Source of the DNA: Streptomyces chartreusis NRRL 3882
GTDB taxonomy: Bacteria; Actinomycetota; Actinomycetes; Streptomycetales; Streptomycetaceae
Reading direction: 5' to 3'
Length of the DNA: 64,000 nt
Assembly: GCF_900236475.1 (NCBI RefSeq)
Contig: NZ_LT963352.1
Location: forward strand, 2,542,001-2,606,000
Part shown: one piece after another, positions 1-64,000 of the stretch
Numbering within the stretch: position 1 is the first letter of the stretch
Layout: each line of letters begins with the position of its first letter
Translations under genes and position numbers: made by a program
Notes under the pieces: generated by a model
Told to the model about the DNA's origin: nothing
Seen by the model: only the letters and a program-made list of their open reading frames with translations
Databases searched by the model: none

Positions 1-272
1 TGCACCCGTGCCCGGACAGGGCCGTCGACACCTCGCATACCCCAGCTGTGCGGCGGGTCGTACTCCGTGACCTCCATGGTCATCGGCATGATCCGGCGGC
101 CGACGTGCCGGGTGACCCGCATCCGGGAGCCGACGCCGAACGGCCCCTCGTCAAGTCGTTCCGCGGACACGGCGCTCAGCTGCCACTCCGGCAGCCGCGG
201 GGCGTCCATGAGGTAGTCGTACACATCTTCGGGACGCCGGTCGACATCGATGCTCTGTCGAATACTGGACAT
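1..272 (-). CDS. SRPBCC (polyketide cyclase/START-like) family protein, C-terminus outside window
   Basis: Only the first 90 codons are present; the gene runs off the left edge. The start is ATG at 272, preceded by a GGGAG ribosome binding site a few bases upstream. The visible protein begins MSSIRQSIDVDRRPEDVYDY and continues with a pattern (an 'ExVxxY' helix, then 'PxxLPEW', then an alternating strand segment with 'VTEYDPPHSWGMRG') that is typical of the first half of SRPBCC hydrophobic-ligand-binding domains. The substrate cannot be told from this fragment. It is read in the same direction as cdsA, 162 bases downstream of it, so it may be a separate unit. That 162-bp gap holds a short direct repeat (gaagccgcaa) but no obvious terminator. 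Confidence 0.7.
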   Translation of the reverse strand, partial: MSSIRQSIDVDRRPEDVYDYLMDAPRLPEWQLSAVSAERLDEGPFGVGSRMRVTRHVGRRIMPMTMEVTEYDPPHSWGMRGVDGPVRARV

Positions 273-434
273 GTTGCTCCCCTTTGCGACGTACACCTGA
301 ATCGTCCCACTTGGTGACGTCGCAGGCACCCCGCACAACGACAGCGAGCCCCCGCCGACATCGGACGGGAGCTCGCCGTAAAGGCTGCGGAAGCCGCAAC
401 AGAAGCCGCAAGGGCCGTGAAAGCCGTAATCGCC

Positions 435-1562
435 TCAGCCCGACCCCACGAAGAGCACGAGCAACAGCCACACCACCGGAGCCGTCGGCAGCAGCGAGTC
501 CAGCCGGTCCATGATGCCGCCGTGCCCGGGCAGCAGCGTGCCCATGTCCTTGATGCCGAGGTCCCGCTTGATCATGGACTCGCCGAGGTCCCCCAGCGTG
601 GCGCTGACCGCGACCGCGAGGCCGAGCACCAGGCCCTGCCACCAGGCACCGTCGTCGATGAGGAACTGCATGCACAGCGCGCCCACGACCATCGCGAAGG
701 AGACCGCGCCGAGCAGACCCTCGCGGGTCTTGCCGGGGCTGATGCGCGGGGCGAGCTTGTGCCGGCCGAAGCGCCAGCCGACCGCGTAGGCACCGGTGTC
801 GCTGACGACCGTGAGCAGCAGGAACGTGAGCACCCGCTGCGGCCCGTCGTCCGCCGTCAGCATCATCGCGACGAACGTCGCCAGGAACGGCACGTAGAAC
901 GCCGCGAAGACGCCCGCTGTGACGTCCCGGAGGTAGTTCTCGGGCGGTTCCGTCATGCGCCACACGAGCACGGCCAGTGCCGTGAGCGCCATGGCGACCC
1001 AGGCGCCCTCGGCGCCCCGGACGTACCCGGCGACGACCATCGCGGCACCGCCGAGCGCGAGCGGCACGAGGGGGGCCCGGATGCCCTTGCGTTCGTCCAG
1101 CCGCTTGGTCAGCTCCCACAGGCCCACCACGACGGCGACCGCGATCACGCCGACGAACACGGCCTTGACGACGAACAGCGACGCGACGATCACCACGCCG
1201 AGCCCGACCCCGACCCCTATCGCGGCACTCAGGTCGCGACCCGCGCTCTTCTTCTGCGGCTCGGGTGCCGGCTCTACGGCGTCGGGCATGGGCTCCGGCT
1301 TCGTCTCGTTTCGGACCGGGGAGCCGCTCAGCCGAGCAGCCCCCCGGTCGTCATCCTGGTTTCCGCCGTATTCGGCTCCGTCGGGCACGATGGGCATGGG
1401 GCGAGTCTGAGGCGCTTCATGCGCATCGTAAGCGGGACCCGCCGGAGCGGCTCCCTGGACGTGCCCATGGCCAGGGCTGTGGGCGTGCCCATGGCCATGC
1501 CCTTGGTCGGTGGGCCCCCAGTACCCGGCCTGTGGCGGCGCCCCCCAGGAAGAGTCGTTCAT
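435..1562 (-). CDS. cdsA: Phosphatidate cytidylyltransferase
   Basis: Makes CDP-diacylglycerol from phosphatidic acid and CTP at the cytoplasmic membrane, the entry point to phospholipid synthesis. The 375-residue protein has a hydrophilic N-terminus of about 105 residues followed by several closely spaced membrane segments. The C-terminal part carries the family signature: GDLGESMIKRDLGIKDMG, then LLPGHGGIMDRLDSLL, with the acidic residues expected to bind metal and CTP. The N-terminal extension is longer than in E. coli CdsA and contains a His/Gly-rich run (HGHGHAHSPGHGH near residue 22). The ATG overlaps the frr stop codon by one base (TGATG), so the two genes are translationally coupled in a pyrH-frr-cdsA arrangement that is common in actinobacteria. 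Confidence 0.95.
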   Translation of the reverse strand: MNDSSWGAPPQAGYWGPTDQGHGHGHAHSPGHGHVQGAAPAGPAYDAHEAPQTRPMPIVPDGAEYGGNQDDDRGAARLSGSPVRNETKPEPMPDAVEPAPEPQKKSAGRDLSAAIGVGVGLGVVIVASLFVVKAVFVGVIAVAVVVGLWELTKRLDERKGIRAPLVPLALGGAAMVVAGYVRGAEGAWVAMALTALAVLVWRMTEPPENYLRDVTAGVFAAFYVPFLATFVAMMLTADDGPQRVLTFLLLTVVSDTGAYAVGWRFGRHKLAPRISPGKTREGLLGAVSFAMVVGALCMQFLIDDGAWWQGLVLGLAVAVSATLGDLGESMIKRDLGIKDMGTLLPGHGGIMDRLDSLLPTAPVVWLLLVLFVGSG

Positions 1563-2119
1563 CAGACCTCGAGCAGCTCCGCTTCCTTGTGCTTCAGGAG
1601 CTCGTCCACCTGCGCGACGTACTTCGCGGTGGTGTCGTCGAGCTCCTTCTCCGCACGGCGGCCCTCGTCCTCGCCGACCTCGCCGTCCTTGATCAGCTTG
1701 TCGATGGCGTCCTTGGCCTTGCGGCGCACGGAGCGGATGGAGACCTTGGCGTCCTCACCCTTGCTCTTGGCGACCTTGATGTACTCGCGGCGGCGCTCCT
1801 CGGTCAGCTCGGGGAACACCACCCGGATGATGTTGCCGTCGTTGCTCGGGTTGACGCCCAGGTCGGAGTCACGGATGGCCTGCTCGATGTTGCGCAGCGC
1901 GCTCTTGTCGAACGGGGTCACCACGGCCATGCGCGGCTCGGGCACCGAGAACGAGGCCAGCTGGTTGATCGGGGTCGGCGCACCGTAGTACTCGGCCACG
2001 ATCTTGTTGAACATCGCCGGGTGCGCACGGCCGGTGCGGATCGCGGCGAAGTCCTCCTTGGCGACCACGACGGCCTTCTCCATCTTCTCCTCGGCCTCGA
2101 GGAGGGTCTCTTCGATCAC
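1562..2119 (-). CDS. frr: Ribosome recycling factor
   Basis: Splits post-termination ribosomes together with EF-G. The chosen start is GTG at 2119, which gives 185 residues, the normal length of the family, and has a good ribosome binding site (AGGAG six bases upstream). The open frame extends further upstream to 2224, but that extra N-terminus is unlike the family. The protein begins [16 protein letters not shown] and contains the conserved [17 protein letters not shown] and [16 protein letters not shown] segments and the C-terminal helix ending [10 protein letters not shown]. It lies between pyrH (164 bases upstream) and cdsA (one-base overlap). Confidence 0.96.
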
Positions 2120-2283
2120 CACTTGCTCCTGCGTGTCTTGAGTAGGCCCGGCTGCGGTTCCATGTGGGGCGGCGGCCGGCTGCGTCGCGTCTTCTTCCTG
2201 CACGGTTCCCGACCGGCGGAACATTGTCCATCCCCCGGCCCGGCTCCGTCCCGTCCGTCCCCCGGACGGGGTTGTTCTCGGTC

Positions 2284-3042
2284 TCAGTCCCGGCTGCCGG
2301 GGTCCCCCACCAGCGTGCCGATCTTCTCACCCTTGACGGCACGCCCGATGTTGCCCTCCGCCAGCAGCTCGAAGACCACGATAGGGAGCTTGTTGTCGCG
2401 GCACAGCGTCACGGCCGTGGCGTCGGCGACCTTCAGGTCGCGCGTGATGACCTCGCCGTAGCCGAGGTGGTCGAACTTCACCGCGTCCGGGTTGGTCTTC
2501 GGGTCGGAGTCGTAGACCCCGTCCACGCCGTTCTTGCCCATCAGCAGCGCCTCGGCGTCGATCTCCAGGGCGCGCTGGGCGGCGGTGGTGTCGGTGGAGA
2601 AGTACGGCATGCCCATACCGGCGCCGAAGATGACCACGCGGCCCTTCTCCAGGTGCCGCACGGCGCGCAGCGGGATGTAGGGCTCGGCGACCTGGCCCAT
2701 GGTGATGGCGGTCTGCACCCGGCAGTCCACCCCCACCTTCTCCAGGAAGTCCTGGAGGGCCAGGCAGTTCATGACGGTGCCGAGCATGCCCATGTAGTCG
2801 GAGCGGGCCCGGTCCATGCCGCGCTGCTGGAGCTCGGCACCGCGGAAGAAGTTGCCGCCGCCGATGACGACCGCGATCTGCGCACCGTCGCGCACGACGG
2901 CCGCGATCTCGCGGGCGATCTTGTGCACCACGTCGGGGTCGACGCCCAGGCCCCCACCGCCGGAGAAGGCCTCTCCGGACAGCTTCAGCAGAAACCGGCC
3001 GCGCACTTTGCCATCGTCGCTCTTCTGGGCCTTCGTGGTCAT
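2284..3042 (-). CDS. pyrH: UMP kinase
   Basis: Phosphorylates UMP to UDP with ATP in pyrimidine nucleotide synthesis. The 252-residue form starts at ATG 3042 ([20 protein letters not shown]); the open frame extends 27 codons upstream, but those run into the inverted repeat of the tsf-pyrH spacer. Family features are [24 protein letters not shown], the [11 protein letters not shown] segment, and [19 protein letters not shown] near the C-terminal half. It follows tsf, with a strong inverted repeat in between, and precedes frr. Confidence 0.96.
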
Positions 3043-3081
3043 GGGGGATCCCGCCTCTTTCACGTGTTGCACATACGAAGA

Positions 3082-3129
3082 AGGCCATTGCCGGTGGGGC
3101 GTGGTTCGCATCCCATACGGCAATGGCCT
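3082..3129 (-). terminator. Inverted repeat between tsf and pyrH
   Basis: AGGCCATTGCCG at 3082-3093 is exactly matched by CGGCAATGGCCT at 3118-3129 (12-bp perfect stem, 24-base loop). It sits about 100 bases after the tsf stop and about 40 bases before the pyrH start, read on the minus strand, and TTCTTCG follows the stem. It probably terminates or attenuates rpsB-tsf transcription; the long loop and short T tract make read-through into pyrH likely. Confidence 0.6.
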
Positions 3130-3226
3130 CCTCGTCAGATCTGCTGTCGTCCGCCACCCCTGTGACGGCGTACCCGGACGACTGCTGCCGACCCTATCGG
3201 GCTCGGGCGTCGATCGCGGTACTGAC

Positions 3227-4063
3227 TCAGATGCCGACCTTGATGCGCGAGAAGCGCTTCAGGGTGACACCGGCCTCGTCCAGGACCTTCTGGACGGACT
3301 TCTTGTTGTCGAGCGCGTAGGGCTGGCCGAGCAGCGTGGCGTCCTTGAAGAAGCCGTTGAGGCGGCCCTCGACGATCTTCGGCAGGGCGGCCTCGGGCTT
3401 GCCCTCGGCGCGGGTGGTCTCCTCGGCGACGCGGCGCTCGGACTCGACGACCTCGGCCGGGACGTCCTCCTTGGAGAGGTACTTCGGCGCGAAGGCGGCG
3501 ATGTGCTGGGCGACGCCCTTGGCGATCTCCGCGTTCGGCTTGTCCAGCTCGACGAGGACACCGATCTGCGGGGGCAGGTCGGGCATCGTGCGGTGCATGT
3601 ACGCCGTCACGTAGCCGTCGGCGAACTGGGCGAAGCGGTCCAGGACGATCTTCTCGCCCAGGTTGGCGTTGGCCTCGTCCACGAACGCCTGGACGGTCTT
3701 GCCGGCCTCGATCTCGGAGGCGAGCAGGGCCTCGAGGTCGGCCGGGGAGGTCTTGGCGACGTGCTCGGCGATGGCCGTGGCCACGGCCTGGAACTTCTCG
3801 CCCTTGGCGACGAAGTCCGTCTCGCACTTCAGCTCGACGAGGACACCGGAGGAGTTGTCGTCGGCGATGATCGAGACGACGGCACCGTTCTCGGCGGAAC
3901 GGCCCTCGCGCTTGGCGACGCCCTTCTGGCCCTTGATGCGGAGCGCCTCGACGGCCTTCTCGACGTTGCCCTCGGCCTCGTCCAGCGCCTTCTTGCAGTC
4001 CATCATGCCGGCGCCCGTGAGCTCACGGAGCTTCTTGACGTCGGCGGCGGTGTAGTTCGCCAT
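3227..4063 (-). CDS. tsf: Translation elongation factor Ts
   Basis: Nucleotide exchange factor that restores EF-Tu-GTP. The start is ATG 4063 ([20 protein letters not shown]), giving 278 residues. The N-terminal UBA-like module has the family signature [16 protein letters not shown], followed by [20 protein letters not shown]. The core retains [15 protein letters not shown] and [13 protein letters not shown]. The open frame continues 19 codons upstream with no family similarity. It is downstream of rpsB with a 173-base spacer containing an inverted repeat. Confidence 0.97.
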
Positions 4064-4160
4064 GAGTCTGTGAATCTCTCTCGAAGTCTGGAAGATCGAA
4101 GATCTGCGGTGCGCTCCCATGGAGGCAGGAAGCGCTGTCCTGCCGCTGACCTACGGGTGA

Positions 4161-4219
4161 ACGGCGGGAGCGGACTTCACCGCGCCGAAGCGCTGGTGAT
4201 GCTGTGGCGCTCCCGCCGT
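4161..4219 (-). terminator. Inverted repeat between rpsB and tsf
   Basis: ACGGCGGGAGC (4161-4171) and GCTCCCGCCGT (4209-4219) form an 11-bp perfect stem around a 37-base loop, starting 18 bases after the rpsB stop on the minus strand. There is no T tract. It resembles the tsf-pyrH repeat and may be an attenuator or an RNA-processing site that sets the rpsB/tsf ratio. Confidence 0.45.
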
Positions 4220-4236
4220 CAACTCGGACTGACGGG

Positions 4237-5145
4237 TCAGGCCTGCTCGGCCTCGGCGGCCTTCTCGCCCTCGGCCGGCTTCTCGGCCTCGGCGGCGGGG
4301 GCGGCCTCGGCGGCCGGAGCAGCCTCGGCGGCCGGAGCGGCCTCAGCGGCGGGGGCAGCCTCGTCGGCCTTCTTCTCGCCCTCGAGCAGGTCGCGCTCCC
4401 ACTCGGCCAGCGGCTCGCCCGCGGCCTTCTCGCCCTTGCCCTCGGTGGCGACACCGCTGCGGGCGATGAGGCCCTCGGCGACGGCGTCGGCGATGACGCG
4501 GGTGAGCAGGGTGACGGAGCGGATCGCGTCGTCGTTGCCCGGGATCTTGTAGTCGACCTCGTCGGGGTCGCAGTTGGTGTCGAGGATCGCGACGACCGGG
4601 ATGTTCAGCTTCCGGGCCTCACCAACGGCGATGTGCTCCTTCTTGGTGTCCACGATCCAGACGGCGCTGGGCACCTTCTGCATCTCGCGGATACCGCCGA
4701 GGGTCTTCTCCAGCTTGGCCTTCTCGCGCGAGAGCACGAGAAGCTCCTTCTTGGTCAGACCGGACGCGGCGACGTCCTCGAAGTCGATCTGCTCGAGCTC
4801 CTTGAGGCGCTGCAGACGCTTGTAGACGGTCGAGAAGTTGGTGAGCATGCCGCCCAGCCAGCGCTGGTTGACGTAGGGCATGCCGACGCGGGTGGCCTGC
4901 TCGGCGATGGCCTCCTGCGCCTGCTTCTTCGTGCCGACGAACATGACCGTGCCGCCGTGGGCGACGGTCTCCTTGACGAACTCGTAGGCGCGGTCGATGT
5001 ACGACAGCGACTGGAGCAGGTCGATGATGTAGATGCCGTTGCGCTCCGTGAAGATGAAGCGCTTCATCTTCGGGTTCCAACGACGGGTCTGGTGACCGAA
5101 GTGGACGCCGCTCTCCAGCAGCTCCCGCATCGTGACGACGGCCAT
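4237..5145 (-). CDS. rpsB: 30S ribosomal protein S2
   Basis: Small-subunit protein S2, 302 residues from ATG 5145, with AGGAG in the correct place upstream (caaggagatacggcc). The start [20 protein letters not shown] and the later segments [32 protein letters not shown] and [19 protein letters not shown] are diagnostic. The last 55 or so residues form an Ala/Glu/Pro tail with four tandem copies of an AAPAAE-type hexapeptide, encoded by an imperfect 18-bp DNA repeat; such acidic/alanine tails are common in Streptomyces S2. The 273-bp spacer upstream separates it from the divergent M23-like gene and should carry promoters for both. Confidence 0.97.
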
Positions 5146-5418
5146 GGCCGTATCTCCTTGTGCTTCTCGGTTGTGCCGCGGCTGCCGGATGGCTTCCGCG
5201 CCTGACGCCCACTGCGCGCCGTGCCACGAGGGACCGAGGGGCGCTGATACGGCCCGTTGCCGGGGTGCGTATCGGGGCGTGCGAAGTCGACCCGGTGACC
5301 CGGATCGCCACCAGAAGTGTACGGGACCCGCGGCGCCCCGGGTGACGCCGTTGTCCACAACCCGACTGCGGTCCACAGCCGCGGCCTGTGACGAGCGGCG
5401 GTCCGGGACGCTTTCCGC

Positions 5419-5988
5419 ATGCGAGCGAAGCGATGTGTGCGTGTGTGTACGCGGCTGATCCTGCTGCTGGTCGTGACGGTGACGGCCCTGCTGGCCCCGC
5501 CGCCGCCCCTGTTCGCGGCCGGTTCACCGGTCGCGGACGTCACCGTGCCGGCAGTGGGACGCACATGGCCCGTCGGATTGCGCCCCCGGGTCGTGCGCGG
5601 TTGGGAGCCCCCGGCGAGCGTGTACGGCCCGGGCCACCGGGGCGTCGACCTGACGGCAGCCCCGGGGACGCCGGTACGGGCGGTGGCGGCGGGCCGGGTG
5701 TCCTTCGCGGGCCGGGTGGCCGGAAAGGGAGTGGTCTCGGTGGAACTCACCGGGACGGGCGACCCACCGCTGCGCACGACGTACGAACCGGTGACGGCGA
5801 CGGTTGAGGAGGGCGACGAGGTCGGACCGGGCGAGGTGATCGGCACGGTGGACGCGACGGGCTCGCACTGCACCGCTGCGTGCGTGCACTGGGGCCTGCG
5901 CCGCGGCGAGACCTACCTGAACCCGCTGGCGCTTCTCCCGCCCTGGCTCCTGCACAGGGGCCCGTCGAGGCTGTTGCCGGTCCATTGA
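5419..5988 (+). CDS. Secreted M23-family (LytM-like) peptidase
   Basis: A 189-residue exported protein. Residues 1-34 form a signal peptide: basic start, hydrophobic [14 protein letters not shown], then small residues before the mature part. The remainder is a compact M23/LytM fold with the zinc-ligand regions GPGHRGVDL (about residue 73) and CVHWGLRRG (about residue 155), joined by [15 protein letters not shown] and a '[16 protein letters not shown]' turn. The HxxxD and HxG motifs are present, so activity as a peptidoglycan endopeptidase is possible; a role only in activating other hydrolases cannot be excluded. It is divergent from rpsB and converges on the TetR gene. No ribosome binding site is obvious before ATG 5419. 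Confidence 0.82.
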
Positions 5989-6019
5989 CCAGCTGCGGGC
6001 AGTCGTGCCCGGACGAGGC

Positions 6020-6610
6020 TCAGCCCCGCACACCCCGCAGGGCCATGTTCACCGCGGCATCCGCGACAACGTCCGGCTCCTCCGCAGCCCCCAGCTCGAT
6101 CCGCCGAACCGCCGCGTCCACGACCCCCTGCACCAGCATCGCCGCCAGCCGAGGCTGCTCGTGCCCCATCTCGCCCAGCGCCTCGACGATCATCGCGACC
6201 AGCCCACCATGCGCCGCCCGGATCTTCTCCCGGGCCCCGGCGTCCAGCTCACTCGCCGAGATCGCCACCACGGCCCGATGCCGCCGGTCCCCCACCAGTT
6301 CCAGCTGCTGCCGCACATACGCCTCGACCTTGGCCTCGGCCGTCCCCGCCCGCTCCATCGCCGCCGACACGTCCGCGGCCCAGACGGGAAAGTCGACCTC
6401 GCACAGCTCCTCGACCACGGCCGCCCGTGACCGGAAGTACTCGTAGACGGACGACCGCGCGAGCCCCGTCCGCTCGGCGAGGGCCGGGAAGGTCAGCGCC
6501 TCCGTACCGCCCTCGGACAACAAGGAACGAGCCGCGTCCAGCAGGGCGGCTCGCTGCATCGACCGGTGCTCGGCCACGGAGGCCGCTCGAATCCTTGGCA
6601 CGTCAACCAC
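6020..6610 (-). CDS. TetR/AcrR-family transcriptional regulator
   Basis: A 196-residue regulator starting at GTG 6610. The N-terminal helix-turn-helix (ALLDAARSLLSEGGTEALTF, then RTGLARSSVYEYFRSRAAVV, about residues 20-65) is clear; the C-terminal ligand-binding part is all helical and specific to its subgroup. The ligand and targets are unknown. It lies 61 bases downstream of whiG in the same direction and may be cotranscribed with it; it is convergent with the M23-like gene. Confidence 0.88.
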   Translation of the reverse strand: MVDVPRIRAASVAEHRSMQRAALLDAARSLLSEGGTEALTFPALAERTGLARSSVYEYFRSRAAVVEELCEVDFPVWAADVSAAMERAGTAEAKVEAYVRQQLELVGDRRHRAVVAISASELDAGAREKIRAAHGGLVAMIVEALGEMGHEQPRLAAMLVQGVVDAAVRRIELGAAEEPDVVADAAVNMALRGVRG

Positions 6611-6671
6611 TCTACGGACGCGCCGGGCCCGGCGGGAGTGGCTCCCGCCGACCCGTCGCCATCCGGCCAGG

Positions 6672-7514
6672 TCAGCGGCCGAAGCTCGCCAGTTTCGCTC
6701 TCAGCTGGAGCACCGACTTGGTGTGGATCTGGCTGACCCGGCTCTCGGTCACGCCCAGCACGTTCCCGATCTCGGCCAGCGTGAGCCCCTCGTAGTAGTA
6801 CAGCGTGACCACGGTCTTCTCCCGCTCGGGCAGCGTGTTGATCGCCCGGGCGAGGAACCTGCGCAGTTCCCGGTCCTCGGCGACCTCCACGGGGTTGTCG
6901 GCGGCGGTGTCCTCCAGCGTGTCCATGACGCTCAGGCCGTCGCCGCCCTCCGCTCCGCCGTGCAGCAGCTCCTCCAGGGCCACCACGTTGGCCAGCGACA
7001 ACTGGCTGAAGACCGCGTGGAGTTCCTCCACCGCGATGCCCATCTCGGAGGCCACCTCGCCCTCCGTCGGCGTCCGCCGCAGCCGCGCCTCCAGCGTGGC
7101 GTACGCGCGCTCCACGTTGCGCGCCTTCTGCCGCACCGACCGGGGGATCCAGTCCAGCGCCCGCAGCTCGTCGATCATCGCGCCCCGGATCCGGGTGATC
7201 GCGTACGTCTCGAACTTGATCTCGCGGTCGATGTCGAACTTCTCGATCGCGTCGATCAGCCCGAACACCCCGGACGAGACGAAGTCCGCCTGCTCGACGT
7301 TGGACGGCAGGCCCACGCTGACCCGGCCGGCGACGTACTTCACGAGCGGCGAGTAGTGCAGGATCAACTGCTCCCGCAGCCGCTCGTCCCCCGTCGCCTT
7401 GTAGGACCGCCACAGCTCGTCGAGCGTCGAGGGAGCGGGCGGCCGCACGCTGCCACCGTCACGGGCGGCTGGGGGGATCGCCGCCCGGTCGGACCCGGAG
7501 GTGTGCTGGGGCAT
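6672..7514 (-). CDS. whiG: Sporulation sigma factor WhiG (FliA-type)
   Basis: Sigma factor that starts the switch of aerial hyphae towards sporulation in Streptomyces. 280 residues from ATG 7514 ([20 protein letters not shown]). Region 2 has [21 protein letters not shown] and [20 protein letters not shown], region 3 has [15 protein letters not shown], and region 4 has [22 protein letters not shown] with [10 protein letters not shown] as the recognition helix. The FliA-like architecture and the exact WhiG length support the name. The open frame reaches far upstream but only in shadow sequence. The 272-bp region before it (to the dprA stop) should hold its promoter. Confidence 0.95.
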
Positions 7515-7733
7515 TCGTCGCCTTGTGCCGTTCTGCTGCGGAGTGGTGCTGCTGGGGTGGGCTGTCTGTCTGATGTCGAGTTGCCTGTCCGTGTAGGCAT
7601 CCTCGTGAGCGTAGCGTGACTGTGGTGTCGCGGTGCGCGAAGGGCGGAGGCCGAGAAGGGCGCAGATACGTTCCGCAGGGCGTCCCACCGGGTCGGCCGG
7701 CTCGCTCGCCATGATCACCGGAGGACCCCAACT

Positions 7734-7766
7734 GGGGGAATTTCCAAGGGATGTCGAGGTTCCCCC
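7734..7766 (-). terminator. Possible hairpin downstream of dprA
   Basis: GGGGGAA (7734-7740) and TTCCCCC (7760-7766) can pair 20 bases after the dprA stop on the minus strand. The stem is only 7 bp and has no T tract, so this is a weak terminator candidate at the head of the 272-bp dprA-whiG spacer. Confidence 0.3.
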
Positions 7767-7786
7767 GGACGGCCGAACAAGCGCGG

Positions 7787-8947
7787 TCAGCACGGCCCGG
7801 GACCGTCGCGGACCGACATCATCGCCTGGCGTGTCAACTTCCAGCCGTCGCCGTGTCGTTCGACGTAACCGAGTGCCCGGAGTTCGTACAGTCTGGCGAT
7901 CGCGTCGTCCTGTGCGGTCTGTGCGTGGCGCGCGATCTCGTCCGGCCGGGCCGCCCGGCCGCCCGGCAGCGCGGCGAGCACCTGCCGGGTGGCCGGTGCC
8001 AGCAGGTCCCGGGGCAGGACGGGGCCGCGCCGGTCGGGGGCCAGCTGTCCGATGTCGCCCACCAGCTCGACGACGTCCGCGGCGTCGGTGACCAGGGCCG
8101 CCTCGCCGCGCAGCAGCTCGTGCACCCCGGCGGACAGCCCGCTGGTGGCCGGGCCCGGTACGCCCATCGTGTACCGGCCGAGGCGCTGTGCCGCCCGTGC
8201 CGTGACCAGGGAGCCGCTGCGGTGGGCGGCCTCGACGACCACGGTGCCGCGGGTGAGTGCCGCGATCACCCGGTTGCGCAGGATGAACCGGCTGGGGGTC
8301 GGGTGATCGCCGGGCGGCAATTCGCCGATGACCAGTCCCTGCTCGGCGATTCTGCTGATCAGCTGGGTGTGTCCGCGCGGGTAGGGGCGGTCGACGCCGC
8401 AGGCGAGGACGGCGACGGTGGCACCGCCCGCGCCGAGAGCGCCGCGGTGGGCGGCGCCGTCGACTCCGTAGGCTCCGCCGGACACCACGACCCAGCCCTG
8501 CTCGGCGAGGCCGGCGGCGAGGGTGGCCGCCATGTGCGCCCCGTACTCGGTGCAGGCCCGGGCGCCGACGACGGCCACCGACCTCAGCGCCCACATCCGC
8601 AGACTGGCCCGCCCCCGCACCCACAGCCCCAGCGGCCGGGCGTCCCCGAGGTCATCGAGCTGCCCCGGCCACTCCGCGTCCCCCGGGCCGACGAACCGCA
8701 CCCCGGCCTCCCGGGCGACGGCGAGGTCCGCACGGGGCCGGGCCACCTCGGCCCTGGCCAGCAGGCCCTTCCACCGCTTCCCGCTCGTCCCGGCCAGGGG
8801 CCGCCCGCCCTCCGCCAGCCGCCGGGCCACCTCCCGCGCCCCGAACTCCCGCACCCACCGCCCACCGATCTCGTCACCGGGTTCGATGACACGGGTGAGG
8901 AAGACCCGGGCGAGCAGCTCCTCGTCCGGTTCGTCGGTGACGCTCAC
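7787..8947 (-). CDS. dprA: DNA-processing protein DprA (Smf)
   Basis: Binds single-stranded DNA and loads RecA in naturally transforming bacteria; its role in Streptomyces is unclear. 386 residues from GTG 8947, which overlaps the comM stop codon by four bases (GTGA). The Rossmann-like core is recognisable: [14 protein letters not shown], then [29 protein letters not shown], and [20 protein letters not shown] with [15 protein letters not shown] winged-helix-like C-terminal domain ([30 protein letters not shown]) follows. It is the third gene of a coupled yraN-comM-dprA set. Confidence 0.92.
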
Positions 8948-10569
8948 GTCAGCGCTCCGATGGCCATGGGGACGCCCCTCGGGACACCGGTGCGCAACTG
9001 GAGCGCGAGGGCGACGTCCGTCGCGTCGGGCCGGTCGTGGCCGACGAGATCGGCGACGGTCCAGGCCACGCGCAGGACGCGGTCGAGTCCGCGCGCGGTC
9101 AGCACGCCCCGCTCCAGGTTGCGCTCGGCCTCGTCCATCGCCCCGGACGCGGCGTACCAGCGGCTGCGCAGCTCGCGACCGGGGACCTCGCTGTTCGTGC
9201 GCCACGGAGTGCCGGCGAGGCGCTGCACGGCCCGCTCCCGGGCCGCCCTTACCCGGTCGGCGACCGTCGCGGTGGACTCGCCCCGCGCGCCGGAGGCGGT
9301 CAGCTCGGTGCGGGTCACGCGGTCGACCTCCACGCGCAGGTCGACCCGGTCGAGCAGCGGGCCGGAGAGCCTGGCCTGGTAGCGGCGGACCGCCGAGGGC
9401 GGGCACTCGCACAGGTCGTCCCGCTGCGAGAACCGGCCGCACGGGCAGGGGTTGGCCGCGAGCACCATCAGGAACTTCGCCGGGAAGCGCACCACCCCCG
9501 CACTGCGCGCGATGACGACGTGGCCCGCCTCCAGCGGCTGGCGCAGGGCGTCCAGGGCCTGGCTGTTGAACTCGGGGGTCTCGTCCAGGAACAGGACGCC
9601 CCGGTGGGACAACGACACCGCGCCGGGCCGCGCGATGCCCGGGCCGCCGCCGACGAGGGCCTGCATGGTGGCGGAGTGGTGCGGGGCGCAGTAGGGGGCG
9701 ACGTCGATCAGCGGCTTGCCCGGTGGCAGCAGGCCCGCCACCGAGTGGACCGCGGTGACCTCCAGTGACTCCTGCCGGCCGAGCCGGGGCAGGATGGCGG
9801 GCAGCCGCTCCGCGAGCATCGTCTTGCCGGCGCCGGGAGGCCCTTCGAGGAACAGGTGGTGTCCACCCGCGGCGGCCACCTCCACCGCTGTGCGCGCCGA
9901 GACCTGCCCGACGACGTCCGCCAGGTCGTGGCCGGGCTCGTGCTGGGCCGCGCCGACGCTGTGCATGCCCGTGGCGGCGCCCGTGCCCGGCATGCGCAGG
10001 CCGGCGAGGAGCGGATCCGGGCGGCCCTGCTCGTCCGGATCCTCGTCCGGCACCGGCTCGTCGGCCAGGACGGCGATCAGCTGGCGCAGGCTCCGGACGC
10101 CCAGGACGGACACCCCGGGCACGAGGGACGCCTCGGCGGCGGCACACTCGGGCACCACCACCTGCTCATATCCCGCATCCGCCGCCGCCAGTACCGCCGG
10201 CAGTACTCCGCGCACCGGCCGCACCCGCCCGTCCAGCCCCAGTTCCCCGATCATCACGATGTCGGCGAGGACACGGGGGTCGATGCGCTCCGCCGCGCCG
10301 AGGACCGCTGCCGCGACGGCCAGGTCGAAGCCACTGCCGGACTTGGGGACGGAGGCCGGGCTCAGGCCGACCGTGAGTTTCTTCTGGGGCCAGGCCCCGC
10401 CCGAGTTGACGACCGCGGCACGCACCCGGTCCCGGCTCTCCGTCAGGCTCTTGTCGGGCAGTCCCACCAGCGTGAACGCCGCGACACCCGGCTCCAGGTC
10501 GGCCTGGACCTCGACGACCACGCCCTCGACGCCCACCAGTGCCACCGAACACGTACGGGCGAACCCCAT
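8944..10569 (-). CDS. comM: ComM/YifB-family AAA+ Mg-chelatase-like ATPase
   Basis: 541 residues from ATG 10569. ComM helicases promote branch migration during integration of foreign DNA in Vibrio; in actinobacteria the family is present with unknown use. An N-terminal Lon-protease-like domain (VGLPDKSLTESRDRVRAAV, then VGLSPASVPKSGSGFDLAVA) is followed by an AAA+ module with Walker A GPPGAGKT, Walker B GVLFLDE and the NPCPCG motif with nearby cysteines, and a C-terminal magnesium-chelatase-type lid ending DVALALQLRTG. The start overlaps the yraN stop by one base and the stop overlaps the dprA start, so the three are probably translated together. Confidence 0.93.
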   Translation of the reverse strand: MGFARTCSVALVGVEGVVVEVQADLEPGVAAFTLVGLPDKSLTESRDRVRAAVVNSGGAWPQKKLTVGLSPASVPKSGSGFDLAVAAAVLGAAERIDPRVLADIVMIGELGLDGRVRPVRGVLPAVLAAADAGYEQVVVPECAAAEASLVPGVSVLGVRSLRQLIAVLADEPVPDEDPDEQGRPDPLLAGLRMPGTGAATGMHSVGAAQHEPGHDLADVVGQVSARTAVEVAAAGGHHLFLEGPPGAGKTMLAERLPAILPRLGRQESLEVTAVHSVAGLLPPGKPLIDVAPYCAPHHSATMQALVGGGPGIARPGAVSLSHRGVLFLDETPEFNSQALDALRQPLEAGHVVIARSAGVVRFPAKFLMVLAANPCPCGRFSQRDDLCECPPSAVRRYQARLSGPLLDRVDLRVEVDRVTRTELTASGARGESTATVADRVRAARERAVQRLAGTPWRTNSEVPGRELRSRWYAASGAMDEAERNLERGVLTARGLDRVLRVAWTVADLVGHDRPDATDVALALQLRTGVPRGVPMAIGALT

Positions 10570-10931
10570 CAGGCCACCCCCCGCACGTGCTCGACCACGG
10601 CCGCGCCGCGAACCGGCAGCAGCACTCCGACCACGTCGATGCGGACCCCGCCGGGCGGTGCGCCCCCGTGTGTCTGGATCCACCGCTCGGCGAGGTCCCG
10701 CAGCCGCTCCGCCTTCTGTGGGGTCACGGCGGCCATCGGATGCTCGAAGGGACCCTCTCTGCGGGTCTTCACCTCGCAGACGACCAGGACGTCCCCGTCC
10801 CTGGCCACGATGTCGATCTCACCGGCCCGGCCCGAGCGCCAGTTGCGCTCCAGGACCGTCAGTCCGGTCTCCGCCAGCCGCCGGGCCGCCAGAGTCTCTC
10901 CGTACCTGCCCATCGCACTGCGTGCGTTCAT
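10569..10931 (-). CDS. UPF0102 (YraN) family endonuclease-like protein
   Basis: 120 residues from ATG 10931 ([20 protein letters not shown]), with GGAGG ten bases upstream; ten more codons upstream (to 10961) are possible. The restriction-endonuclease-like core [21 protein letters not shown] carries the E-D-ExK catalytic arrangement of the family. No activity has been firmly assigned to YraN proteins. Coupled to comM and dprA, which hints at a DNA-processing role. Confidence 0.9.
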
Positions 10932-10970
10932 GTCGGCACCACCTCCGGCGCCAACGATCACGCACCCGTC

Positions 10971-10993
10971 TCCACCAAGTGGATCTTGGTGGA
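10971..10993 (-). terminator. Hairpin upstream of yraN
   Basis: TCCACCAAG (10971-10979) pairs with CTTGGTGGA (10985-10993) around a five-base loop, between the DUF2469 gene stop (11039) and yraN start. It fits a terminator or attenuator read on the minus strand, but lacks a T run. Confidence 0.5.
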
Positions 10994-11038
10994 CGGCTCA
11001 GCGACTGTGGACAACTCCATCACCCTCGTGGGTGAGCG

Positions 11039-11347
11039 TCACCCGCTCGGCAGTTCGAGATCGCTCTTGTTCAGCTCCTCGATGTTCACATCCTTGAACG
11101 TGAGGACCCGGACCTGCTTCACGAACCGCGCCGGCCGGTACATGTCCCACACCCAGGCGTCCGCCATGGACACCTCGAAGAAAACCTCACCCTGGACCGA
11201 GTGCACCTGCATCTCGTAGTCGTTGGTCAGGTAGAAGCGCCGCTCGGTCTCGATCACGTATTTGAACAGACCGACGACATCGCGGTACTCCCGGTAGAGC
11301 TTCAGCTCCATCTCGGTCTCGTACTTCTCGAGGTCCTCGGCGCTCAT
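11039..11347 (-). CDS. DUF2469 domain protein
   Basis: A 102-residue acidic/aromatic protein (MSAEDLEKYETEMELKLYRE) that belongs to the DUF2469 family, strongly conserved and nearly always found close to yraN and the signal peptidase genes in actinobacteria. No signal peptide or membrane segment; the middle is rich in Tyr, Phe and Trp (VIETERRFYLTNDYEMQVHS, then ADAWVWDMYRPARF). Function unknown. It lies 56 bases downstream of the Nudix gene and probably belongs to the sipZ-led unit. Confidence 0.88.
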   Translation of the reverse strand: MSAEDLEKYETEMELKLYREYRDVVGLFKYVIETERRFYLTNDYEMQVHSVQGEVFFEVSMADAWVWDMYRPARFVKQVRVLTFKDVNIEELNKSDLELPSG

Positions 11348-11403
11348 GGCATGTTCCCCTTCAGCCGTGCGATCCCACCATTGTGCGCCAGTCCCGTGCG
11401 CCC

Positions 11404-11928
11404 CTAGACGATTTCCGGGTCAAGGATCACGGGCCTGGCCGGGGGACCTTCGTCGAGCAGCGTGCGCAGCAGCCCGGCGAGTCTGGTCGGATACACCGTC
11501 TCATGTGCCCGGCAAAGTTCCGGACACGTCCACCAGCGCGCTCCGGCGACACTGCGCCGCTCCAACTCGGTCAGCCCCAAGGCCTCGATGGCCGTACGGT
11601 CCGTCCGAGCCAGGAAGTACCACTCGTCCTGGTCCCAGCGGCGGCCCGCGAACGGGAAGGAGCACATCCGCCGCCACAGCACCGGGCCGAGTTCGACCTC
11701 GGTGATGCCCGTCTCCTCCGCGAGTTCCCGCAGGGCGGCCTCTTCACGGGTCTCCTCGCCCTCCACACCGCCGCCGGGGGTGAACCACCAGTCGTCGGCC
11801 GGATCGTCCGGCTCGTGCCCGTGCAGCAGCAGGATGCGGTCCTGCGGGTCGAGCAGCACGACCCGGGCCACCTTGCGCAGCCCGCCCTCGTAGGTGTCCT
11901 GGCCCGCCCCCGCGGCCTCAGCGGACAC
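11404..11928 (-). CDS. NUDIX hydrolase
   Basis: 174 residues from GTG 11928. A complete Nudix box (GGVEGEETREEAALRELAEETGI, about residues 53-75, with all catalytic glutamates) shows a Mg-dependent nucleoside diphosphate-X hydrolase fold; WFTPGGG and the following WDQDEWYFLA strand resemble MutT/ADP-sugar-type members, but the substrate is not evident. Its start overlaps the end of sipZ by 11 bases, so it is translated with it. In S. lividans sipZ is known to lead an operon with a mutT-like gene, matching what is seen here. Confidence 0.92.
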   Translation of the reverse strand: MSAEAAGAGQDTYEGGLRKVARVVLLDPQDRILLLHGHEPDDPADDWWFTPGGGVEGEETREEAALRELAEETGITEVELGPVLWRRMCSFPFAGRRWDQDEWYFLARTDRTAIEALGLTELERRSVAGARWWTCPELCRAHETVYPTRLAGLLRTLLDEGPPARPVILDPEIV

Positions 11929-12697
11929 CTGCGGGCTCCGCGCTCGCCCGCCGGGCCCGGGACGCGCCCGTGCGCTTGGCGACGGGACCGTAGGCGCCGC
12001 CGCCCAGGACGAGCACGGCGCCGGCGATCACCAGGGCGGTGATCGTCCGCAGCGGTCCGGGCGAGGACAGGCTGCCGAGCGCCTCGAAGCCGGTGGGGCG
12101 CTCCAGCATGCCCTTCATCGGCCAGACGACGGAGTCGACGCGGGCGTCCACGGCGGAGCGCGCCACCGTGCCGCTGGCGGCGTCGGTCAGGTGGGCGGTG
12201 GAGTCCACGGAGTTGCCACGCTCGTCACCGAGGAGGAAGAGACGGCCCTTGGGGACGGTCACGGTCGGGAAGTTGCTCATCTCCGCCGGTGTGCCCTTGG
12301 GCAGGTACGTCTCGTCGATCTCCTTGCCGTTGACCTTCAGCTTGCCGTCCTGGCAGCAGGAGACCGTGTCGCCGCCGACGGCGACCACGCGCTTGACCAT
12401 CGGGGCGTTGGCCCAGGTGGCGTCCTTGAAGACGACGACGTCACCGCGGCGCACCTCGCCACCGTCGACGCGCTGCGCCAGGATCCGGTCGCCCGCGTCG
12501 ATCGTCGGCGTCATCGAACTGGTGGGCACCGTGTACGGCCGGTAGACCACCGCTCCCCAGGCGAAACCCCCGAGGAACAGCACAAGGCCCAGTGCGACGG
12601 CCAGCCCGGACAACCGCTGTCCGGTCCGGCTGCCCACCGGGCCCGAGCCTGTGCCACCGCTGCGCGGGGCCGTGTGCGTCATGCTCTCGCCACCCAT
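11918..12697 (-). CDS. sipZ: Type I signal peptidase SipZ
   Basis: Cleaves Sec and Tat signal peptides on the outer face of the membrane. 259 residues from ATG 12697 (an alternative ATG at 12682 would give 254). One N-terminal membrane segment (about 30-51), catalytic serine about 61 in VPTSSMTPTIDAGD, catalytic lysine about 102 in MVKRVVAVGGD, then GRLFLLGDERGNSVDS (Box E), and a second membrane segment near the C-terminus (TITALVIAGAVLVLGGG). It is the fourth of four adjacent sip genes and is separated from sipY by 51 bases, while the first three overlap. Confidence 0.92.
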   Translation of the reverse strand: MGGESMTHTAPRSGGTGSGPVGSRTGQRLSGLAVALGLVLFLGGFAWGAVVYRPYTVPTSSMTPTIDAGDRILAQRVDGGEVRRGDVVVFKDATWANAPMVKRVVAVGGDTVSCCQDGKLKVNGKEIDETYLPKGTPAEMSNFPTVTVPKGRLFLLGDERGNSVDSTAHLTDAASGTVARSAVDARVDSVVWPMKGMLERPTGFEALGSLSSPGPLRTITALVIAGAVLVLGGGAYGPVAKRTGASRARRASAEPAGVR

Positions 12698-12748
12698 GGG
12701 TCCGCACCCTACCCGGGGGTACCGACCGGGGTCAGCCCACCGTCGGGA

Positions 12749-13711
12749 TCACTGCTTCCTGCGGCGCCACAGCACCACCGGCACCACACCCAGCAGCGCC
12801 AGTCCCTGCGGCGCCACCGCCGGACCGGCAGCGGCCGGCTGGGCGCCCAGGCCCGCCTGGTCGAAGGTGTCCGGCACGGGCAGGGTGTCCCAGCGGTTGA
12901 TCGGCCAGGCGATGACGATGGCCCGGCCGACGACGTCCTTCACCGGGACCATGCCGTGGTGCTCGTCCGACTGGTTGTAGCGGGAGTCCCGGGAGTTCTG
13001 CCGGTGGTCACCCATGACCCAGATGTAGCCCTTGGGAACCTTTACCTTGAATTGACCGCCCTGGTCGTCGACGCTGCACGGCGTGTTGCCCGCGTAGACG
13101 TAGGACCGCTCGTCCAGCGCCTTGCCGTTGACCGTCAGCGGGCCCGTGCCCTTGCACTCGACCGTGTCGCCGCCGACGCCGACGACCCGCTTGATGAGGT
13201 CCTTCTCCTCCGCGGACGGCATGAGGCCGATCCAGCTGAGGAACGTCTGCAGGGCGTTCGGATCCGCGGTCGGCTCGCCCGCCAGCCAGTTGTCCGGGTC
13301 GTGGAAGACCACGACCTCGCCGCGCTCGGGCTCGGAGCCAAACCAGGGGGTCAGCTTGTCGACCAGGACGCGGTCGCCCTGCTGGAGGGTGTTCTGCATC
13401 GAGTCGGACGGGATGGAGAACGCCTGCACCAGGAAGGTCTTGATCAGCAACGCGAGCACCAGCGCGATGCCGATCAGGATGGGCAGCTCCTTCCAGAAGG
13501 AGCGTTGCTTCTTCGGCGTCCGGGCCGTGCCTCCCGGCCCTTCGCCCTCGGCTGTGCTGTGCTCGCCTGTCACCCTGTCGTCCTCGGCTGCCCCGGAGTC
13601 ATTCCCGGAGGTCACGGCGCTGTTCGCGGCCGGGACGGCGGATTGCGCGGGGCGTCCGCGGTGCTCCTCGCCGTCGTGTCCGGACCGTGCGCCAACCGCC
13701 ACATCCCCCAC
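12749..13711 (-). CDS. sipY: Type I signal peptidase SipY
   Basis: 320 residues from GTG 13711. The GTG is preceded by a strong site (GAGGAG, then five bases), so it was preferred over later in-frame GTGs at 13615 and 13573, although it makes the gene overlap sipX by 113 bases. A polar N-terminus of about 75 residues precedes a membrane segment (LPILIGIALVLALLI). The catalytic serine is about 104 (IPSDSMQNTL) and the lysine about 174 (DLIKRVVGVGGD). Box E reads WVMGDHRQNSRDS. A C-terminal membrane segment (APQGLALLGVVPVVLW) ends in RRRKQ. Confidence 0.9.
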   Translation of the reverse strand: MGDVAVGARSGHDGEEHRGRPAQSAVPAANSAVTSGNDSGAAEDDRVTGEHSTAEGEGPGGTARTPKKQRSFWKELPILIGIALVLALLIKTFLVQAFSIPSDSMQNTLQQGDRVLVDKLTPWFGSEPERGEVVVFHDPDNWLAGEPTADPNALQTFLSWIGLMPSAEEKDLIKRVVGVGGDTVECKGTGPLTVNGKALDERSYVYAGNTPCSVDDQGGQFKVKVPKGYIWVMGDHRQNSRDSRYNQSDEHHGMVPVKDVVGRAIVIAWPINRWDTLPVPDTFDQAGLGAQPAAAGPAVAPQGLALLGVVPVVLWRRRKQ

Positions 13712-14690
13712 GCCAACTCCTCACTCTGTGCCGCCGCCTGCCCCATACACGACGCAGGCCCACCACTCCCATAACGAGCGGGAGTTCCGCAGGGGTCGGG
13801 AGCTGGATCGTTCCGTTCGAATCGTCGGAGGCAACCCTATGCGACAGTTCGGCGGCAGCGGTCGACCCGGTGGCCGAGTCGGACACGGAGGCGTACGTGT
13901 TCGGTTCCTCCAGGGTGCTCCAGTGCCCGAAGGGCCAGGCGATGACCATGGCGCGGCCGACGACCTCCTCCTCGGAGACCGTGCCGCCGTAGTCGGTGTC
14001 CTGGTGGGCGCGGGAGTCCGCGGAGTTGTTCCGGTGGTCGCCCATCACCCACAGCCGGCCCGGGGGGACCGTGATGTCGAACGGCGTGTCGGACGGGGCG
14101 TTGCCGGGGTAGAGGTAGTCCTCGTTCAGCGGGATGCCGTTGACGGTCACCCGCCCTTGGGTGTCGCAGCACTTGACGCGGTCTCCGCCGACGCCGACGA
14201 CCCGCTTGATGAGGTCCTTCTCGTTGTCGGACGGCAGCAGGCCGATGAAGGTGAGCCCTTCCTTGACCTGCTTGATGACGACCGGGTCGTCCTTCTGCGG
14301 CGTGGTCTGCTCGTCCCGGAGCCAGCCGCCGGGGTCCTTGAAGACGACGACGTCCCCGCGCTGCGGCTTGGAGCCGAACCACGGGGTGAGCTTGTCGACC
14401 AGGACGCGGTCGCCGATCTGGATCGTCTGCTCCATGGAGCCGGACGGGATGACGAAGGCCTGGACGAGGAACGTCTTCAGCACGAGCGCTATGAGGACGG
14501 CGACGCCCACGAGGAGCGGTATCTCCTTGACGGCACCGCGCCTGCGGCGCCGCTTGACCTTCTTCTGGAGCTTGCGCCGCTCGGCGCGCGTACGGCCGCC
14601 GGACGGGCTGGCGGCGCGCCGGGCACCGGTGGGCAGCAGGTTGTCCGCGGGGCTGGCGGGGGCGCCGCGCGGTTTGCCGCGGTTACCCAT
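13599..14690 (-). CDS. sipX: Type I signal peptidase SipX with extended C-terminus
   Basis: 363 residues from ATG 14690, which overlaps the sipW stop by 8 bases. A strongly basic stretch (RRKLQKKVKRRRRRG) precedes the N-terminal membrane segment; the catalytic serine is about 85 (IPSGSMEQTI) and the lysine about 162 (DLIKRVVGVGGD). Box E is WVMGDHRNNSADS. After a second hydrophobic segment (LPTPAELPLVMGVVGL) the frame goes on for about 45 residues of Arg/Gly-rich sequence that overlap the start of sipY by 113 bases. A TGA lies just outside the frame directly before the sipY ribosome binding site, so the tail may be the result of a small shift near the 3' end. Confidence 0.88.
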   Translation of the reverse strand: MGNRGKPRGAPASPADNLLPTGARRAASPSGGRTRAERRKLQKKVKRRRRRGAVKEIPLLVGVAVLIALVLKTFLVQAFVIPSGSMEQTIQIGDRVLVDKLTPWFGSKPQRGDVVVFKDPGGWLRDEQTTPQKDDPVVIKQVKEGLTFIGLLPSDNEKDLIKRVVGVGGDRVKCCDTQGRVTVNGIPLNEDYLYPGNAPSDTPFDITVPPGRLWVMGDHRNNSADSRAHQDTDYGGTVSEEEVVGRAMVIAWPFGHWSTLEEPNTYASVSDSATGSTAAAELSHRVASDDSNGTIQLPTPAELPLVMGVVGLRRVWGRRRHRVRSWRGGCGGWRTVRTRRRGAPRTPRAIRRPGREQRRDLRE

Positions 14691-15405
14691 GGGCGCCCGC
14701 CCCTCCGGCGGCAGCGGGCACGTGCGCGTAGGCGTCGGGGCGGTGCAGCCGGGTGGCGTGGCCGAAGGGCCAGACGATCCAGTCGGCGCGGCCGATCACC
14801 TCGTCGACCGGGACCATGCCGCCGCCCGGCGATCCGAGGTGGTCACGGGAGTCGCTGGAGTCGCCGCGGTGGTCTCCGAGGACGAACAGGGTGCCGGCGG
14901 GCACGACGACGTCGAAAGGCACGGTGGAGGGGCTGTCGCCGGGATAGAGGAAGCCCGACTCGTCGACCGGCCGGCCGTTCACCTGGATCCTCCCCTCCTT
15001 GTCGCAGCAGACAACGTGGTCTCCCCCCACGCCGACAACGCGTTTGATGTAGTCCGCGTGCCCGAAGTACCCGGTCCCGTCGAACACGACGATGTCTCCC
15101 CGCTGCGGCTCGGCACCGAAACGGTATGCCAACTTATTTACGAGAACCCGGTCCCCGATCCTCAATCCCTGTTCCATGGATCCGCTGGGGATCTGGAACG
15201 GCCGCAGCACGAATGTGCTGAGCACCAGCAGGAAGAGCAGGCAGGCCAGCAGCGTCAGAGTGATCCGGCCGCCCGGGACCCACTCGGTGACACGCGACAA
15301 CGCGAAACGCGACCGTTCCTCCGGCCCTCCGGGTTCCGAGGTGTCCTCGGAGTCGGAAGGGCGGGAGGAGCGGTCGCGCTCCGTCGGCTGAGCTTCGGTG
15401 TCCAT
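14683..15405 (-). CDS. sipW: Type I signal peptidase SipW
   Basis: 240 residues from ATG 15405. The first 40 residues are polar and acidic, then comes one membrane segment (ITLTLLACLLFLLVLSTFVL, about 48-67). The catalytic serine is about 76 (IPSGSMEQGLRIGD) and the lysine about 121 (DYIKRVVGVGGDHV). Box E reads FVLGDHRGDSSDS. Unlike the other three copies it ends without a second hydrophobic segment. It is the first gene of the overlapping sipW-sipX-sipY set, 45 bases downstream of rplS. Confidence 0.92.
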   Translation of the reverse strand: MDTEAQPTERDRSSRPSDSEDTSEPGGPEERSRFALSRVTEWVPGGRITLTLLACLLFLLVLSTFVLRPFQIPSGSMEQGLRIGDRVLVNKLAYRFGAEPQRGDIVVFDGTGYFGHADYIKRVVGVGGDHVVCCDKEGRIQVNGRPVDESGFLYPGDSPSTVPFDVVVPAGTLFVLGDHRGDSSDSRDHLGSPGGGMVPVDEVIGRADWIVWPFGHATRLHRPDAYAHVPAAAGGAGAHG

Positions 15406-15450
15406 CGGAGCCAGATGCTATCCGGCCCCGGTGTGAACTCCTCAGAGCGC

Positions 15451-15801
15451 TCAGTTCTCGCGCTTCTCCTTGATCTTCGCGGCCTTGCCGCGCAGCTCGC
15501 GCAGGTAGTACAGCTTGGCGCGGCGGACGTCACCCTTGGTGACGAGCTCGATCTTCTCCACGATCGGGGTGTGCACCGGGAAGGTGCGCTCGACGCCGAC
15601 GGAGAAGGAGACCTTGCGGACCGTGAAGGTCTCGCGCACGCCGGCACCCTGTCGGCGGATCACCACACCCTTGAACTGCTGCACACGGGAGCGGTTGCCC
15701 TCGATGACGCGGACGTGCACGTTGACCGTGTCGCCCGGGCGGAAGGCGGGGACGTCGCTGCGCAGCGACGCGGAGTCGACAGTGTCGAGCAGGTGAGACA
15801 T
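15451..15801 (-). CDS. rplS: 50S ribosomal protein L19
   Basis: 116 residues from ATG 15801 ([20 protein letters not shown]), the length expected for the family. Diagnostic segments are [33 protein letters not shown] and [19 protein letters not shown], ending in a Lys-rich tail. A GTG at 15828 is in frame but would add nine residues unlike other L19 proteins. It closes the rpsP-khpA-rimM-trmD-rplS block; 135 bases separate it from trmD. Confidence 0.97.
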
Positions 15802-15936
15802 TTCGTCTGCTTTCTTCGCTGATGCCACAGGTCATCAACGGAAACTAGGTGTTTCGGATCTGGGCTGTGCTCGTCGGGACGGGCGTCGTCTCCCCCTGTG
15901 GCAGGGGCGCACGCCGGACGGACGCACAACAGCTGG

Positions 15937-16770
15937 CTATTCTTCCACGCCGTCGGTCCTGCGCCAAAATCGGCCGTACGGCTCCCCCGCGGGGTCCGGT
16001 TCCCAGCCCAGGATGGACAGCATCTCGCGGTCCTTCTTGTCGAAGGCCTTGGGGTCGCACCGCTCGATGAGGTCGGGCCGGTGGGCCGTCGTGCGTTTCA
16101 GGGCCTCGTCCCGCCGCCAGCGGGCGATCTTGCCGTGGTGGCCGCTGAGCAGCACGTCGGGGATGTCCCGGCCCCGCCACTCGGGCGGCTTGGTGTAGAC
16201 GGGGCCCTCCAGCAGGCTCGCCATGGCGCCGGGCGCGAAGGAGTCGTCCCGGTGGGACTCGGCATTGCCCAGGACGCCGGGCAGCAGCCGCGCCACGGCC
16301 TCCGTGACGACCAGGACGGCCGCCTCGCCGCCGGCCAGGACGTAGTCGCCGATGGACACCTCGTACACCGGCATCCGCGTCGCGTACTCGTCGACGACGC
16401 GCCGGTCGATGCCCTCGTACCGGGCCGGCGTGAAGATCAGCCAGGGGCGCTCGGAGAGGTGGACGGCGAGCTCCTGGGTGAAGGGGCGACCGCTGGGCGT
16501 GGGCACGATGAGGGCGGGCTCGTGGGAGCCGGCCTCGTAGCCGTCGGCCAGGACGGAGTCCAGCGCCTCTCCCCAGGGCTCGGTCTTCATGACCATGCCG
16601 GGGCCGCCGCCGTAGGGGGTGTCGTCGACGGTGTTGTGACGGTCGTGGGTCCAGGACCGCAGGTCGTGCACGTGCACGTTCAGCTGTCCCCGCGCGCGTG
16701 CCTTGCCGACGAGGGAGACGTTCAGCGGTTCCAGGTACTCGGGGAAGATCGTGACGACGTCGAGGCGCAT
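15937..16770 (-). CDS. trmD: tRNA (guanine-N1)-methyltransferase
   Basis: Methylates G37 of tRNAs with SAM, preventing frameshifting. 277 residues from ATG 16770 ([20 protein letters not shown]). The trefoil-knot SPOUT fold is visible through YGGGPGMVMKTEPW, PARYEGIDRRVVDEY and EVSIGDYVLAGGEAAVLV, with the conserved SHRDDSFA segment. The ATG overlaps the rimM stop by one base (TAATG). Confidence 0.97.
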   Translation of the reverse strand: MRLDVVTIFPEYLEPLNVSLVGKARARGQLNVHVHDLRSWTHDRHNTVDDTPYGGGPGMVMKTEPWGEALDSVLADGYEAGSHEPALIVPTPSGRPFTQELAVHLSERPWLIFTPARYEGIDRRVVDEYATRMPVYEVSIGDYVLAGGEAAVLVVTEAVARLLPGVLGNAESHRDDSFAPGAMASLLEGPVYTKPPEWRGRDIPDVLLSGHHGKIARWRRDEALKRTTAHRPDLIERCDPKAFDKKDREMLSILGWEPDPAGEPYGRFWRRTDGVEE

Positions 16771-17330
16771 TACGACTCTTCCCCGCTGGGCGTGTCTTCC
16801 CGGCTGGAGGCGATCTCCGCGCGGTCGTCGATCAGGCCCGGCGGCGGGGTGATGACGGCCTTCTGCTCCGCCAGGTCGATCTCGCTGACGATCTCCTCGA
16901 CGAAGGGGATCATCACCTCGCTGCCGTCGGGGCGCTCCACGATGAAGAGGTCCTGCGTGGGCAGGTGCGAGATCTCCGTGATCCGGCCGACCTCCGTGCC
17001 GTCCGCGGTGACCACGTCGAGGTCGATGAGCTGGTGGTCGTAGTACTCGTCCTCGCCCTCGGGCAGTTCCTCCGGGTCGATCTCGGCGATCAGGAGGGTG
17101 TTGCGCAGGGCCTCGGCGCCGGTGCGGTCGCCGACGCCCTCGAAGCGCAGCAGGAGACGGCCGCTGTGGACGCGGCCCGTCTCGATGGTGAGCGGTCCCG
17201 CGGCGGCGGGATCGGTGGCGAGTACGGTGCCGGGGGCGAGCCTGAGCTCAGGCTCGTCGGTCCGCACCTCGACGGTGACCTCGCCCTTGATGCCATGGGC
17301 ACGGCCGATCCGTGCGACTACCAGCTGCAC
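16770..17330 (-). CDS. rimM: 16S rRNA processing protein RimM
   Basis: Assists assembly of the 30S head with S19. 186 residues from GTG 17330. The N-terminal RimM barrel has [20 protein letters not shown], and the C-terminal PRC-barrel has [17 protein letters not shown] followed by [21 protein letters not shown] short disordered tail rich in Ser/Glu ends the protein. It lies 80 bases after khpA and overlaps trmD by one base. Confidence 0.95.
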
Positions 17331-17410
17331 GTGTCCATTCTCCTGTCATACGACTGCGGGCCGGGGACGGCCCAGTGGCCCTCCCCGGCCCGAGCCGGTT
17401 GCGATAAGCG

Positions 17411-17650
17411 TCAGCGGACGTGGTCCACGTCGACGAGGTCGACGCGGACACCGCGACCGCCGATGGCGCCCACGACGGTGCGCAGGGCGCGTGCGGTGCG
17501 GCCGTTGCGGCCGATCACCTTGCCCAGGTCGTCCGGGTGGACCCGGACCTCGAGCACGCGACCGCGGCGCAGGTTGCGCGAGGCGACCTGCACATCGTCA
17601 GGGTTGTCGACGATGCCCTTCACGAGGTGCTCGAGAGCCTCCTCGAGCAT
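17411..17650 (-). CDS. khpA: KH-domain RNA-binding protein KhpA
   Basis: A 79-residue protein that is one KH domain: MLEEALEHLVKGIVDNPDDV, then VRVHPDDLGKVIGRNGRTAR with the GxxG loop (IGRNG). KhpA partners with KhpB in other Gram-positive bacteria to bind RNA. It starts two bases after the rpsP stop and is surely cotranscribed with it, the usual arrangement. Confidence 0.93.
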   Translation of the reverse strand: MLEEALEHLVKGIVDNPDDVQVASRNLRRGRVLEVRVHPDDLGKVIGRNGRTARALRTVVGAIGGRGVRVDLVDVDHVR

Positions 17651-17652
17651 GC

Positions 17653-18072
17653 TCAGGCCTCGGTCGAAGCGGACTCAGCGGCGGCCTCGTCCTTCTTCTC
17701 AGCCTTCTTCTTCTGGGTGATCGCCTCACCCTTGCCCTCGTCGTCACCGCCGATGGCCTCGAACGACGGGCGCGCGGCCTTCTCGGGCTGCGTCAGCAGC
17801 GGAGCCGGGGCGGGCTCGCCCTTGAACTTCTGCCAGTCGCCGGTCTTCTTGAGGATGGCCATCACGGGCTCGGTCGGCTGGGCGCCGACACCGAGCCAGT
17901 ACGCCACACGCTCGGCGTCGACCTCGATCACCGACGGGTTGTACGTCGGGTGGTACTTGCCGATCTCCTCGATCGCACGACCGTCACGACGGGTACGGGA
18001 GTCGGCGACGACGATGCGGTAGTGAGGCGAACGGATCTTGCCCAGACGCTTCAGCTTGATCTTGACTGCCAC
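17653..18072 (-). CDS. rpsP: 30S ribosomal protein S16
   Basis: 139 residues from ATG 18072. The N-terminal 80 residues are S16 ([20 protein letters not shown], then [17 protein letters not shown] and [16 protein letters not shown]). The Lys/Glu/Ala-rich tail of about 50 residues is an extension common in Streptomyces. First gene of the rpsP-khpA-rimM-trmD-rplS operon. Confidence 0.97.
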
Positions 18073-18367
18073 GGGAGTGGGTTCTCCTGGATTTGACGTG
18101 GTTGGGCACGGCGAGATGGCCGCGTGGGGTTGCGGTACCCGAGTGCCCGATGGACGCGTCAGCCGGAGGAGAGAGGGGTCCTGTGCGGCTGTCGAGTACA
18201 GCTAGCCATTGTGCCACACCCCGCCGGGCTGCTTTGACGGCGGGGTTCGCCGCTGCGCGGGCAGGCTGAAGGGGCACCCGGCGTGGAGGTGAAGTACGTC
18301 GGGTGCCCTGCCCGGCGGTGGTGCGTACTGTCCCGACCGGCAGCCACGAGATGCCGGTGATGGACGG
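18073..18367. other. Intergenic region upstream of rpsP
   Basis: A 295-bp space between rpsP and the SprT-like gene, both on the minus strand. It contains a hairpin (18272-18308) near its right side and should hold the rpsP operon promoter on its left side. No gene, tRNA or open frame with coding character was found in it. Confidence 0.6.
18272..18308 (-). terminator. Hairpin after the SprT-like gene
   Basis: GGGCACCCG (18272-18280) pairs with CGGGTGCCC (18300-18308), nine perfect base pairs, about 60 bases downstream of the SprT-like gene. GGGCAG and CTGCCC just outside allow a longer, interrupted stem. No T tract follows. It probably insulates the rpsP operon from the upstream gene. Confidence 0.5.
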
Positions 18368-18976
18368 TCAGCCGGCCACCGCTCCCGCTCCCACCACGTC
18401 CGGGATCCGGAACGGCTTGCCGCAGCCGCCGCAGACGATAGGCGCCTGGGCGAGGACCGACGGCACGACGCGTACGTTACGGCCGCAGTCGCAGACCGCC
18501 TTGACGCGGACGCCGCCGCCGGAGGAGCCGTGCCGGGCGGCCGGGCCCCGGAAGGTGCGGGAGGTGTCGGAGGAGGTCGCGGCCGTGTGGGCCTTCAGGG
18601 CGCGCTGGAGGCGCTCCATCGTCGGGCGGTAGCGGCGCTTCGCCTCGGGGGTGAGCGTGACCAGGGAGAAGCCGCTGCTGGGGTGCGGTTCCTCGGGGTG
18701 GTCCAGGCCCAGTTCCTCGGCGATCGCGAGGAATCTGCGGTTGTGGTAGCGGCCGGCACGGGAGGTGTCGCGGACGCCGCGGGCGGCGGCGATGCCATGG
18801 ACTGCCTCATGGAGCAGTCGCTCGAAGGAGAGCTCGTGACCGCACGCGGACGACGACTCCCCGATCAGGGACTCTGGCGCGGCAAGGTCGGGCAGCTCGG
18901 GGTGGTACCGCTGAATGTCGGCCCACGCCTGTGCCAGCTCTGCGGCGAGAACAGGTGGTGTCTGTGTCGTGCTCAC
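18368..18976 (-). CDS. SprT-like zinc metallopeptidase-like protein
   Basis: 202 residues from GTG 18976 (alternative GTG 19039 adds 21 residues). The protein has an HExxH zinc motif in LLHEAVHGIAAARG (about residues 58-71) followed by a downstream histidine in YHNRRFLAIAEELGL, the layout of SprT-type domains. The C-terminus has two CxC/CxxC pairs (CDCGRN and CGGCGKPF, about residues 164-190), a likely zinc ribbon. The first 45 residues resemble the N-terminal helix of such proteins (AAELAQAWADIQRYHPELPD). Its substrate and role in Streptomyces are unknown. No ribosome binding site is clear for either start. Confidence 0.65.
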   Translation of the reverse strand: MSTTQTPPVLAAELAQAWADIQRYHPELPDLAAPESLIGESSSACGHELSFERLLHEAVHGIAAARGVRDTSRAGRYHNRRFLAIAEELGLDHPEEPHPSSGFSLVTLTPEAKRRYRPTMERLQRALKAHTAATSSDTSRTFRGPAARHGSSGGGVRVKAVCDCGRNVRVVPSVLAQAPIVCGGCGKPFRIPDVVGAGAVAG

Positions 18977-19247
18977 GTAATGACAACGAGCCGGGGTGCC
19001 CCAGTGTTCCGATTCCGGGGCATCCCAAATAATTTGCACGTACCCGTCAGTTGCCTCTGATGCGTCCCGACGAGGGCGGGTGCGCTGATCTGTGGAGAAG
19101 TCTCACAGCTCACCACAAGGTGGTGCGTAGCTCCGCGTACCCCGGCGCGTAGACGCTGTCCGCGCGCCGGGGATGCGAGGGTCCCGCGGTTACGCCAGAG
19201 GCGTTTCGGTCGCCTTGCGCCTCACCCGGTGAGCGCGTGCGCCTCAC

Positions 19248-20663
19248 TCAGTAAGCGCGTGCGACGACCGCGACGTTACCGGGTGCGTCGTCGGCGTCCG
19301 GCACCGACCCGTCCTCGGCAACCAGACACCGTACGGTCACCGCGTGATCGGCCAGCTTCGCTTCGCCCTCCTCGCCGAGCACCGCCCACGGGATGCGCGC
19401 CCAGCCGCCGGCGCCCGTGACCTCGACGGCCTCGTCGATCGTCGAGACCTCGGTGGTACGGGACTCCCGGCGCTCCCGGGACTGCGTCAGCAGCAGGGCC
19501 TGGTCTTCTTCGAGGACCTCCGGCAGCAGCGACACCAGGGCGTCCAGGGAGACCGGCTCCTTGCCGCCCGGGATGCGGCGGGCCAGCATCGCGGTGCCGT
19601 TCTCCAGGTCGCGGGGGCCGATCTCGATCCGGACCGGCACGCCCTTGAGCTCCCAGTCGACGGCGCGGCGGCCGAAGGGGGTGTCGGTGCGGTCGTCCAC
19701 GTGGACACGGACCCCGGCCGCCTTCAGCCGGTCGCCGAGCTCGTGGACCTTGGCCAGAACCGCCTCGTCGCCCTTGATCGCGAGCACCACGGCCTGGATC
19801 TGTGCCAGCCGCGGCGGGACGCGCATGCCGTTGTCGTCGCCGTGCATCATCACCAGGGCGCCGATCATGCGGGTGGTGGAACCCCAGGAGGTCTGCCAGA
19901 CCAGCTCCTGCTTGCCGTCCTTGGACAGGTACTGCGTGTTGAAGGCCTTGGCGAAGTTCTGGCCCAGTTCGTGGCTGGTGGCCATCTGGAGGGCCTTGCC
20001 GTCGCCCATCATGCCTTCGAGCGTGAGGGTGTTGATGGCGCCGGCGAACCGCTCCTTGACGGTCTTGCGGCCGGGGACGACGTCCATGGCCAGGACGTTC
20101 ACCATGAAGTCCGCGTAGACCCTCCGGTGAATGTGCGCGGCGAAATCGCGCGCCTCCTCGTACGTGGCGTGCGCGGTGTGGCCCTCCTGCCAGAGGAACT
20201 CGGTGGTGCGCAGGAACAGGCGGGGCCGCAGCTCCCAGCGCACGACATTCGCCCACTGGTTGATGAGCAGCGGTAGGTCGCGGTAGCTCTGGACCCACTT
20301 CGAGAAGTAGTCGTTGATGATCATCTCGGAGGTGGGCCGGACCACGGCGGGCTCTTCGAGTTCCTTGCCGCCGCCGTGCGTGACCACGGCCAGCTCGGGC
20401 GCGAAGCCCTCGACGTGGTCCGCCTCCCTGGTCAGGTACGACTGCGGGATCAGCAGGGGGAAGTACGCGTTCTGGGTGCCCGTCTCCTTGATGCGGGCGT
20501 CCATCTCGCCCTGCATCCGCTCCCACAGCCCGTACCCGTACGGTCGGATGACCATGGTGCCGCGCACCGGACCGTTGTCGGCGAGCTCCGCCTTGGTGAT
20601 CAAGTCCTGGTACCAGCGCGGGAAATCGTCCGCCTGGGGGGTGAGAACGGGTGCCTTGGTCAT
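19248..20663 (-). CDS. proS: Prolyl-tRNA synthetase, archaeal/eukaryotic-like type
   Basis: Class II synthetase charging tRNA-Pro, 471 residues from ATG 20663. The type without the bacterial editing insertion is recognisable: PRWYQDLITKAELADN, VIRPYGYGLWERMQGEMDAR, NAYFPLLIPQSYL, then motif 2 (RPTSEMIINDYFSKW), LRTTEFLWQEGHTAHATYEE and ELVWQTSWGSTTRMIGALVM. The anticodon-binding domain follows, and the C-terminal domain ends short. The open frame runs 28 codons further upstream without similarity. It is flanked by an SprT-like gene and a divergent methyltransferase. Streptomyces may carry a second, bacterial-type ProRS; whether this genome does cannot be seen here. Confidence 0.92.
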   Translation of the reverse strand: MTKAPVLTPQADDFPRWYQDLITKAELADNGPVRGTMVIRPYGYGLWERMQGEMDARIKETGTQNAYFPLLIPQSYLTREADHVEGFAPELAVVTHGGGKELEEPAVVRPTSEMIINDYFSKWVQSYRDLPLLINQWANVVRWELRPRLFLRTTEFLWQEGHTAHATYEEARDFAAHIHRRVYADFMVNVLAMDVVPGRKTVKERFAGAINTLTLEGMMGDGKALQMATSHELGQNFAKAFNTQYLSKDGKQELVWQTSWGSTTRMIGALVMMHGDDNGMRVPPRLAQIQAVVLAIKGDEAVLAKVHELGDRLKAAGVRVHVDDRTDTPFGRRAVDWELKGVPVRIEIGPRDLENGTAMLARRIPGGKEPVSLDALVSLLPEVLEEDQALLLTQSRERRESRTTEVSTIDEAVEVTGAGGWARIPWAVLGEEGEAKLADHAVTVRCLVAEDGSVPDADDAPGNVAVVARAY

Positions 20664-20862
20664 GGCGAGATGGTACGGGCCCGCGTTGCCGGAATGTGAA
20701 ATCTCGCCATAGGCACATGACAACTCATATGCCGGGCCGCATTCCACTGGACGACAGGTCGAGCGGGGAGTTTCCTGGCATACGGGGGTAGTGCGAGCGC
20801 ACTGTCACGGGGGCCATGGAATCGGGCAAGAGGCAACTCTCGGCGGATTGGGGCGCTTACTT

Positions 20863-21717
20863 ATGACACCTACGCTCGTGCGGCAGCACCTGCCTCACGC
20901 GGGGTCCGCACCCCGCGTGGACCTGCGTGCACGCGCGCGTGACTGGTCCGAGATCCAGGAGCGGATGCTCGTACCGCTCTATGAGGCCGTCTACGAGCGA
21001 CTGGACGTGGGTCCCGCGACGCGGCTGCTCGGCCTCGGCTGCGGTTCCGGACTCGCCCTGCTGATGGCCGCCGCCCGGGGAGCGGCGGTCACCGGTGTCG
21101 ACGCTTCCCCCGAAAGAATGGCCCTCGCACGGGAGCGACTACTGCCCGAGGCCGGGGCCACGCACGCGCGTGCGGGCAACCGGCTGGTCGAAGGCTCGCC
21201 CCGGGACACCGCGGAGCCGGGCGCTCCCGCGTACACCCTGGTGACCGCCTTCGAGCCGATCGGGTGCCTGGCGGGCGACTCGGAGGGGCTGGGCGGACTG
21301 CTCGCGGAGGCGACGCCGCTGGCGGGGCGTGGAGCCGCCGTGGTGCTGGCCGGCTGGGGTCCGCCGGAGCGGTGCGCCACGACGTCCGTGCTGCGGGTCG
21401 CCACCAAGCTGGCGGAGCCGCTGCGCAGCACGGGCAGCTGGCGCCTCGCCCTCCGCGACGACCTGGAGGACGTCGCCCACCGGGCCGGTCTCAGGCCGGA
21501 CGGGTCCGGGCGGGTGGCGTGCCCCTTCGGGTACGCCGATGTGGACAGCGCGGTGCGCGGGCTGAAGTCGACGGGGCTGTTCGACGCGGCGATCACGGCG
21601 ACGGACCAGGTGCAGGTGGACAAGGAGCTGACCGAGGCTCTGCATCCGCACCAGCGGCCGGACGGGACGGTGTGGATGCCGAACGTGTTCCGGTATCTGA
21701 TCGCCCGGACCCCATGA
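20863..21717 (+). CDS. SAM-dependent methyltransferase (class I)
   Basis: 284 residues from ATG 20863. Motif I is intact in RLLGLGCGSGLALLMAAARGA (about residues 48-68), followed by the acidic VTGVDASPERMALARERL at the end of the next strand, as in class I methyltransferases. The remainder is less typical, with a segment DLEDVAHRAGLRPDG that resembles the C-terminal part of UbiE/COQ5-like members. The substrate is unknown. It is divergent from proS and 157 bases upstream of a lipoprotein gene. Confidence 0.85.
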   Translation: MTPTLVRQHLPHAGSAPRVDLRARARDWSEIQERMLVPLYEAVYERLDVGPATRLLGLGCGSGLALLMAAARGAAVTGVDASPERMALARERLLPEAGATHARAGNRLVEGSPRDTAEPGAPAYTLVTAFEPIGCLAGDSEGLGGLLAEATPLAGRGAAVVLAGWGPPERCATTSVLRVATKLAEPLRSTGSWRLALRDDLEDVAHRAGLRPDGSGRVACPFGYADVDSAVRGLKSTGLFDAAITATDQVQVDKELTEALHPHQRPDGTVWMPNVFRYLIARTP

Positions 21718-21874
21718 CGAAATCGCCCGGACTCCGGGACGAACAGATCTCCGGTGCAGGTGTGAATGGTGTGAAGAAAGCACCATGGGCTGCTTTTGGT
21801 TCCACCAAGTGGATCATGAACGCTTAATGTGTTCGCCGCTCGGGGGAACTGCACATCTGCATACAGGAGCTGTT

Positions 21875-22477
21875 TTGCCGCACCACAAGACCGCGCTGCG
21901 TCTCGCCGCGCCCGTCGCCGTCCTCGCTCTGGCGCTCACCGCCTGCGGTGGCGGCGGCGACAAGGCCGATGCGAAGAGCCCGGACACCGAGAAGGCCAAG
22001 GTCTTTCCTTCGCCGGAGCCGGCTTCCGGCGGCGAGCTGGGGACCGGCGAGAGCGCCACGGGCAAGGTCGCGGAGGACCCGGGCGAGGTCACCTACGAGG
22101 TCGTGGCGCAGAAGGTCGACATGGGCACCGAGGCGGAGGCAGCCAAGGCCGTCTCGGAGCCGGACAAGGTCAAGGGCAAGGTGCTGGCCGTCGCGCACGT
22201 GAAGTACACGCACAAGAGCGGCCCCGCCCTCACCGACGGCTCCGATGTGCACGACGGCACCACGGTCTACGCCGACGGGCAGCGCGGCAGCGTTCTCATC
22301 GGCGCGTCCGAGGACGCGACGGGCTGCGAGGACCCGTACGACGTCGAGAGCTGGAAGCAGGGCGAGAGCCACGTCTTCTGCGAGACGTACGTGGTCCCGG
22401 CGAACGCCAAGAGCGTCGAGGTCCACTGGTCCGAGGAGGACGGCGAGCCGTACATCTGGAAGTTCCCGAACGGCTGA
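21875..22477 (+). CDS. Secreted lipoprotein of unknown function (TTG start)
   Basis: 200 residues. The TTG at 21875 has an ideal ribosome binding site (AGGAG five bases upstream); reading from the ATG at 21785 would add 30 residues before the signal peptide, which is unlikely. MPHHKTALRLAAPVAVLALA is a signal peptide, and the lipobox LTAC puts the lipidated cysteine near residue 24, followed by GGGGDKADAK. The mature part is Glu/Asp/Ser-rich and ends in VEVHWSEEDGEPYIWKFPNG. No known domain was recognised, though the fold looks like small Streptomyces lipoproteins of the DUF4352 kind. A strong terminator follows. Confidence 0.82.
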   Translation: MPHHKTALRLAAPVAVLALALTACGGGGDKADAKSPDTEKAKVFPSPEPASGGELGTGESATGKVAEDPGEVTYEVVAQKVDMGTEAEAAKAVSEPDKVKGKVLAVAHVKYTHKSGPALTDGSDVHDGTTVYADGQRGSVLIGASEDATGCEDPYDVESWKQGESHVFCETYVVPANAKSVEVHWSEEDGEPYIWKFPNG

Positions 22478-22490
22478 CCGGCCGACAACC

Positions 22491-22533
22491 CGCTGAGGGC
22501 GCCCCCCTCTCTCGAAGGGGGGCGCCCTCAGCG
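22491..22533. terminator. Bidirectional terminator between lipoprotein gene and ffh
   Basis: An 18-bp perfect stem (22491-22508 with 22516-22533) with a 7-base loop lies between the convergent lipoprotein (+) and ffh (-) genes. It is GC-rich and lacks a T tract, as is usual in Streptomyces. Confidence 0.9.
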
Positions 22534-22563
22534 CCGTACGGGACGGCCGTGGCGAACGGGCCG

Positions 22564-24114
22564 TCAGCCCATGAACTTCTTGAACTCGTCGGGGAGTTCG
22601 AAGTCCTTGCCGCCCTGCTGCGGCAGCCCGAAGGCGCCTCCGCTCTCGGCGGCGGCCGCGCGCCGGGCGGCGGCCTCCTGCTCCTGCTGCTTGCGCTTCA
22701 TCGGGTTGCCGGAGCGCTGCTTGCCCTTGGCCTGCTTCTGCTTCTTCTTCGTCCGGCCGGGACCACCGCCCATGCCCGGCATCCCGGGCATCCCCGGCAT
22801 GCCGCCGCCCTGGGCCATGCGGGACATCATCTTGCGGGCCTCGAAGAACCGCTCGACCAGGTTCTTCACCGCGCTGACCTCGACGCCGGAGCCCTTGGCG
22901 ATACGGGCGCGGCGCGAGCCGTTGATGATCGTCGGCTCCTGACGCTCGGCCGGGGTCATCGACTTGATGATGGCGGCCGTGCGGTCGACGTCCCGCTCGT
23001 CGAGGTTGTTGATCTGGTCCTTCATCTGGCCCATGCCCGGGAGCATGCCGAGCAGCTTGGAGATGGAGCCCATCTTCCTGACCTGCTCCATCTGGGCCAG
23101 GAAGTCGTCGAGGGTGAAGTCCTGGCCCTTCTTGGAGGCCAGCTTCTCGGCCATCTTCTGGGCTTCGGCCTGGTCGAAGGTCTTCTCCGCCTGCTCGATC
23201 AGGGTGAGCAGGTCACCCATGTCGAGGATGCGGGAGGCCATCCGGTCCGGGTGGAAGGCGTCGAAGTCGTCGAGCTTCTCGCCGTTCGACGCGAACATGA
23301 TCGGCTTGCCGGTGATCTGCCGGATCGACAGGGCCGCACCACCGCGGGCGTCGCCGTCGAGCTTGGAGAGCACCACGCCGTCGAACCCGACGCCGTCGCG
23401 GAAGGCCTCGGCGGTGTTGACGGCGTCCTGACCGATCATCGCGTCGACGACGAACAGGATCTCGTCGGGGCTGACCGCGTCCCGGATGTCCGCGGCCTGC
23501 TGCATCATCTCCTGGTCGATGCCCAGGCGGCCGGCGGTGTCCACGATCACGATGTCGTGGACCTTGGACTTGGCGAAGTCGATCGAGTCCTTGGCGACCT
23601 TGACCGGGTCGCCCACGCCGTTGCCCGGCTCCGGGGCGTAGACCGCGACACCGGCGCGCTCGGCGACGACGCTGAGCTGGTTCACGGCGTTCGGGCGCTG
23701 GAGGTCACAGGCCACCAGCAGCGGTGAGTGGCCCTGCTCCTTCAGCCAGCGGCCGAGCTTGCCGGCGAGGGTGGTCTTACCGGCACCCTGGAGACCCGCC
23801 AGCATGATCACGGTGGGCGGCTGCTTGGCGAAGCGCAGACGCCGGGTCTCGCCGCCGAGGATCGTGACCAGTTCCTCGTTGACGATCTTGAGTACCTGCT
23901 GGGCCGGGTTCAGCGCCCTGCTGACCTCGGCGCCGAGCGCGCGCTCCTTGACGTTCTTGATGAACGTACGGACGACCGGCAGCGCCACATCCGCCTCGAG
24001 GAGCGCGATCCGGATCTCGCGCGCCGTGGCGTCGATGTCCGCCTCGGAGAGCCGTCCCTTGCCGCGCAGGTTCTTGAAGGTCGCTGAGAGGCGATCGGAA
24101 AGAGTATCGAACAC
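22564..24114 (-). CDS. ffh: Signal recognition particle protein Ffh
   Basis: SRP54-type GTPase that delivers ribosomes making membrane and secreted proteins to FtsY. 516 residues from GTG 24114. The N domain (MFDTLSDRLSATFKNLRGKG), the G domain with GLQGAGKTTLAGKLG, DTAGRLG and SKLDGDARGG, and the Met-rich M domain (KLLGMLPGMGQM, then GGGMPGMPGMPGMGGG) are all present. The C-terminal tail has a basic and Gln/Ala-rich stretch before EFKKFMG. It is downstream of glnD on the same strand, with a gap of 83 bases. Confidence 0.97.
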   Translation of the reverse strand: MFDTLSDRLSATFKNLRGKGRLSEADIDATAREIRIALLEADVALPVVRTFIKNVKERALGAEVSRALNPAQQVLKIVNEELVTILGGETRRLRFAKQPPTVIMLAGLQGAGKTTLAGKLGRWLKEQGHSPLLVACDLQRPNAVNQLSVVAERAGVAVYAPEPGNGVGDPVKVAKDSIDFAKSKVHDIVIVDTAGRLGIDQEMMQQAADIRDAVSPDEILFVVDAMIGQDAVNTAEAFRDGVGFDGVVLSKLDGDARGGAALSIRQITGKPIMFASNGEKLDDFDAFHPDRMASRILDMGDLLTLIEQAEKTFDQAEAQKMAEKLASKKGQDFTLDDFLAQMEQVRKMGSISKLLGMLPGMGQMKDQINNLDERDVDRTAAIIKSMTPAERQEPTIINGSRRARIAKGSGVEVSAVKNLVERFFEARKMMSRMAQGGGMPGMPGMPGMGGGPGRTKKKQKQAKGKQRSGNPMKRKQQEQEAAARRAAAAESGGAFGLPQQGGKDFELPDEFKKFMG

Positions 24115-24197
24115 GGCGCTCGCGGTCCTCGGGGTCGGAGACAGACTGGGGAATCGCCCTCCAGGGTATCCCGGCGTGACAAGTCGCCGGGTCGCCC

Positions 24198-26645
24198 TCA
24201 CCCACGCAGTGTCTCCTCCAGTTTCCGCGCCACCGACTCGGCCTCGTCGCCGGGCAGCGGCGCGCCCTCCGGACCGGTCACGTAGAAGGCGTCGACGGCG
24301 TTGGCACCGAGTGTCGAGACGTGCGCGCTGCGCACCAGTACGCTCGCGTCCTCCAGGGCGCGGCCGATGCGGAACAGCAGGCCCGGGGCGTCCTGGGAGC
24401 GGACCTCGATGACGGTGGCGAGCCGGGAGGCGGCCGGGTGGACCGACACCCGGGGCGGCGGGGCCACCACGCCCCGGCGGCGGGGATAGGCCGCGTCCCG
24501 TTCGGCGAGGCGGCCGGCGATGTCCAGGGAGCCGTCCAGTGCCCGCACCAGATCGGCGCGGAGGCGGGCGGCCTGCGGCAGGGAGCCGTACTCGGCGGCG
24601 ACCCGCCAGTCCAGCAGCAGGACGGAGCCGTCGACGCCGTCCGGCAGGGTCAGGGACCGCAGCTCCGCCGTCCGCACGGTCAGCCGGTGCATGGCGAGCA
24701 CACCGGCCACCGCGGGCAGCACACCCGGCTGGTCGGGTACGGCGATGAGCAGCTCCACGCCGAGCGGCTCGGGGTCGCCGGAGGGTTCCTGTCCGGCGGG
24801 CGGCTCGGTCTGTGCCCGCAGGGAGAGGACCGGGCTGCCCGTCGCGACCGCCTCGATGGCGAGCCGCTCCTGCTCGGCGGTCGGCGCGGCGTCCTCGGGG
24901 TCGTCCGGGGCGTCACCGGCGAGCACCGCCGAGACCCGCTCCACCAGGTCGGCGACGAGCGACCCGCGCCAGGACGACCAGGCGGCCGGGCCGGTGGCCA
25001 GGGCGTCGGCCTCGGTGAGCGCGTGCAGCAGTTCAAGGGTGCCCTGGGTGCCCACGGCCTCGGCGACCGAGCGCACGGTGGCCGGGTCCTCCAGGTCACG
25101 CCGGGTGGCCGTCTCGACGAGCAGCAGGTGGTGCCGGACGAGGGTGGCGACGACCGCCACGTCGTGGCGGTCGAAGCCGATGCGGGCGGCCACGTCCTTG
25201 GCGATGATCTCGCCGGCCACCGAGTGGTCGCCGGGCCAGCCCTTGCCGATGTCGTGCAGCAGCGCGGCGACCAGCAGCAGGTCGGGGCGGCTGACCCGGC
25301 GGGTGAACTCGGAGGCGCGCACGGCGGTCTCGATGAGGTGCCGGTCGACGGTCCACAGGTGCACGGCATTGCGCTGCGGGCGGCAGCGCACCCGCTCCCA
25401 GTCGGGCAGCAGCCGGGTGATCAGCCCCTCGGCCTCCAGCGCCTCCCAGACCTCGATGGTCGGGCGGCCGGAGCCGAGCAGGGTGACGAGCTGTTCGCGG
25501 GCCTCGGCGGGCCAGGGCGTGGGCACCGGGCGCACGGTGGCCGCCATGCGGCGTACGGCGTGCAGGGAGAGCGGGAGTCCTGCCTGCGCGGCGGCGGCCG
25601 CGGCGCGCAGCGGCAGCACGGGGTCGCGCTCGGGGCGTGCGGCGCGGGCGAGCACCACCTCGCCGTCCTGCTCCACCACGCCTTCGGCCAGCGGAGAACG
25701 CTCGGCGGTCGGCTTCCCGCCGCCCAGCATGGCGCGCAGCCGGGGCCGCACGGCGCGCGACCGCAGTACGCGCCCCACCTCGCGCCAGGTGACATCACTG
25801 GCGTACGAGATGAGCCGCGCCGCCTCGTACACCTGCCGCAGCAGCGTGTCCGCGTCGAGCAGGCCGACCTCGGCGGCCACCTGGTCCTGCTCCTGGAGCG
25901 CGAGCCGGTCGGTCGCCCGCCCGGTTGCCAGGTGCAGGGCGTCCCGTACGTCGAGGAGCCGGCGCCGGGCGTCGGCGAGGCCCTCGCGCGGGGCGTCGGC
26001 GAGCCAGGAGGCGGCGACGGCGCGCAGGGCGGTGGCGTCGCGCAGCCCGCCGCGGGCCTCCTTGAGGTCGGGTTCGAGGAGGTACTGCAGCTCGCCCTGG
26101 CGCTCGGCGCGTTCGGCGCACAGTTCCTGGAGTTCGGGGAGGCGCTTGGGCGCCTGGTTGCGCCAGTCGGCCAGCACGGCCGTACGCAGCCCGGCCGTGA
26201 GGCCGAGGTCACCGGCGATGTGCCGGGCGTCCAGCAGGCCGAGCTGGACCTTGAGGTCCTCCCCCGCGGTCTTGCGGGCCTCGGCGGGCGTGCGGACGGA
26301 GTGGTCGAGGGCCAGGCCCAGGTCCCACACCGGGTACCAGAGCCGGTCGGCGAGGGCGCCGATCGCCTTGGTGTCGCTGCCGTCGTGCAGCAGGAGCAGG
26401 TCGAGGTCGCTGCGCGGGGAGAGCTCGCCGCGTCCGTAGCCGCCGACGGCGACCAGGGAGGCCCCGCGCAGCCCTTCCGCGCCGGCGGCGAACAGGCCGG
26501 TGAGCCAGTCGTCCGTCAGTTCGGCCAGGGCCGCACGGCGCGGCGGCCCGGACCGCGCCTCCTCGGTGAGGAGACGCAGCCGGGCCGCCGCGTAGCCGCT
26601 GGGTCCCGAATCCTCTGCTTCCTTCTGCACATCCGTACCCGTCAC
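24198..26645 (-). CDS. glnD: [Protein-PII] uridylyltransferase / uridylyl-removing enzyme
   Basis: Senses glutamine and modifies the PII protein GlnK; in Streptomyces GlnD is known to adenylylate GlnK. 815 residues from GTG 26645, with AGGAG nine bases upstream. Order of domains: nucleotidyltransferase (VGGYGRGELSPRSDLDLLLL, about residues 65-85), linker, HD phosphohydrolase (ALLHDIGKGWPGDHS), then two ACT domains (one around LLIAVPDQPGVLPAVAGVLA, another around VIEVRSQDAPGLLFRIGRAL). It follows glnK by 28 bases in the amtB-glnK-glnD operon, under GlnR. Confidence 0.96.
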   Translation of the reverse strand: MTGTDVQKEAEDSGPSGYAAARLRLLTEEARSGPPRRAALAELTDDWLTGLFAAGAEGLRGASLVAVGGYGRGELSPRSDLDLLLLHDGSDTKAIGALADRLWYPVWDLGLALDHSVRTPAEARKTAGEDLKVQLGLLDARHIAGDLGLTAGLRTAVLADWRNQAPKRLPELQELCAERAERQGELQYLLEPDLKEARGGLRDATALRAVAASWLADAPREGLADARRRLLDVRDALHLATGRATDRLALQEQDQVAAEVGLLDADTLLRQVYEAARLISYASDVTWREVGRVLRSRAVRPRLRAMLGGGKPTAERSPLAEGVVEQDGEVVLARAARPERDPVLPLRAAAAAAQAGLPLSLHAVRRMAATVRPVPTPWPAEAREQLVTLLGSGRPTIEVWEALEAEGLITRLLPDWERVRCRPQRNAVHLWTVDRHLIETAVRASEFTRRVSRPDLLLVAALLHDIGKGWPGDHSVAGEIIAKDVAARIGFDRHDVAVVATLVRHHLLLVETATRRDLEDPATVRSVAEAVGTQGTLELLHALTEADALATGPAAWSSWRGSLVADLVERVSAVLAGDAPDDPEDAAPTAEQERLAIEAVATGSPVLSLRAQTEPPAGQEPSGDPEPLGVELLIAVPDQPGVLPAVAGVLAMHRLTVRTAELRSLTLPDGVDGSVLLLDWRVAAEYGSLPQAARLRADLVRALDGSLDIAGRLAERDAAYPRRRGVVAPPPRVSVHPAASRLATVIEVRSQDAPGLLFRIGRALEDASVLVRSAHVSTLGANAVDAFYVTGPEGAPLPGDEAESVARKLEETLRG

Positions 26646-26673
26646 CCAGCGACTCCTGTTCTGTTTGCCTGCC

Positions 26674-28691
<2,018 letters not shown>

Positions 28692-30191
28692 TCAGACCGC
28701 CTCGGCCGTCTCGGGCAGCTCCGCGGCCAGCCGCTCGGTGAGGTCGACGACCTCGCCGAGGTCACCGAAGTCGCGTGCGGCCGTGTCGACCGTCTTTCGG
28801 ATACGAGTGTTGACCCGCTCGGAGCGGACCTTCTTGGCGACCTGCATGGCCTGGGAGGCGTAGACCGTGCACTGCTCGGGCTCACGCTGCAGGAGGTTCA
28901 CCGTGGCCATGCCGATCAGGTTCAGCGCGTACGACCGCTGGTGCTCGCCGTCCTCGGCGAAGAGCTCCACGGCCCGCCTCATCAGGGGCTCGGCCAGCGA
29001 GGCGTAGGCCGGGCTGCGGCCGGCGACATAGGCCAGGTCGCGGTACGAGTGCGAGTTCTCGCCGTACAGCTCGGCCTCGGAGAAGAAGCGGATCCAGTCG
29101 GGGTCGGGCTCGTCCCACTCGTCGGCCTCGGCGAAGGTGTCCTCGGCCATCCGGACCGCCCGCTTGCACTTGCCGGGCTGGCCCATGTTGGCGTAGGCAC
29201 GGGCCTCCATCGCATACAGCATCGACTGGGTGCGCGGGCTCGCGCAGTCCCGGCTGCCGTACTGCGCGAGGTGGATCAGTTCCAGCGCGTCGTCGGGCCG
29301 GCCGAGGTGGATCATCTGGCGGCTCATGCTGGACAGCACGTACGAGCCGAGGGGCCGGTCACCGGCCTCCTTCGCGGCGTGCAGCGCGAGGACGAAGTAC
29401 TTCTGGGCGGTCGGCTGGAGTCCGATGTCGTACGACATCCAGCCGGCCAGCTCGGCCAGCTCGGCGGCGACCTTGAACAGGCGCCGGGTGGTGGCCTCGG
29501 GCTGGGGCTCCTGGAGGAGGTCCGTCACCTCGTGCAGCTGGCCGACGACCGCTTTGCGGCGCAGGCCGCCGCCGCACTGGGCGTCCCACTGGCGGAACAT
29601 CACGGTCGTGGACTCCAGGAGGTCCAGCTCCGGCTTGGAGAGCCGGCCGCGGGCCCGCCCGGAGGCGCCGCCCGCGGGCTCGGGCTCGGACCGCGGGGCC
29701 GGGGGCGAGGGCACGAGCCAGCGCTGCATGGGCTCGATGAGGGCCGGGCCCGCAGACAGGACCAGCGAGCTCCCGAGGAAGCCGCGCCGCGCCAGCATCA
29801 GGTCGCTGCGCAAGAACTCGCTGAGCAGGGCCACCGTCTGCGGGCCCGTCCAGGGCAGGTCGACGCCGGTCGCGGAGGGTGACTGGCGCGCGGTGCGCAG
29901 CCCCAGGTCCTCGACGGAGACGACGACGCCGAAGCGCTCCGAGAACAGCTCGGACAGGATCCGGGGGATCGGCTCGCGGGGGTTCTCGCCGTCGAGCCAG
30001 CGGCGGACGCGCGAGGTGTCCGTGGAGATGTGGTTGGCGCCCAACTGCCGTGCCCGGCGGTTGACCTGGCGGGCGAGCTCGCCCTTGGACCAGCCGCTGC
30101 GCACGAACCAGGAGGTGAGCAGCTCGTTCGGGCGCTTGTCAGCGTGCGTCGCGCTTTCAGCGTTCGTCCCGCTTCCGCCGTTGCCGCTCAC
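28692..30191 (-). CDS. nsdA: NsdA, negative regulator of differentiation and antibiotic production
   Basis: 499 residues from GTG 30191. The protein begins VSGNGGSGTNAESATHADKR and has an N-terminal helix-turn-helix-like part (NELLTSWFVRSGWSKGELAR, then TSRVRRWLDGENPREPIPRI), followed by a long TPR-like region with repeats such as ALELIHLAQYGSRDCASPRT and AMEARAYANMGQPGKCKRAV. In S. coelicolor NsdA represses sporulation and the act and cda clusters; this name rests on the protein layout and the neighbouring amtB and primase-like genes. Targets are not shown by the sequence. The 445-bp region upstream separates it from a divergent gene. Confidence 0.88.
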   Translation of the reverse strand: MSGNGGSGTNAESATHADKRPNELLTSWFVRSGWSKGELARQVNRRARQLGANHISTDTSRVRRWLDGENPREPIPRILSELFSERFGVVVSVEDLGLRTARQSPSATGVDLPWTGPQTVALLSEFLRSDLMLARRGFLGSSLVLSAGPALIEPMQRWLVPSPPAPRSEPEPAGGASGRARGRLSKPELDLLESTTVMFRQWDAQCGGGLRRKAVVGQLHEVTDLLQEPQPEATTRRLFKVAAELAELAGWMSYDIGLQPTAQKYFVLALHAAKEAGDRPLGSYVLSSMSRQMIHLGRPDDALELIHLAQYGSRDCASPRTQSMLYAMEARAYANMGQPGKCKRAVRMAEDTFAEADEWDEPDPDWIRFFSEAELYGENSHSYRDLAYVAGRSPAYASLAEPLMRRAVELFAEDGEHQRSYALNLIGMATVNLLQREPEQCTVYASQAMQVAKKVRSERVNTRIRKTVDTAARDFGDLGEVVDLTERLAAELPETAEAV

Positions 30192-30636
30192 TGGAACGCC
30201 CCCATCCCTGAGACCACTTGCCGCCTGGTGCGCCAAGCCCTATCAGCATGCCGGTTCGTACGGCCGCCCGCCCGGTCCTTGTCACCCTTCGAACGGAATA
30301 CCGACTTGCCTCCGGCATACCCACGAGTGCATGTGCCCCCAGGACTCGTGCACACAAAGTAATCCTACGATCACCCGTCCAGCCACGGCCCACACGGAAA
30401 CGCCACCATTCGCCACCCCTTCGAATGAACTCACGTACGCGTCACCGCGATTCACTTGACACAGGACAACCAGGAGCGGGTGCAGCGATGCACTCAGGGG
30501 CGCGTGTCGTCAGGCACACCACCCTGGACACTTCCGGGCGCGGAATGAACCGATCGCCGCCGGGAAGCCGGGAACTGAGAGTCACGCTTCGCGTCCGCAG
30601 CGTAACCACCGGTGCGTCGGACCCGTTGGAGGGGGC
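30192..30636. other. Divergent intergenic region between nsdA and the primase-like gene
   Basis: 445 bp without a convincing gene. A consensus TTGACA occurs at 30456-30461 on the plus strand, but a matching -10 is not clear. An in-frame ATG at 30488 with AGGAG ten bases upstream opens a short frame that runs into the primase-like gene in another frame; its codon pattern is not convincing. The region is AT-richer than its neighbours around 30290-30460 and probably contains promoters for both genes. Confidence 0.5.
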
Positions 30637-31302
30637 ATGGGCTTCACGATCGGCATCAGCCGGGGCATGCGCGACATCCGGTCCGGCTCCCGCCGCCGCG
30701 GCCGTACGTCGGACGGCACGGCCGTGGCCGAGTACACCGGCCTGTGGGGATGGGACGTGGTGCCGGGCGCCCGGGCCGCGGCGGGCGCCTGCTCCTGCGG
30801 CCGCCGCGACTGCCCGGCGCCGGGCGCGCATCCGCTGGACTTCGCGCCGGTGATCCCCGCCGGGGCGACGCTGGACGACGTGACCGAGACCTGGGGCGAG
30901 TTCCCCGGCGCCTCGGTGATGCTGCCGGTCGGCCGGGCGTTCGACGTCATCGAGGTGGCCGAGCCCGCCGGCTGCCGCGCGCTCGCCCGGCTGGAGCGCA
31001 TGGGCCTGCCCGTCGGCCCCGTCGCGGCCACCCCGGACGGCCGCGCCCACTTCTTCGTCGCCCCCGGCGCCGCCGCCGACCTGCCCGGCCTGCTCTACCG
31101 CATGGGCTGGGACGACCCGGCCGCCCTCGACCTGCGCGGCCTCGGCCCCGGCACACACATCACGGCACCGCCCTCCGACCGCGGCGGCCTCGGCCCGGTG
31201 CGCTGGCTGCGCTCCCCCGCCCTGGACTCGGCGTCCAGGCCACCGGAGGCCCGCCTGGTGCTGGGCACCCTGGCGTACGTGGCGCACCGCTCACGGGCCT
31301 AG
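30637..31302 (+). CDS. Primase-polymerase-like (bifunctional DNA primase/polymerase N-domain) protein
   Basis: 221 residues from ATG 30637 with a strong ribosome binding site (GGAGGGGGC). Resembles the N-terminal domain of Prim-Pol proteins: YTGLWGWDVVPGARAAAGAC, then CSCGRRDCPAPGAHPLDF, a cysteine-containing signature, and GRAFDVIEVAEPAGCRALAR where the catalytic acidic pair is expected. No helicase or other partner domain is attached. It is divergent from nsdA and convergent with ftsY. The catalytic acidic motif seems reduced (FDVIEV rather than a clear DxD), so activity is uncertain. Confidence 0.75.
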   Translation: MGFTIGISRGMRDIRSGSRRRGRTSDGTAVAEYTGLWGWDVVPGARAAAGACSCGRRDCPAPGAHPLDFAPVIPAGATLDDVTETWGEFPGASVMLPVGRAFDVIEVAEPAGCRALARLERMGLPVGPVAATPDGRAHFFVAPGAAADLPGLLYRMGWDDPAALDLRGLGPGTHITAPPSDRGGLGPVRWLRSPALDSASRPPEARLVLGTLAYVAHRSRA

Positions 31303-31323
31303 CCGCAGCGGTACGGACGTACA

Positions 31324-31370
31324 CAGCGAAGCGCCCGCCCCGACGATGCATCGGAGCGGGCGCTTCGCTG
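31324..31370. terminator. Bidirectional terminator between primase-like gene and ftsY
   Basis: CAGCGAAGCGCCCGC (31324-31338) and GCGGGCGCTTCGCTG (31356-31370) form a 15-bp perfect stem; the 17-base loop contains a further small stem (CCGA...TCGG). It lies between two convergent genes. Confidence 0.9.
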
Positions 31371-31415
31371 TCGCATACGAAATGTCGGATGTGGCTGCCG
31401 GGCAGTTGCCGCAGC

Positions 31416-32615
31416 TCACTCTCCGATAAGAGCGTCAACGAACGCCTCCGGCTCGAACGGCGCCAGGTCGTCCGCACCCTCGCCGAGCCCGACCAGCTTG
31501 ACCGGAACGCCCAGCTCGCGCTGGACCGCGACCACGATGCCGCCCTTGGCCGTGCCGTCCAGCTTGGTGAGGACGATGCCGGTGATGTCGACGACCTCGG
31601 CGAAGACCCGGGCCTGGACCAGACCGTTCTGGCCGGTGGTGGCGTCGAGCACGAGCAGCACCTCGTCCACCGGGGCCTGCTTCTCCACGACCCGCTTGAC
31701 CTTGCCGAGCTCGTCCATGAGGCCGGTCTTGGTGTGCAGGCGGCCGGCGGTGTCGATGAGCACGACGTTCGCGCCCATCTCCTTGCCCTCCTTGACCGCG
31801 TCGAAGGCGACGGAGGCCGGGTCGCCGCCCTCCGGTCCGCGCACCGTGTGGGCGCCGACGCGCTCACCCCAGGTCTGGAGCTGGTCGGCGGCTGCGGCCC
31901 GGAAGGTGTCGGCGGCGCCGAGCACGACGCTCTGGCCGTCGGCGACCAGGACGCGGGCGAGCTTGCCGGTGGTGGTGGTCTTGCCGGTGCCGTTGACTCC
32001 GACGACCATCACGATGCCGGGCTTGCGGTCCTCCGGCTCGGTCTTGACCGCGCGGTCCATGTCCGGGCCGACCAGCGTGACCAGTTCCTCGCGCAGCAGG
32101 GTGCGCAGTTCCTCGGGGGTGCGGGTGCCGAGCACCTTCACACGCTCGCGCAGGCGCTCGACCAGTTCCTGGGTGGGCTGCACACCGACGTCGGCGGTGA
32201 GCAGGAGGTCCTCGATCTCCTCCCAGGTGTCCTCGTCGAGGTGCTCGCGCGACAGCAGGGTCAGCAAGCCCTTGCCGAGAGCGTTCTGCGAGCGGGAGAG
32301 CCGGGCCCGCAGCCGGACCAGGCGGCCCGCGGTGGGCTCCGGGATCTCGATCTCGGGAGCCTCGGCGGGCGGCTCCTCGACGACGACCGGAGCCGAGCCG
32401 TCCGGGAGATCCACCTCCTCTATCGTGCGCCGCGGTTCCTCCCGCGGCGTCTCGGCCTCGTCGCCGACGTGCGGCTCGGCCGGTGGGGCGGTGATGTCGG
32501 GCGCTGCGGGCGGGGGCGGGGGCAGCTGCTTCTTGCGCCGGCTGCCGACGACGAGCCCGCCGAGCGCGCCGAGCACGACCACGGCGATGACTACAGCAAG
32601 GATGACGATGTCCAT
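31416..32615 (-). CDS. ftsY: SRP receptor FtsY
   Basis: 399 residues from ATG 32615. The N-terminus has a hydrophobic membrane-anchoring stretch (MDIVILAVVIAVVVLGALGG), then a Pro/Glu-rich acidic region, then the NG domain: GVNGTGKTTTTGKLA, DTFRAAAADQLQTW, DTAGRLHTKTGLMDEL and TKLDGTAKGGIVVA. It is the partner of Ffh and sits about 7 kb from ffh here. The open frame extends 27 codons upstream with no support. Confidence 0.96.
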   Translation of the reverse strand: MDIVILAVVIAVVVLGALGGLVVGSRRKKQLPPPPPAAPDITAPPAEPHVGDEAETPREEPRRTIEEVDLPDGSAPVVVEEPPAEAPEIEIPEPTAGRLVRLRARLSRSQNALGKGLLTLLSREHLDEDTWEEIEDLLLTADVGVQPTQELVERLRERVKVLGTRTPEELRTLLREELVTLVGPDMDRAVKTEPEDRKPGIVMVVGVNGTGKTTTTGKLARVLVADGQSVVLGAADTFRAAAADQLQTWGERVGAHTVRGPEGGDPASVAFDAVKEGKEMGANVVLIDTAGRLHTKTGLMDELGKVKRVVEKQAPVDEVLLVLDATTGQNGLVQARVFAEVVDITGIVLTKLDGTAKGGIVVAVQRELGVPVKLVGLGEGADDLAPFEPEAFVDALIGE

Positions 32616-32765
32616 AACGCGTCCAGTATCAGCCATGGGACCCCGGGGCACGCGGCTTGTGCCGCCCTCCCGGGACAACGGCCGCCGGATCTCCACGCCC
32701 CTGGATCTCTGACGGCCCGTCAGCTAACGTCCTCCGGACACCCGCCCGGTGAAGGGAGACGTCCC

Positions 32766-33737
32766 ATGCCCGTCTCGGTCGTACGCTTCAACCTCGTCGC
32801 TCCCGGGGCCGCCCCCGCCGAGCTCGGCGCCCGTTACCGGGCGGCCCTGGAGATGGCGTCGTACGCCGACGACCGGGGCGTGACCACCGTGCAGACGGAG
32901 GAGCACCACGGGGCCGGCAACAACTGGCTGCCGTCGCCGTTCGCCTTCGCGGGGGCCGTCTTCGGCGCGACCCGGCGTGTCGCGGTCACGGTCTCGGCGG
33001 TCATCGGCCCGCTGCACGACCCCCTGCGGCTCGCCGAGGAGATGGCCGTGCTGGACCTGCTGAGCGGCGGCCGGCTGGTGACGGTCGCCGGGATCGGGTA
33101 CCGGCCCGAGGAGTACGACCTGTTCGGCGTGGACTTCGCCCGGCGCGGGCGGCTCCAGGACGAGCTGCTGGAGACGCTGCTGAAGGCGTGGACGGGCGAG
33201 CCCTTCCCGTACCGGGGCCGCACGGTGCGCATCACCCCGCGTCCGTACACCGAACCGCACCCCCTGCTCCTGGTCGGCGGCTCCTCCAAGGCCGCCGCCC
33301 GCCGGGCCGCCCGGCTCGGCCTGCCCTTCTTCCCCAGCGCGCACCTGCCGGAGCTGGAGGCGTACTACAAGGAGCGGCTCGCCGAGTACGGCACCGAGGG
33401 CTGGGTGATGATGCCGGCCGCCGAGACACCGCTGCTGCACGTGGCCGAGGACCCGGACCGGGCCTGGGCTCGGTACGGGGAGCACTTCCTGCACGAGGCG
33501 CGGACCTACGCCTCCTGGCAGTCGGGCGGTGTGCGGTCCGCGGTGAAGTCGGCCGCGACGACGGTGGAGGAGCTGCGTGCCGAGGGCGTGTACCGGATCC
33601 TCACGCCGGACGCGTGCGTGGCGCTGGGCCTGGACTCCTACGTGCTGCATCCACTCTCGGGCGGGATGCCGGTGGACGAGGGGTGGCGGAGTCTGCACCT
33701 GTTCTGCGAGCAGGTGCTGCCGCGGCTGGCGGGCTGA
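32766..33737 (+). CDS. LLM-class flavin-dependent oxidoreductase
   Basis: 323 residues from ATG 32766 with GGGAG upstream. A luciferase-like (beta/alpha)8 barrel is indicated by MPVSVVRFNLVAPGAAPAEL, EHHGAGNNWLPSPFAFAGAV, AVIGPLHDPLRLAEEMAVLD and LSGGRLVTVAGIGYRPEEYD, typical of FMN- or F420-dependent members. Whether it uses F420 is not decided by the sequence, though the window also carries cofC. The substrate is unknown. It is divergent from ftsY. Confidence 0.88.
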   Translation: MPVSVVRFNLVAPGAAPAELGARYRAALEMASYADDRGVTTVQTEEHHGAGNNWLPSPFAFAGAVFGATRRVAVTVSAVIGPLHDPLRLAEEMAVLDLLSGGRLVTVAGIGYRPEEYDLFGVDFARRGRLQDELLETLLKAWTGEPFPYRGRTVRITPRPYTEPHPLLLVGGSSKAAARRAARLGLPFFPSAHLPELEAYYKERLAEYGTEGWVMMPAAETPLLHVAEDPDRAWARYGEHFLHEARTYASWQSGGVRSAVKSAATTVEELRAEGVYRILTPDACVALGLDSYVLHPLSGGMPVDEGWRSLHLFCEQVLPRLAG

Positions 33738-33789
33738 CGCGCCCGATATCCGCTGGGACGCCGCCCGCAGTCGGTGATGCATTGCACGC

Positions 33790-34165
33790 ATGACCTTGGC
33801 GGTGGATGTGTTCGCGCGCGACGCGAACGGCGAGTGGCGGGTCCTGGACGTCCCGCAAGGGTGCGACGACTCGGCCGGCTTCGAGGCGTGGCGCCGGACG
33901 GTGTGGGTTCGGCGGCGGTGCGCTCGATGGGCGCCCGTCATCTTCCGGTCCTGGCGAGGACGACCTGTTCGTCGAGGCCGACGAGGTGCCCGGGTTCCTG
34001 CGGGAGGTGGCACTGCTGCGGGCGAACCTCGATCTGATCACCGCCACCACCGAGCGGCCCCGCGGGCTCGCGGAGCGCCGGGACCAGCTCGACTCACGGC
34101 TGCGGAACATCGAGGCGACCGCACGTCGTGCCCTGGTGAGCGGTGCCGGCGTCCTGATCTGGTGA
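33790..34165 (+). pseudogene. Small conserved protein gene with two single-base frameshifts
   Basis: The coding signal moves through three frames. Frame 1 from ATG 33790 reads MTLAVDVFARDANGEWRVLD up to TVW at 33906; frame 3 then reads GSAAVRSMGARHLPVLA to 33956; frame 2 then reads EDDLFVEADEVPGFLREV to the stop at 34165. Adding one G in each of GTGTGG-GTTCGG (33901-33912) and CTGGCG-AGGACGAC (33951-33964) gives one uninterrupted reading frame of 125 residues. Both changes are losses of a single G. This is either a real pseudogene or two sequence errors. The restored product is an acidic protein without known domains and with a C-terminal helix (TATTERPRGLAERRDQLDSR). Confidence 0.7.
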
Positions 34166-34173
34166 ACGACGGA

Positions 34174-34214
34174 CCGCCGCCCCGGCTCGGGCAGTGGCCG
34201 AACCGGGGCGGCGG
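34174..34214. terminator. Bidirectional terminator before the sugar permease gene
   Basis: CCGCCGCCCCGG (34174-34185) and CCGGGGCGGCGG (34203-34214) form a 12-bp stem; TCGG...CCGA extends it inside the loop. It lies between the broken plus-strand gene and the minus-strand permease. Confidence 0.85.
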
Positions 34215-34276
34215 CGGGTTACGGGGAGAGGGGCAGCGGGGACTTTGGCCCTCCTCCCCGAGTGTGCGGGACGGGC

Positions 34277-35695
34277 TCAGCCCATCTCCTCCAGGGCCTT
34301 GCCCTTCGTCTCCTTGACGAACTTCAGGACGAAGGGGATGGAGAGCGCGGCGAACGCCGTGTAGATCACGTAGGTCGCGGACAGGTTCCAGTCGGCCAGC
34401 GACGGGAAGCTCGCGGTGATGGCCCAGTTGGCGATCCACTGCGCGGCCGCGGCCACACCGAGGGCGGCGGCACGGATCTTGTTGGGGAACATCTCGCCGA
34501 GGAAGACCCAGACGACCACACCCCAGGACAGGGCGAAGAAGAGGACGAAGATGTGCGCGGCGATCAGGGCGATCCAGCCCTGTGTGGCGGGCAGCTTGCC
34601 GTCGACCAGGTGGTACGAGAACGCCCAGGCCTCCAGCGCCAGGCCGACGACCATGCCGACCGAGCCGATGATCGCGAGCGGCCGCCGGCCGATGCGGTCG
34701 ACGAAGATCATCGCGATGACGGTGCCGACGATGTTGATGATCGACGTGGTGAAGGAGTAGAAGAACGAGTCCGTCGGGTCGACACCGACCGACTGCCACA
34801 GCGTCGAGGAGTAGTAGAACGCGACGTTGATGCCGACGAACTGCTGGAAGACGGAGAGGCCGATGCCGATCCAGACGATCGGCTTGAAGAAGAAGCCGCC
34901 GCCGAGCAGGTCCTTGAAGCTCGACCTGTGCTCGCTCTTCATGGCGCCCTCGATCTCGGCGACACGGGCGTCCAGGTCGACGCCCTTGCCCTCGACCTCG
35001 GTGAGGATCTCCCGGGCGCGCTCGTGCTTGCCGACGGAGATGAGGAAGCGCGGGGACTCGGGGATGGCGAAGGAGAGCAGCCCGTAGAGGACGGCCGGGA
35101 CGACCATGACGCCCAGCATGACCTGCCAGGCCTCCAGGCCCATCAGCTTGCCGCGCTGGTCGCCGTCGGCGGCGTTCAGCACACCCCAGTTGACCAGCTG
35201 CGACACGGCGATGCCGATCACGATCGCGGCCTGCTGGAAGGAGCCGAGCCGGCCGCGGTAGGCGGGCGGGGCGACCTCGGCGATGTAGGCCGGGCCGATC
35301 ACGGAGGCCATGCCGATGGCGAAGCCGCCGACGACGCGCCAGAAGGCGAGGTCCCACAGCGCGAAGGGCAGCGCGGAGCCCACGGCGCTGACGGTGAAGA
35401 GGACCGCGGCGATCTGCATGCACCGGATGCGCCCGATGCGGTCGGCTATGCGGCCGGCGGTCGCGGCGCCGATGGCGCAGCCGATGAGGGCGATGGCGAT
35501 GACCTGGGCGAGGGCCGCGGAGCCGACGTCGTAGCGGTCCCGGATGGCCTCGACGGCACCGTTGATCACGGAACTGTCGTAGCCGAAGAGGAAACCGCCC
35601 ATCGCGGCCGCCGCCGCGATGAACACGACATGCCCGAGATGCTCGGGATGAGCCGCCCTGGCTCCTGACTTGGGTGCCTGCGCTGTGCTGGTCAC
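34277..35695 (-). CDS. glcP: MFS sugar transporter, probably glucose permease GlcP
   Basis: 472 residues from GTG 35695, preceded by GAGGAG five bases upstream. Twelve membrane segments. Sugar-porter signatures: GGFLFGYDSSVINGAVEAIR in the first helix, then GRIADRIGRIRC, AEVAPPAYRGRLGS, PESPRFLISVGK, QQFVGINVAFYYSS and VDRIGRRPLAIIG, ending PETKG-like KETKGKALEEMG. In S. coelicolor the gene at the matching position encodes the glucose permease GlcP. The 222-bp upstream region has two sets of repeats. Confidence 0.85.
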   Translation of the reverse strand: MTSTAQAPKSGARAAHPEHLGHVVFIAAAAAMGGFLFGYDSSVINGAVEAIRDRYDVGSAALAQVIAIALIGCAIGAATAGRIADRIGRIRCMQIAAVLFTVSAVGSALPFALWDLAFWRVVGGFAIGMASVIGPAYIAEVAPPAYRGRLGSFQQAAIVIGIAVSQLVNWGVLNAADGDQRGKLMGLEAWQVMLGVMVVPAVLYGLLSFAIPESPRFLISVGKHERAREILTEVEGKGVDLDARVAEIEGAMKSEHRSSFKDLLGGGFFFKPIVWIGIGLSVFQQFVGINVAFYYSSTLWQSVGVDPTDSFFYSFTTSIINIVGTVIAMIFVDRIGRRPLAIIGSVGMVVGLALEAWAFSYHLVDGKLPATQGWIALIAAHIFVLFFALSWGVVVWVFLGEMFPNKIRAAALGVAAAAQWIANWAITASFPSLADWNLSATYVIYTAFAALSIPFVLKFVKETKGKALEEMG

Positions 35696-35751
35696 GTGTA
35701 CTCCTCGGGCCACCGGCAACGCTGCCGGAGGGAATCAGCCTTCGAGGTGCC

Positions 35752-35771
35752 ACCTGAAGGTACCTGAAGGT
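35752..35771. repeat. Tandem 10-bp direct repeat upstream of glcP
   Basis: ACCTGAAGGT occurs twice without spacing at 35752-35761 and 35762-35771, each with palindromic arms ACCT/AGGT. It lies about 57 bases upstream of the permease start, where an operator would be placed. No regulator can be assigned from the sequence. Confidence 0.75.
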
Positions 35772-35797
35772 AAAAGGAACGTTGCCGAGACTATGCC

Positions 35798-35814
35798 TTC
35801 AAGTTTCGAAGTCA
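35798..35814. promoter_or_regulatory. Operator-like repeat copy 1 upstream of glcP
   Basis: TTCAAGTTTCGAAGTCA at 35798-35814 matches a second copy at 35862-35878 in 15 of 17 positions. The core TTCAA-N3-TYGAA is palindromic. Lies about 105 bases upstream of the permease start in an AT-rich stretch. Confidence 0.6.
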
Positions 35815-35861
35815 ATAGGTCAGTAGCTGTGAATATGAAGCAGGAGTGTGTCAGTGATGTG

Positions 35862-35878
35862 TTCAAGTATTGAAGTCA
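35862..35878. promoter_or_regulatory. Operator-like repeat copy 2 between glcP and smc
   Basis: TTCAAGTATTGAAGTCA; TTCAA-GTA-TTGAA is a perfect 13-bp palindrome with a 3-base centre. It starts 64 bases from copy 1, about six helical turns, so both copies face the same side of the DNA. Confidence 0.6.
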
Positions 35879-35917
35879 TGGAGCGTCGCAGGTGAGACCT
35901 GTGTAGAGCACACCCAT

Positions 35918-38900
35918 CTAGCGGAGGCGCTGGCTGATGACCTTCGACACACCGTCGCCCTGCATGGAGACGCCGTAGAGCGCGTCGGCGACCTCCATCG
36001 TGCGCTTCTGGTGGGTGATCACGATCAGCTGGGAGGCTTCCTGGAGCTCCTGCATGATCCGGATGAGCCGCTGGAGGTTGGTGTCGTCGAGGGCGGCCTC
36101 GACCTCGTCCATGACGTAGAACGGGCTGGGCCGTGCCTTGAAGATCGACACGAGCAGCGCCACGGCGGTCAGCGACCGCTCCCCGCCGGAGAGCAGCGAC
36201 AGCCGCTTCACCTTCTTGCCCGGCGGACGGGCCTCGACGTCCACGCCCGTGGTGAGCATGTTGTCGGGGTCGGTCAGGATCAGCCGCCCCTCGCCACCGG
36301 GGAACAGCCGGCTGAAGACGCCCTCGAACTCCCGGGCCGTGTCCCGGTAGGCCTCGGTGAAGACCTGCTCGACACGCTCGTCGACCTCCTTCACCACCTG
36401 GAGGAGATCCGCCCGCGTCTTCTTGAGGTCCTCCAGCTGCTCGCTGAGGAACTGGTGGCGTTCCTCCAGCGCCGCGAACTCCTCCAGGGCGAGCGGGTTC
36501 ACCTTGCCGAGCTGCTGGTAGGCGCGCTCGGCCGACTTCAGGCGCTTCTCCTGCTCCGCCCGGACGAAGGGCCGGGGGCGGTTGCGCGGGTGCTCCGGGT
36601 CCTCCGGCAGCTCCTCGCCCTCGGCGGGGGGCGAGGGCGGCACGAGCTGGTGCGGTCCGTACTCCGCCACGAGCCCGGCCGGTTCCACACCCAGCTCCTC
36701 CAGCGCCTTGGTCTCCAGCTGCTCGATCCGCAGCCGCTTCTCGGCGCCGAGTACCTCGCCGCGGTGGACCGAATCCGTCAACTTGTCGAGTTCGGCCTTG
36801 AGATCGCGTCCCTCGGTGCGGGCGCGGGCGAGTTCCTGTTCGCGGCGGGCCTTGGCGGCCTCGGCGGCGGTGCGCTCCTCGTCGGCGCGGGCGAGGGAGA
36901 CCTCGACGTGCGCGAGCAGCTGCCGGGCCCCCGAGCCGACGGCCTCGGCGACGGCCGCCTCGTGCCGCAGCCGGGCCCGCCGCTGCTCGGCCCGCGCGCG
37001 TGCCTCGCGCTCCGCGCGGGCGGCCCGGTCCAGGGAGTCGGCCCGTCCGGCCAGGCCCTTGACCCGCTCCTCGTGCGTACGGACCTGGAGGCGGGCCTCC
37101 ATTTCGGTCTGGCGCGCGTTGGCCCCGTCGGCGGCGAGCCGGTCCCGTACGGAGGTGTCGGGCTCCTCCTCGACCGGCATCTCCTCGGCGACGGCGAGCC
37201 GCTCGGCGAGCTCCTCCACCTCTTGCAGCGCCTTGTCCAGGGCCTCCTGGGCACGGGCCGCGGCGGCGGTGGAGCGCTCGGCCTCCCCCGCCGCGCCTCG
37301 TGCCTGCCCGGCGAGCCGGCCGAGCTGCTGGGCTACGGCCGACTTCTCCCGGTCGGCGGCCCGGCGCCGCTCCCCCAGCTCCTCGACCAGCGCGGCGCAT
37401 GCCTTGCGCCGTTCGACGGCCGCGTGTTGCGCCTCGGTCAGCTCCTCGCAGCGGACGGCGAGCTCTTCCAGCTCGGCGGCGGCCTCGTCCACGGAAGCCT
37501 GTACTTCGAGGAGGCTCGGAGCGCCTGCGGAGCCGCCGTGGGCGAAGTGGGCGCCGAGGAGGTCGCCTTCGGCCGTTACTGCGGTGAGGTCGGGGTGGGC
37601 GTAGACGAGGTCCTCGGCGTCTTCGAGGGTGCCGACTACGACGATGCCGTGCAGCAGCCGGCGGACGGCCGGGATGAGGTCGGCGGGGCCGCGGACCAGG
37701 TCGGCGGCGTAGGTGTGGCGGGCGTCTGCAGGGCCGTCGTGGCTGGTCGCCCCCATGCGGGGGCAGCCGCACGTCTGCTGCGGCCCCGCGCCCCTGAGGA
37801 CGTCATCCCCTGCCAGGAGCAGAGTGGCCCTGCCTCCGTCCTGTTTGCGGAGGAGTCGGATCGCGTCGGCCGCAGAGGCCGGGGACGTGACCGCGATGGC
37901 GTCCGCCGCGGCACCGAACGCGGCGGCCAGTGCGACCTCGTGGCCCGGGGTCACCGTCAGGAGCTCCGCCGCCGGGCCGAGCAGGCCGGAGAGGCGGTCC
38001 TTGGCCGCGAGCAGTATGCCGGTGCCGTCCTTGCGCCGCAGCCCGAGCGCCAACGCTTCGTGGCGGGCCTGGGTGGCGGCCCGCCTGCGTTCCGCCGCCG
38101 TGCTCGCCTCGCGGGCCGCGGTGAGGGCGGCCTCGGCTTCGGTGAGCTGCTGCTTCGCCGCCTCGTGCTGTTCGGCGAGTTCCACGTCGCCGGCGTCGAG
38201 GCCGTCGACCTCGGCCTTGAGGGCCTCGTACTCCTCCTGGGCCGCGACGGCACGTTCCTGCGCTTCGTCGCGTGCGGTGGCCAGGCGTTCGATCTCGGCC
38301 TGGGCGGAGGCGGCGCGGGAGCGGGCCGCGTTGACCTGTCCGCTGAGCCGGGCCAGGCCCTCGCGCCGGTCGGCGATGGCGCGGGCGGCGTCCTTCAGGC
38401 GCCGTTCCTCCTGGGTCAGGGCGCGCTCCAGCTCGGCGCGGTGGGCGACCGTGTCCTCCAGGGCGCGCTCGGCCGCCTCCAGGGCCGCTTCCAGCTCGGC
38501 CTCCTGCTCGCGGATGCGGGCGGCCTCGCGCTCCATGTCCTCCGGGTCGCGGCCGCGCCGTTCCTCGGGAGGCGCGGAGGTGGCACTCTTCACGCGGGCG
38601 TCGGCGAGCGAGATCGTGCCGCGCACCCGCTCGGCGAGCTGGGAGAGCTCGTACCAGGTCTGCTGGGCGCGCTGGAGGCGCGGCGTGAGCTGCCGTACCT
38701 CGTCCTCCAGGAGCGCCTCGCGCTGGAGCGCCTTGCGCAGCTCCCGCTCGGCGGCCTCCTTGCGCTCCTTCAGCGCGGCCTCGTCGGCGACCTCGGCGTC
38801 GAGGGCCTCCCGGAGCCGTACGAGGTCGTCGGCCAGCAGGCGCAGCCGGGCGTCGCGCAGGTCGGCCTGGATGACGGCGGCCCGGCGGGCGACCGCGGCC

Positions 38901-39523
38901 TGGCGGCCGAGGGGCTTGAGCTGCCGTCTGAGTTCGTCGGTGAGGTCCTGCACGCGCGCGAGGTTGGCCTGCATCGCGTCCAGCTTGCGCAGCGCCTTCT
39001 CCTTGCGCTTGCGGTGCTTGAGGACGCCGGCGGCCTCCTCGATGAAGGCGCGGCGGCCCATGGGGTCGGCGTGCAGCACGGAGTCGAGCTGGCCCTGCCC
39101 GACGATGACGTGCATCTCGCGGCCGATGCCTGAGTCGGAGAGGAGCTCCTGGATGTCGAGGAGGCGGCAGGTGTCGCCGTTGATCTGGTACTCGCTGCCG
39201 CCGTTGCGGAACATGATCCGCGTGATGGTGACCTCGGCGTACTCGATGGGCAGGGCCCCGTCGGAGTTGTCGATGGTCAGGGACACCTCGGCCCGGCCCA
39301 GCGGCGGACGGCCGGTGGTGCCGGCGAAGATGACGTCCTCCATCTTGCCGCCGCGCAGCGACTTGGCACCCTGCTCGCCCATGACCCAGCTGAGCGCGTC
39401 GACGACGTTGGACTTGCCCGAGCCGTTCGGTCCGACGACGCACGTGATCCCCGGCTCGAACCGGAGTGTGGTCGCCGATGCGAACGACTTGAACCCGCGG
39501 AGGGTCAGGGCCTTGAGGTGCAC
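35918..39523 (-). CDS. smc: Chromosome segregation ATPase SMC
   Basis: Condensin ATPase for chromosome organisation and segregation, important in Streptomyces sporulation. 1201 residues from GTG 39523 (MHLKALTLRGFKSFASATTL). Walker A is GPNGSGKS (about 33); a long coiled coil runs from about 165 to 500; the hinge is about 520-680; a second coiled coil follows; the C-terminal signature is LSGGERSLTA and Walker B is YVMDEVEAALDD. In the hinge, about residues 577-595 (RGAGPQQTCGCPRMGATSH) are encoded by a dispersed repeat (37739-37794) and look inserted relative to the surrounding sequence. Stop codon TAG. Confidence 0.95.
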   Translation of the reverse strand: MHLKALTLRGFKSFASATTLRFEPGITCVVGPNGSGKSNVVDALSWVMGEQGAKSLRGGKMEDVIFAGTTGRPPLGRAEVSLTIDNSDGALPIEYAEVTITRIMFRNGGSEYQINGDTCRLLDIQELLSDSGIGREMHVIVGQGQLDSVLHADPMGRRAFIEEAAGVLKHRKRKEKALRKLDAMQANLARVQDLTDELRRQLKPLGRQAAVARRAAVIQADLRDARLRLLADDLVRLREALDAEVADEAALKERKEAAERELRKALQREALLEDEVRQLTPRLQRAQQTWYELSQLAERVRGTISLADARVKSATSAPPEERRGRDPEDMEREAARIREQEAELEAALEAAERALEDTVAHRAELERALTQEERRLKDAARAIADRREGLARLSGQVNAARSRAASAQAEIERLATARDEAQERAVAAQEEYEALKAEVDGLDAGDVELAEQHEAAKQQLTEAEAALTAAREASTAAERRRAATQARHEALALGLRRKDGTGILLAAKDRLSGLLGPAAELLTVTPGHEVALAAAFGAAADAIAVTSPASAADAIRLLRKQDGGRATLLLAGDDVLRGAGPQQTCGCPRMGATSHDGPADARHTYAADLVRGPADLIPAVRRLLHGIVVVGTLEDAEDLVYAHPDLTAVTAEGDLLGAHFAHGGSAGAPSLLEVQASVDEAAAELEELAVRCEELTEAQHAAVERRKACAALVEELGERRRAADREKSAVAQQLGRLAGQARGAAGEAERSTAAAARAQEALDKALQEVEELAERLAVAEEMPVEEEPDTSVRDRLAADGANARQTEMEARLQVRTHEERVKGLAGRADSLDRAARAEREARARAEQRRARLRHEAAVAEAVGSGARQLLAHVEVSLARADEERTAAEAAKARREQELARARTEGRDLKAELDKLTDSVHRGEVLGAEKRLRIEQLETKALEELGVEPAGLVAEYGPHQLVPPSPPAEGEELPEDPEHPRNRPRPFVRAEQEKRLKSAERAYQQLGKVNPLALEEFAALEERHQFLSEQLEDLKKTRADLLQVVKEVDERVEQVFTEAYRDTAREFEGVFSRLFPGGEGRLILTDPDNMLTTGVDVEARPPGKKVKRLSLLSGGERSLTAVALLVSIFKARPSPFYVMDEVEAALDDTNLQRLIRIMQELQEASQLIVITHQKRTMEVADALYGVSMQGDGVSKVISQRLR
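37739..37794. repeat. Dispersed 56-bp repeat inside smc (copy A)
   Basis: The sequence beginning GTGGCTGGTCGC and ending CGGCCCCGCGCCCC matches 47524-47579 in 44 of 56 positions; both ends are identical over 12 and 14 bases, and most differences lie in a 9-base central stretch. It contains a partly palindromic GCGG...CCGC core. Here it is in frame in the minus-strand smc gene and adds about 19 residues to the hinge. Confidence 0.85.
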
Positions 39524-39641
39524 GCCGCTGGACTCTACCGCCCGGGTTCGTCTCACTCCATGAACCCACGGTTTCGCCGCTGAACGCGCAGGGCACACCA
39601 GACGTTAAAGACGGTGAAAGGATGCGCGGGGGGAAAGAAAG

Positions 39642-39666
39642 AAGGGACGCCGACAGGGCGTCCCTT
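39642..39666 (-). terminator. Terminator between the small coiled-coil gene and smc
   Basis: AAGGGACGCC (39642-39651) pairs with GGCGTCCCTT (39657-39666) around a five-base loop; on the minus strand it is followed by CTTCTTTCTTTCC. It lies 72 bases after the small gene and 119 bases before smc. Confidence 0.85.
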
Positions 39667-39738
39667 GCACTTCTGACAACTCAGCGGTTGTGACGGGCGG
39701 CCCAACCACTGCGGTGCTGTTGTGGAGCGGTGCAGTGA

Positions 39739-39942
39739 TCAGGTGAGCGCAGGCTCCGCCTGGTGTGCGTCAACGCTCTCCATGATCCTGTCGTGAGAAG
39801 CGGCAGCCGTCAGCGCTTCGTTCTCCGCCTGGATCCTTACGAGCTCGGATTCCAGGTCCTGGACGCGCTGCTGGAGCCGTCGCATCTCGGCGAGGAGTCG
39901 AGGGTCGGAGCCGCCGACGTAACCGAGAAGCGCCTTTGCCAT
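39739..39942 (-). CDS. Small coiled-coil protein of unknown function
   Basis: 67 residues from ATG 39942, with GGAGG ten bases upstream. MAKALLGYVGGSDPRLLAEM is followed by a leucine-zipper-like helix (RRLQQRVQDLESELVRIQAE). The same kind of protein is very common in streptomycetes at this place, next to smc and acyP. No function is assigned. Ends at a stop just before 39739 and is followed by a terminator. Confidence 0.8.
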   Translation of the reverse strand: MAKALLGYVGGSDPRLLAEMRRLQQRVQDLESELVRIQAENEALTAAASHDRIMESVDAHQAEPALT

Positions 39943-40321
39943 GATGGATGGTCCTCCACAATGAGTGACCGACCGATGCGGTGTGGGTCGTGAGGGATTC
40001 CGCACCCGCAGTCTTGGCAGGGCCTGGAGTTGTGCTGCCGTTCAGCCATGCCAAACAGCTAAGGTGCGCGGGGCTTTCAGCGTCTCACCAAAAAGTTTGA
40101 CGGTCAACACGATCACGCCCCGTATTGGCGGCGACCCGGGCGCGCACGGCCTGGAGCGGCGGTGCTACGGCTTCTGCGGGGCCCTCGGGGCGTGGCGATC
40201 ATCCTTGCGTGTGCGGCCTGCCAAGGCAAGTGATTCTCGGCAATCACCAGCGACTTTCCCTTCGAGGAGGCCGTCGGCGGCCGGGCCGCGGGCGGCCCCG
40301 GGGCCGCCCGGCGGTACGGGA
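39943..40321. other. Intergenic region between acyP and the small coiled-coil gene
   Basis: 379 bp upstream of the small gene and downstream of acyP. It contains a perfect 20-bp palindrome GGGCGGCCCCGGGGCCGCCC at 40290-40309, about 12 bases after the acyP stop, probably part of its terminator. The left part holds the small gene promoter. No further gene was seen. Confidence 0.55.
40290..40309 (-). terminator. GC palindrome downstream of acyP
   Basis: Perfect 20-bp inverted repeat with no spacer, twelve bases past the acyP stop on the minus strand. Probably forms the acyP terminator hairpin; no T tract. Confidence 0.55.
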
Positions 40322-40603
40322 TCAGCGGATGGCGAAGCCCTCGTAGCCCCCGCGAGGTGTGTCCCAGATCTCGGTGACACCGTCCACGCGGCCGGGCGTG
40401 TCGTCACTCTGGAGCCACTCCAGCAGGCCTTCGCAGCCCTCTCGCGCGCCCTCCGCGACCACTTGGACGCGTCCATCGCCCAAATTGAGAGCAAAACCAC
40501 TCAGGCCGCCGATCTCCAGGGCCTTGGCCCGCGTGAACCAGCGGAAACCCACACCTTGGACACGTCCACGCACCCAGGCGACCAGTCGCACATCCTCACT
40601 CAT
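40322..40603 (-). CDS. acyP: Acylphosphatase
   Basis: 93 residues from ATG 40603. Family features: [20 protein letters not shown] (catalytic arginine in QGVGFR) and [17 protein letters not shown], in which the family's usual asparagine is seen in ALNL. Hydrolyses the carboxyl-phosphate bond of acylphosphates in the cytoplasm. Divergent from the CAP protein gene (161 bp between starts). Confidence 0.95.
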
Positions 40604-40690
40604 GACTGCAACCTAACCGCCAGATCTCGCTCCGGGCACTTCCTCCACTTGCGCCATGCGGTACCGTCCCCACCCAACGAATCTCATATG

Positions 40691-40714
40691 AAACTCACAC
40701 GATCGAGTGAGTTT
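40691..40714. promoter_or_regulatory. Inverted repeat upstream of the CAP gene
   Basis: AAACTCAC (40691-40698) and GTGAGTTT (40707-40714) form an 8-bp inverted repeat with an 8-base centre, about 50 bases before the CAP gene start. It could be an operator or lie in the 5' leader; no known regulator consensus fits. Confidence 0.45.
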
Positions 40715-40764
40715 GGTGTTGATCTCGAGGACGAGTCGACCGCCAGGACGAGGAAGGCCAGGAC

Positions 40765-41910
40765 ATGGGACGCCACCGACGCTCCGCCGCCGGCCGCGCC
40801 GCCACGGGCCGCGCCACGGCGATCACGCAGGCCGACGGCTCCGTGGCAGGCCACGACCCGCTGCACTCCCCCATGGGAGACGGCCCGGCGATGGGCATCG
40901 CGCCCTACCTGAACCCCGACGCGTACGCCGGCACCTACGCGAAGAGCGAGGCCTACCTGTTCGCCACGGGCGCCTCCGAGCCGGGTGACGGCTACGACGC
41001 CCGCAACGCCGACGCGGCCGTCTTCGCCGGCGACGGCTTCGCGCCCGACGGCGGCGCCCGGCGCTCCGGCTCGCACCGCCGGCGGAAGAAGACCGCGCGG
41101 CCGATGCGCACCGGGCTGCTCGGCGTTTCCGCGGCGGTCGCCCTCGGCACGGTCGCGGTCGCCACGGGCGCGGTGCCCGGCCTTGAGAACTTCCAGCTCG
41201 GTGGTGGCGGCGGCGCCGACAAGGTGCAGGCCGGGGACACGCCGACGAACAGCCCGATCGAGCAGGGCGGCACCACCGGCAGCGCCGACGGCCGGGACAG
41301 CGTGCCCCCGAGCCGGGACGCCGAGCGCTCCCTCTCGCCGTCGCCGTCCGCCTCGAAGTCGTCGGCCGCGCCGACGAAGGCACCGGAGAAGAAGAAGCCG
41401 GAGAAGCCCCAGAAGGAGACTCCGGAGCAGAAGAAGCCGACGACCACCCCCAGCGAGAAGCCGGACAACACCCCTTCCCGTACGGCCACCAAGGCGCCCG
41501 AGAAGCCCAGCGCGTCCGCCGCCCTCTCCGAGGAGTCCGCCGCCGCGGCCCAGGTGCTCAGGCTCGTGAACGAGGAGCGGGCCAAGGTGGGGTGCAGCGC
41601 GGTCGCCGCGAACAGCGCGCTGACCGAGCTGGCGCAGAACTACAGCGAGGACATGGCCGCCCGGGGCTTCTTCGACCACACCGACCCGAACGGCAGGACG
41701 CCGTGGGACCGGGCCGGGAAGGCCGGGATATCCAACCTCGGCGGGGAGAACATAGCCCGCGGCCAGGCCGACGCGGCGGCCGTGATGGATGCCTGGATGA
41801 ACAGCCCCGGGCACCGCGCCAACATCCTGAACTGCGACTTCAAGACGCTGGGCGTCGGTGTCGAGTTCGGGTCGGGCGGCCCGTGGTGGACCCAGGACTT
41901 CGGATACTGA
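40765..41910 (+). CDS. Membrane-anchored CAP (SCP-like) domain protein
   Basis: 381 residues from ATG 40765. The first 110 residues are cytoplasmic and rich in Gly/Ala/Asp with a basic RRRKKTARPMR just before the membrane segment (GLLGVSAAVALGTVAVATGAV, about 117-137). A Pro/Ser/Thr/Lys-rich linker (about 150-250) leads to the extracellular CAP domain (about 258-381) with VLRLVNEERAKVGCSAVAAN, the FFDHTDPNGRTPWDR segment, ENIARGQADAAAVMDAWMNSPGHRANIL and WTQDFGY. CAP proteins of this type are secreted by many actinobacteria with unknown action. No catalytic role is inferred. Confidence 0.88.
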   Translation: MGRHRRSAAGRAATGRATAITQADGSVAGHDPLHSPMGDGPAMGIAPYLNPDAYAGTYAKSEAYLFATGASEPGDGYDARNADAAVFAGDGFAPDGGARRSGSHRRRKKTARPMRTGLLGVSAAVALGTVAVATGAVPGLENFQLGGGGGADKVQAGDTPTNSPIEQGGTTGSADGRDSVPPSRDAERSLSPSPSASKSSAAPTKAPEKKKPEKPQKETPEQKKPTTTPSEKPDNTPSRTATKAPEKPSASAALSEESAAAAQVLRLVNEERAKVGCSAVAANSALTELAQNYSEDMAARGFFDHTDPNGRTPWDRAGKAGISNLGGENIARGQADAAAVMDAWMNSPGHRANILNCDFKTLGVGVEFGSGGPWWTQDFGY

Positions 41911-41937
41911 GACCTGCCGAGACCCGGCCGGGACGGC

Positions 41938-41971
41938 TAACCAACGGTTAGCGCGACCTGATGGTTAGCGC
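41938..41971 (+). promoter_or_regulatory. Operator-like repeats upstream of the HxlR gene
   Basis: TAACC-AAC-GGTTA (41938-41950) is a 13-bp palindrome, and GGTTAGCGC is repeated at 41946-41954 and 41963-41971, 17 bases apart. It lies 23 bases or more before the start of the HxlR-type regulator and is likely its own autoregulatory site. Confidence 0.65.
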
Positions 41972-41993
41972 TGTGCTGGCGTAGGCTGGGCAT

Positions 41994-42392
41994 ATGACCA
42001 CCACCCAGGAGCTCACGGCGGGGCTGGACGACCTCCCGTACAACGTGTTCGCCAGGGCCTGCCCCTCGCGCGGCACGCTGGAGCACGTCACGGGCCGCTG
42101 GGGCGCACTGACGCTGGGCGCCCTGTACGAGGGTTCCCTCCGCTTCAACGAGCTGCGTCGCCGCGTCGACGGCGTCAGCGAGAAGATGCTCTCCCAGACG
42201 CTGCACGCGCTGGAGCGCGACGGCCTGGTGCACCGCGAGGCCCAGCCGACCAACCCGCCCCGCGTGGACTACGAGCTGACGCCGCTGGGCCGCGGCGTCG
42301 CCGAGCGGCTGCACGCCCTGATCCACTTCGTGGAGGGCAGCATGGACGAGGTCCTGGCCGCGCGCGAACGGTACGACTCCGCTAGGGCGTGA
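41994..42392 (+). CDS. HxlR-family transcriptional regulator
   Basis: 132 residues from ATG 41994. The winged helix-turn-helix of the HxlR/YodB family is visible in [40 protein letters not shown] and [20 protein letters not shown]. One cysteine near the N-terminus (CPSRGTLEH, about residue 23) is in the position used for redox sensing by some family members; whether it senses here is inference. Its stop codon overlaps the convergent mutM gene by 11 bases. Confidence 0.88.
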
Positions 42393-43233
42393 GCCGCGGC
42401 GGCCGCTGGCACTTGGGGCAGTAGTAGCTCGACCGGTTCATCCAGGGCCGTCGGCGTATCGGGGTGCCGCAGCGCCGGCAGGGCAGTCCCTCGCGGCCGT
42501 ACGCGTCGAGGGACCGGTCGAAGTAGCCCGACTCGCCGTTGACGTTGACGTACAGGCTGTCGAAGCTGGTGCCGCCCACCGCGAGGGCCGCGTTCATCAC
42601 GTCCCGCACATGGCCCAGGAGCAGCAGGGTCCGCGGGCGGGTGAAGGTCGCGATCGGGCGCTCGTAGTGGATGCGGGCGCGCCACAGGGCCTCGTCCGCG
42701 TAGATGTTGCCCACGCCGCTGATCAGCGACTGGTCGAGCAGGGCCCGCTTGATCGTGGACCGCTTGCGGCGCAGTGCCTGGTGGAAGGCCTCGTCGTCGA
42801 AGAGCGGGTCGCGGGCGATGTGCGCGATGACGTCGGGCAGGCCGTCCGGGGTGTTGTCGTGCAGCGACAGGCCGCCGAAGGTGCGCTGGTCGACGAAGCG
42901 GAGTTCGGTGTCCGGGCTGTCGTTGAAGCGGACGCGGATGCGCAGGTGCTTCTCGTCCGGCGCCGTCTGCGGCTGGACCAGCAGCTGGCCGCTCATGCCC
43001 AGGTGCGCCAGGATCGACTGGTCGGTGTCCTCCAGGGGCAGCCACAGGTACTTGCCCCGGCGGCTCGGGGTGCCGATGCGGTGGCCCTTCAGACGGTGCG
43101 CGAAGTCGTCGGCGCCCGCGAGGTGGCGGCGCACCGCGCGCGGGTGCAGTACCTCGGCCTCGGCGACGGTCCGGTGGGCGACCCACCGCTCCAGACCGCG
43201 CCGGACGACCTCGACCTCGGGCAACTCGGGCAT
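42382..43233 (-). CDS. mutM: Formamidopyrimidine-DNA glycosylase
   Basis: Removes oxidised purines in base excision repair. 283 residues from ATG 43233, beginning [14 protein letters not shown] with the catalytic Pro1 after Met removal and Glu2. The helix-two-turn-helix region ([20 protein letters not shown]) is intact, and the C-terminal zinc finger has [25 protein letters not shown]. It follows rnc by 110 bases with two hairpins between, and converges on the HxlR gene. Confidence 0.96.
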
Positions 43234-43261
43234 GGGGTCCCCCGTCACAAACCTGTGGATG

Positions 43262-43301
43262 ACCCGAGCGCCCGCCCCCGGGCAGGGGCGGGCGCTCGGG
43301 T
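43262..43301 (-). terminator. Strong hairpin between rnc and mutM
   Basis: ACCCGAGCGCCCGCCCC (43262-43278) pairs perfectly with GGGGCGGGCGCTCGGGT (43285-43301), 17 bp, six-base loop. It lies 43 to 82 bases after the rnc stop. Confidence 0.85.
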
Positions 43302-43313
43302 GCGCTGTGCTGT

Positions 43314-43340
43314 GCCGGCCGCCGGGTGGGGGCGGCCGGC
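43314..43340 (-). terminator. Second hairpin directly after rnc
   Basis: GCCGGCCGCC (43314-43323) pairs with GGCGGCCGGC (43331-43340), 10 bp with a 7-base loop, starting 3 bases after the rnc stop. With the hairpin at 43262-43301 it forms a tandem pair. Confidence 0.75.
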
Positions 43341-43343
43341 TCG

Positions 43344-44183
43344 TCAGCCGTCGACGCTGCTGCCGTCGACGACCGTCTGGGCGGCCTGAGCCGCCGCCGT
43401 CTGCGTCGCCTCGGCGTCCTTCGCCGCCTTGGCGCGCTCGTCCGCGGCGGCCCGGATGGACCGCCACGCGGACTCGGCGGCCTGCTGCTCCGCCTCCTTC
43501 TTGCTGCGGCCGGTGCCGGTGCCGTACGAGACGCCTCCGACGCGGGCGGCAGCAGTGAAGGTCTTCTCGTGGTCGGGGCCGGTCTCCGTGACCAGGTACT
43601 CGGGCACCCCGAGCCCCTCGGTCGCGGTGAGCTCCTGGAGGCTGGTCTTCCAGTCCAGGCCGGCTCCGAGGTTCGAGGACTTCTCGATCAGGGGGTCGAA
43701 CAGGCGGTGCACCAGCTCCGCCGCCGAGTCCAGGCCCTGGTCGAGATAGACCGCGCCGATCACCGCTTCCAGGGTGTCGGCGAGGATGGACGCCTTGTCC
43801 CGGCCGCCCGTGCCCTCTTCACCCCGGCCGAGCCGGATGAAGGAGCCCAGGTCGAGCCCGCGGCCCACCTCGGCGAGCGCACGCGAGTTCACCACCGCGG
43901 CCCGCAGTTTGGCCAGCTGGCCTTCAGGCAGGTCGGGGTGGGTGCGGTACAGCGTGTCCGTGACGACCAGGCCGAGCACGGAGTCCCCGAGGAACTCCAG
44001 ACGCTCGTTGGTCGGCAGACCGCCGTTCTCGTATGCGTACGACCGGTGGGTCAGTGCGCGCACCAGAAGGGCGGACTCGAGCTTGTAGCCGAGCCGCCCT
44101 TCCAGAAGCGTGTGGGACGAGGCCTGGTTGTCCGCCGGAGCACTCCCGCTCACACGGGAGGACTTGTTCTTAGGCGTGGACAC
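43344..44183 (-). CDS. rnc: Ribonuclease III
   Basis: Processes rRNA precursors and double-stranded RNA; in S. coelicolor the gene (absB) controls antibiotic production globally. 279 residues from GTG 44183. Nuclease domain with [38 protein letters not shown] and [17 protein letters not shown], then a double-stranded RNA binding domain ([20 protein letters not shown], then [18 protein letters not shown]). Short Ala-rich C-tail. It lies 19 bases downstream of rpmF, the usual operon. Confidence 0.96.
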
Positions 44184-44202
44184 AGTGCCTCTCACCAGCC
44201 GC

Positions 44203-44376
44203 TCAGACCTCGAGGACCTGGCGCTTGTTGTAAGTGCCGCACGAGGGGCACGCGATGTGCTGCTGCTTGGGCTCGTGGCAGCGCTCGCACGCAACCAGGG
44301 TGGGGACCGCAGCCTTCCACTGCGACCGGCGGTGGCGCGTGTTGCTGCGCGACATCTTCCGCTTCGGAACAGCCAC
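44203..44376 (-). CDS. rpmF: 50S ribosomal protein L32
   Basis: 57 residues from GTG 44376: [20 protein letters not shown], then [20 protein letters not shown], which has the zinc-binding CxxC...CxxC of the C+ form. It starts two bases after the stop of the YceD-type gene upstream and is cotranscribed with it and rnc. Confidence 0.96.
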
Positions 44377-44378
44377 GG

Positions 44379-45023
44379 CTACTTCTCCTGCTTCTCGTCG
44401 ACGCCCGGTTCGGCGCCGCTCATCTCGTCCTTCTCGCCGTCCTTCATGGTGTCGGCGAGTCCCTGCAATGCCGCCCAACGGATGTCGACGGCGTCGTGGT
44501 GGTGGTCCGGGTCGTCCGCCAGCCGTGCGCCGCACTCGGCACACAGACCAGGGCAGTCTTCCTGGCACACCGGCTGCATCGGCAGTGCGAGCACCACCGC
44601 ATCACGCAGCACGGGCTCGAGGTCGAACAGGCCGTCCTCGAGGAAGAGCCTGTCCTCGTCGTCCTCGGCGTCGTCGCCCGGTTCCGCGGTCACGCGGCCC
44701 CGGTCGTCGGCGTCAGGGTACGAGAACATCTCCTGGAACTCCGCTTCGACGTCGAGCTGAAGCGGCTCCAGACACCTTACGCACTCCCCCTCGGCAGCGG
44801 CACGGGCGGTGCCTGTGACGAGCACCCCTTCCATGACCGACTCCAGGCGGAGTTCGAGCTCCACCGGGGCGCCTTCCGGCACTCCGATGACTCCCTTGAT
44901 ACCGAAGTCCCTGGGAGCGTCGACCGTGCGGGTCAGGCGCTGTAGCGCACCGGGCCGCCGGCCCAGCTCGTGCGTGTCGAACACGAGGGGGTTGCGGTGG
45001 TCGAGGCGGGCGTTCAGGGCCAT
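44379..45023 (-). CDS. YceD (DUF177) family protein
   Basis: 214 residues from ATG 45023. [20 protein letters not shown] opens it; [20 protein letters not shown] and [20 protein letters not shown] are two cysteine clusters typical of DUF177 proteins located before rpmF. The C-terminus is Asp/Glu-rich. DUF177 members are linked to 23S rRNA or L32 metabolism in other bacteria, but nothing more specific is shown. Confidence 0.9.
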
Positions 45024-45152
45024 TCCTGCTTTCGGTCTGCCGAGCTGAGGGGGACGCCGCCCTTCGGTGTTCCCGGGCAGCGTTGATCGCGGACGTACGC
45101 GCGACCGAAGAGCCAGGATACTGGACCTTTGCCCGTCGGCCCAATCCGGTGC

Positions 45153-46271
45153 TCAGCCGTTGCCGCGGCCCTGCTCGTAGGCCCGGAGCTGCTCGGCGCT
45201 GATCATGCCGGTGTCGAAGAGGCTGGTCTCGTCCAGGGCGTATCCCTGGTGGCCTTGATGGCTCTGCTGCTCGTGTTGCCCGGGATGGGCCTGGTGCCCC
45301 TGCTGGGCCTGGTTCGGGTCGTACGCGGCCTGCTGGGGGTCGTAGCCCTGGTAGGCGTAGGGATCGGCCTGCTGGTAGCCGTACGGGTCCTGCTGGGCCG
45401 CGTACGCCTGCTGCGGGTAGCCGCCGTAGGGGTCGGGCTGCTGCTGGAGGGGGGCACCTCCCGCCGGAGCGTAGCCGGAGGTGGCAGAGTAGGCCGGCTG
45501 CGGCCGGCCGTAGTCCTGCTGCTGGGCGGGCTGCTCGGCCGGGGGCTTCTCCTCGGCGATGGCGGCCAGCCCGGCGAGGTAGTCGGCGTCACTGGAGTGC
45601 TGGACGGTGCCGGTGTCGCCGGCGAGGGCCCCGAGGTCGTCGGTGGCGATCCGGCCGTGCAGCTTCTGCCGGCCGCGGCCGACGGCGTCCAGGGTCTTGG
45701 CGAGGACCGCCTCGAAGGCGCCGAGCTTGGCGTCGACGTACTCGTCGGCGGTACGGCGCTGGGTCTCCGGGTCGTGGCTGCGCTCGGGTGCGTCCTCGTC
45801 CTCGTAGCCCTGCTCGTCGGTGCCGGGGCCGGTGCCGAGGAGCTTCTCGCGGCCGCGGCCGACGGAACCGAGGGTCTTGGTGAGGACGACCTCGAAGTTG
45901 GCGAGCTTGGAGTCGACGTAGTCCTCGGCCTCGGCGCGGATCTCCTCGGCCTCCTGGCGGGCCTCGGCGAGGATCCGGTCGGCCTCGGCCTGGGAGCGGC
46001 GGGCGACCTCGGTGTCGGAGATCAGGGAGCCGCGCTCGGCGTGCGCGCTCTGGATGATCCGCTCGGCCTCCTGGCGGGCCTGTTCGACCATCTGCTCGCG
46101 GTCGCCGATCAGCTCCTGGGCCTGGGCGAGGGAGCCGGGCAGCGCCGCGCGCACCTCTTCCAGCATGGAGAGCAGTTCGGCGCGGTTGACCACGCACGAC
46201 GCCGACATGGGCATGGACCGGGCGCCGGAGACCGCGGCGACGATCTCGTCGAGCTTCTTCTGCACGTCCAC
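45153..46271 (-). CDS. DivIVA-like coiled-coil protein
   Basis: 372 residues from GTG 46271. The N-terminal 120 residues are coiled coil (MDVQKKLDEIVAAVSGARSM, then LAQAQELIGDREQMVEQARQ, and a long EARQEAEEIRAEAEDYVDSK). Two similar segments follow: LANFEVVLTKTLGSVGRGRE and LGAFEAVLAKTLDAVGRGRQ, each followed by KL and an acidic part. The last 115 residues are very rich in Gln, Tyr, Pro and Gly, in Ala/Gln/Asp-Pro-Tyr type repeats. Resembles Streptomyces cell-division/DivIVA-like proteins near coaD; exact function is not known. Confidence 0.78.
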   Translation of the reverse strand: MDVQKKLDEIVAAVSGARSMPMSASCVVNRAELLSMLEEVRAALPGSLAQAQELIGDREQMVEQARQEAERIIQSAHAERGSLISDTEVARRSQAEADRILAEARQEAEEIRAEAEDYVDSKLANFEVVLTKTLGSVGRGREKLLGTGPGTDEQGYEDEDAPERSHDPETQRRTADEYVDAKLGAFEAVLAKTLDAVGRGRQKLHGRIATDDLGALAGDTGTVQHSSDADYLAGLAAIAEEKPPAEQPAQQQDYGRPQPAYSATSGYAPAGGAPLQQQPDPYGGYPQQAYAAQQDPYGYQQADPYAYQGYDPQQAAYDPNQAQQGHQAHPGQHEQQSHQGHQGYALDETSLFDTGMISAEQLRAYEQGRGNG

Positions 46272-46392
46272 CGTGTGCTCGCCACTCTCTACAGATGCGT
46301 TGGAGACGGACGGGACGACTGTACGGCCAGGGGGATGGCGGGGAACACCGGGTGACGGTCTGTCAGGCTCCGGTGGGACGCCCGGGGCGGGT

Positions 46393-46872
46393 TCAGTCCT
46401 TCCTCAGGCGCTCGGTGAGGGCCTGGAGGACCTCCGCCGGAACCAGGTGGGAGACGTCGCCGCCCCAGGTCGCGACCTCCTTGACCAGGGAGGACGACAG
46501 GAAGCTGTAGGTGGGGTTGGTGGGGATGAAGAGGGTCTCCACGCCCGAGAGGCCGTTGTTCATCTGGGCCATCTGCAGCTCGTAGTCGAAGTCGCTGACC
46601 GCGCGCAGGCCCTTGACGATGGCGGGGATGTCGCGCTGCTTGCAGAAGTCCACGAGCAGGCCGTGGAAGGCCTCGACGCGGACGTTGCCGTACTCGGCGG
46701 TGACCCGGCGGATCAGGTCGATCCGCTCGTCGATCTCGAACAGGCCCTTCTTCGACTGGTTGATCATCACCGCGACGTAGACCTCGTCGTACAGCCTGGA
46801 GGCGCGGGAGATGATGTCGAGGTGTCCGTTGGTGATCGGGTCGAACGACCCGGGACATACGGCGCGGCGCAC
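46393..46872 (-). CDS. coaD: Phosphopantetheine adenylyltransferase
   Basis: Penultimate step of coenzyme A synthesis. 159 residues from GTG 46872, preceded by a GAGGGA-like site; this gives the normal family length, whereas the open frame would extend 41 residues upstream. VRRAVCPGSFDPITNGHLDI has the HxGH-type nucleotide motif, and GLRAVSDFDYELQMAQMNNG and PTYSFLSSSLVKEVA are characteristic. It follows rsmD by 26 bases. Confidence 0.96.
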   Translation of the reverse strand: MRRAVCPGSFDPITNGHLDIISRASRLYDEVYVAVMINQSKKGLFEIDERIDLIRRVTAEYGNVRVEAFHGLLVDFCKQRDIPAIVKGLRAVSDFDYELQMAQMNNGLSGVETLFIPTNPTYSFLSSSLVKEVATWGGDVSHLVPAEVLQALTERLRKD

Positions 46873-46898
46873 TTGTGATCCCTCGCTCTCCGGTCCGG

Positions 46899-47486
46899 TC
46901 ATCGTGCGTCTTCGCACGTAGAGGCGGCGCGACCGTACCAAAACGTTCCCTCGCCGTAGCGACGGGACCGGAGGGCTTCGAAACCCTCGGGCCACCGGAA
47001 TTCACCGCCTCTGGTGCTGCGCTCCACGGTGACGAGGGCTTCTTCGGCGAGCCACCCTTCCGCGCGGAGTGTGAGCAGGATCTCGCGAAGATCGTCGTCC
47101 GTGACGGCGTACGGCGGGTCGAGGAAGACGAGGTCGTAGGGGTCGCCGGGGGGTGTGGTGCGGATGATCTGTTCCGCTTTGCCCGCTCTGACCTCGGCAC
47201 CGGGGAGGCCGAGGTTCTTCACGTTGTCGCGCACCGTACGGACGGCTTTGGCGTCGGCCTCGACGAGGAGGGTGTGGCCGGCGCCTCGGGAGAGGGCCTC
47301 CAGGCCGACGGCTCCTGATCCCGCGTAGAGGTCGAGGACGCGTTCGCCGTCCAAGGGGCCGCCGAGGAGGGATTGCCAGGTGGAGAAGAGGCCTTCCCGG
47401 GCGCGGTCCGATGTGGGGCGGGTTCCTGTTCCTGGCGGGACGGCCAGGCGGCGTCCGCCGGCCGTGCCGGCGATCACGCGGGTCAT
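46899..47486 (-). CDS. rsmD: 16S rRNA (guanine(966)-N(2))-methyltransferase RsmD
   Basis: 195 residues from ATG 47486. MTRVIAGTAGGRRLAVPPGT, the SAM-binding VLDLYAGSGAVGLEALSRGA and the catalytic DLVFLDPPY motif identify the family. It is read with coaD; 108 bases separate it from recG, and a copy of the dispersed repeat lies in that spacer. Confidence 0.95.
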   Translation of the reverse strand: MTRVIAGTAGGRRLAVPPGTGTRPTSDRAREGLFSTWQSLLGGPLDGERVLDLYAGSGAVGLEALSRGAGHTLLVEADAKAVRTVRDNVKNLGLPGAEVRAGKAEQIIRTTPPGDPYDLVFLDPPYAVTDDDLREILLTLRAEGWLAEEALVTVERSTRGGEFRWPEGFEALRSRRYGEGTFWYGRAASTCEDAR

Positions 47487-47523
47487 CTGTGGTCCTTGGG
47501 TATGGGCGGCTTCAGGTACCAGT

Positions 47524-47579
47524 GTGGCTGGTCGCGCCCACGCGGCGGTAGCCGCATACGGATTACGGCCCCGCGCCCC
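47524..47579. repeat. Dispersed 56-bp repeat between rsmD and recG (copy B)
   Basis: 44 of 56 positions match copy A inside smc at 37739-37794. The ends (GTGGCTGGTCGC and CGGCCCCGCGCCCC) are identical, and the centre (TACGGATTA here) differs. Elements of this kind with a GGGGCGCGGGG core are scattered in many Streptomyces genomes; this is from memory, not a search. Confidence 0.85.
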
Positions 47580-47594
47580 CGGGGGGCAACACTG

Positions 47595-49832
47595 TCACCC
47601 CTTTTCCAGGTACTGCTCCCTCTCCTCGTCCAAGAGGGCCTCCAGAGCCGTCCGCAGGGCCGGGAGGTGGGTCAGCTCCGGGTCCCTGGCCACGACGGCT
47701 GTCGCCTCCTCTCTGGCCTCCGCGATGATCTCCTCGTCCTCGATGACCGCGAGCATCCTGAGGCTGGTGCGGGCACCCGACTGGGCCTGGCCGAGGACAT
47801 CGCCCTCTCGGCGTTGTTCCAGGTCGATGCGGGAGAGCTCGAAGCCGTCGAGGGTGGAGGCGACGGCGTTCAGGCGCTGGCGGGCGGCGCTCGCCTCGGG
47901 CATCTCGGTGACCAGGAGGCAGAGGCCGGGGGCCGAGCCACGGCCCACGCGGCCACGGAGCTGGTGGAGCTGGGAGACCCCGAAGCGGTCGGCGTCCATG
48001 ATCACCATGGCGGTGGCGTTCGGGACGTTGACGCCGACCTCGATGACCGTCGTGGCGACCAGGACGTGCGTCTCGCCGGCGGCGAAGCGGCGCATGACGG
48101 CGTCTTTGTCGTCGGGGTGCATACGGCCGTGCAGGACCTCGACCCCGAGGCCTCGCAGGGGACCCTTGACCAGCTGGTCGGCCACGTCGAGGACCGCGAG
48201 CGGCGGGCGCTTCTCAGCGGCGTCCTCCGGGGACTCCGGCGGCTTCTTCCTGCCGGCCCTCTTCGGGTCGTCCTCCTCGTCGCCGATGCGGGGGCAGACG
48301 ACGTACGCCTGATGGCCGTTCTCCACCTCCTCGCGGACCCGCTCCCACGCGCGGGCCAGGAAGTGGGGCTTGTCGGCCGCCGGGACGACGTGGCTGGCGA
48401 TCGGCGAGCGGCCGGCCGGGAGCTGGTCGAGGACGGAGGTCTCCAGGTCGCCGAAGACCGTCATGGCGACCGTGCGCGGAATGGGCGTGGCCGTCATGAC
48501 CAGGAGGTGCGGGGGCTGTTTGCCCTTGCCGCGCAAGGCGTCGCGCTGCTCGACGCCGAAGCGGTGCTGTTCGTCGACCACGACCAGGCCCAGGTCGTGG
48601 AACTGCACCTTGTCCTCGATCAGCGCATGTGTGCCGATGACGATGCCGGCCTCGCCGGTGGCGAGGTCGAGCAGGGCCTGCCGGCGGGCGGCCGCGCCCA
48701 TGGACCCGGTGAGCAGCACCACCTTGGTGGCCTGGTCGGCCCCGCCCAGCATGCCGCCCTCGGCCAGCTCGCCCATCATCTCGACGATCGACCGGTGGTG
48801 CTGCTGGGCGAGCACTTCGGTGGGCGCGAGCATGGCGGCCTGGCCACCGGCGTCGACCACGGCGAGCATGGCGCGCAGGGCGACCATGGTCTTCCCGGAT
48901 CCGACCTCTCCCTGCAGCAGCCGGTGCATCGGGTGGTCGGTCGCCAGGTCGTCGAAGATCTCCCTGGAGACCCGCCGCTGGCCGTCGGTGAGGGTGAAGG
49001 GGAGGCGGGCGTCGAACGCCGTGAGGAGGCCGTCCGGGGCTGGTTCGCGGGGGACCGCGGGAAGCTGGGCGTCCGCGTGGCGGCGGCGGGCCAGGGCGAC
49101 CTGGAGGACGAAGGCCTCGTCCCATTTGAGGCGGGCGCGTGCCTCCTCGATGTCCGCCTTGGTGTGCGGGCGGTGGATCTTCATGAGCGCCTCGGGGAGG
49201 GGGACCAGGCCGCGGCCCCGGCGCAGGGATGCGGGCAGTGGATCGGTGGCCTCCTGGGCCGTGGGCAGGACCGTCTGGAGCGCCTTGCCGATCTTCCAGG
49301 ACTCCAGCTTGGCGGTGGCCGGGTAGATCGGGATCAGGGCGCCGGCCCAGGTCTCGACGGACTCGGCGGGGTCCTCGGAGTCACCTCGCAGCAACTCGTA
49401 GGCCGGGTGGGCGAGTTGGAGGCGGCGGTTGAAGACGGAGACCTTGCCCGCGAACATCGCGCGCGTGCCCGGCAGGAGCTCCTTGTGGGGCTTGTGAACG
49501 CCGTTGCCGAAGAAGACCAGTTGGAGGCGGCCGCTGCCGTCCGTGATCGTGACCTCCAGGCGCTGGCCCTTGCCGCGCGGGGCCCTGGCGGAGGCGAAGG
49601 TGTGCAGACGGGCGTCGGCGACCTGGGCGACCACCGTGACGTGCTCGTCCATGGGGAGGTCGGCGAGGTGCGTGAGCTGGCCGCGCTCCTCGTATCTGCG
49701 CGGGTAGTGGTGGAGCAGGTCGCCGACGGTGCGCAGGCCGAGGTGCTCGGCCATCACCTTCGCGGTGGCGGGGCCGAGCACCGACTTCAGTGGTTGTTGC
49801 AGCGGTTCGTGAAGTGCGGGCACGAGATCCAT
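47595..49832 (-). CDS. recG: ATP-dependent DNA helicase RecG
   Basis: 745 residues from ATG 49832 (MDLVPALHEPLQQPLKSVLG); seven residues further upstream are also open. Wedge/OB domain first (EHVTVVAQVADARLHTF), then a helicase core with Walker A GEVGSGKTMVA, DExH box VDEQHRFGVEQR, motif III MTATPIPRTVAM and motif VI LRGRVGRGSAPGL. The C-terminal TRG wedge includes DLEQRREGDVLGQAQSG. It lies 108 bases upstream of rsmD. Confidence 0.96.
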   Translation of the reverse strand: MDLVPALHEPLQQPLKSVLGPATAKVMAEHLGLRTVGDLLHHYPRRYEERGQLTHLADLPMDEHVTVVAQVADARLHTFASARAPRGKGQRLEVTITDGSGRLQLVFFGNGVHKPHKELLPGTRAMFAGKVSVFNRRLQLAHPAYELLRGDSEDPAESVETWAGALIPIYPATAKLESWKIGKALQTVLPTAQEATDPLPASLRRGRGLVPLPEALMKIHRPHTKADIEEARARLKWDEAFVLQVALARRRHADAQLPAVPREPAPDGLLTAFDARLPFTLTDGQRRVSREIFDDLATDHPMHRLLQGEVGSGKTMVALRAMLAVVDAGGQAAMLAPTEVLAQQHHRSIVEMMGELAEGGMLGGADQATKVVLLTGSMGAAARRQALLDLATGEAGIVIGTHALIEDKVQFHDLGLVVVDEQHRFGVEQRDALRGKGKQPPHLLVMTATPIPRTVAMTVFGDLETSVLDQLPAGRSPIASHVVPAADKPHFLARAWERVREEVENGHQAYVVCPRIGDEEDDPKRAGRKKPPESPEDAAEKRPPLAVLDVADQLVKGPLRGLGVEVLHGRMHPDDKDAVMRRFAAGETHVLVATTVIEVGVNVPNATAMVIMDADRFGVSQLHQLRGRVGRGSAPGLCLLVTEMPEASAARQRLNAVASTLDGFELSRIDLEQRREGDVLGQAQSGARTSLRMLAVIEDEEIIAEAREEATAVVARDPELTHLPALRTALEALLDEEREQYLEKG

Positions 49833-49901
49833 TGCACACCACACCACTGACAATGCCGTAGAGGCCGTGGCGCACGTCGCCGTATACGTCCCGGAAACCC
49901 C

Positions 49902-49931
49902 TGGTCAGGCGGCTGGTTCGGGCCTTAGGAT
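49902..49931 (+). promoter_or_regulatory. Possible promoter for the Hsp90-like/TPR operon
   Basis: TGGTCA (49902-49907) and TAGGAT (49926-49931) are spaced 18 bases, a fair match to a housekeeping sigma site. It is about 85 bases before the Hsp90-like gene start. The opposite recG promoter must overlap this 183-bp region. Confidence 0.4.
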
Positions 49932-50015
49932 GACGCGCTCCCGGCCTCCTTTCGCGGTCACCGCCTCACCGGGGCCGCCCGACCCCGCGCCGTCGCGAGT
50001 CCCCCCACCGGCGCC

Positions 50016-51860
50016 GTGATGATGGACTCCCAGACCTCACAGGCATCCCAGGCACCCCGTTCACCCCGATCACCTCATACGTTCCAGGTCGACCTGCGTG
50101 GTCTGGTGGACCTGCTCTCCCACCACCTCTACTCCAGTCCGAAGGTGTATCTGCGCGAGCTGTTGCAGAACGCCGTGGACGCCATCACCGCCAGACGCAC
50201 GGCGGAACCCGACGCCCCGGCCCGGGTGCGGTTGTCCGCGCAGGGCGGCACCCTGCGCGTCGAGGACACCGGTGTCGGGCTCACCGAGGCGGACGTGCAC
50301 GACCTGCTCGCCACGATCGGGCGCAGTTCCAAGCGCGCCGAGGGCCTTCAGGAGGCGCGTTCCGACTTCCTCGGGCAGTTCGGCATCGGCCTGCTGGCCT
50401 GTTTCGTCGTCGCCGAGCGGATCCGGGTGGTCAGCCGCAGCGCCCGTACGCCCGGGGCGGCGCCGGTGGAGTGGACGGCGTCCGACGACGGTTCGTACAC
50501 CGTGCGGACGCTGCCGGACGCCGAGCGGCCCGAACCGGGCACCACCGTGCATCTGGTGGCCCGGGCGGGGGCCGCGGAGTGGCTCACGCCCGAGCGGGTC
50601 GAGGCGCTGGCGCGGGACTTCGGGTCGCTGCTGCCGTACGACGTCCGGGTGGGCGACGAGCCGGTCACCGACCTCCCGGCGCCCTGGGACCGCCCGTACC
50701 CGGGCCCGGCCGCCCGCCGCGTCGCCCTCGCCCGGCACTGCCACGACCTGTTCGGCTTCACCCCGCTGGACACGATCGACCTGTCCGTGCCGCTGGCCGG
50801 CATCCGCGGGGTGGCGTACGTGCTGCCGTCGGCGGTCAGCCCGGCCCAGCGCGCGGGTCACCGGGTGCACCTCAAGGGCATGTTGCTGACCGAGCGGGCC
50901 GAACAGCTGCTGCCCGACTGGGCGTTCTTCGTGCGCTGCGTGCTCGACACGGACAGCCTGCGGCCGACGGCCTCGCGCGAGGCGCTGTACGAGGACGAGA
51001 CGCTGGCCGCCGTACGGGAGGCGCTGGGCGAGCGGATCCGGGCCTGGCTGACCGGTCTGGCCGCCGGTGATCCGGAGCGGCTGGCCGCGTTCCTGGCGGT
51101 GCACCACCTGGGTGTGAAGTCCCTGGCCCGGCACGACCGGGAGATGCTGCGCACGATGCTGCCGTGGCTGCCCTTCGAGACGACCGACGGGCGGCTGTCC
51201 CTGGAGGAGTTCGCGCAGCGGCACCCGGTGGTGCACTTCACACGGACCGTGGAGGAGTACCGGCAGGTCGCGCCGATCGCGTCCGCGCAGGGCATCGGCG
51301 TGATCAACGGCGGCTACACGTACGACAGCGAGCTGGTGGCGGCGCTGCCGTCGGTGCGTCCGGGGACCGTGGTCGCCGAGCTGGACGCGGAGACGGTGAC
51401 CGCGCATCTGGACGCCGTCGACCCGGCCGAGGAGCTGGCCCTGTCCGGCTTCCTGGCCGCCGCGCGGGCCCGGCTCGACCCGCTGGGCTGCGACGTGGTG
51501 CTGCGGGCCTTCCACCCGCTCTCCGTGCCCGCGCTGCACCTCGACGACCGGGACGCCCGGCACGAACAGGCCCGGGCCGACGCCGAGGCGCAGGCCGACG
51601 ACCTCTGGGCGGGCATCCTCGGCTCCCTGCGCGGCAGCGCGCCACGGGCGCGTCTGGTGCTCAACCACCTCAACCCGCTGGTGCGGCGGATCAGCTCGCT
51701 GCACGACCCGGAGCTGATCGGCACCGCCACGGAGTCGCTGTACGGGCAGGCGCTGCTGATGGCGCAGCGGCCGCTCAGGCCCGCCGACTCGGCGCTGCTC
51801 AACCGCGCGTTCATCGGCCTCCTGGAATGGGCCACGCACAGCGAGGACGGTCAGGCATGA
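50016..51860 (+). CDS. Hsp90-family (HtpG-like) chaperone, actinobacterial type
   Basis: 614 residues if started at GTG 50016; ATGs at 50019 and 50022 are equally possible and no clear ribosome binding site is visible. GHKL ATPase N-domain: YLRELLQNAVDAI (N-box with the catalytic Glu and Asn), VEDTGVGLTEADVHDLL (G1), IGRSSKRAEG and GQFGIGLLACFVV (G2). Middle domain: LRPTASREALYED has the catalytic-arginine loop. The C-terminal region is shorter than and different from E. coli HtpG (about 560-614). It is fused translationally by ATGA to a 986-residue TPR protein, so the two surely act together. Confidence 0.85.
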   Translation: MMMDSQTSQASQAPRSPRSPHTFQVDLRGLVDLLSHHLYSSPKVYLRELLQNAVDAITARRTAEPDAPARVRLSAQGGTLRVEDTGVGLTEADVHDLLATIGRSSKRAEGLQEARSDFLGQFGIGLLACFVVAERIRVVSRSARTPGAAPVEWTASDDGSYTVRTLPDAERPEPGTTVHLVARAGAAEWLTPERVEALARDFGSLLPYDVRVGDEPVTDLPAPWDRPYPGPAARRVALARHCHDLFGFTPLDTIDLSVPLAGIRGVAYVLPSAVSPAQRAGHRVHLKGMLLTERAEQLLPDWAFFVRCVLDTDSLRPTASREALYEDETLAAVREALGERIRAWLTGLAAGDPERLAAFLAVHHLGVKSLARHDREMLRTMLPWLPFETTDGRLSLEEFAQRHPVVHFTRTVEEYRQVAPIASAQGIGVINGGYTYDSELVAALPSVRPGTVVAELDAETVTAHLDAVDPAEELALSGFLAAARARLDPLGCDVVLRAFHPLSVPALHLDDRDARHEQARADAEAQADDLWAGILGSLRGSAPRARLVLNHLNPLVRRISSLHDPELIGTATESLYGQALLMAQRPLRPADSALLNRAFIGLLEWATHSEDGQA

Positions 51861-54817
51861 GTGAGATCACGGACTTCGACGCCTTGCGCCGGGCGATGGC
51901 GGAGAACTCCGGGCAGCCGGAGGGTCCGGCCCGTAACGCGCGCGCCGAGGAACTGCTGACCGCCGCCGAGAAGCTGAACATCCCGCTCGCCGTGATCGAG
52001 GCGCTCGGACACCAGCTGAAGGTCTACAACTACAGCTCCGAGAAGGGGAAGATGTTCGTCCCCTTCGCGCGTCTGCTGCGCATGTGGGACGAACATCCGG
52101 AGGACTTCGACGAGTACGAGACCCACTCGCTGCACTGGGTCTTCAAGTGGGTGTCGTCCGGCATGCTGGACCAGCCGCACATCCCGCTCGCGTCGATCGA
52201 GAAGTGGCTCGGCGAGATGGAGCACCGCTACCGGCTCGCCGGGCACTCCGAACGGGCCGTTCGCAGCGCCGAGCACAGCGTGGCCGCGCATGTCGGGGAC
52301 CTGGCGCGGGCCGAGCGGGCGTATGCCGCGTGGCTGGCCGCCGACCGGGACGGCATGGCCGACTGCCACGCCTGCGAACTGCACGGGCAGGGCTGGTGGC
52401 ATGCGGAGCGGGGCCGGGACGCGGAGGCGCTCGAGCTGTGGCGGCCGGTGCTGGAGGGCGAGTACGCCTGCGCCCACGAGCCGCACACGGCCCTCGCCTC
52501 CTCCCTGGTGCCGCTGCTGCGGCTGGGCCGCCTGGACGAGGCCCGCGCGAACCATCTGCGGGGCTTCCGGCTCGTACGGGCCATGGAGAGCATGCGCGGC
52601 GCCTACGCGGAGCACGTGGAGTTCTGCGCGCTGACCGGCAACGAGGCCCGTGGTCTGGAGCTGCTCGCGGAGCGGCCGGCGTACTTCACGGACGACGGGC
52701 AGCCGCAGAGCAAGCTGGAGTTCATGAGCGTGGTGGCCCTGCTCATGGACCGCCTGACCGGGCTGGGGCTGGGTGACCGGCGGGTGCCCGGTCCGGCCGG
52801 CCGCGAGTGGACCGCCCGGGAGCTGGCCGCACACGCGCGTGCGCAGGCCCTCGCGCTGGCGGCCCGCTTCGACGAACGCAACGGCACGACGTACGTCAGC
52901 GAGCGGGCACGCGCGCGGATGGAGCAGCGCCCGTTGGTGGAGCGGCTGCCGCTGGGGGTGCGGTCGGTACGGCCGGTGCCTCCGCCCGCTCCCCCGGTGG
53001 TAACGGCCGCCGCGACGGGGCAGCCGGATCTGCCCGCCCTGCTGGCCGAGGCACGGCGGCTGTCGGACAACCTGCGGCCGGGCGCCGTGGAGGCGTGGGC
53101 GGCGGTCGCCGAGGCCGCGGAGGGCGTGGAACTGGACCCGCGCGACCGCGCCGAGATCGCCGACCACGAGGCGATGGGCCTCGGCCCGGACGGCGCCGCG
53201 CTCTTCGAACGGGCCGCGCGGCTGTACGCGGCGGCGGGCGACCCCGGGGAGGCCCTGGCCGCACGCGCGCGTGCGGCGTACGTACGGGCCCTCGCGGGTG
53301 ACGTGGACGCGGCGCTCACGGCCGTGTCCGGCCCCTACGACGAGATCCTCGCGCTGTACGCCACCGGCGACACCGGGATACGGCAGACGGCGTCCGTCCT
53401 GATGGCACGGGCCAGGATCCTGCTGCGCCGGGCGCACGGGGCCGGGGCCGGGGAGGGCCTCGCGGAGGGTGCCGCCGAGCGCTACGGCACGGAGGCGGTT
53501 CTCGGCGAGGCCGAAGCCGCTGTCCGGGAAGTCATCGCCCTTGTCGGCGGGCGGGCCGGCGAGGACGTGCGGCTGGCCGCGCGGGGCGCTGAGGCGCAGG
53601 CCATGCTCGCCGAGCTGGCGGGACTGGGCGGGGACCTGGAGACGGCCGCGGGACTGTTCGCCCGGGGCGCGGCGGCGTTCGTCGCGGCGGGGCTGCCGTG
53701 GTTCGCGGTGGAGTACGAGGCCCGGCTGGCCTCCCTGGCCCACCACGTCGGCGACATGGCGGAGGCGGAACGTGCCCTGCGGGCGGCCCTGGAGCACGGC
53801 GGAGCCCATCTGGAGGCGCCCGGACGGGCCCAGCTGCACCTGCAGCTCGCCGAGTTGGTCGGCGGCCGGGGCGAGGTGGCCGAGGCCGCCCGGCACGCCC
53901 TGGAGGCCGCGCACTGGGCCGACGAGGCGGGCGAGGGCGCGACACTGGGCGCCTGGGCCCGGCAGCAGCTCGGCGGGTTCCTGCTGCGGCAGGGACGGTG
54001 GGCCGAGGCCGCGGAGGTCCTGGAGTCGGCGCTGCCCGACCTGACCGCCGAGACGCACGGCGACGGGGCGATCGTGCAGACGCAGTGGTGGCTCGGCGAC
54101 TGCCTGAGCGAACTCGGCGAGCACCGCGCTGCCGCCGAACGCCGTCTCCAGGCCGCCGAGATCGCCCGGCACTGGCCCGAACAGCACGACCACGCGACCC
54201 TCGCCCACCTGGCCGGGGAGTCCCTCGGGCAGGCCGGACTGGCCGACGAGGCGGGCCGGGCCTACGCGCGCGCGGGCGATCTGTGGCGTGAACTCGGCAA
54301 CGTCCAGGGCCTGGTGCGCTCCCTGCGTGCCCGTGCCTGGCTGGCGTTGCGCGCGCAGGACGGGCTGGAGGAGGCACGGGCCCTGATGGCGGACGCGGTC
54401 CGGGAGTGCGAGGCGGCACGGGACACGGCGGCCGACGCGGAGTCCCGGCAGCAGTTCGTCGCCGAACTCGGCCACAGCCACCGGCAGTTCGGCGACCTGC
54501 TGGCCCGCTCCGGCTCCGACGACGCCGACGACGCCTCGGCCCGGGCCGTGTTCGAGGAGGCCCTGTCCCAAGTGCTGCGGTCCGCCGAGGTGTTCGCCTC
54601 CCTCGGCGACGCCGCGCTGCACAGCCGCACCGGCGCCGAGCTCGCCGCGGGCTGGCTGGAGGCCGACCTGGGCCGCCCGGCCGACGCGGTGGCCCGCGCG
54701 CGTGCGGTGCTGGCGGCTTACGGCGGACACGACGGGGCGGAGGCCGACGACGGCGACGCGGTACGGGCCCGGCGGGCGGAGGCGGAGCAGATGCTCCGCC
54801 TCGCGACGGACGACTGA
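51857..54817 (+). CDS. Large TPR-repeat protein coupled to the Hsp90-like gene
   Basis: 986 residues from ATG 51857, overlapping the Hsp90-like stop by four bases. An N-terminal domain of about 200 residues (MSEITDFDALRRAMAENSGQ, then LHWVFKWVSSGMLDQPHIPL, and CHACELHGQGWWHAERGRDA) has no motif I recognise. From about 150 to 290 and again from about 400 to 980 there are many alpha-helical repeats of the TPR kind (for example ARAERAYAAWLAADRDGMAD, LGELAQAGLADEAGRAYARA-like segments and RQFGDLLARSGSDDADDASA). No signal peptide or membrane segment. Probably a co-chaperone, client adaptor or regulatory partner of the Hsp90-like protein. Confidence 0.8.
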   Translation: MSEITDFDALRRAMAENSGQPEGPARNARAEELLTAAEKLNIPLAVIEALGHQLKVYNYSSEKGKMFVPFARLLRMWDEHPEDFDEYETHSLHWVFKWVSSGMLDQPHIPLASIEKWLGEMEHRYRLAGHSERAVRSAEHSVAAHVGDLARAERAYAAWLAADRDGMADCHACELHGQGWWHAERGRDAEALELWRPVLEGEYACAHEPHTALASSLVPLLRLGRLDEARANHLRGFRLVRAMESMRGAYAEHVEFCALTGNEARGLELLAERPAYFTDDGQPQSKLEFMSVVALLMDRLTGLGLGDRRVPGPAGREWTARELAAHARAQALALAARFDERNGTTYVSERARARMEQRPLVERLPLGVRSVRPVPPPAPPVVTAAATGQPDLPALLAEARRLSDNLRPGAVEAWAAVAEAAEGVELDPRDRAEIADHEAMGLGPDGAALFERAARLYAAAGDPGEALAARARAAYVRALAGDVDAALTAVSGPYDEILALYATGDTGIRQTASVLMARARILLRRAHGAGAGEGLAEGAAERYGTEAVLGEAEAAVREVIALVGGRAGEDVRLAARGAEAQAMLAELAGLGGDLETAAGLFARGAAAFVAAGLPWFAVEYEARLASLAHHVGDMAEAERALRAALEHGGAHLEAPGRAQLHLQLAELVGGRGEVAEAARHALEAAHWADEAGEGATLGAWARQQLGGFLLRQGRWAEAAEVLESALPDLTAETHGDGAIVQTQWWLGDCLSELGEHRAAAERRLQAAEIARHWPEQHDHATLAHLAGESLGQAGLADEAGRAYARAGDLWRELGNVQGLVRSLRARAWLALRAQDGLEEARALMADAVRECEAARDTAADAESRQQFVAELGHSHRQFGDLLARSGSDDADDASARAVFEEALSQVLRSAEVFASLGDAALHSRTGAELAAGWLEADLGRPADAVARARAVLAAYGGHDGAEADDGDAVRARRAEAEQMLRLATDD

Positions 54818-54830
54818 TCGCCGGTCCCGC

Positions 54831-56630
54831 TCACTCCACGCCGATGAGCAGCACGGCCCCCTGCCGCCCGCCCCGGTACACGACCGTGTCGACGGCGAGG
54901 TACCCCTCGCGGACCCGGCCCTCCAGGTGCTCGGCGATGGTGTCGGGAGCCTCGTCGCCGAGCACCAGGGTGACCATCTCGCCACCGGCCGCGAGCATGC
55001 GGTCCAGGACGGTCCGGGCGGTGGCCGTGACGTCCGAGCCGATCACGGCCACGTCGCCGTCGATCAGGCCGAGGACGTCGCCGGCCTGGCAGATGCCGGC
55101 CATCGTCCAGGCCTGGCGCTCGGCGACGGTGACCTCGGCATAGCGGGTCGCGCCGGCCGCCGAGGTCATCGACACCACGTCCTCGTCGAAACGGCGCTCC
55201 GGCTCGTGCACGGCCAGCGCCGCGATGCCCTGGACCGCCGAGCGGGTCGGGATGAGGGCCACGCGGATGCCCTCGGTACGGGCCTGTTCGGCCGCCGCGG
55301 CCGCGGTGTGGCGCAGCTCGGCGTCGTTGGGCAGCAGCACGACCTCGCGCGCGTGGGCCCGCCGTACGGCCTGCACGAGCTCCCCGCTCGCGGGCGGCTC
55401 CCCGGGGCGTGCGAGCACGGTGGTCGCGCCGGCCTCGGCGTACAGCCCGGCCAGGCCCTCGCCGGGCACCACGGCCACGACGGCACGCTGGGCGGGCTCG
55501 CGGGGAGGCCGCTCGGCGCCGGTGGTGTGCACGTCGCCGGCGCCGAAGTGTGTGATGCGGATCCGGTAGGGCCGCCCGGCCTCGATACCGGCCTCGACGG
55601 CGGCGCCCGCGTCGTCGACATGGACATGGACGTTCCACAGCCCGTCGCCGCCGACCACGACGAGCGAGTCCCCGAGCACGTCGAGCCGCTCCCGCAACCG
55701 CGCCACGGCCGTGTCGTCTGCCTCCAGGAGGTAGATCACCTCGAAGGCGGGGCCGTCCTGGCCGGCCACGGCGGCACCGTCGGCACACTCGCCGAGCGGG
55801 CCTCCGGCGGCCGGAGCGAGGGCTTCAGCGGTTTCCCCGCGCGCCTGCGCCCCCACAGGGCCAACCAGGCCCTTGCAGTCCTCATGGCCCCCATGGCCCT
55901 CAGCAGCCGCCCCGGCCCGCGGCCTCTCCCCCGTGAACGTCTCCACCAGCGCCCCGAGCACCGCCACCAGCCCTCGCCCACCGGCGTCGACCACCCCGGC
56001 GCGCTCTAGGACGGGCAGCTGGCCGGGGGTCGCGGCCAGAGCCGCGCACGCTCCCTCATAGGCCGCCCTGGCCACCGTCCCGCAGTCGCCCTCGGCACCG
56101 CAGGCCGCGTCGGCGGCGTCGGCAGCGGCCGAGGCGACCGTGAGGACCGTGCCCTCGACGGGGTGGGCCACGGCCTGCCGTGCGGAGTCGGCCGCGTGCC
56201 GCAGGGCCAGCCGCAGGCCCTGGCCGTCGGCGTGCGCGGTGCTGCCGTCGGCGTGCGCGGCCCGCTCGTCGGCATGCCCGGTCTCGTGGCCGGCGAGCAC
56301 CTGCGACATACCCCGCAGCAACTGGGCCAGGATCGTCCCGGAGTTCCCACGGGCACCGATGAGCGCCCCGTGCGCCATCGCCCGGGCGGCGTCGGCCAGC
56401 GTCGGCCCCCCAGGGCCCGACCTCGCCGCATGCCCCGCGAACACGGCCTCGACCGCCGCGGCGGCGGACTCCACGGTCAGATACAGGTTCGTGCCGGTGT
56501 CCCCGTCCGCCACGGGATAGACGTTGATCGCGTCGATCTCCTCACGCGCCCGCCCCAGCGTCTCGAGTGCGAGACCGCACCAGGTGCGCACCGCGAGAGC
56601 ATCGAAGAATGTCTGCGGCACCTGCGCCAC
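54831..56630 (-). CDS. DAK2-domain protein, FakA-like (fatty acid kinase ATP-binding subunit)
   Basis: 599 residues from GTG 56630, with GGAGG four bases upstream. The N-terminal DAK2 domain has NVYPVADGDTGTNLYLTVES and GALIGARGNSGTILAQLLRG, the Mg-ATP site. A variable linker (about 245-300) with HADG/HADE-type repeats (ETGHADERAAHADGSTAHAD) and an acidic/Gly-rich part is followed by the FakA C-terminal region (AVVAVVPGEGLAGLYAEAGA, then ASGELVQAVRRAHAREVVLL, and EGRVREGYLAVDTVVYRGGR). FakA phosphorylates fatty acids bound to FakB; no FakB is in this window. Divergent from rpmB. Confidence 0.85.
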   Translation of the reverse strand: MAQVPQTFFDALAVRTWCGLALETLGRAREEIDAINVYPVADGDTGTNLYLTVESAAAAVEAVFAGHAARSGPGGPTLADAARAMAHGALIGARGNSGTILAQLLRGMSQVLAGHETGHADERAAHADGSTAHADGQGLRLALRHAADSARQAVAHPVEGTVLTVASAAADAADAACGAEGDCGTVARAAYEGACAALAATPGQLPVLERAGVVDAGGRGLVAVLGALVETFTGERPRAGAAAEGHGGHEDCKGLVGPVGAQARGETAEALAPAAGGPLGECADGAAVAGQDGPAFEVIYLLEADDTAVARLRERLDVLGDSLVVVGGDGLWNVHVHVDDAGAAVEAGIEAGRPYRIRITHFGAGDVHTTGAERPPREPAQRAVVAVVPGEGLAGLYAEAGATTVLARPGEPPASGELVQAVRRAHAREVVLLPNDAELRHTAAAAAEQARTEGIRVALIPTRSAVQGIAALAVHEPERRFDEDVVSMTSAAGATRYAEVTVAERQAWTMAGICQAGDVLGLIDGDVAVIGSDVTATARTVLDRMLAAGGEMVTLVLGDEAPDTIAEHLEGRVREGYLAVDTVVYRGGRQGAVLLIGVE

Positions 56631-56729
56631 CGCGCCTCCCTGAGCTGCTGGACGTGGCACGCAGCGTAGACCCCGGGGCGGTGTCCACCGGAAGTGGGCC
56701 GAGGGAGGCCCCCGGCCGACCATGGTAGT

Positions 56730-56759
56730 TTCGTTCTACGGGCGCAGCCGTTGTATGCT
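56730..56759 (+). promoter_or_regulatory. Possible rpmB promoter
   Basis: TTCGTT (56730-56735) and TATGCT (56754-56759) spaced 18 bases upstream of the rpmB leader. A short inverted repeat GTAG...CTAC overlaps the -35 side. The leader from here to the start is about 120 bases. Confidence 0.45.
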
Positions 56760-56821
56760 GCTCCGGTTGCCCGATCCAAATCGGGCCATTCCCCTGGCAG
56801 CGCCACTCAGATCCTACGACC

Positions 56822-56843
56822 TGATCCCGGCATGCCGGGATCA
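56822..56843 (+). promoter_or_regulatory. Perfect palindrome in the rpmB leader
   Basis: TGATCCCGGCATGCCGGGATCA is a 22-bp perfect palindrome, 34 bases before the rpmB GTG. A smaller hairpin, CCCGAT-CCAA-ATCGGG, lies just upstream. Together they could fold the leader mRNA, as in autoregulated ribosomal protein genes; this is inference. Confidence 0.6.
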
Positions 56844-56877
56844 ACCGTAAGTGCATCTGAAGTCTTTGGAGTGACCC

Positions 56878-57063
56878 GTGGCTGCCAACTGCGACGTCTG
56901 CGGCAAGGGGCCGGGCTTCGGCAACAACATCTCGCACTCGCACCGCCGTACGTCCCGCCGCTGGAACCCGAACATCCAGCGTGTGCGTACCGTGGTGGGC
57001 GGGACGCCGAAGCGCGTGAACGCTTGCACCTCGTGCATCAAGGCCGGCAAGGTCTCGCGCTGA
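56878..57063 (+). CDS. rpmB: 50S ribosomal protein L28
   Basis: 61 residues from GTG 56878 with GGAG six bases upstream. [40 protein letters not shown] and [12 protein letters not shown]; the paired CxxC motifs show the zinc-binding form. Followed by a clear terminator. Divergent from the FakA-like gene. Confidence 0.97.
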
Positions 57064-57103
57064 CGCTCAGCTAGCGCGCGGCCACTGCTGGTTCGCCGTA
57101 GAG

Positions 57104-57135
57104 AGCCGGTCCACCCCTGGTGGACCGGCTTTTTG
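57104..57135 (+). terminator. Rho-independent terminator after rpmB
   Basis: AGCCGGTCCACC (57104-57115) pairs with GGTGGACCGGCT (57119-57130) around CCT, followed by TTTTT (57131-57135). It lies 41 bases after the rpmB stop and just before the convergent thiD stop. Confidence 0.95.
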
Positions 57136-57149
57136 CCGTGTCCGGAGGC

Positions 57150-57941
57150 TCAGGAACCGGCCCGGAACCGCCAGCCGTGATCCACCGGCCCGATCCCCCC
57201 GCCGAGCGCGAACCCGGCCGCGATCGCCCCGGTGACGTACTCCTTGGCCGCCGCCACCGCCTCCGGCACCGAGTGCCCCTTCGCGAGCTGTGACGCGATG
57301 GCGGAGGCGAGCGTGCAGCCCGTGCCGTGGGTGTGCCGGTTGTCGTGCCTCGGCGCCCGCAGCCAGTACTCCTCGGAGCCGTCCGTGAGCAGGTCCACGG
57401 CGTCCCCGGACAGGTGACCGCCCTTGATCAGCACCCACCGCGGCCCGTAGCCGAGCACGGCCGCCGCGGCCCGCCGCAGCTGCTCCTCCGACTCGACACG
57501 GACACCCGTCAGCTGGGCCACCTCGTCGAGGTTCGGGGTGGCGACCGTGGCCACCGGCAGCAGTTTCGTACGGACGGAGTCCAGCGCCGAGGCGGCGAGC
57601 AGGGAGTCGCCGTGCTTGGAGACGCCCACCGGGTCGACGACCGCCGGGGCGTCCGTGCCCGCGATCAACTCGGCGACCGTCTCCACGAGTTCGGCGGAGG
57701 CCAGCATGCCGGTCTTGACCGCCTGGACGCCGATGTCGTCGACGACACTGCGGTACTGGGCCCGCACCGCCTCCACCGGCAGCTCCCAAGCCCCCTGCAC
57801 ACCGACGGAGTTCTGCGCGGTCACCGCCGTGAGGACGCTCATGCCGTGCACGCCGAGCGCGAGCATCGTCTTCAGGTCGGCCTGGATGCCGGCGCCGCCG
57901 CCCGAGTCGGAGCCCGCCACCGTGAGGACGCCCGGAATCAT
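57150..57941 (-). CDS. thiD: Bifunctional HMP kinase / HMP-P kinase
   Basis: Phosphorylates hydroxymethylpyrimidine twice in thiamine synthesis. 263 residues from ATG 57941, overlapping thiL by four bases (ATGA). Ribokinase-like fold with [40 protein letters not shown], the [15 protein letters not shown] segment and the anion hole [20 protein letters not shown]. Coupled to thiL upstream. Confidence 0.95.
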
Positions 57942-58903
57942 GACTCCATGTCCCCGAAGTGGTCCCAGCCGCCCTTGCTGGTCCACGGCGCCCCGTCGAC
58001 CGTCACCTGGGGCAGCGCCGAGGGGTTGAGGACCTCGCCGATGACCTTCCAGCGGGCGGGCAGCTTCACGTCCGGCGGGAACGTCGCCACGATCGCGTGG
58101 TCCTCTCCCCCGGTCAGCACCCACTGCATCGGGTCGACGCCGACGGCCTGCCCGATGTCGTTCATCTGGGACGGGATGTCGATCGCGCCGGAGCGGATGT
58201 CGATCCGCACCTTGCTGGCCTCGGCGATGTGCCCCAGGTCGGCGATCAGCCCGTCGCTCACGTCGCACATGGCGGTCGCCCCGAGCCCAGCGGCCGCCGG
58301 ACCCGCGTGGTACGGCGGCTCGGGCCGCCGGTGCGCCTCCACGAACGCCCGCGGCGAACGGAACCCGCGCGACAGCACCGCGTACCCGGCCGCCGACCAG
58401 CCCAGCCAGCCGGTCACCGCGACGAGGTCGCCGGGCTGCGCGCCCGCCCGCGTCACCGGCTCCTGGTTGCGCAGATCGCCGAGCGCGGTGATCGACACCA
58501 TGATCGAGTCGCCGCGTACGACGTCACCGCCGACCACGGCGGCACCGGCCACCTGGCACTCGTCGCGCAGGCCGTCCATCAGCTCGCTCGGCCACGTCAC
58601 CGGCAGCTCGGCCGGGACGACCAGACCGAGCAGCAGCGCGGTCGGCACGGCGCCCATGGCGGCGATGTCGGCGAGATTCTGCGCCGCCGCCTTGCGGCCC
58701 ACGTCGTAGGCCGTCGACCAGTCCCGGCGGAAGTGCCGGCCCTCGACCAGGATGTCCGTACTGGCCACGACCCTGCGGTCGGGCGCGGCCACCACGGCGG
58801 CGTCGTCGCCGGGGCCGACCCGGACCGCCGGGGTGGTGGTCAGACGGGAGGTGAGCTCCCTGATGAGCCCGAACTCACCGAGCTCACCAACAGTGCCCTT
58901 CAT
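57938..58903 (-). CDS. thiL: Thiamine-monophosphate kinase
   Basis: Makes thiamine diphosphate from thiamine phosphate. 321 residues from ATG 58903. [56 protein letters not shown] and [20 protein letters not shown] identify the family, with the catalytic [13 protein letters not shown] and [11 protein letters not shown] regions. Downstream thiD is translationally coupled. The 206-bp region upstream is divergent from the RAM-domain gene. Confidence 0.95.
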
Positions 58904-59109
58904 TGCCCTTTCTCCCCTTCTGTCCCTGTCCGTGCCCGGTCGCGAGGCCTCTCGGTCCTCGCTACGGTCGAAGTGACCGTCACGTTCTGCCGGACCTGCA
59001 CCCCGGCGCGCAAGACCCGGCCCCCGCAGGTCTCCCCGCGGCGAGCGGCGACGCGATACCGTGGCGTTCCTTTTCCCCACATGATCCTCGTGGCCGCCCT
59101 GGAGGTTCC

Positions 59110-59343
59110 GTGGTACAGGCGTACATCCTGATCCAGACGGAGGTCGGCAAGGCGTCGACCGTCGCCGAGACGATCAGCAAGATTCCTGGGGTCATCCAGG
59201 CCGAGGACGTCACAGGACCGTACGACGTGATCGTGCGGGCCCAGGCCGACACCGTCGACGACCTCGGACGCATGGTGGTCGCCAAGGTCCAGCAAGTGGA
59301 CGGCATCACCCGCACCCTGACCTGCCCGGTCGTCCATCTGTAG
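59110..59343 (+). CDS. Stand-alone RAM-domain (Lrp/AsnC ligand-binding) protein
   Basis: 77 residues from GTG 59110 with GGAGG four bases upstream. VQAYILIQTEVGKASTVAET, then EDVTGPYDVIVRAQADTVDD and VDGITRTLTCPVVHL, is a complete Lrp/AsnC effector-binding domain without the DNA-binding half. Such proteins may bind amino acids or assemble with full Lrp members; ligand unknown. Divergent from thiL, with the DUF3515 gene following 14 bases later. Confidence 0.92.
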   Translation: MVQAYILIQTEVGKASTVAETISKIPGVIQAEDVTGPYDVIVRAQADTVDDLGRMVVAKVQQVDGITRTLTCPVVHL

Positions 59344-59357
59344 CCCCCGTCTACCCT

Positions 59358-59885
59358 GTGCCGGTGAACCCTTTCCGTCACCGGCACCGTTCTGTGTTCC
59401 GCGTTTTCTTCCGCATGCCCGCTCTCGCGCTGTTGATCACTGCCGCGGGCTGCTCCTCAGCAGACGACAGCGCGTCGGCGGCGGTTCCCAGTCCGGGCGC
59501 GAAGGCCACGGAACTGTGCCGGAACCTGGACAAGGTACTGCCAGCGAAGGTGGACGGAGAGCGTCGCGAGGATCCCGAGCCCCCGTCGGCGCTGACGGCG
59601 GGCTGGGGCAGCCCGGCGATCATACTTCGCTGTGGTGTGCCGCAGCCGCCCAAGATGGTCGATCCGAAGGTGGCGGACGGGCGGGATCCGGATGCGGTCG
59701 CCGGGGGTGTGAACGGGGTCGACTGGCTGATGGAGAAGCAGGACGGCGGGGGGTACCGGTTCACCTCGGCGAACCGTGAGGTCTACGTCGAGGTGACGGT
59801 GCCGGAGGGCGTCGACAGCTCCGGGGCCCTGATCGACCTGGCGTCGGCCGTGAAGAAGGCGATCCCCTCGGGGATCGCCTCCTGA
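59358..59885 (+). CDS. DUF3515 family lipoprotein
   Basis: 175 residues from GTG 59358 (GTG 59364 also possible). Signal peptide with a basic start and hydrophobic MPALALLITAAGC; the lipobox gives the modified cysteine near residue 32. The mature part (GAKATELCRNLDKVLPAKVD, WGSPAIILRCGVPQPPKMVD, VNGVDWLMEKQDGGGYRFTS, EVYVEVTVPEGVDSSGALID) matches the actinobacterial DUF3515 pattern. Cotranscribed with the RAM-domain gene (14 bases). Function unknown. Confidence 0.9.
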   Translation: MPVNPFRHRHRSVFRVFFRMPALALLITAAGCSSADDSASAAVPSPGAKATELCRNLDKVLPAKVDGERREDPEPPSALTAGWGSPAIILRCGVPQPPKMVDPKVADGRDPDAVAGGVNGVDWLMEKQDGGGYRFTSANREVYVEVTVPEGVDSSGALIDLASAVKKAIPSGIAS

Positions 59886-59935
59886 AGGCCGTGCTGGGAA
59901 TGCCGTAACGCCTTGGATGCCGTCCCGGGCCCGGC

Positions 59936-61093
59936 CTAGCGAAGTCCCGTGGAACGGCGCAGTGCCGCCTGCACCAGACGGTCCACCAGCTCCGGGTAGC
60001 TCACCCCGCTCTCCTGCCACATCTTCGGATACATCGAGATGGGCGTGAAGCCGGGCATCGTGTTGATCTCGTTGATCACGAACTCGCCGTCCTCGGTGAG
60101 GAAGAAGTCCGCGCGGACCAGGCCCTCGCAGGACGCCGCCTCGAAGGCGTCGACCGCCAGGCGCTGCACCTGAGCCGTCTCCTCCGGGGTCAGCGGCGCC
60201 GGCACGATCCCGGGCGTCGAATCGATGTACTTGGCCTCGAAGTCGTAGTACGCGTGCTCCTCCGGGGAGGGGATCTCGGCGGGGACGGAGGCCCGGGGGC
60301 CGTCCTCGAACTCCAGGACGCCGCACTCGATCTCGCGGCCCCGCAGCGCCGCCTCCACGAGGATCTTCGGGTCGTGCCGCTGGGCCTCGGCGATCGCCTC
60401 GTCGAGTCCGGAGAGGTCGTCGGCCTTGGTGATGCCGATCGACGAACCGGCGCGCGCGGGCTTCACGAACAGCGGCCAGCCGTGCTCGCCGGCGAAGTCG
60501 ACGATCTTCTTGCGGGCGGCCGGCTCGTCCTGCTGCCACTCGCGGGGCCGGATCACCAGGTACGGGCCCACCTTCAGCCCGAAGGAGGTGAACACCCGCT
60601 TCATGTACTCCTTGTCCTGGCCCACGGCCGAGGCGAGCACACCCGAACCGACGTACGGGACGCCGGAGAGCTCCAGGAGGCCCTGGAGGGTGCCGTCCTC
60701 GCCGTAGGGGCCGTGCAGCACCGGGAAGACCACGTCGACCTCGCCGAGCGCCTTGGGGACCGATCCGGGCTCGCTGTAGACGACTTCACGGTTGGCCGGG
60801 TCGACCGGGAGGATCACTCCGCCCTCGTCGGACTCGGCGAGCAGGTCGACGCTCGGCTGGCGCCGGTCGACGATCGCCATCCGCTCCGGTTCGTCCGCCG
60901 TGAGCGCCCAACGGCCGTCCTGGGTGATGCCGATCGGCAGGACGTCGTACTTCGTCCGGTCGATGGCCTTGAGGACGGCGCCGGCGGTGACCACGGAGAT
61001 CCCGTGTTCGGAGCTGCGCCCGCCGAACACGACGGCCACACGCGGCTTGCGAGGCGGCTGCTCGGGGCTCTGGGGGAGGTTCTCGGTGCTCAT
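59936..61093 (-). CDS. ddl: D-alanine--D-alanine ligase
   Basis: Supplies D-Ala-D-Ala for peptidoglycan. 385 residues from ATG 61093. ATP-grasp enzyme with VAVVFGGRSSEHGISVVTAG, FPVLHGPYGEDGTLQGLLEL, WPLFVKPARAGSSIGITKAD, EIECGVLEFEDGPRASVPAE and the C-terminal INEINTMPGFTPISMYPKMW metal site. A Gly-rich N-terminal stretch precedes. Lies after gpsA, 58 bases away, in the usual gpsA-ddl order. Confidence 0.95.
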   Translation of the reverse strand: MSTENLPQSPEQPPRKPRVAVVFGGRSSEHGISVVTAGAVLKAIDRTKYDVLPIGITQDGRWALTADEPERMAIVDRRQPSVDLLAESDEGGVILPVDPANREVVYSEPGSVPKALGEVDVVFPVLHGPYGEDGTLQGLLELSGVPYVGSGVLASAVGQDKEYMKRVFTSFGLKVGPYLVIRPREWQQDEPAARKKIVDFAGEHGWPLFVKPARAGSSIGITKADDLSGLDEAIAEAQRHDPKILVEAALRGREIECGVLEFEDGPRASVPAEIPSPEEHAYYDFEAKYIDSTPGIVPAPLTPEETAQVQRLAVDAFEAASCEGLVRADFFLTEDGEFVINEINTMPGFTPISMYPKMWQESGVSYPELVDRLVQAALRRSTGLR

Positions 61094-61151
61094 ATCGCGT
61101 TGAGAGTACCCGTTGGTAGGGCCGGGATACAGCGCCCTCGACCCGCGTCGC

Positions 61152-62162
61152 TCAGCGTCGTTCCGGCTTCGCGCTGCGCGACATCAGCTCCTTGAGGGCC
61201 ACCACCGGAGGCTTGCCCTCGTGCACGATGCCGACGACCGTCTCCGTGATGGGCATGTCGACGCCGTGCCGACGGGCCAGATCCAGCACCGATTCGCAGG
61301 ACTTGACGCCCTCGGCGGTCTGCTTGGTGACCGCGATGGTCTCCTGGAGCGTCATGCCCTTGCCGAGGTTGGTGCCGAAGGTGTGGTTGCGGGACAGCGG
61401 CGAGGAGCAGGTGGCCACCAGGTCGCCCAGGCCCGCGAGTCCGGAGAAGGTCAGCGGGTCGGCGCCGAGCGCGATGCCGAGCCGCGTGGTCTCGGCGAGA
61501 CCGCGGGTGATGAGCGAGCCCTTGGCGTTGTCGCCGAGGCCCATGCCGTCCGCGATGCCGACGGCCAGGCCGATGACGTTCTTGACCGCGCCCCCGAGTT
61601 CACAGCCGACGACGTCGGTGTTGGTGTACGGGCGGAAGTACGGGGTGTGGCAGGCGGCCTGGAGCCGCTGGGCGACGGCCTCGTCGGTGCAGGCGACCAC
61701 GGCGGCGGCCGGCATCCGCGCCGCGATCTCGCGGGCCAGGTTGGGTCCGGTGACCACGGCGATGCGGTCCGGGCCCACCTTGGCGACGTCGTCGATGACC
61801 TCGCTCATCCGCATCGCGGAGCCGAGTTCGACGCCCTTCATCAGCGACACGAGGACGGTGTCGGGCGCGAGCAGCGGGCTCCACTCGGCGAGGTTGCCGC
61901 GCAGGGTCTGCGAGGGGACCGAGAGGACCGTGAAGTCGGCGTCCGCGGCGGCTTCCGCGGGGTCCGTGGTGGCCCGGACGTTCTCCGGGAGTTCCACGCC
62001 CGGGAAGTAGTCGGGGTTGGTGCGGGTGGAGTTGATCGCCTCCACGAGCTCCGGGCGGCGCCCCCACAGGGTGACCTCGCACCCGGCGTCGGCGAGCACC
62101 ATGCCGAAGGCCGTGCCCCACGAACCGGCGCTCAGGACCGCCGCCTTGACCGGCTTGCTCAC
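61152..62162 (-). CDS. gpsA: Glycerol-3-phosphate dehydrogenase [NAD(P)+]
   Basis: Makes sn-glycerol-3-phosphate from DHAP for phospholipids. 336 residues from GTG 62162 (overlaps the plsC-like stop by four bases, GTGA). Rossmann start KAAVLSAGSWGTAFGMVLAD, then ADFTVLSVPSQTLRGNLAEW, GVELGSAMRMSEVIDDVAKV, GPNLAREIAARMPAAAVVAC, the catalytic GGAVKNVIGLAVGIADGMGL and GLGDLVATCSSPLSRNHTFG. Coupled to the acyltransferase that uses its product class. Confidence 0.96.
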   Translation of the reverse strand: MSKPVKAAVLSAGSWGTAFGMVLADAGCEVTLWGRRPELVEAINSTRTNPDYFPGVELPENVRATTDPAEAAADADFTVLSVPSQTLRGNLAEWSPLLAPDTVLVSLMKGVELGSAMRMSEVIDDVAKVGPDRIAVVTGPNLAREIAARMPAAAVVACTDEAVAQRLQAACHTPYFRPYTNTDVVGCELGGAVKNVIGLAVGIADGMGLGDNAKGSLITRGLAETTRLGIALGADPLTFSGLAGLGDLVATCSSPLSRNHTFGTNLGKGMTLQETIAVTKQTAEGVKSCESVLDLARRHGVDMPITETVVGIVHEGKPPVVALKELMSRSAKPERR

Positions 62163-62995
62163 TTGCCCAGCCCCTCTTCCTGTGCCGACTGTGCCGGCTG
62201 TGCCGTGTGCGCCGACTGCACCGGAGACGCCGCCTGCTGCCCGCCCCGCGGTGTCTGTGTCTGCGCCTGGGTGCGGCGCCGCTGTTCGATCCGCTCCCGG
62301 CGCGGGTCGTAGGGCGTCTCGGGCGCCTTCTCGCCGCGGATCTCCTCCAGCTGCCGGGTGATCGCGGCCATGATGACCTCGGTGGCCTCCTTCAGCAGCT
62401 CCGCGGTCATCTCCCGGTCGTAGAACCGCGAGAGGTCCACCGGCGGTCCGGCGAGCACGCGGTGCGTCTTGCGCGGCAGGAGGTGCGGCTTCTTCGCGTA
62501 CGGCGGCAGCAGTTCGTTGCAGCCCCACTGGGCGACGGGGATCACCGGGCACTTGGTCTGGAGGGCGACGCGCGCGGCCCCGGTCTTGCCGGTCATGGGC
62601 CAGCCCTCCGGGTCCCGGGTGAGGGTGCCCTCGGGGTAGAAGGCGACGCATTCCCCGCGGTCCACGGCGTCGATCGCGGCCCGGAAGGCGCTCAGCGCGT
62701 CCGTGCTCTCGCGGTAGACGGGGATCTGCCCGGTGCCGCGCATCGCGGCGCCGACGAATCCCTTCTTGAAAAGCCCGCTCTTCGCGAGGAATCGCGGGAC
62801 GCGCCCGGTGTTGTACTGAAAGTGCGCGTAAGCGAAGGGGTCGATGTGCGAATTGTGATTCACCGCGGTGATAAATCCACCCTCGGCCGGAATGTGCTCC
62901 ATTCCGCGCCAGTCCCGCCTGAGCAGAACCACCAGCGGCGGTTTGCAGATCACCGCGGCGAAGCGGTACCAGAAGCCGATTCTGCGGCGGGGCAC
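62159..62995 (-). CDS. 1-acyl-sn-glycerol-3-phosphate acyltransferase (PlsC-like)
   Basis: 278 residues from GTG 62995, with a GGAAGG site seven bases upstream. Acyltransferase motifs: NHNSHIDPFAYAHFQYNTGR (HX4D), GTGQIPVYRESTDALSAFRA, and FYPEGTLTRDPEGWPMTGKT. Forms phosphatidic acid at the membrane. The C-terminal 60 residues are Gln/Ala-rich and lack known motifs. Coupled to gpsA (four-base overlap), putting glycerol phosphate and acyl transfer steps together. Divergent from cofC. Confidence 0.92.
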   Translation of the reverse strand: MPRRRIGFWYRFAAVICKPPLVVLLRRDWRGMEHIPAEGGFITAVNHNSHIDPFAYAHFQYNTGRVPRFLAKSGLFKKGFVGAAMRGTGQIPVYRESTDALSAFRAAIDAVDRGECVAFYPEGTLTRDPEGWPMTGKTGAARVALQTKCPVIPVAQWGCNELLPPYAKKPHLLPRKTHRVLAGPPVDLSRFYDREMTAELLKEATEVIMAAITRQLEEIRGEKAPETPYDPRRERIEQRRRTQAQTQTPRGGQQAASPVQSAHTAQPAQSAQEEGLGK

Positions 62996-63153
62996 GCGGA
63001 CACCTTCCTCTAGGGCCTGAAGCGGGGGCCATGGGGGGCCGCACAAGTGTCGCCCCAGGCCGCCGGTCTGTCGAGAACACCGTACGCCCCGACACGCCGG
63101 GCACCGGTGGCCCCGGGTGACAATGACCGCGACAAGAGAGGGACGGAACACCT

Positions 63154-63792
63154 GTGCAGTGGACCTTGGTCGTACCCCTGAAGCCCCTGGCCCAGGCCAA
63201 GAGCAGGCTCGCGGACACCGCGGACGACGGGCTGCGGCCGGACCTGGCGCTCGCCTTCGCCCAGGACACGGTGGCGGCCGCGCTGGCCTGCCCGGCGGTA
63301 CGGGATGTGGCAGTCGTCACGGACGACGCCCGGGCGGGCCGTGAGCTGTCCGCACTGGGCGCCGCGATCATCCCCGACGAGCCGGGAAGCGGCCTCAACG
63401 CCGCCCTCGCACACGCGGCGGGGGCCGTCCGGTCCGCACGTCCCGAAAGTCCGGTGGCCGCGCTGAACGCCGACCTGCCGGCGCTGCGTCCGCCGGAATT
63501 GGCCCGGGTACTCGATGCCGCCGCTGAATTCCCGCGCGCTTTTCTCCCGGACGCGGCCGCAATCGGTACGACCCTGCTGGCCGCCGGCCCCGGTCGGCCA
63601 TTGTTCCCTGCATTCGGTATCGATTCCCGCGCCCGGCACCGCGCGTCCGGGGCCGTGGAACTGTCCCTCGCCGCCGTGGACTCCGTACGCCAGGACGTGG
63701 ACACCGGCGACGACCTGCGCACCGCGCTGGCCCTGGGGGTCGGCCCTCATACGGCCGCGGCCGCCGCGCGGTTGCTGATACCCGGGCAGTAG
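63154..63792 (+). CDS. cofC: 2-phospho-L-lactate guanylyltransferase (CofC)
   Basis: Activates 2-phospho-L-lactate (or the phosphoenolpyruvate route) in coenzyme F420 synthesis. 212 residues from GTG 63154. MQWTLVVPLKPLAQAKSRLA (nucleotide-binding PLKPLxxAKSRL) and VTDDARAGRELSALGAAIIP, ALNADLPALRPPELARVLDA with acidic metal-binding residues. F420 would be used by LLM-class enzymes such as the one at 32766-33737. Confidence 0.93.
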   Translation: MQWTLVVPLKPLAQAKSRLADTADDGLRPDLALAFAQDTVAAALACPAVRDVAVVTDDARAGRELSALGAAIIPDEPGSGLNAALAHAAGAVRSARPESPVAALNADLPALRPPELARVLDAAAEFPRAFLPDAAAIGTTLLAAGPGRPLFPAFGIDSRARHRASGAVELSLAAVDSVRQDVDTGDDLRTALALGVGPHTAAAAARLLIPGQ

Positions 63793-63801
63793 GCTGCGGC
63801 C

Positions 63802-64000
63802 ATGCAGGCGACCGCGTACACGTACGACCCCGAAAGCCGCAGCGGGCAGGTGCTCCTGGACGACGGCACCCCGGTGCCCTTCGACGCGGCGGCGTTCGAC
63901 GCCGGCGGTCTGAGGCTGCTGCGCCCGGGGCAGCGGGTGCGGATCGAGGTGGAGGGCGCGAAGGAGGACCTGCGGATCACTCTGGTGACCCTCCAGACCC
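63802..64000 (+). CDS. Small conserved cold-shock-like protein, cut by window end
   Basis: 66 codons visible from ATG 63802, nine bases after cofC. MQATAYTYDPESRSGQVLLD, then TPVPFDAAAFDAGGLRLLRP and QRVRIEVEGAKEDLRITLVT, a pattern seen in small beta-rich proteins of the cold-shock type next to cofC in Streptomyces. Probably only a few more codons lie outside the window. Cotranscribed with cofC. Function unknown. Confidence 0.75.
   Translation, partial: MQATAYTYDPESRSGQVLLDDGTPVPFDAAAFDAGGLRLLRPGQRVRIEVEGAKEDLRITLVTLQT

Follow-up and report, generated by a model that had tools for sequence, protein, structure and literature searches.

A candidate operator pair in whole-turn register upstream of the sugar permease gene glcP of Streptomyces chartreusis NRRL 3882

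Operator pairs and ROK regulators of sugar genes

Looping repressors with phased operator pairs are represented by LacI and GalR and, among the ROK proteins, by NagC at nagE-nagB. In the genus Streptomyces, glcP provides the main glucose uptake. Glucose induces it strongly, and this induction does not need the glucose kinase, which accounts for most carbon control in the genus. Van Wezel is said to have described glcP1 and glcP2 of S. coelicolor in 2005, and Romero reportedly treated the glcP promoter of S. peucetius in 2015. The gene studied here is the same as glcP1/glcP2, and one glcP is present in its genome at the homologue-search threshold used. In S. coelicolor, glucose induces glcP1/2 (20-fold), xylFGH (10-fold) and rok7B7 together, and glcP independently of Glk, according to an excerpt of the study (PMC4848846).

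The ROK regulator Rok7B7 (SCO6008 in S. coelicolor, SAV_2248 in S. avermitilis) acts on glcP and xylFGH, and its targets include glucose uptake, as stated in the excerpted part of a review (PMC8966007). A figure legend of that review has Rok7B7 repressing glcP and xylFGH, and the excerpt adds that glucose raises its affinity for xylFGH (PMC8966007). A rok7B7 deletion strain of S. avermitilis used less glucose (25% vs 33%) in the excerpted results (PMC9597109). Specific Rok7B7 binding could not be seen in the gel shifts covered by an excerpt of another paper (PMC4856308). RokB and CsnR of Streptomyces are likewise ROK-family proteins with inverted-repeat sites, but these sites (TTTGTTC-11-GAACAAA and CCTCTTCTGGTAGGAAACTTTCCTATCAGT, in the same excerpt) differ from the glcP motif (PMC4856308).

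The glcP locus resembles the LacI, GalR and NagC systems in having two similar operator-like sites, one over the promoter, at a whole-turn spacing. It differs in an arc of 5 to 10 turns that changes by whole-turn steps between species, and protein bridging at glcP is a prediction. The Rok7B7 system is the closest in its letters, the xylF site TTTACTTCTTGAC of the xylFGH operator belonging to the same motif class as the distal sites of glcP. The operator-pair architecture is of a known kind and the regulator is probably a known one. In the open papers searched, neither the helix-phased two-operator arrangement with its whole-turn record nor ppdK and galT as (joint) Rok7B7 targets were found in print; Swiatek 2013 and Lu 2020 may contain them. 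The pair would supply a concrete site and a candidate regulator for the Glk-independent glucose switch of glcP.

The palindrome pair, its conservation and its spacing

The window, i.e. the whole stretch of 64,000 nucleotides analysed, carries glcP and smc on the minus strand with 222 bp between them (35696-35917). The start codon of glcP was set by GAGGAG and GTG together with relatives. Its product scored over the cut-off of the sugar porter family TIGR00879 and under those of the XylE and staphylococcal GlcP equivalogs. The features are as follows.

34277-35695, minus strand: glcP, MFS glucose/sugar permease, GTG start at 35695-35693; open reading frame with a Sugar_tr match (PF00083, 346 bits)
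35713-35728, minus strand: possible leader hairpin CCGGCAGCGTTGCCGG, from folding, upstream of the GAGGAG ribosome-binding site
35739-35760, minus strand: possible leader hairpin CCTTCAGGT..ACCTCGAAGG, from folding
35752-35771, minus strand: tandem ACCTTCAGGT (ACCTGAAGGT on the plus strand), inside the predicted transcribed leader
35788-35815, minus strand: predicted glcP promoter TTGACT-16 bp-TAGTCT (-35 at 35810-35815, -10 at 35788-35793), from conservation
35797-35811, minus strand: candidate proximal operator CTTCGAAACTTGAAG, between the predicted -35 and -10
35819-35842, minus strand: moderately conserved loop stretch upstream of the -35, from column conservation (block positions about -26 to -13)
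35861-35875, minus strand: candidate distal operator CTTCAATACTTGAAC, a perfect TTCAA-3-TTGAA and conserved upstream palindrome
35918-39598, minus strand: smc

On the glcP strand, the order is CTTCAATACTTGAAC (35875-35861), a AACTCACAG-like stretch, TTGACT (35815-35810), CTTCGAAACTTGAAG (35811-35797), TAGTCT (35793-35788), GCAACGTTCC, the tandem ACCTTCAGGT (35771-35752), the possible hairpin at 35728-35713, GAGGAG and GTG. The earlier note had described the glcP-smc space as AT-richer than its surroundings, and its G+C content is indeed 52% against 71% in the window, falling to 42.5% at 35761-35880. It had also listed two 17-mers, which were recovered as TTCAAGTTTCGAAGTCA (35798-35814) and TTCAAGTATTGAAGTCA (35862-35878), 64 bp apart from start to start; a repeat search lengthens them to two 22-nt copies of 82% identity. 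On the minus strand, both copies are inverted repeats of half-sites flanking 3 bp (CTTCGAAACTTGAAG and CTTCAATACTTGAAC), the proximal one sitting in the 16-bp spacer of the promoter. Between the distal site and the -35, the majority of relatives read AAAA-CTCACA-G in the loop stretch, which might bind another protein or serve as an upstream promoter element.

The search of the genome for the palindrome that the earlier note had proposed returned, for the 17-mer at up to 2 mismatches, two matches in 8.98 Mb, both at glcP, and no match for the reversed control of the pattern. Without mismatches, TTCRANNNTTGAA also occurs in the genome only at the two glcP sites. The loosened CTTCRANNNTTGAAG with 2 mismatches was unspecific over the whole genome (63+52 strand hits vs 124+131 for its reversed control), and such loosened patterns were rejected, the reversed control being hit more often than the pattern. 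A generic promoter scan detected no glcP promoter; the assignment of TTGACT-16 bp-TAGTCT as the putative promoter comes from conservation.

A total of 141 upstream regions of glcP were read, consisting of the window, the best 80 of at least 582 glcP loci, and 60 chosen regions. The window and the best 80 form the set of 81 Streptomyces. The 60 chosen regions (14 of them Streptomyces) were picked from 113 genomes with a glcP match, the proteins being mostly 68-88% identical; homologues at 59-67% identity (e.g. genus code g14) lay outside the promoter reading. The promoter was recognised in 125 of the 141 regions, 16 of the 60 chosen ones having been dropped before counting with a block score of -26 or less. 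TTGACT occurs in 74 and TANNNT in all of the 81 Streptomyces. In the same set, 50 members share an identical proximal palindrome and the rest have near variants. The distal palindrome (at least 8 of 10 letters) is kept in 119 of the 125 recognised promoters, compared with 1.7% per promoter in shuffled sequence; six recognised promoters lack a distal site. When the 222-bp space was used as query in a megablast-like search, 39 of 61 Streptomyces genomes gave matches, and most of these matches have in common a core of roughly 57 bp (35762-35818). The comparison across Streptomyces with a glcP homologue thus bears out conservation of the TTCAA pair, which is in all likelihood functional.

Spacings between the proximal and distal sites in the 119 promoters fall into six classes, 53-55 (8 promoters), 62-65 (86), 73-75 (17), 83-86 (4), 94 (2) and 107-108 bp (2), with no values between them; distances of 40-125 bp upstream were searched, and for L052, where 72 and 64 tied, 64 was taken. 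A Rayleigh test on the 17 distinct spacings, which depend partly on each other, so that its p value is a guide, gave R=0.76 and p ~5e-5 at 10.5 bp, and periods of 10.5-10.75 bp gave R values of 0.76-0.77. No phasing is seen in how far the proximal site lies from the start codon (43 distinct values, p 0.67) or in weak 6-of-10 sites (93 sites, p 0.41). The spacing data span eight genus codes (g1, g3, g6, g7, g8, g12, g13 and g16). Among the 81 Streptomyces, 70 have a spacing of six turns, 10 of seven and one of eight, with at least six changes of turn class on a quick tree of smc and glcP DNA that has open forks. The spacing changes by whole turns only; length changes have therefore been kept almost only when the helical face was restored. 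Such a record is direct evolutionary evidence for cooperation of the two glcP sites, presumably through protein contact on one helix face, and looping would be its simplest physical form at 5-10 turns. The earlier suggestion of one regulator on two sites, or of DNA looping, gains support for the TTCAA set from these cross-species shifts. As a natural record of operator spacing shifting by whole turns in eight genera, the glcP pair is unusually clear for a known architecture, and its like is rare outside built promoter series.

The preferred explanation, which is somewhat more probable than not, holds that the TTCAA-3-TTGAA pair forms matched operators for one dimeric ROK regulator, most likely Rok7B7, acting cooperatively and probably by looping in repression. 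One such dimeric regulator would read both palindromes. Its proximal operator would occupy the spacer of the glcP promoter, and the distal one, whole turns farther upstream, would face the same side of the helix. Dimers on both sites would touch, the short DNA between them bending, probably into a small loop, and this contact would compensate for the weak, promoter-constrained proximal site. The bound pair would exclude RNA polymerase until a sugar signal released the regulator and freed the promoter.

The ACCTGAAGGT repeats and the glcP leader

The earlier note had counted the tandem repeats as a second operator-like set. Their presence was confirmed, ACCTGAAGGT standing twice at 35752-35771. 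The tandem ACCTTCAGGT is found in 14 of the 81 Streptomyces (window and best 80), a single copy in 65, and it sits about 15-35 nt past the -10, downstream of the predicted transcription start. The operator reading of the ACCTGAAGGT set was dropped as the main one because the tandem is restricted to these 14 members and lies past that start, within the leader. Of the two sets proposed, the TTCAA pair stands as candidate operators; the ACCTGAAGGT repeats probably do not serve as one. By folding, the ACCTTCAGGT element may provide one arm of a hairpin in the leader.

Possibly, a structured leader made up of the ACCTGAAGGT repeats and the conserved sequence behind the promoter tunes translation or stability of the glcP mRNA besides the operators, by means of two hairpins and another pairing open to the GCAACGTTGC end; such a layer is rather doubtful. 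The GCAACGTTGCTTTTACCTTCAGGT stretch is strongly conserved, other genera have differently lettered hairpins at the same two places, and in 25 of 35 arm types the own hairpin partner does better than a swapped one, a modest covariation. Against this, RNAalifold found 0 consensus pairs on 44 sequences, in whose MAFFT alignment the arms were poorly matched. Leaders rich in GC fold in any case, several short leaders are without hairpins, and Rfam offers no match: with Rfam 15, the window gave 0 matches at the gathering score, and 35600-35930 gave one sub-threshold Twister-sister match (14.6 bits vs 34) inside the glcP coding region.

The leader (35696-35781, minus strand) begins with GCAACGTTGC, which reads GCAACGTTCC in the window. 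In relatives, GCAACGTTGC can pair with GCAGCGTTGC of the second hairpin, and this pairing and the second hairpin are mutually exclusive folds. A reading of the conserved GCAACGTTGC over the predicted start as a LacI-like palindrome was dropped.

The candidate regulator and other genes with the motif

The palindrome was not a motif that the earlier note could assign; its owner is now likely a ROK regulator, most likely Rok7B7, because the motif is common to rok7B7 and xylF and resembles the consensus ascribed to Rok7B7. There are 22 ROK matches in the genome, and 18 promoters of ROK genes were examined, some with estimated starts. With the motif derived from glcP, only the rok7B7 promoter among these 18 scores 8 or more (11.2; the next 7.8). 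The rok7B7 homologue (L116) combines ROK (PF00480) with an N-terminal winged HTH and is located before xylF, whose product has D-xylose binding proteins as best matches, under the curated cut-offs. Among 30 rok7B7-xylF loci, TTTACTTCTTGAC occurs at xylF in 20, of which 18 have a second site exactly 43 bp off, and GTTCACNNNTTGGA occurs in 24.

The Rok7B7 consensus given by Lu et al. in 2020 is reportedly TTKAMKHSTTSAV, a string not found printed in the open papers searched. Against this consensus, the xylF site fits in 13 of 13 letters. The distal glcP site fits with at most one mismatch in 58 of 81 species (window and best 80), the copy in the window having one mismatch, and only four of all 13-mers in the 64-kb window fit as well as this. 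The proximal site fits poorly, with 3 mismatches in 57 of the 81. As rok7B7 is present in 46 of 46 Streptomyces and in 60 of 60 further genomes of the family, including those where the glcP site was unrecognised, co-occurrence with rok7B7 was set aside as uninformative.

Repression of glcP by Rok7B7 is the assumed sign of action, and the literature on the sign conflicts. A less probable alternative, still with a real chance of being right, is that Rok7B7 activates glcP or toggles between activation and repression with the sugar. The reduced glucose use of the S. avermitilis deletion strain, as excerpted (PMC9597109), and the raised affinity for xylFGH in glucose are ill-suited to simple repression of glcP. 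The excerpted joint rise of glcP, xylFGH and rok7B7 on glucose (PMC4848846) and the distal site, at a position open to upstream activators, also speak for activation. The overlap of the proximal site with the promoter spacer, which is the usual place of a repressor, and the review legend that has Rok7B7 repressing glcP and xylFGH (PMC8966007) speak against it.

A matrix built from the glcP sites, whose own scores are hence no evidence, gives three sites scoring at least 8 in the window, two of them the glcP pair. Exact TTCAANNNTTGAAS occurs in 25 of 31 Streptomyces genomes at 33 distinct sites (58 strand hits vs 6 for the reversed control). Sixteen of these precede glcP, six precede ppdK and one lies between galT and a sodium/solute symporter gene; seven of the remaining ten were examined and show no clear common gene. 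The motif is common to ppdK, galT, rok7B7 and xylF. Promoters of ppdK carry a site scoring at least 13 in 86 of 90 cases from 13 genus codes, with 0.9% in shuffles. In 25 of 30 Streptomyces loci, the best ppdK site has a second one at a distance of 73-74 bp, in either order of strength, and both sites score at least 10 in 17 of the 30. Outside Streptomyces, most ppdK promoters lack the second site; whole-turn phasing at ppdK was rejected there, the spacings of second-best sites being unphased. The galT/symporter site is found in 18 of 25 readable loci (5 of 30 were unreadable by the pattern used), and in 12 of 25 it has a weak partner at 42-44 bp; the conservation of this partner may stem from the start of the symporter gene. 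Both ppdK and galT are likely joint targets with glcP.

A wider proposal is that one ROK regulator forms a short-range looping sugar switch throughout the Streptomycetaceae, always via whole-turn pairs (4 turns at xylF and galT, 7 at ppdK, 5 to 10 at glcP). In one circuit, it would tie the uptake of glucose to the entry of xylose and galactose and to the PEP-pyruvate step. It would also be the missing switch by which glucose acts on glcP independently of Glk, and a structured mRNA leader would add a second layer. In this full extent, the proposal is speculative and rather improbable.

It is unlikely that the same phased pair is read by another ROK protein, or by a protein of another family with a TTCAA-type motif. 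The genome offers 22 ROK matches, the assignment to Rok7B7 comes from motif similarity and the reported consensus, and a second ROK regulator gene lies directly upstream of ppdK (L136 1634-2866) and adjoins ppdK in 18 of 30 Streptomyces loci. Among the 18 ROK promoters examined, however, only that of rok7B7 has the motif, and ppdK retains its motif in loci in which no adjoining ROK gene was found. The gene beside ppdK was rejected as the owner of the motif, since it adjoins ppdK in those 18 loci only and the motif is kept in the rest. That the repeats are mere promoter elements or chance, read by no regulator, is extremely improbable: the proximal copy does overlap the -35 and the spacer, but spacer sequence of promoters is normally unconserved, the distal copy is held far upstream in whole-turn register, and 22 of the 33 exact TTCAANNNTTGAAS sites in the 31 genomes precede glcP or ppdK.

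Three further observations concern genes with motif sites. Upstream of ppdK (L245-L274), an inverted repeat of the CGCTCATNTGAGCG type lies between the two sites in many Streptomyces. In the window's genome, a single site CTTTTAGTTTTGAAG with a score of 15.8 lies about 50 bp before a transketolase-like gene (L150 1522-1537, G000:C1:1366522). Two sites scoring 12.5 and 10.0, again 64 bp apart, precede a GH48 cellulase gene (L135 2585-2661, G000:C1:1525084-1525160). This pair, read in the window's genome, flanks on both sides GGGAGCGCTCCC, which we take to be a CebR-type box.
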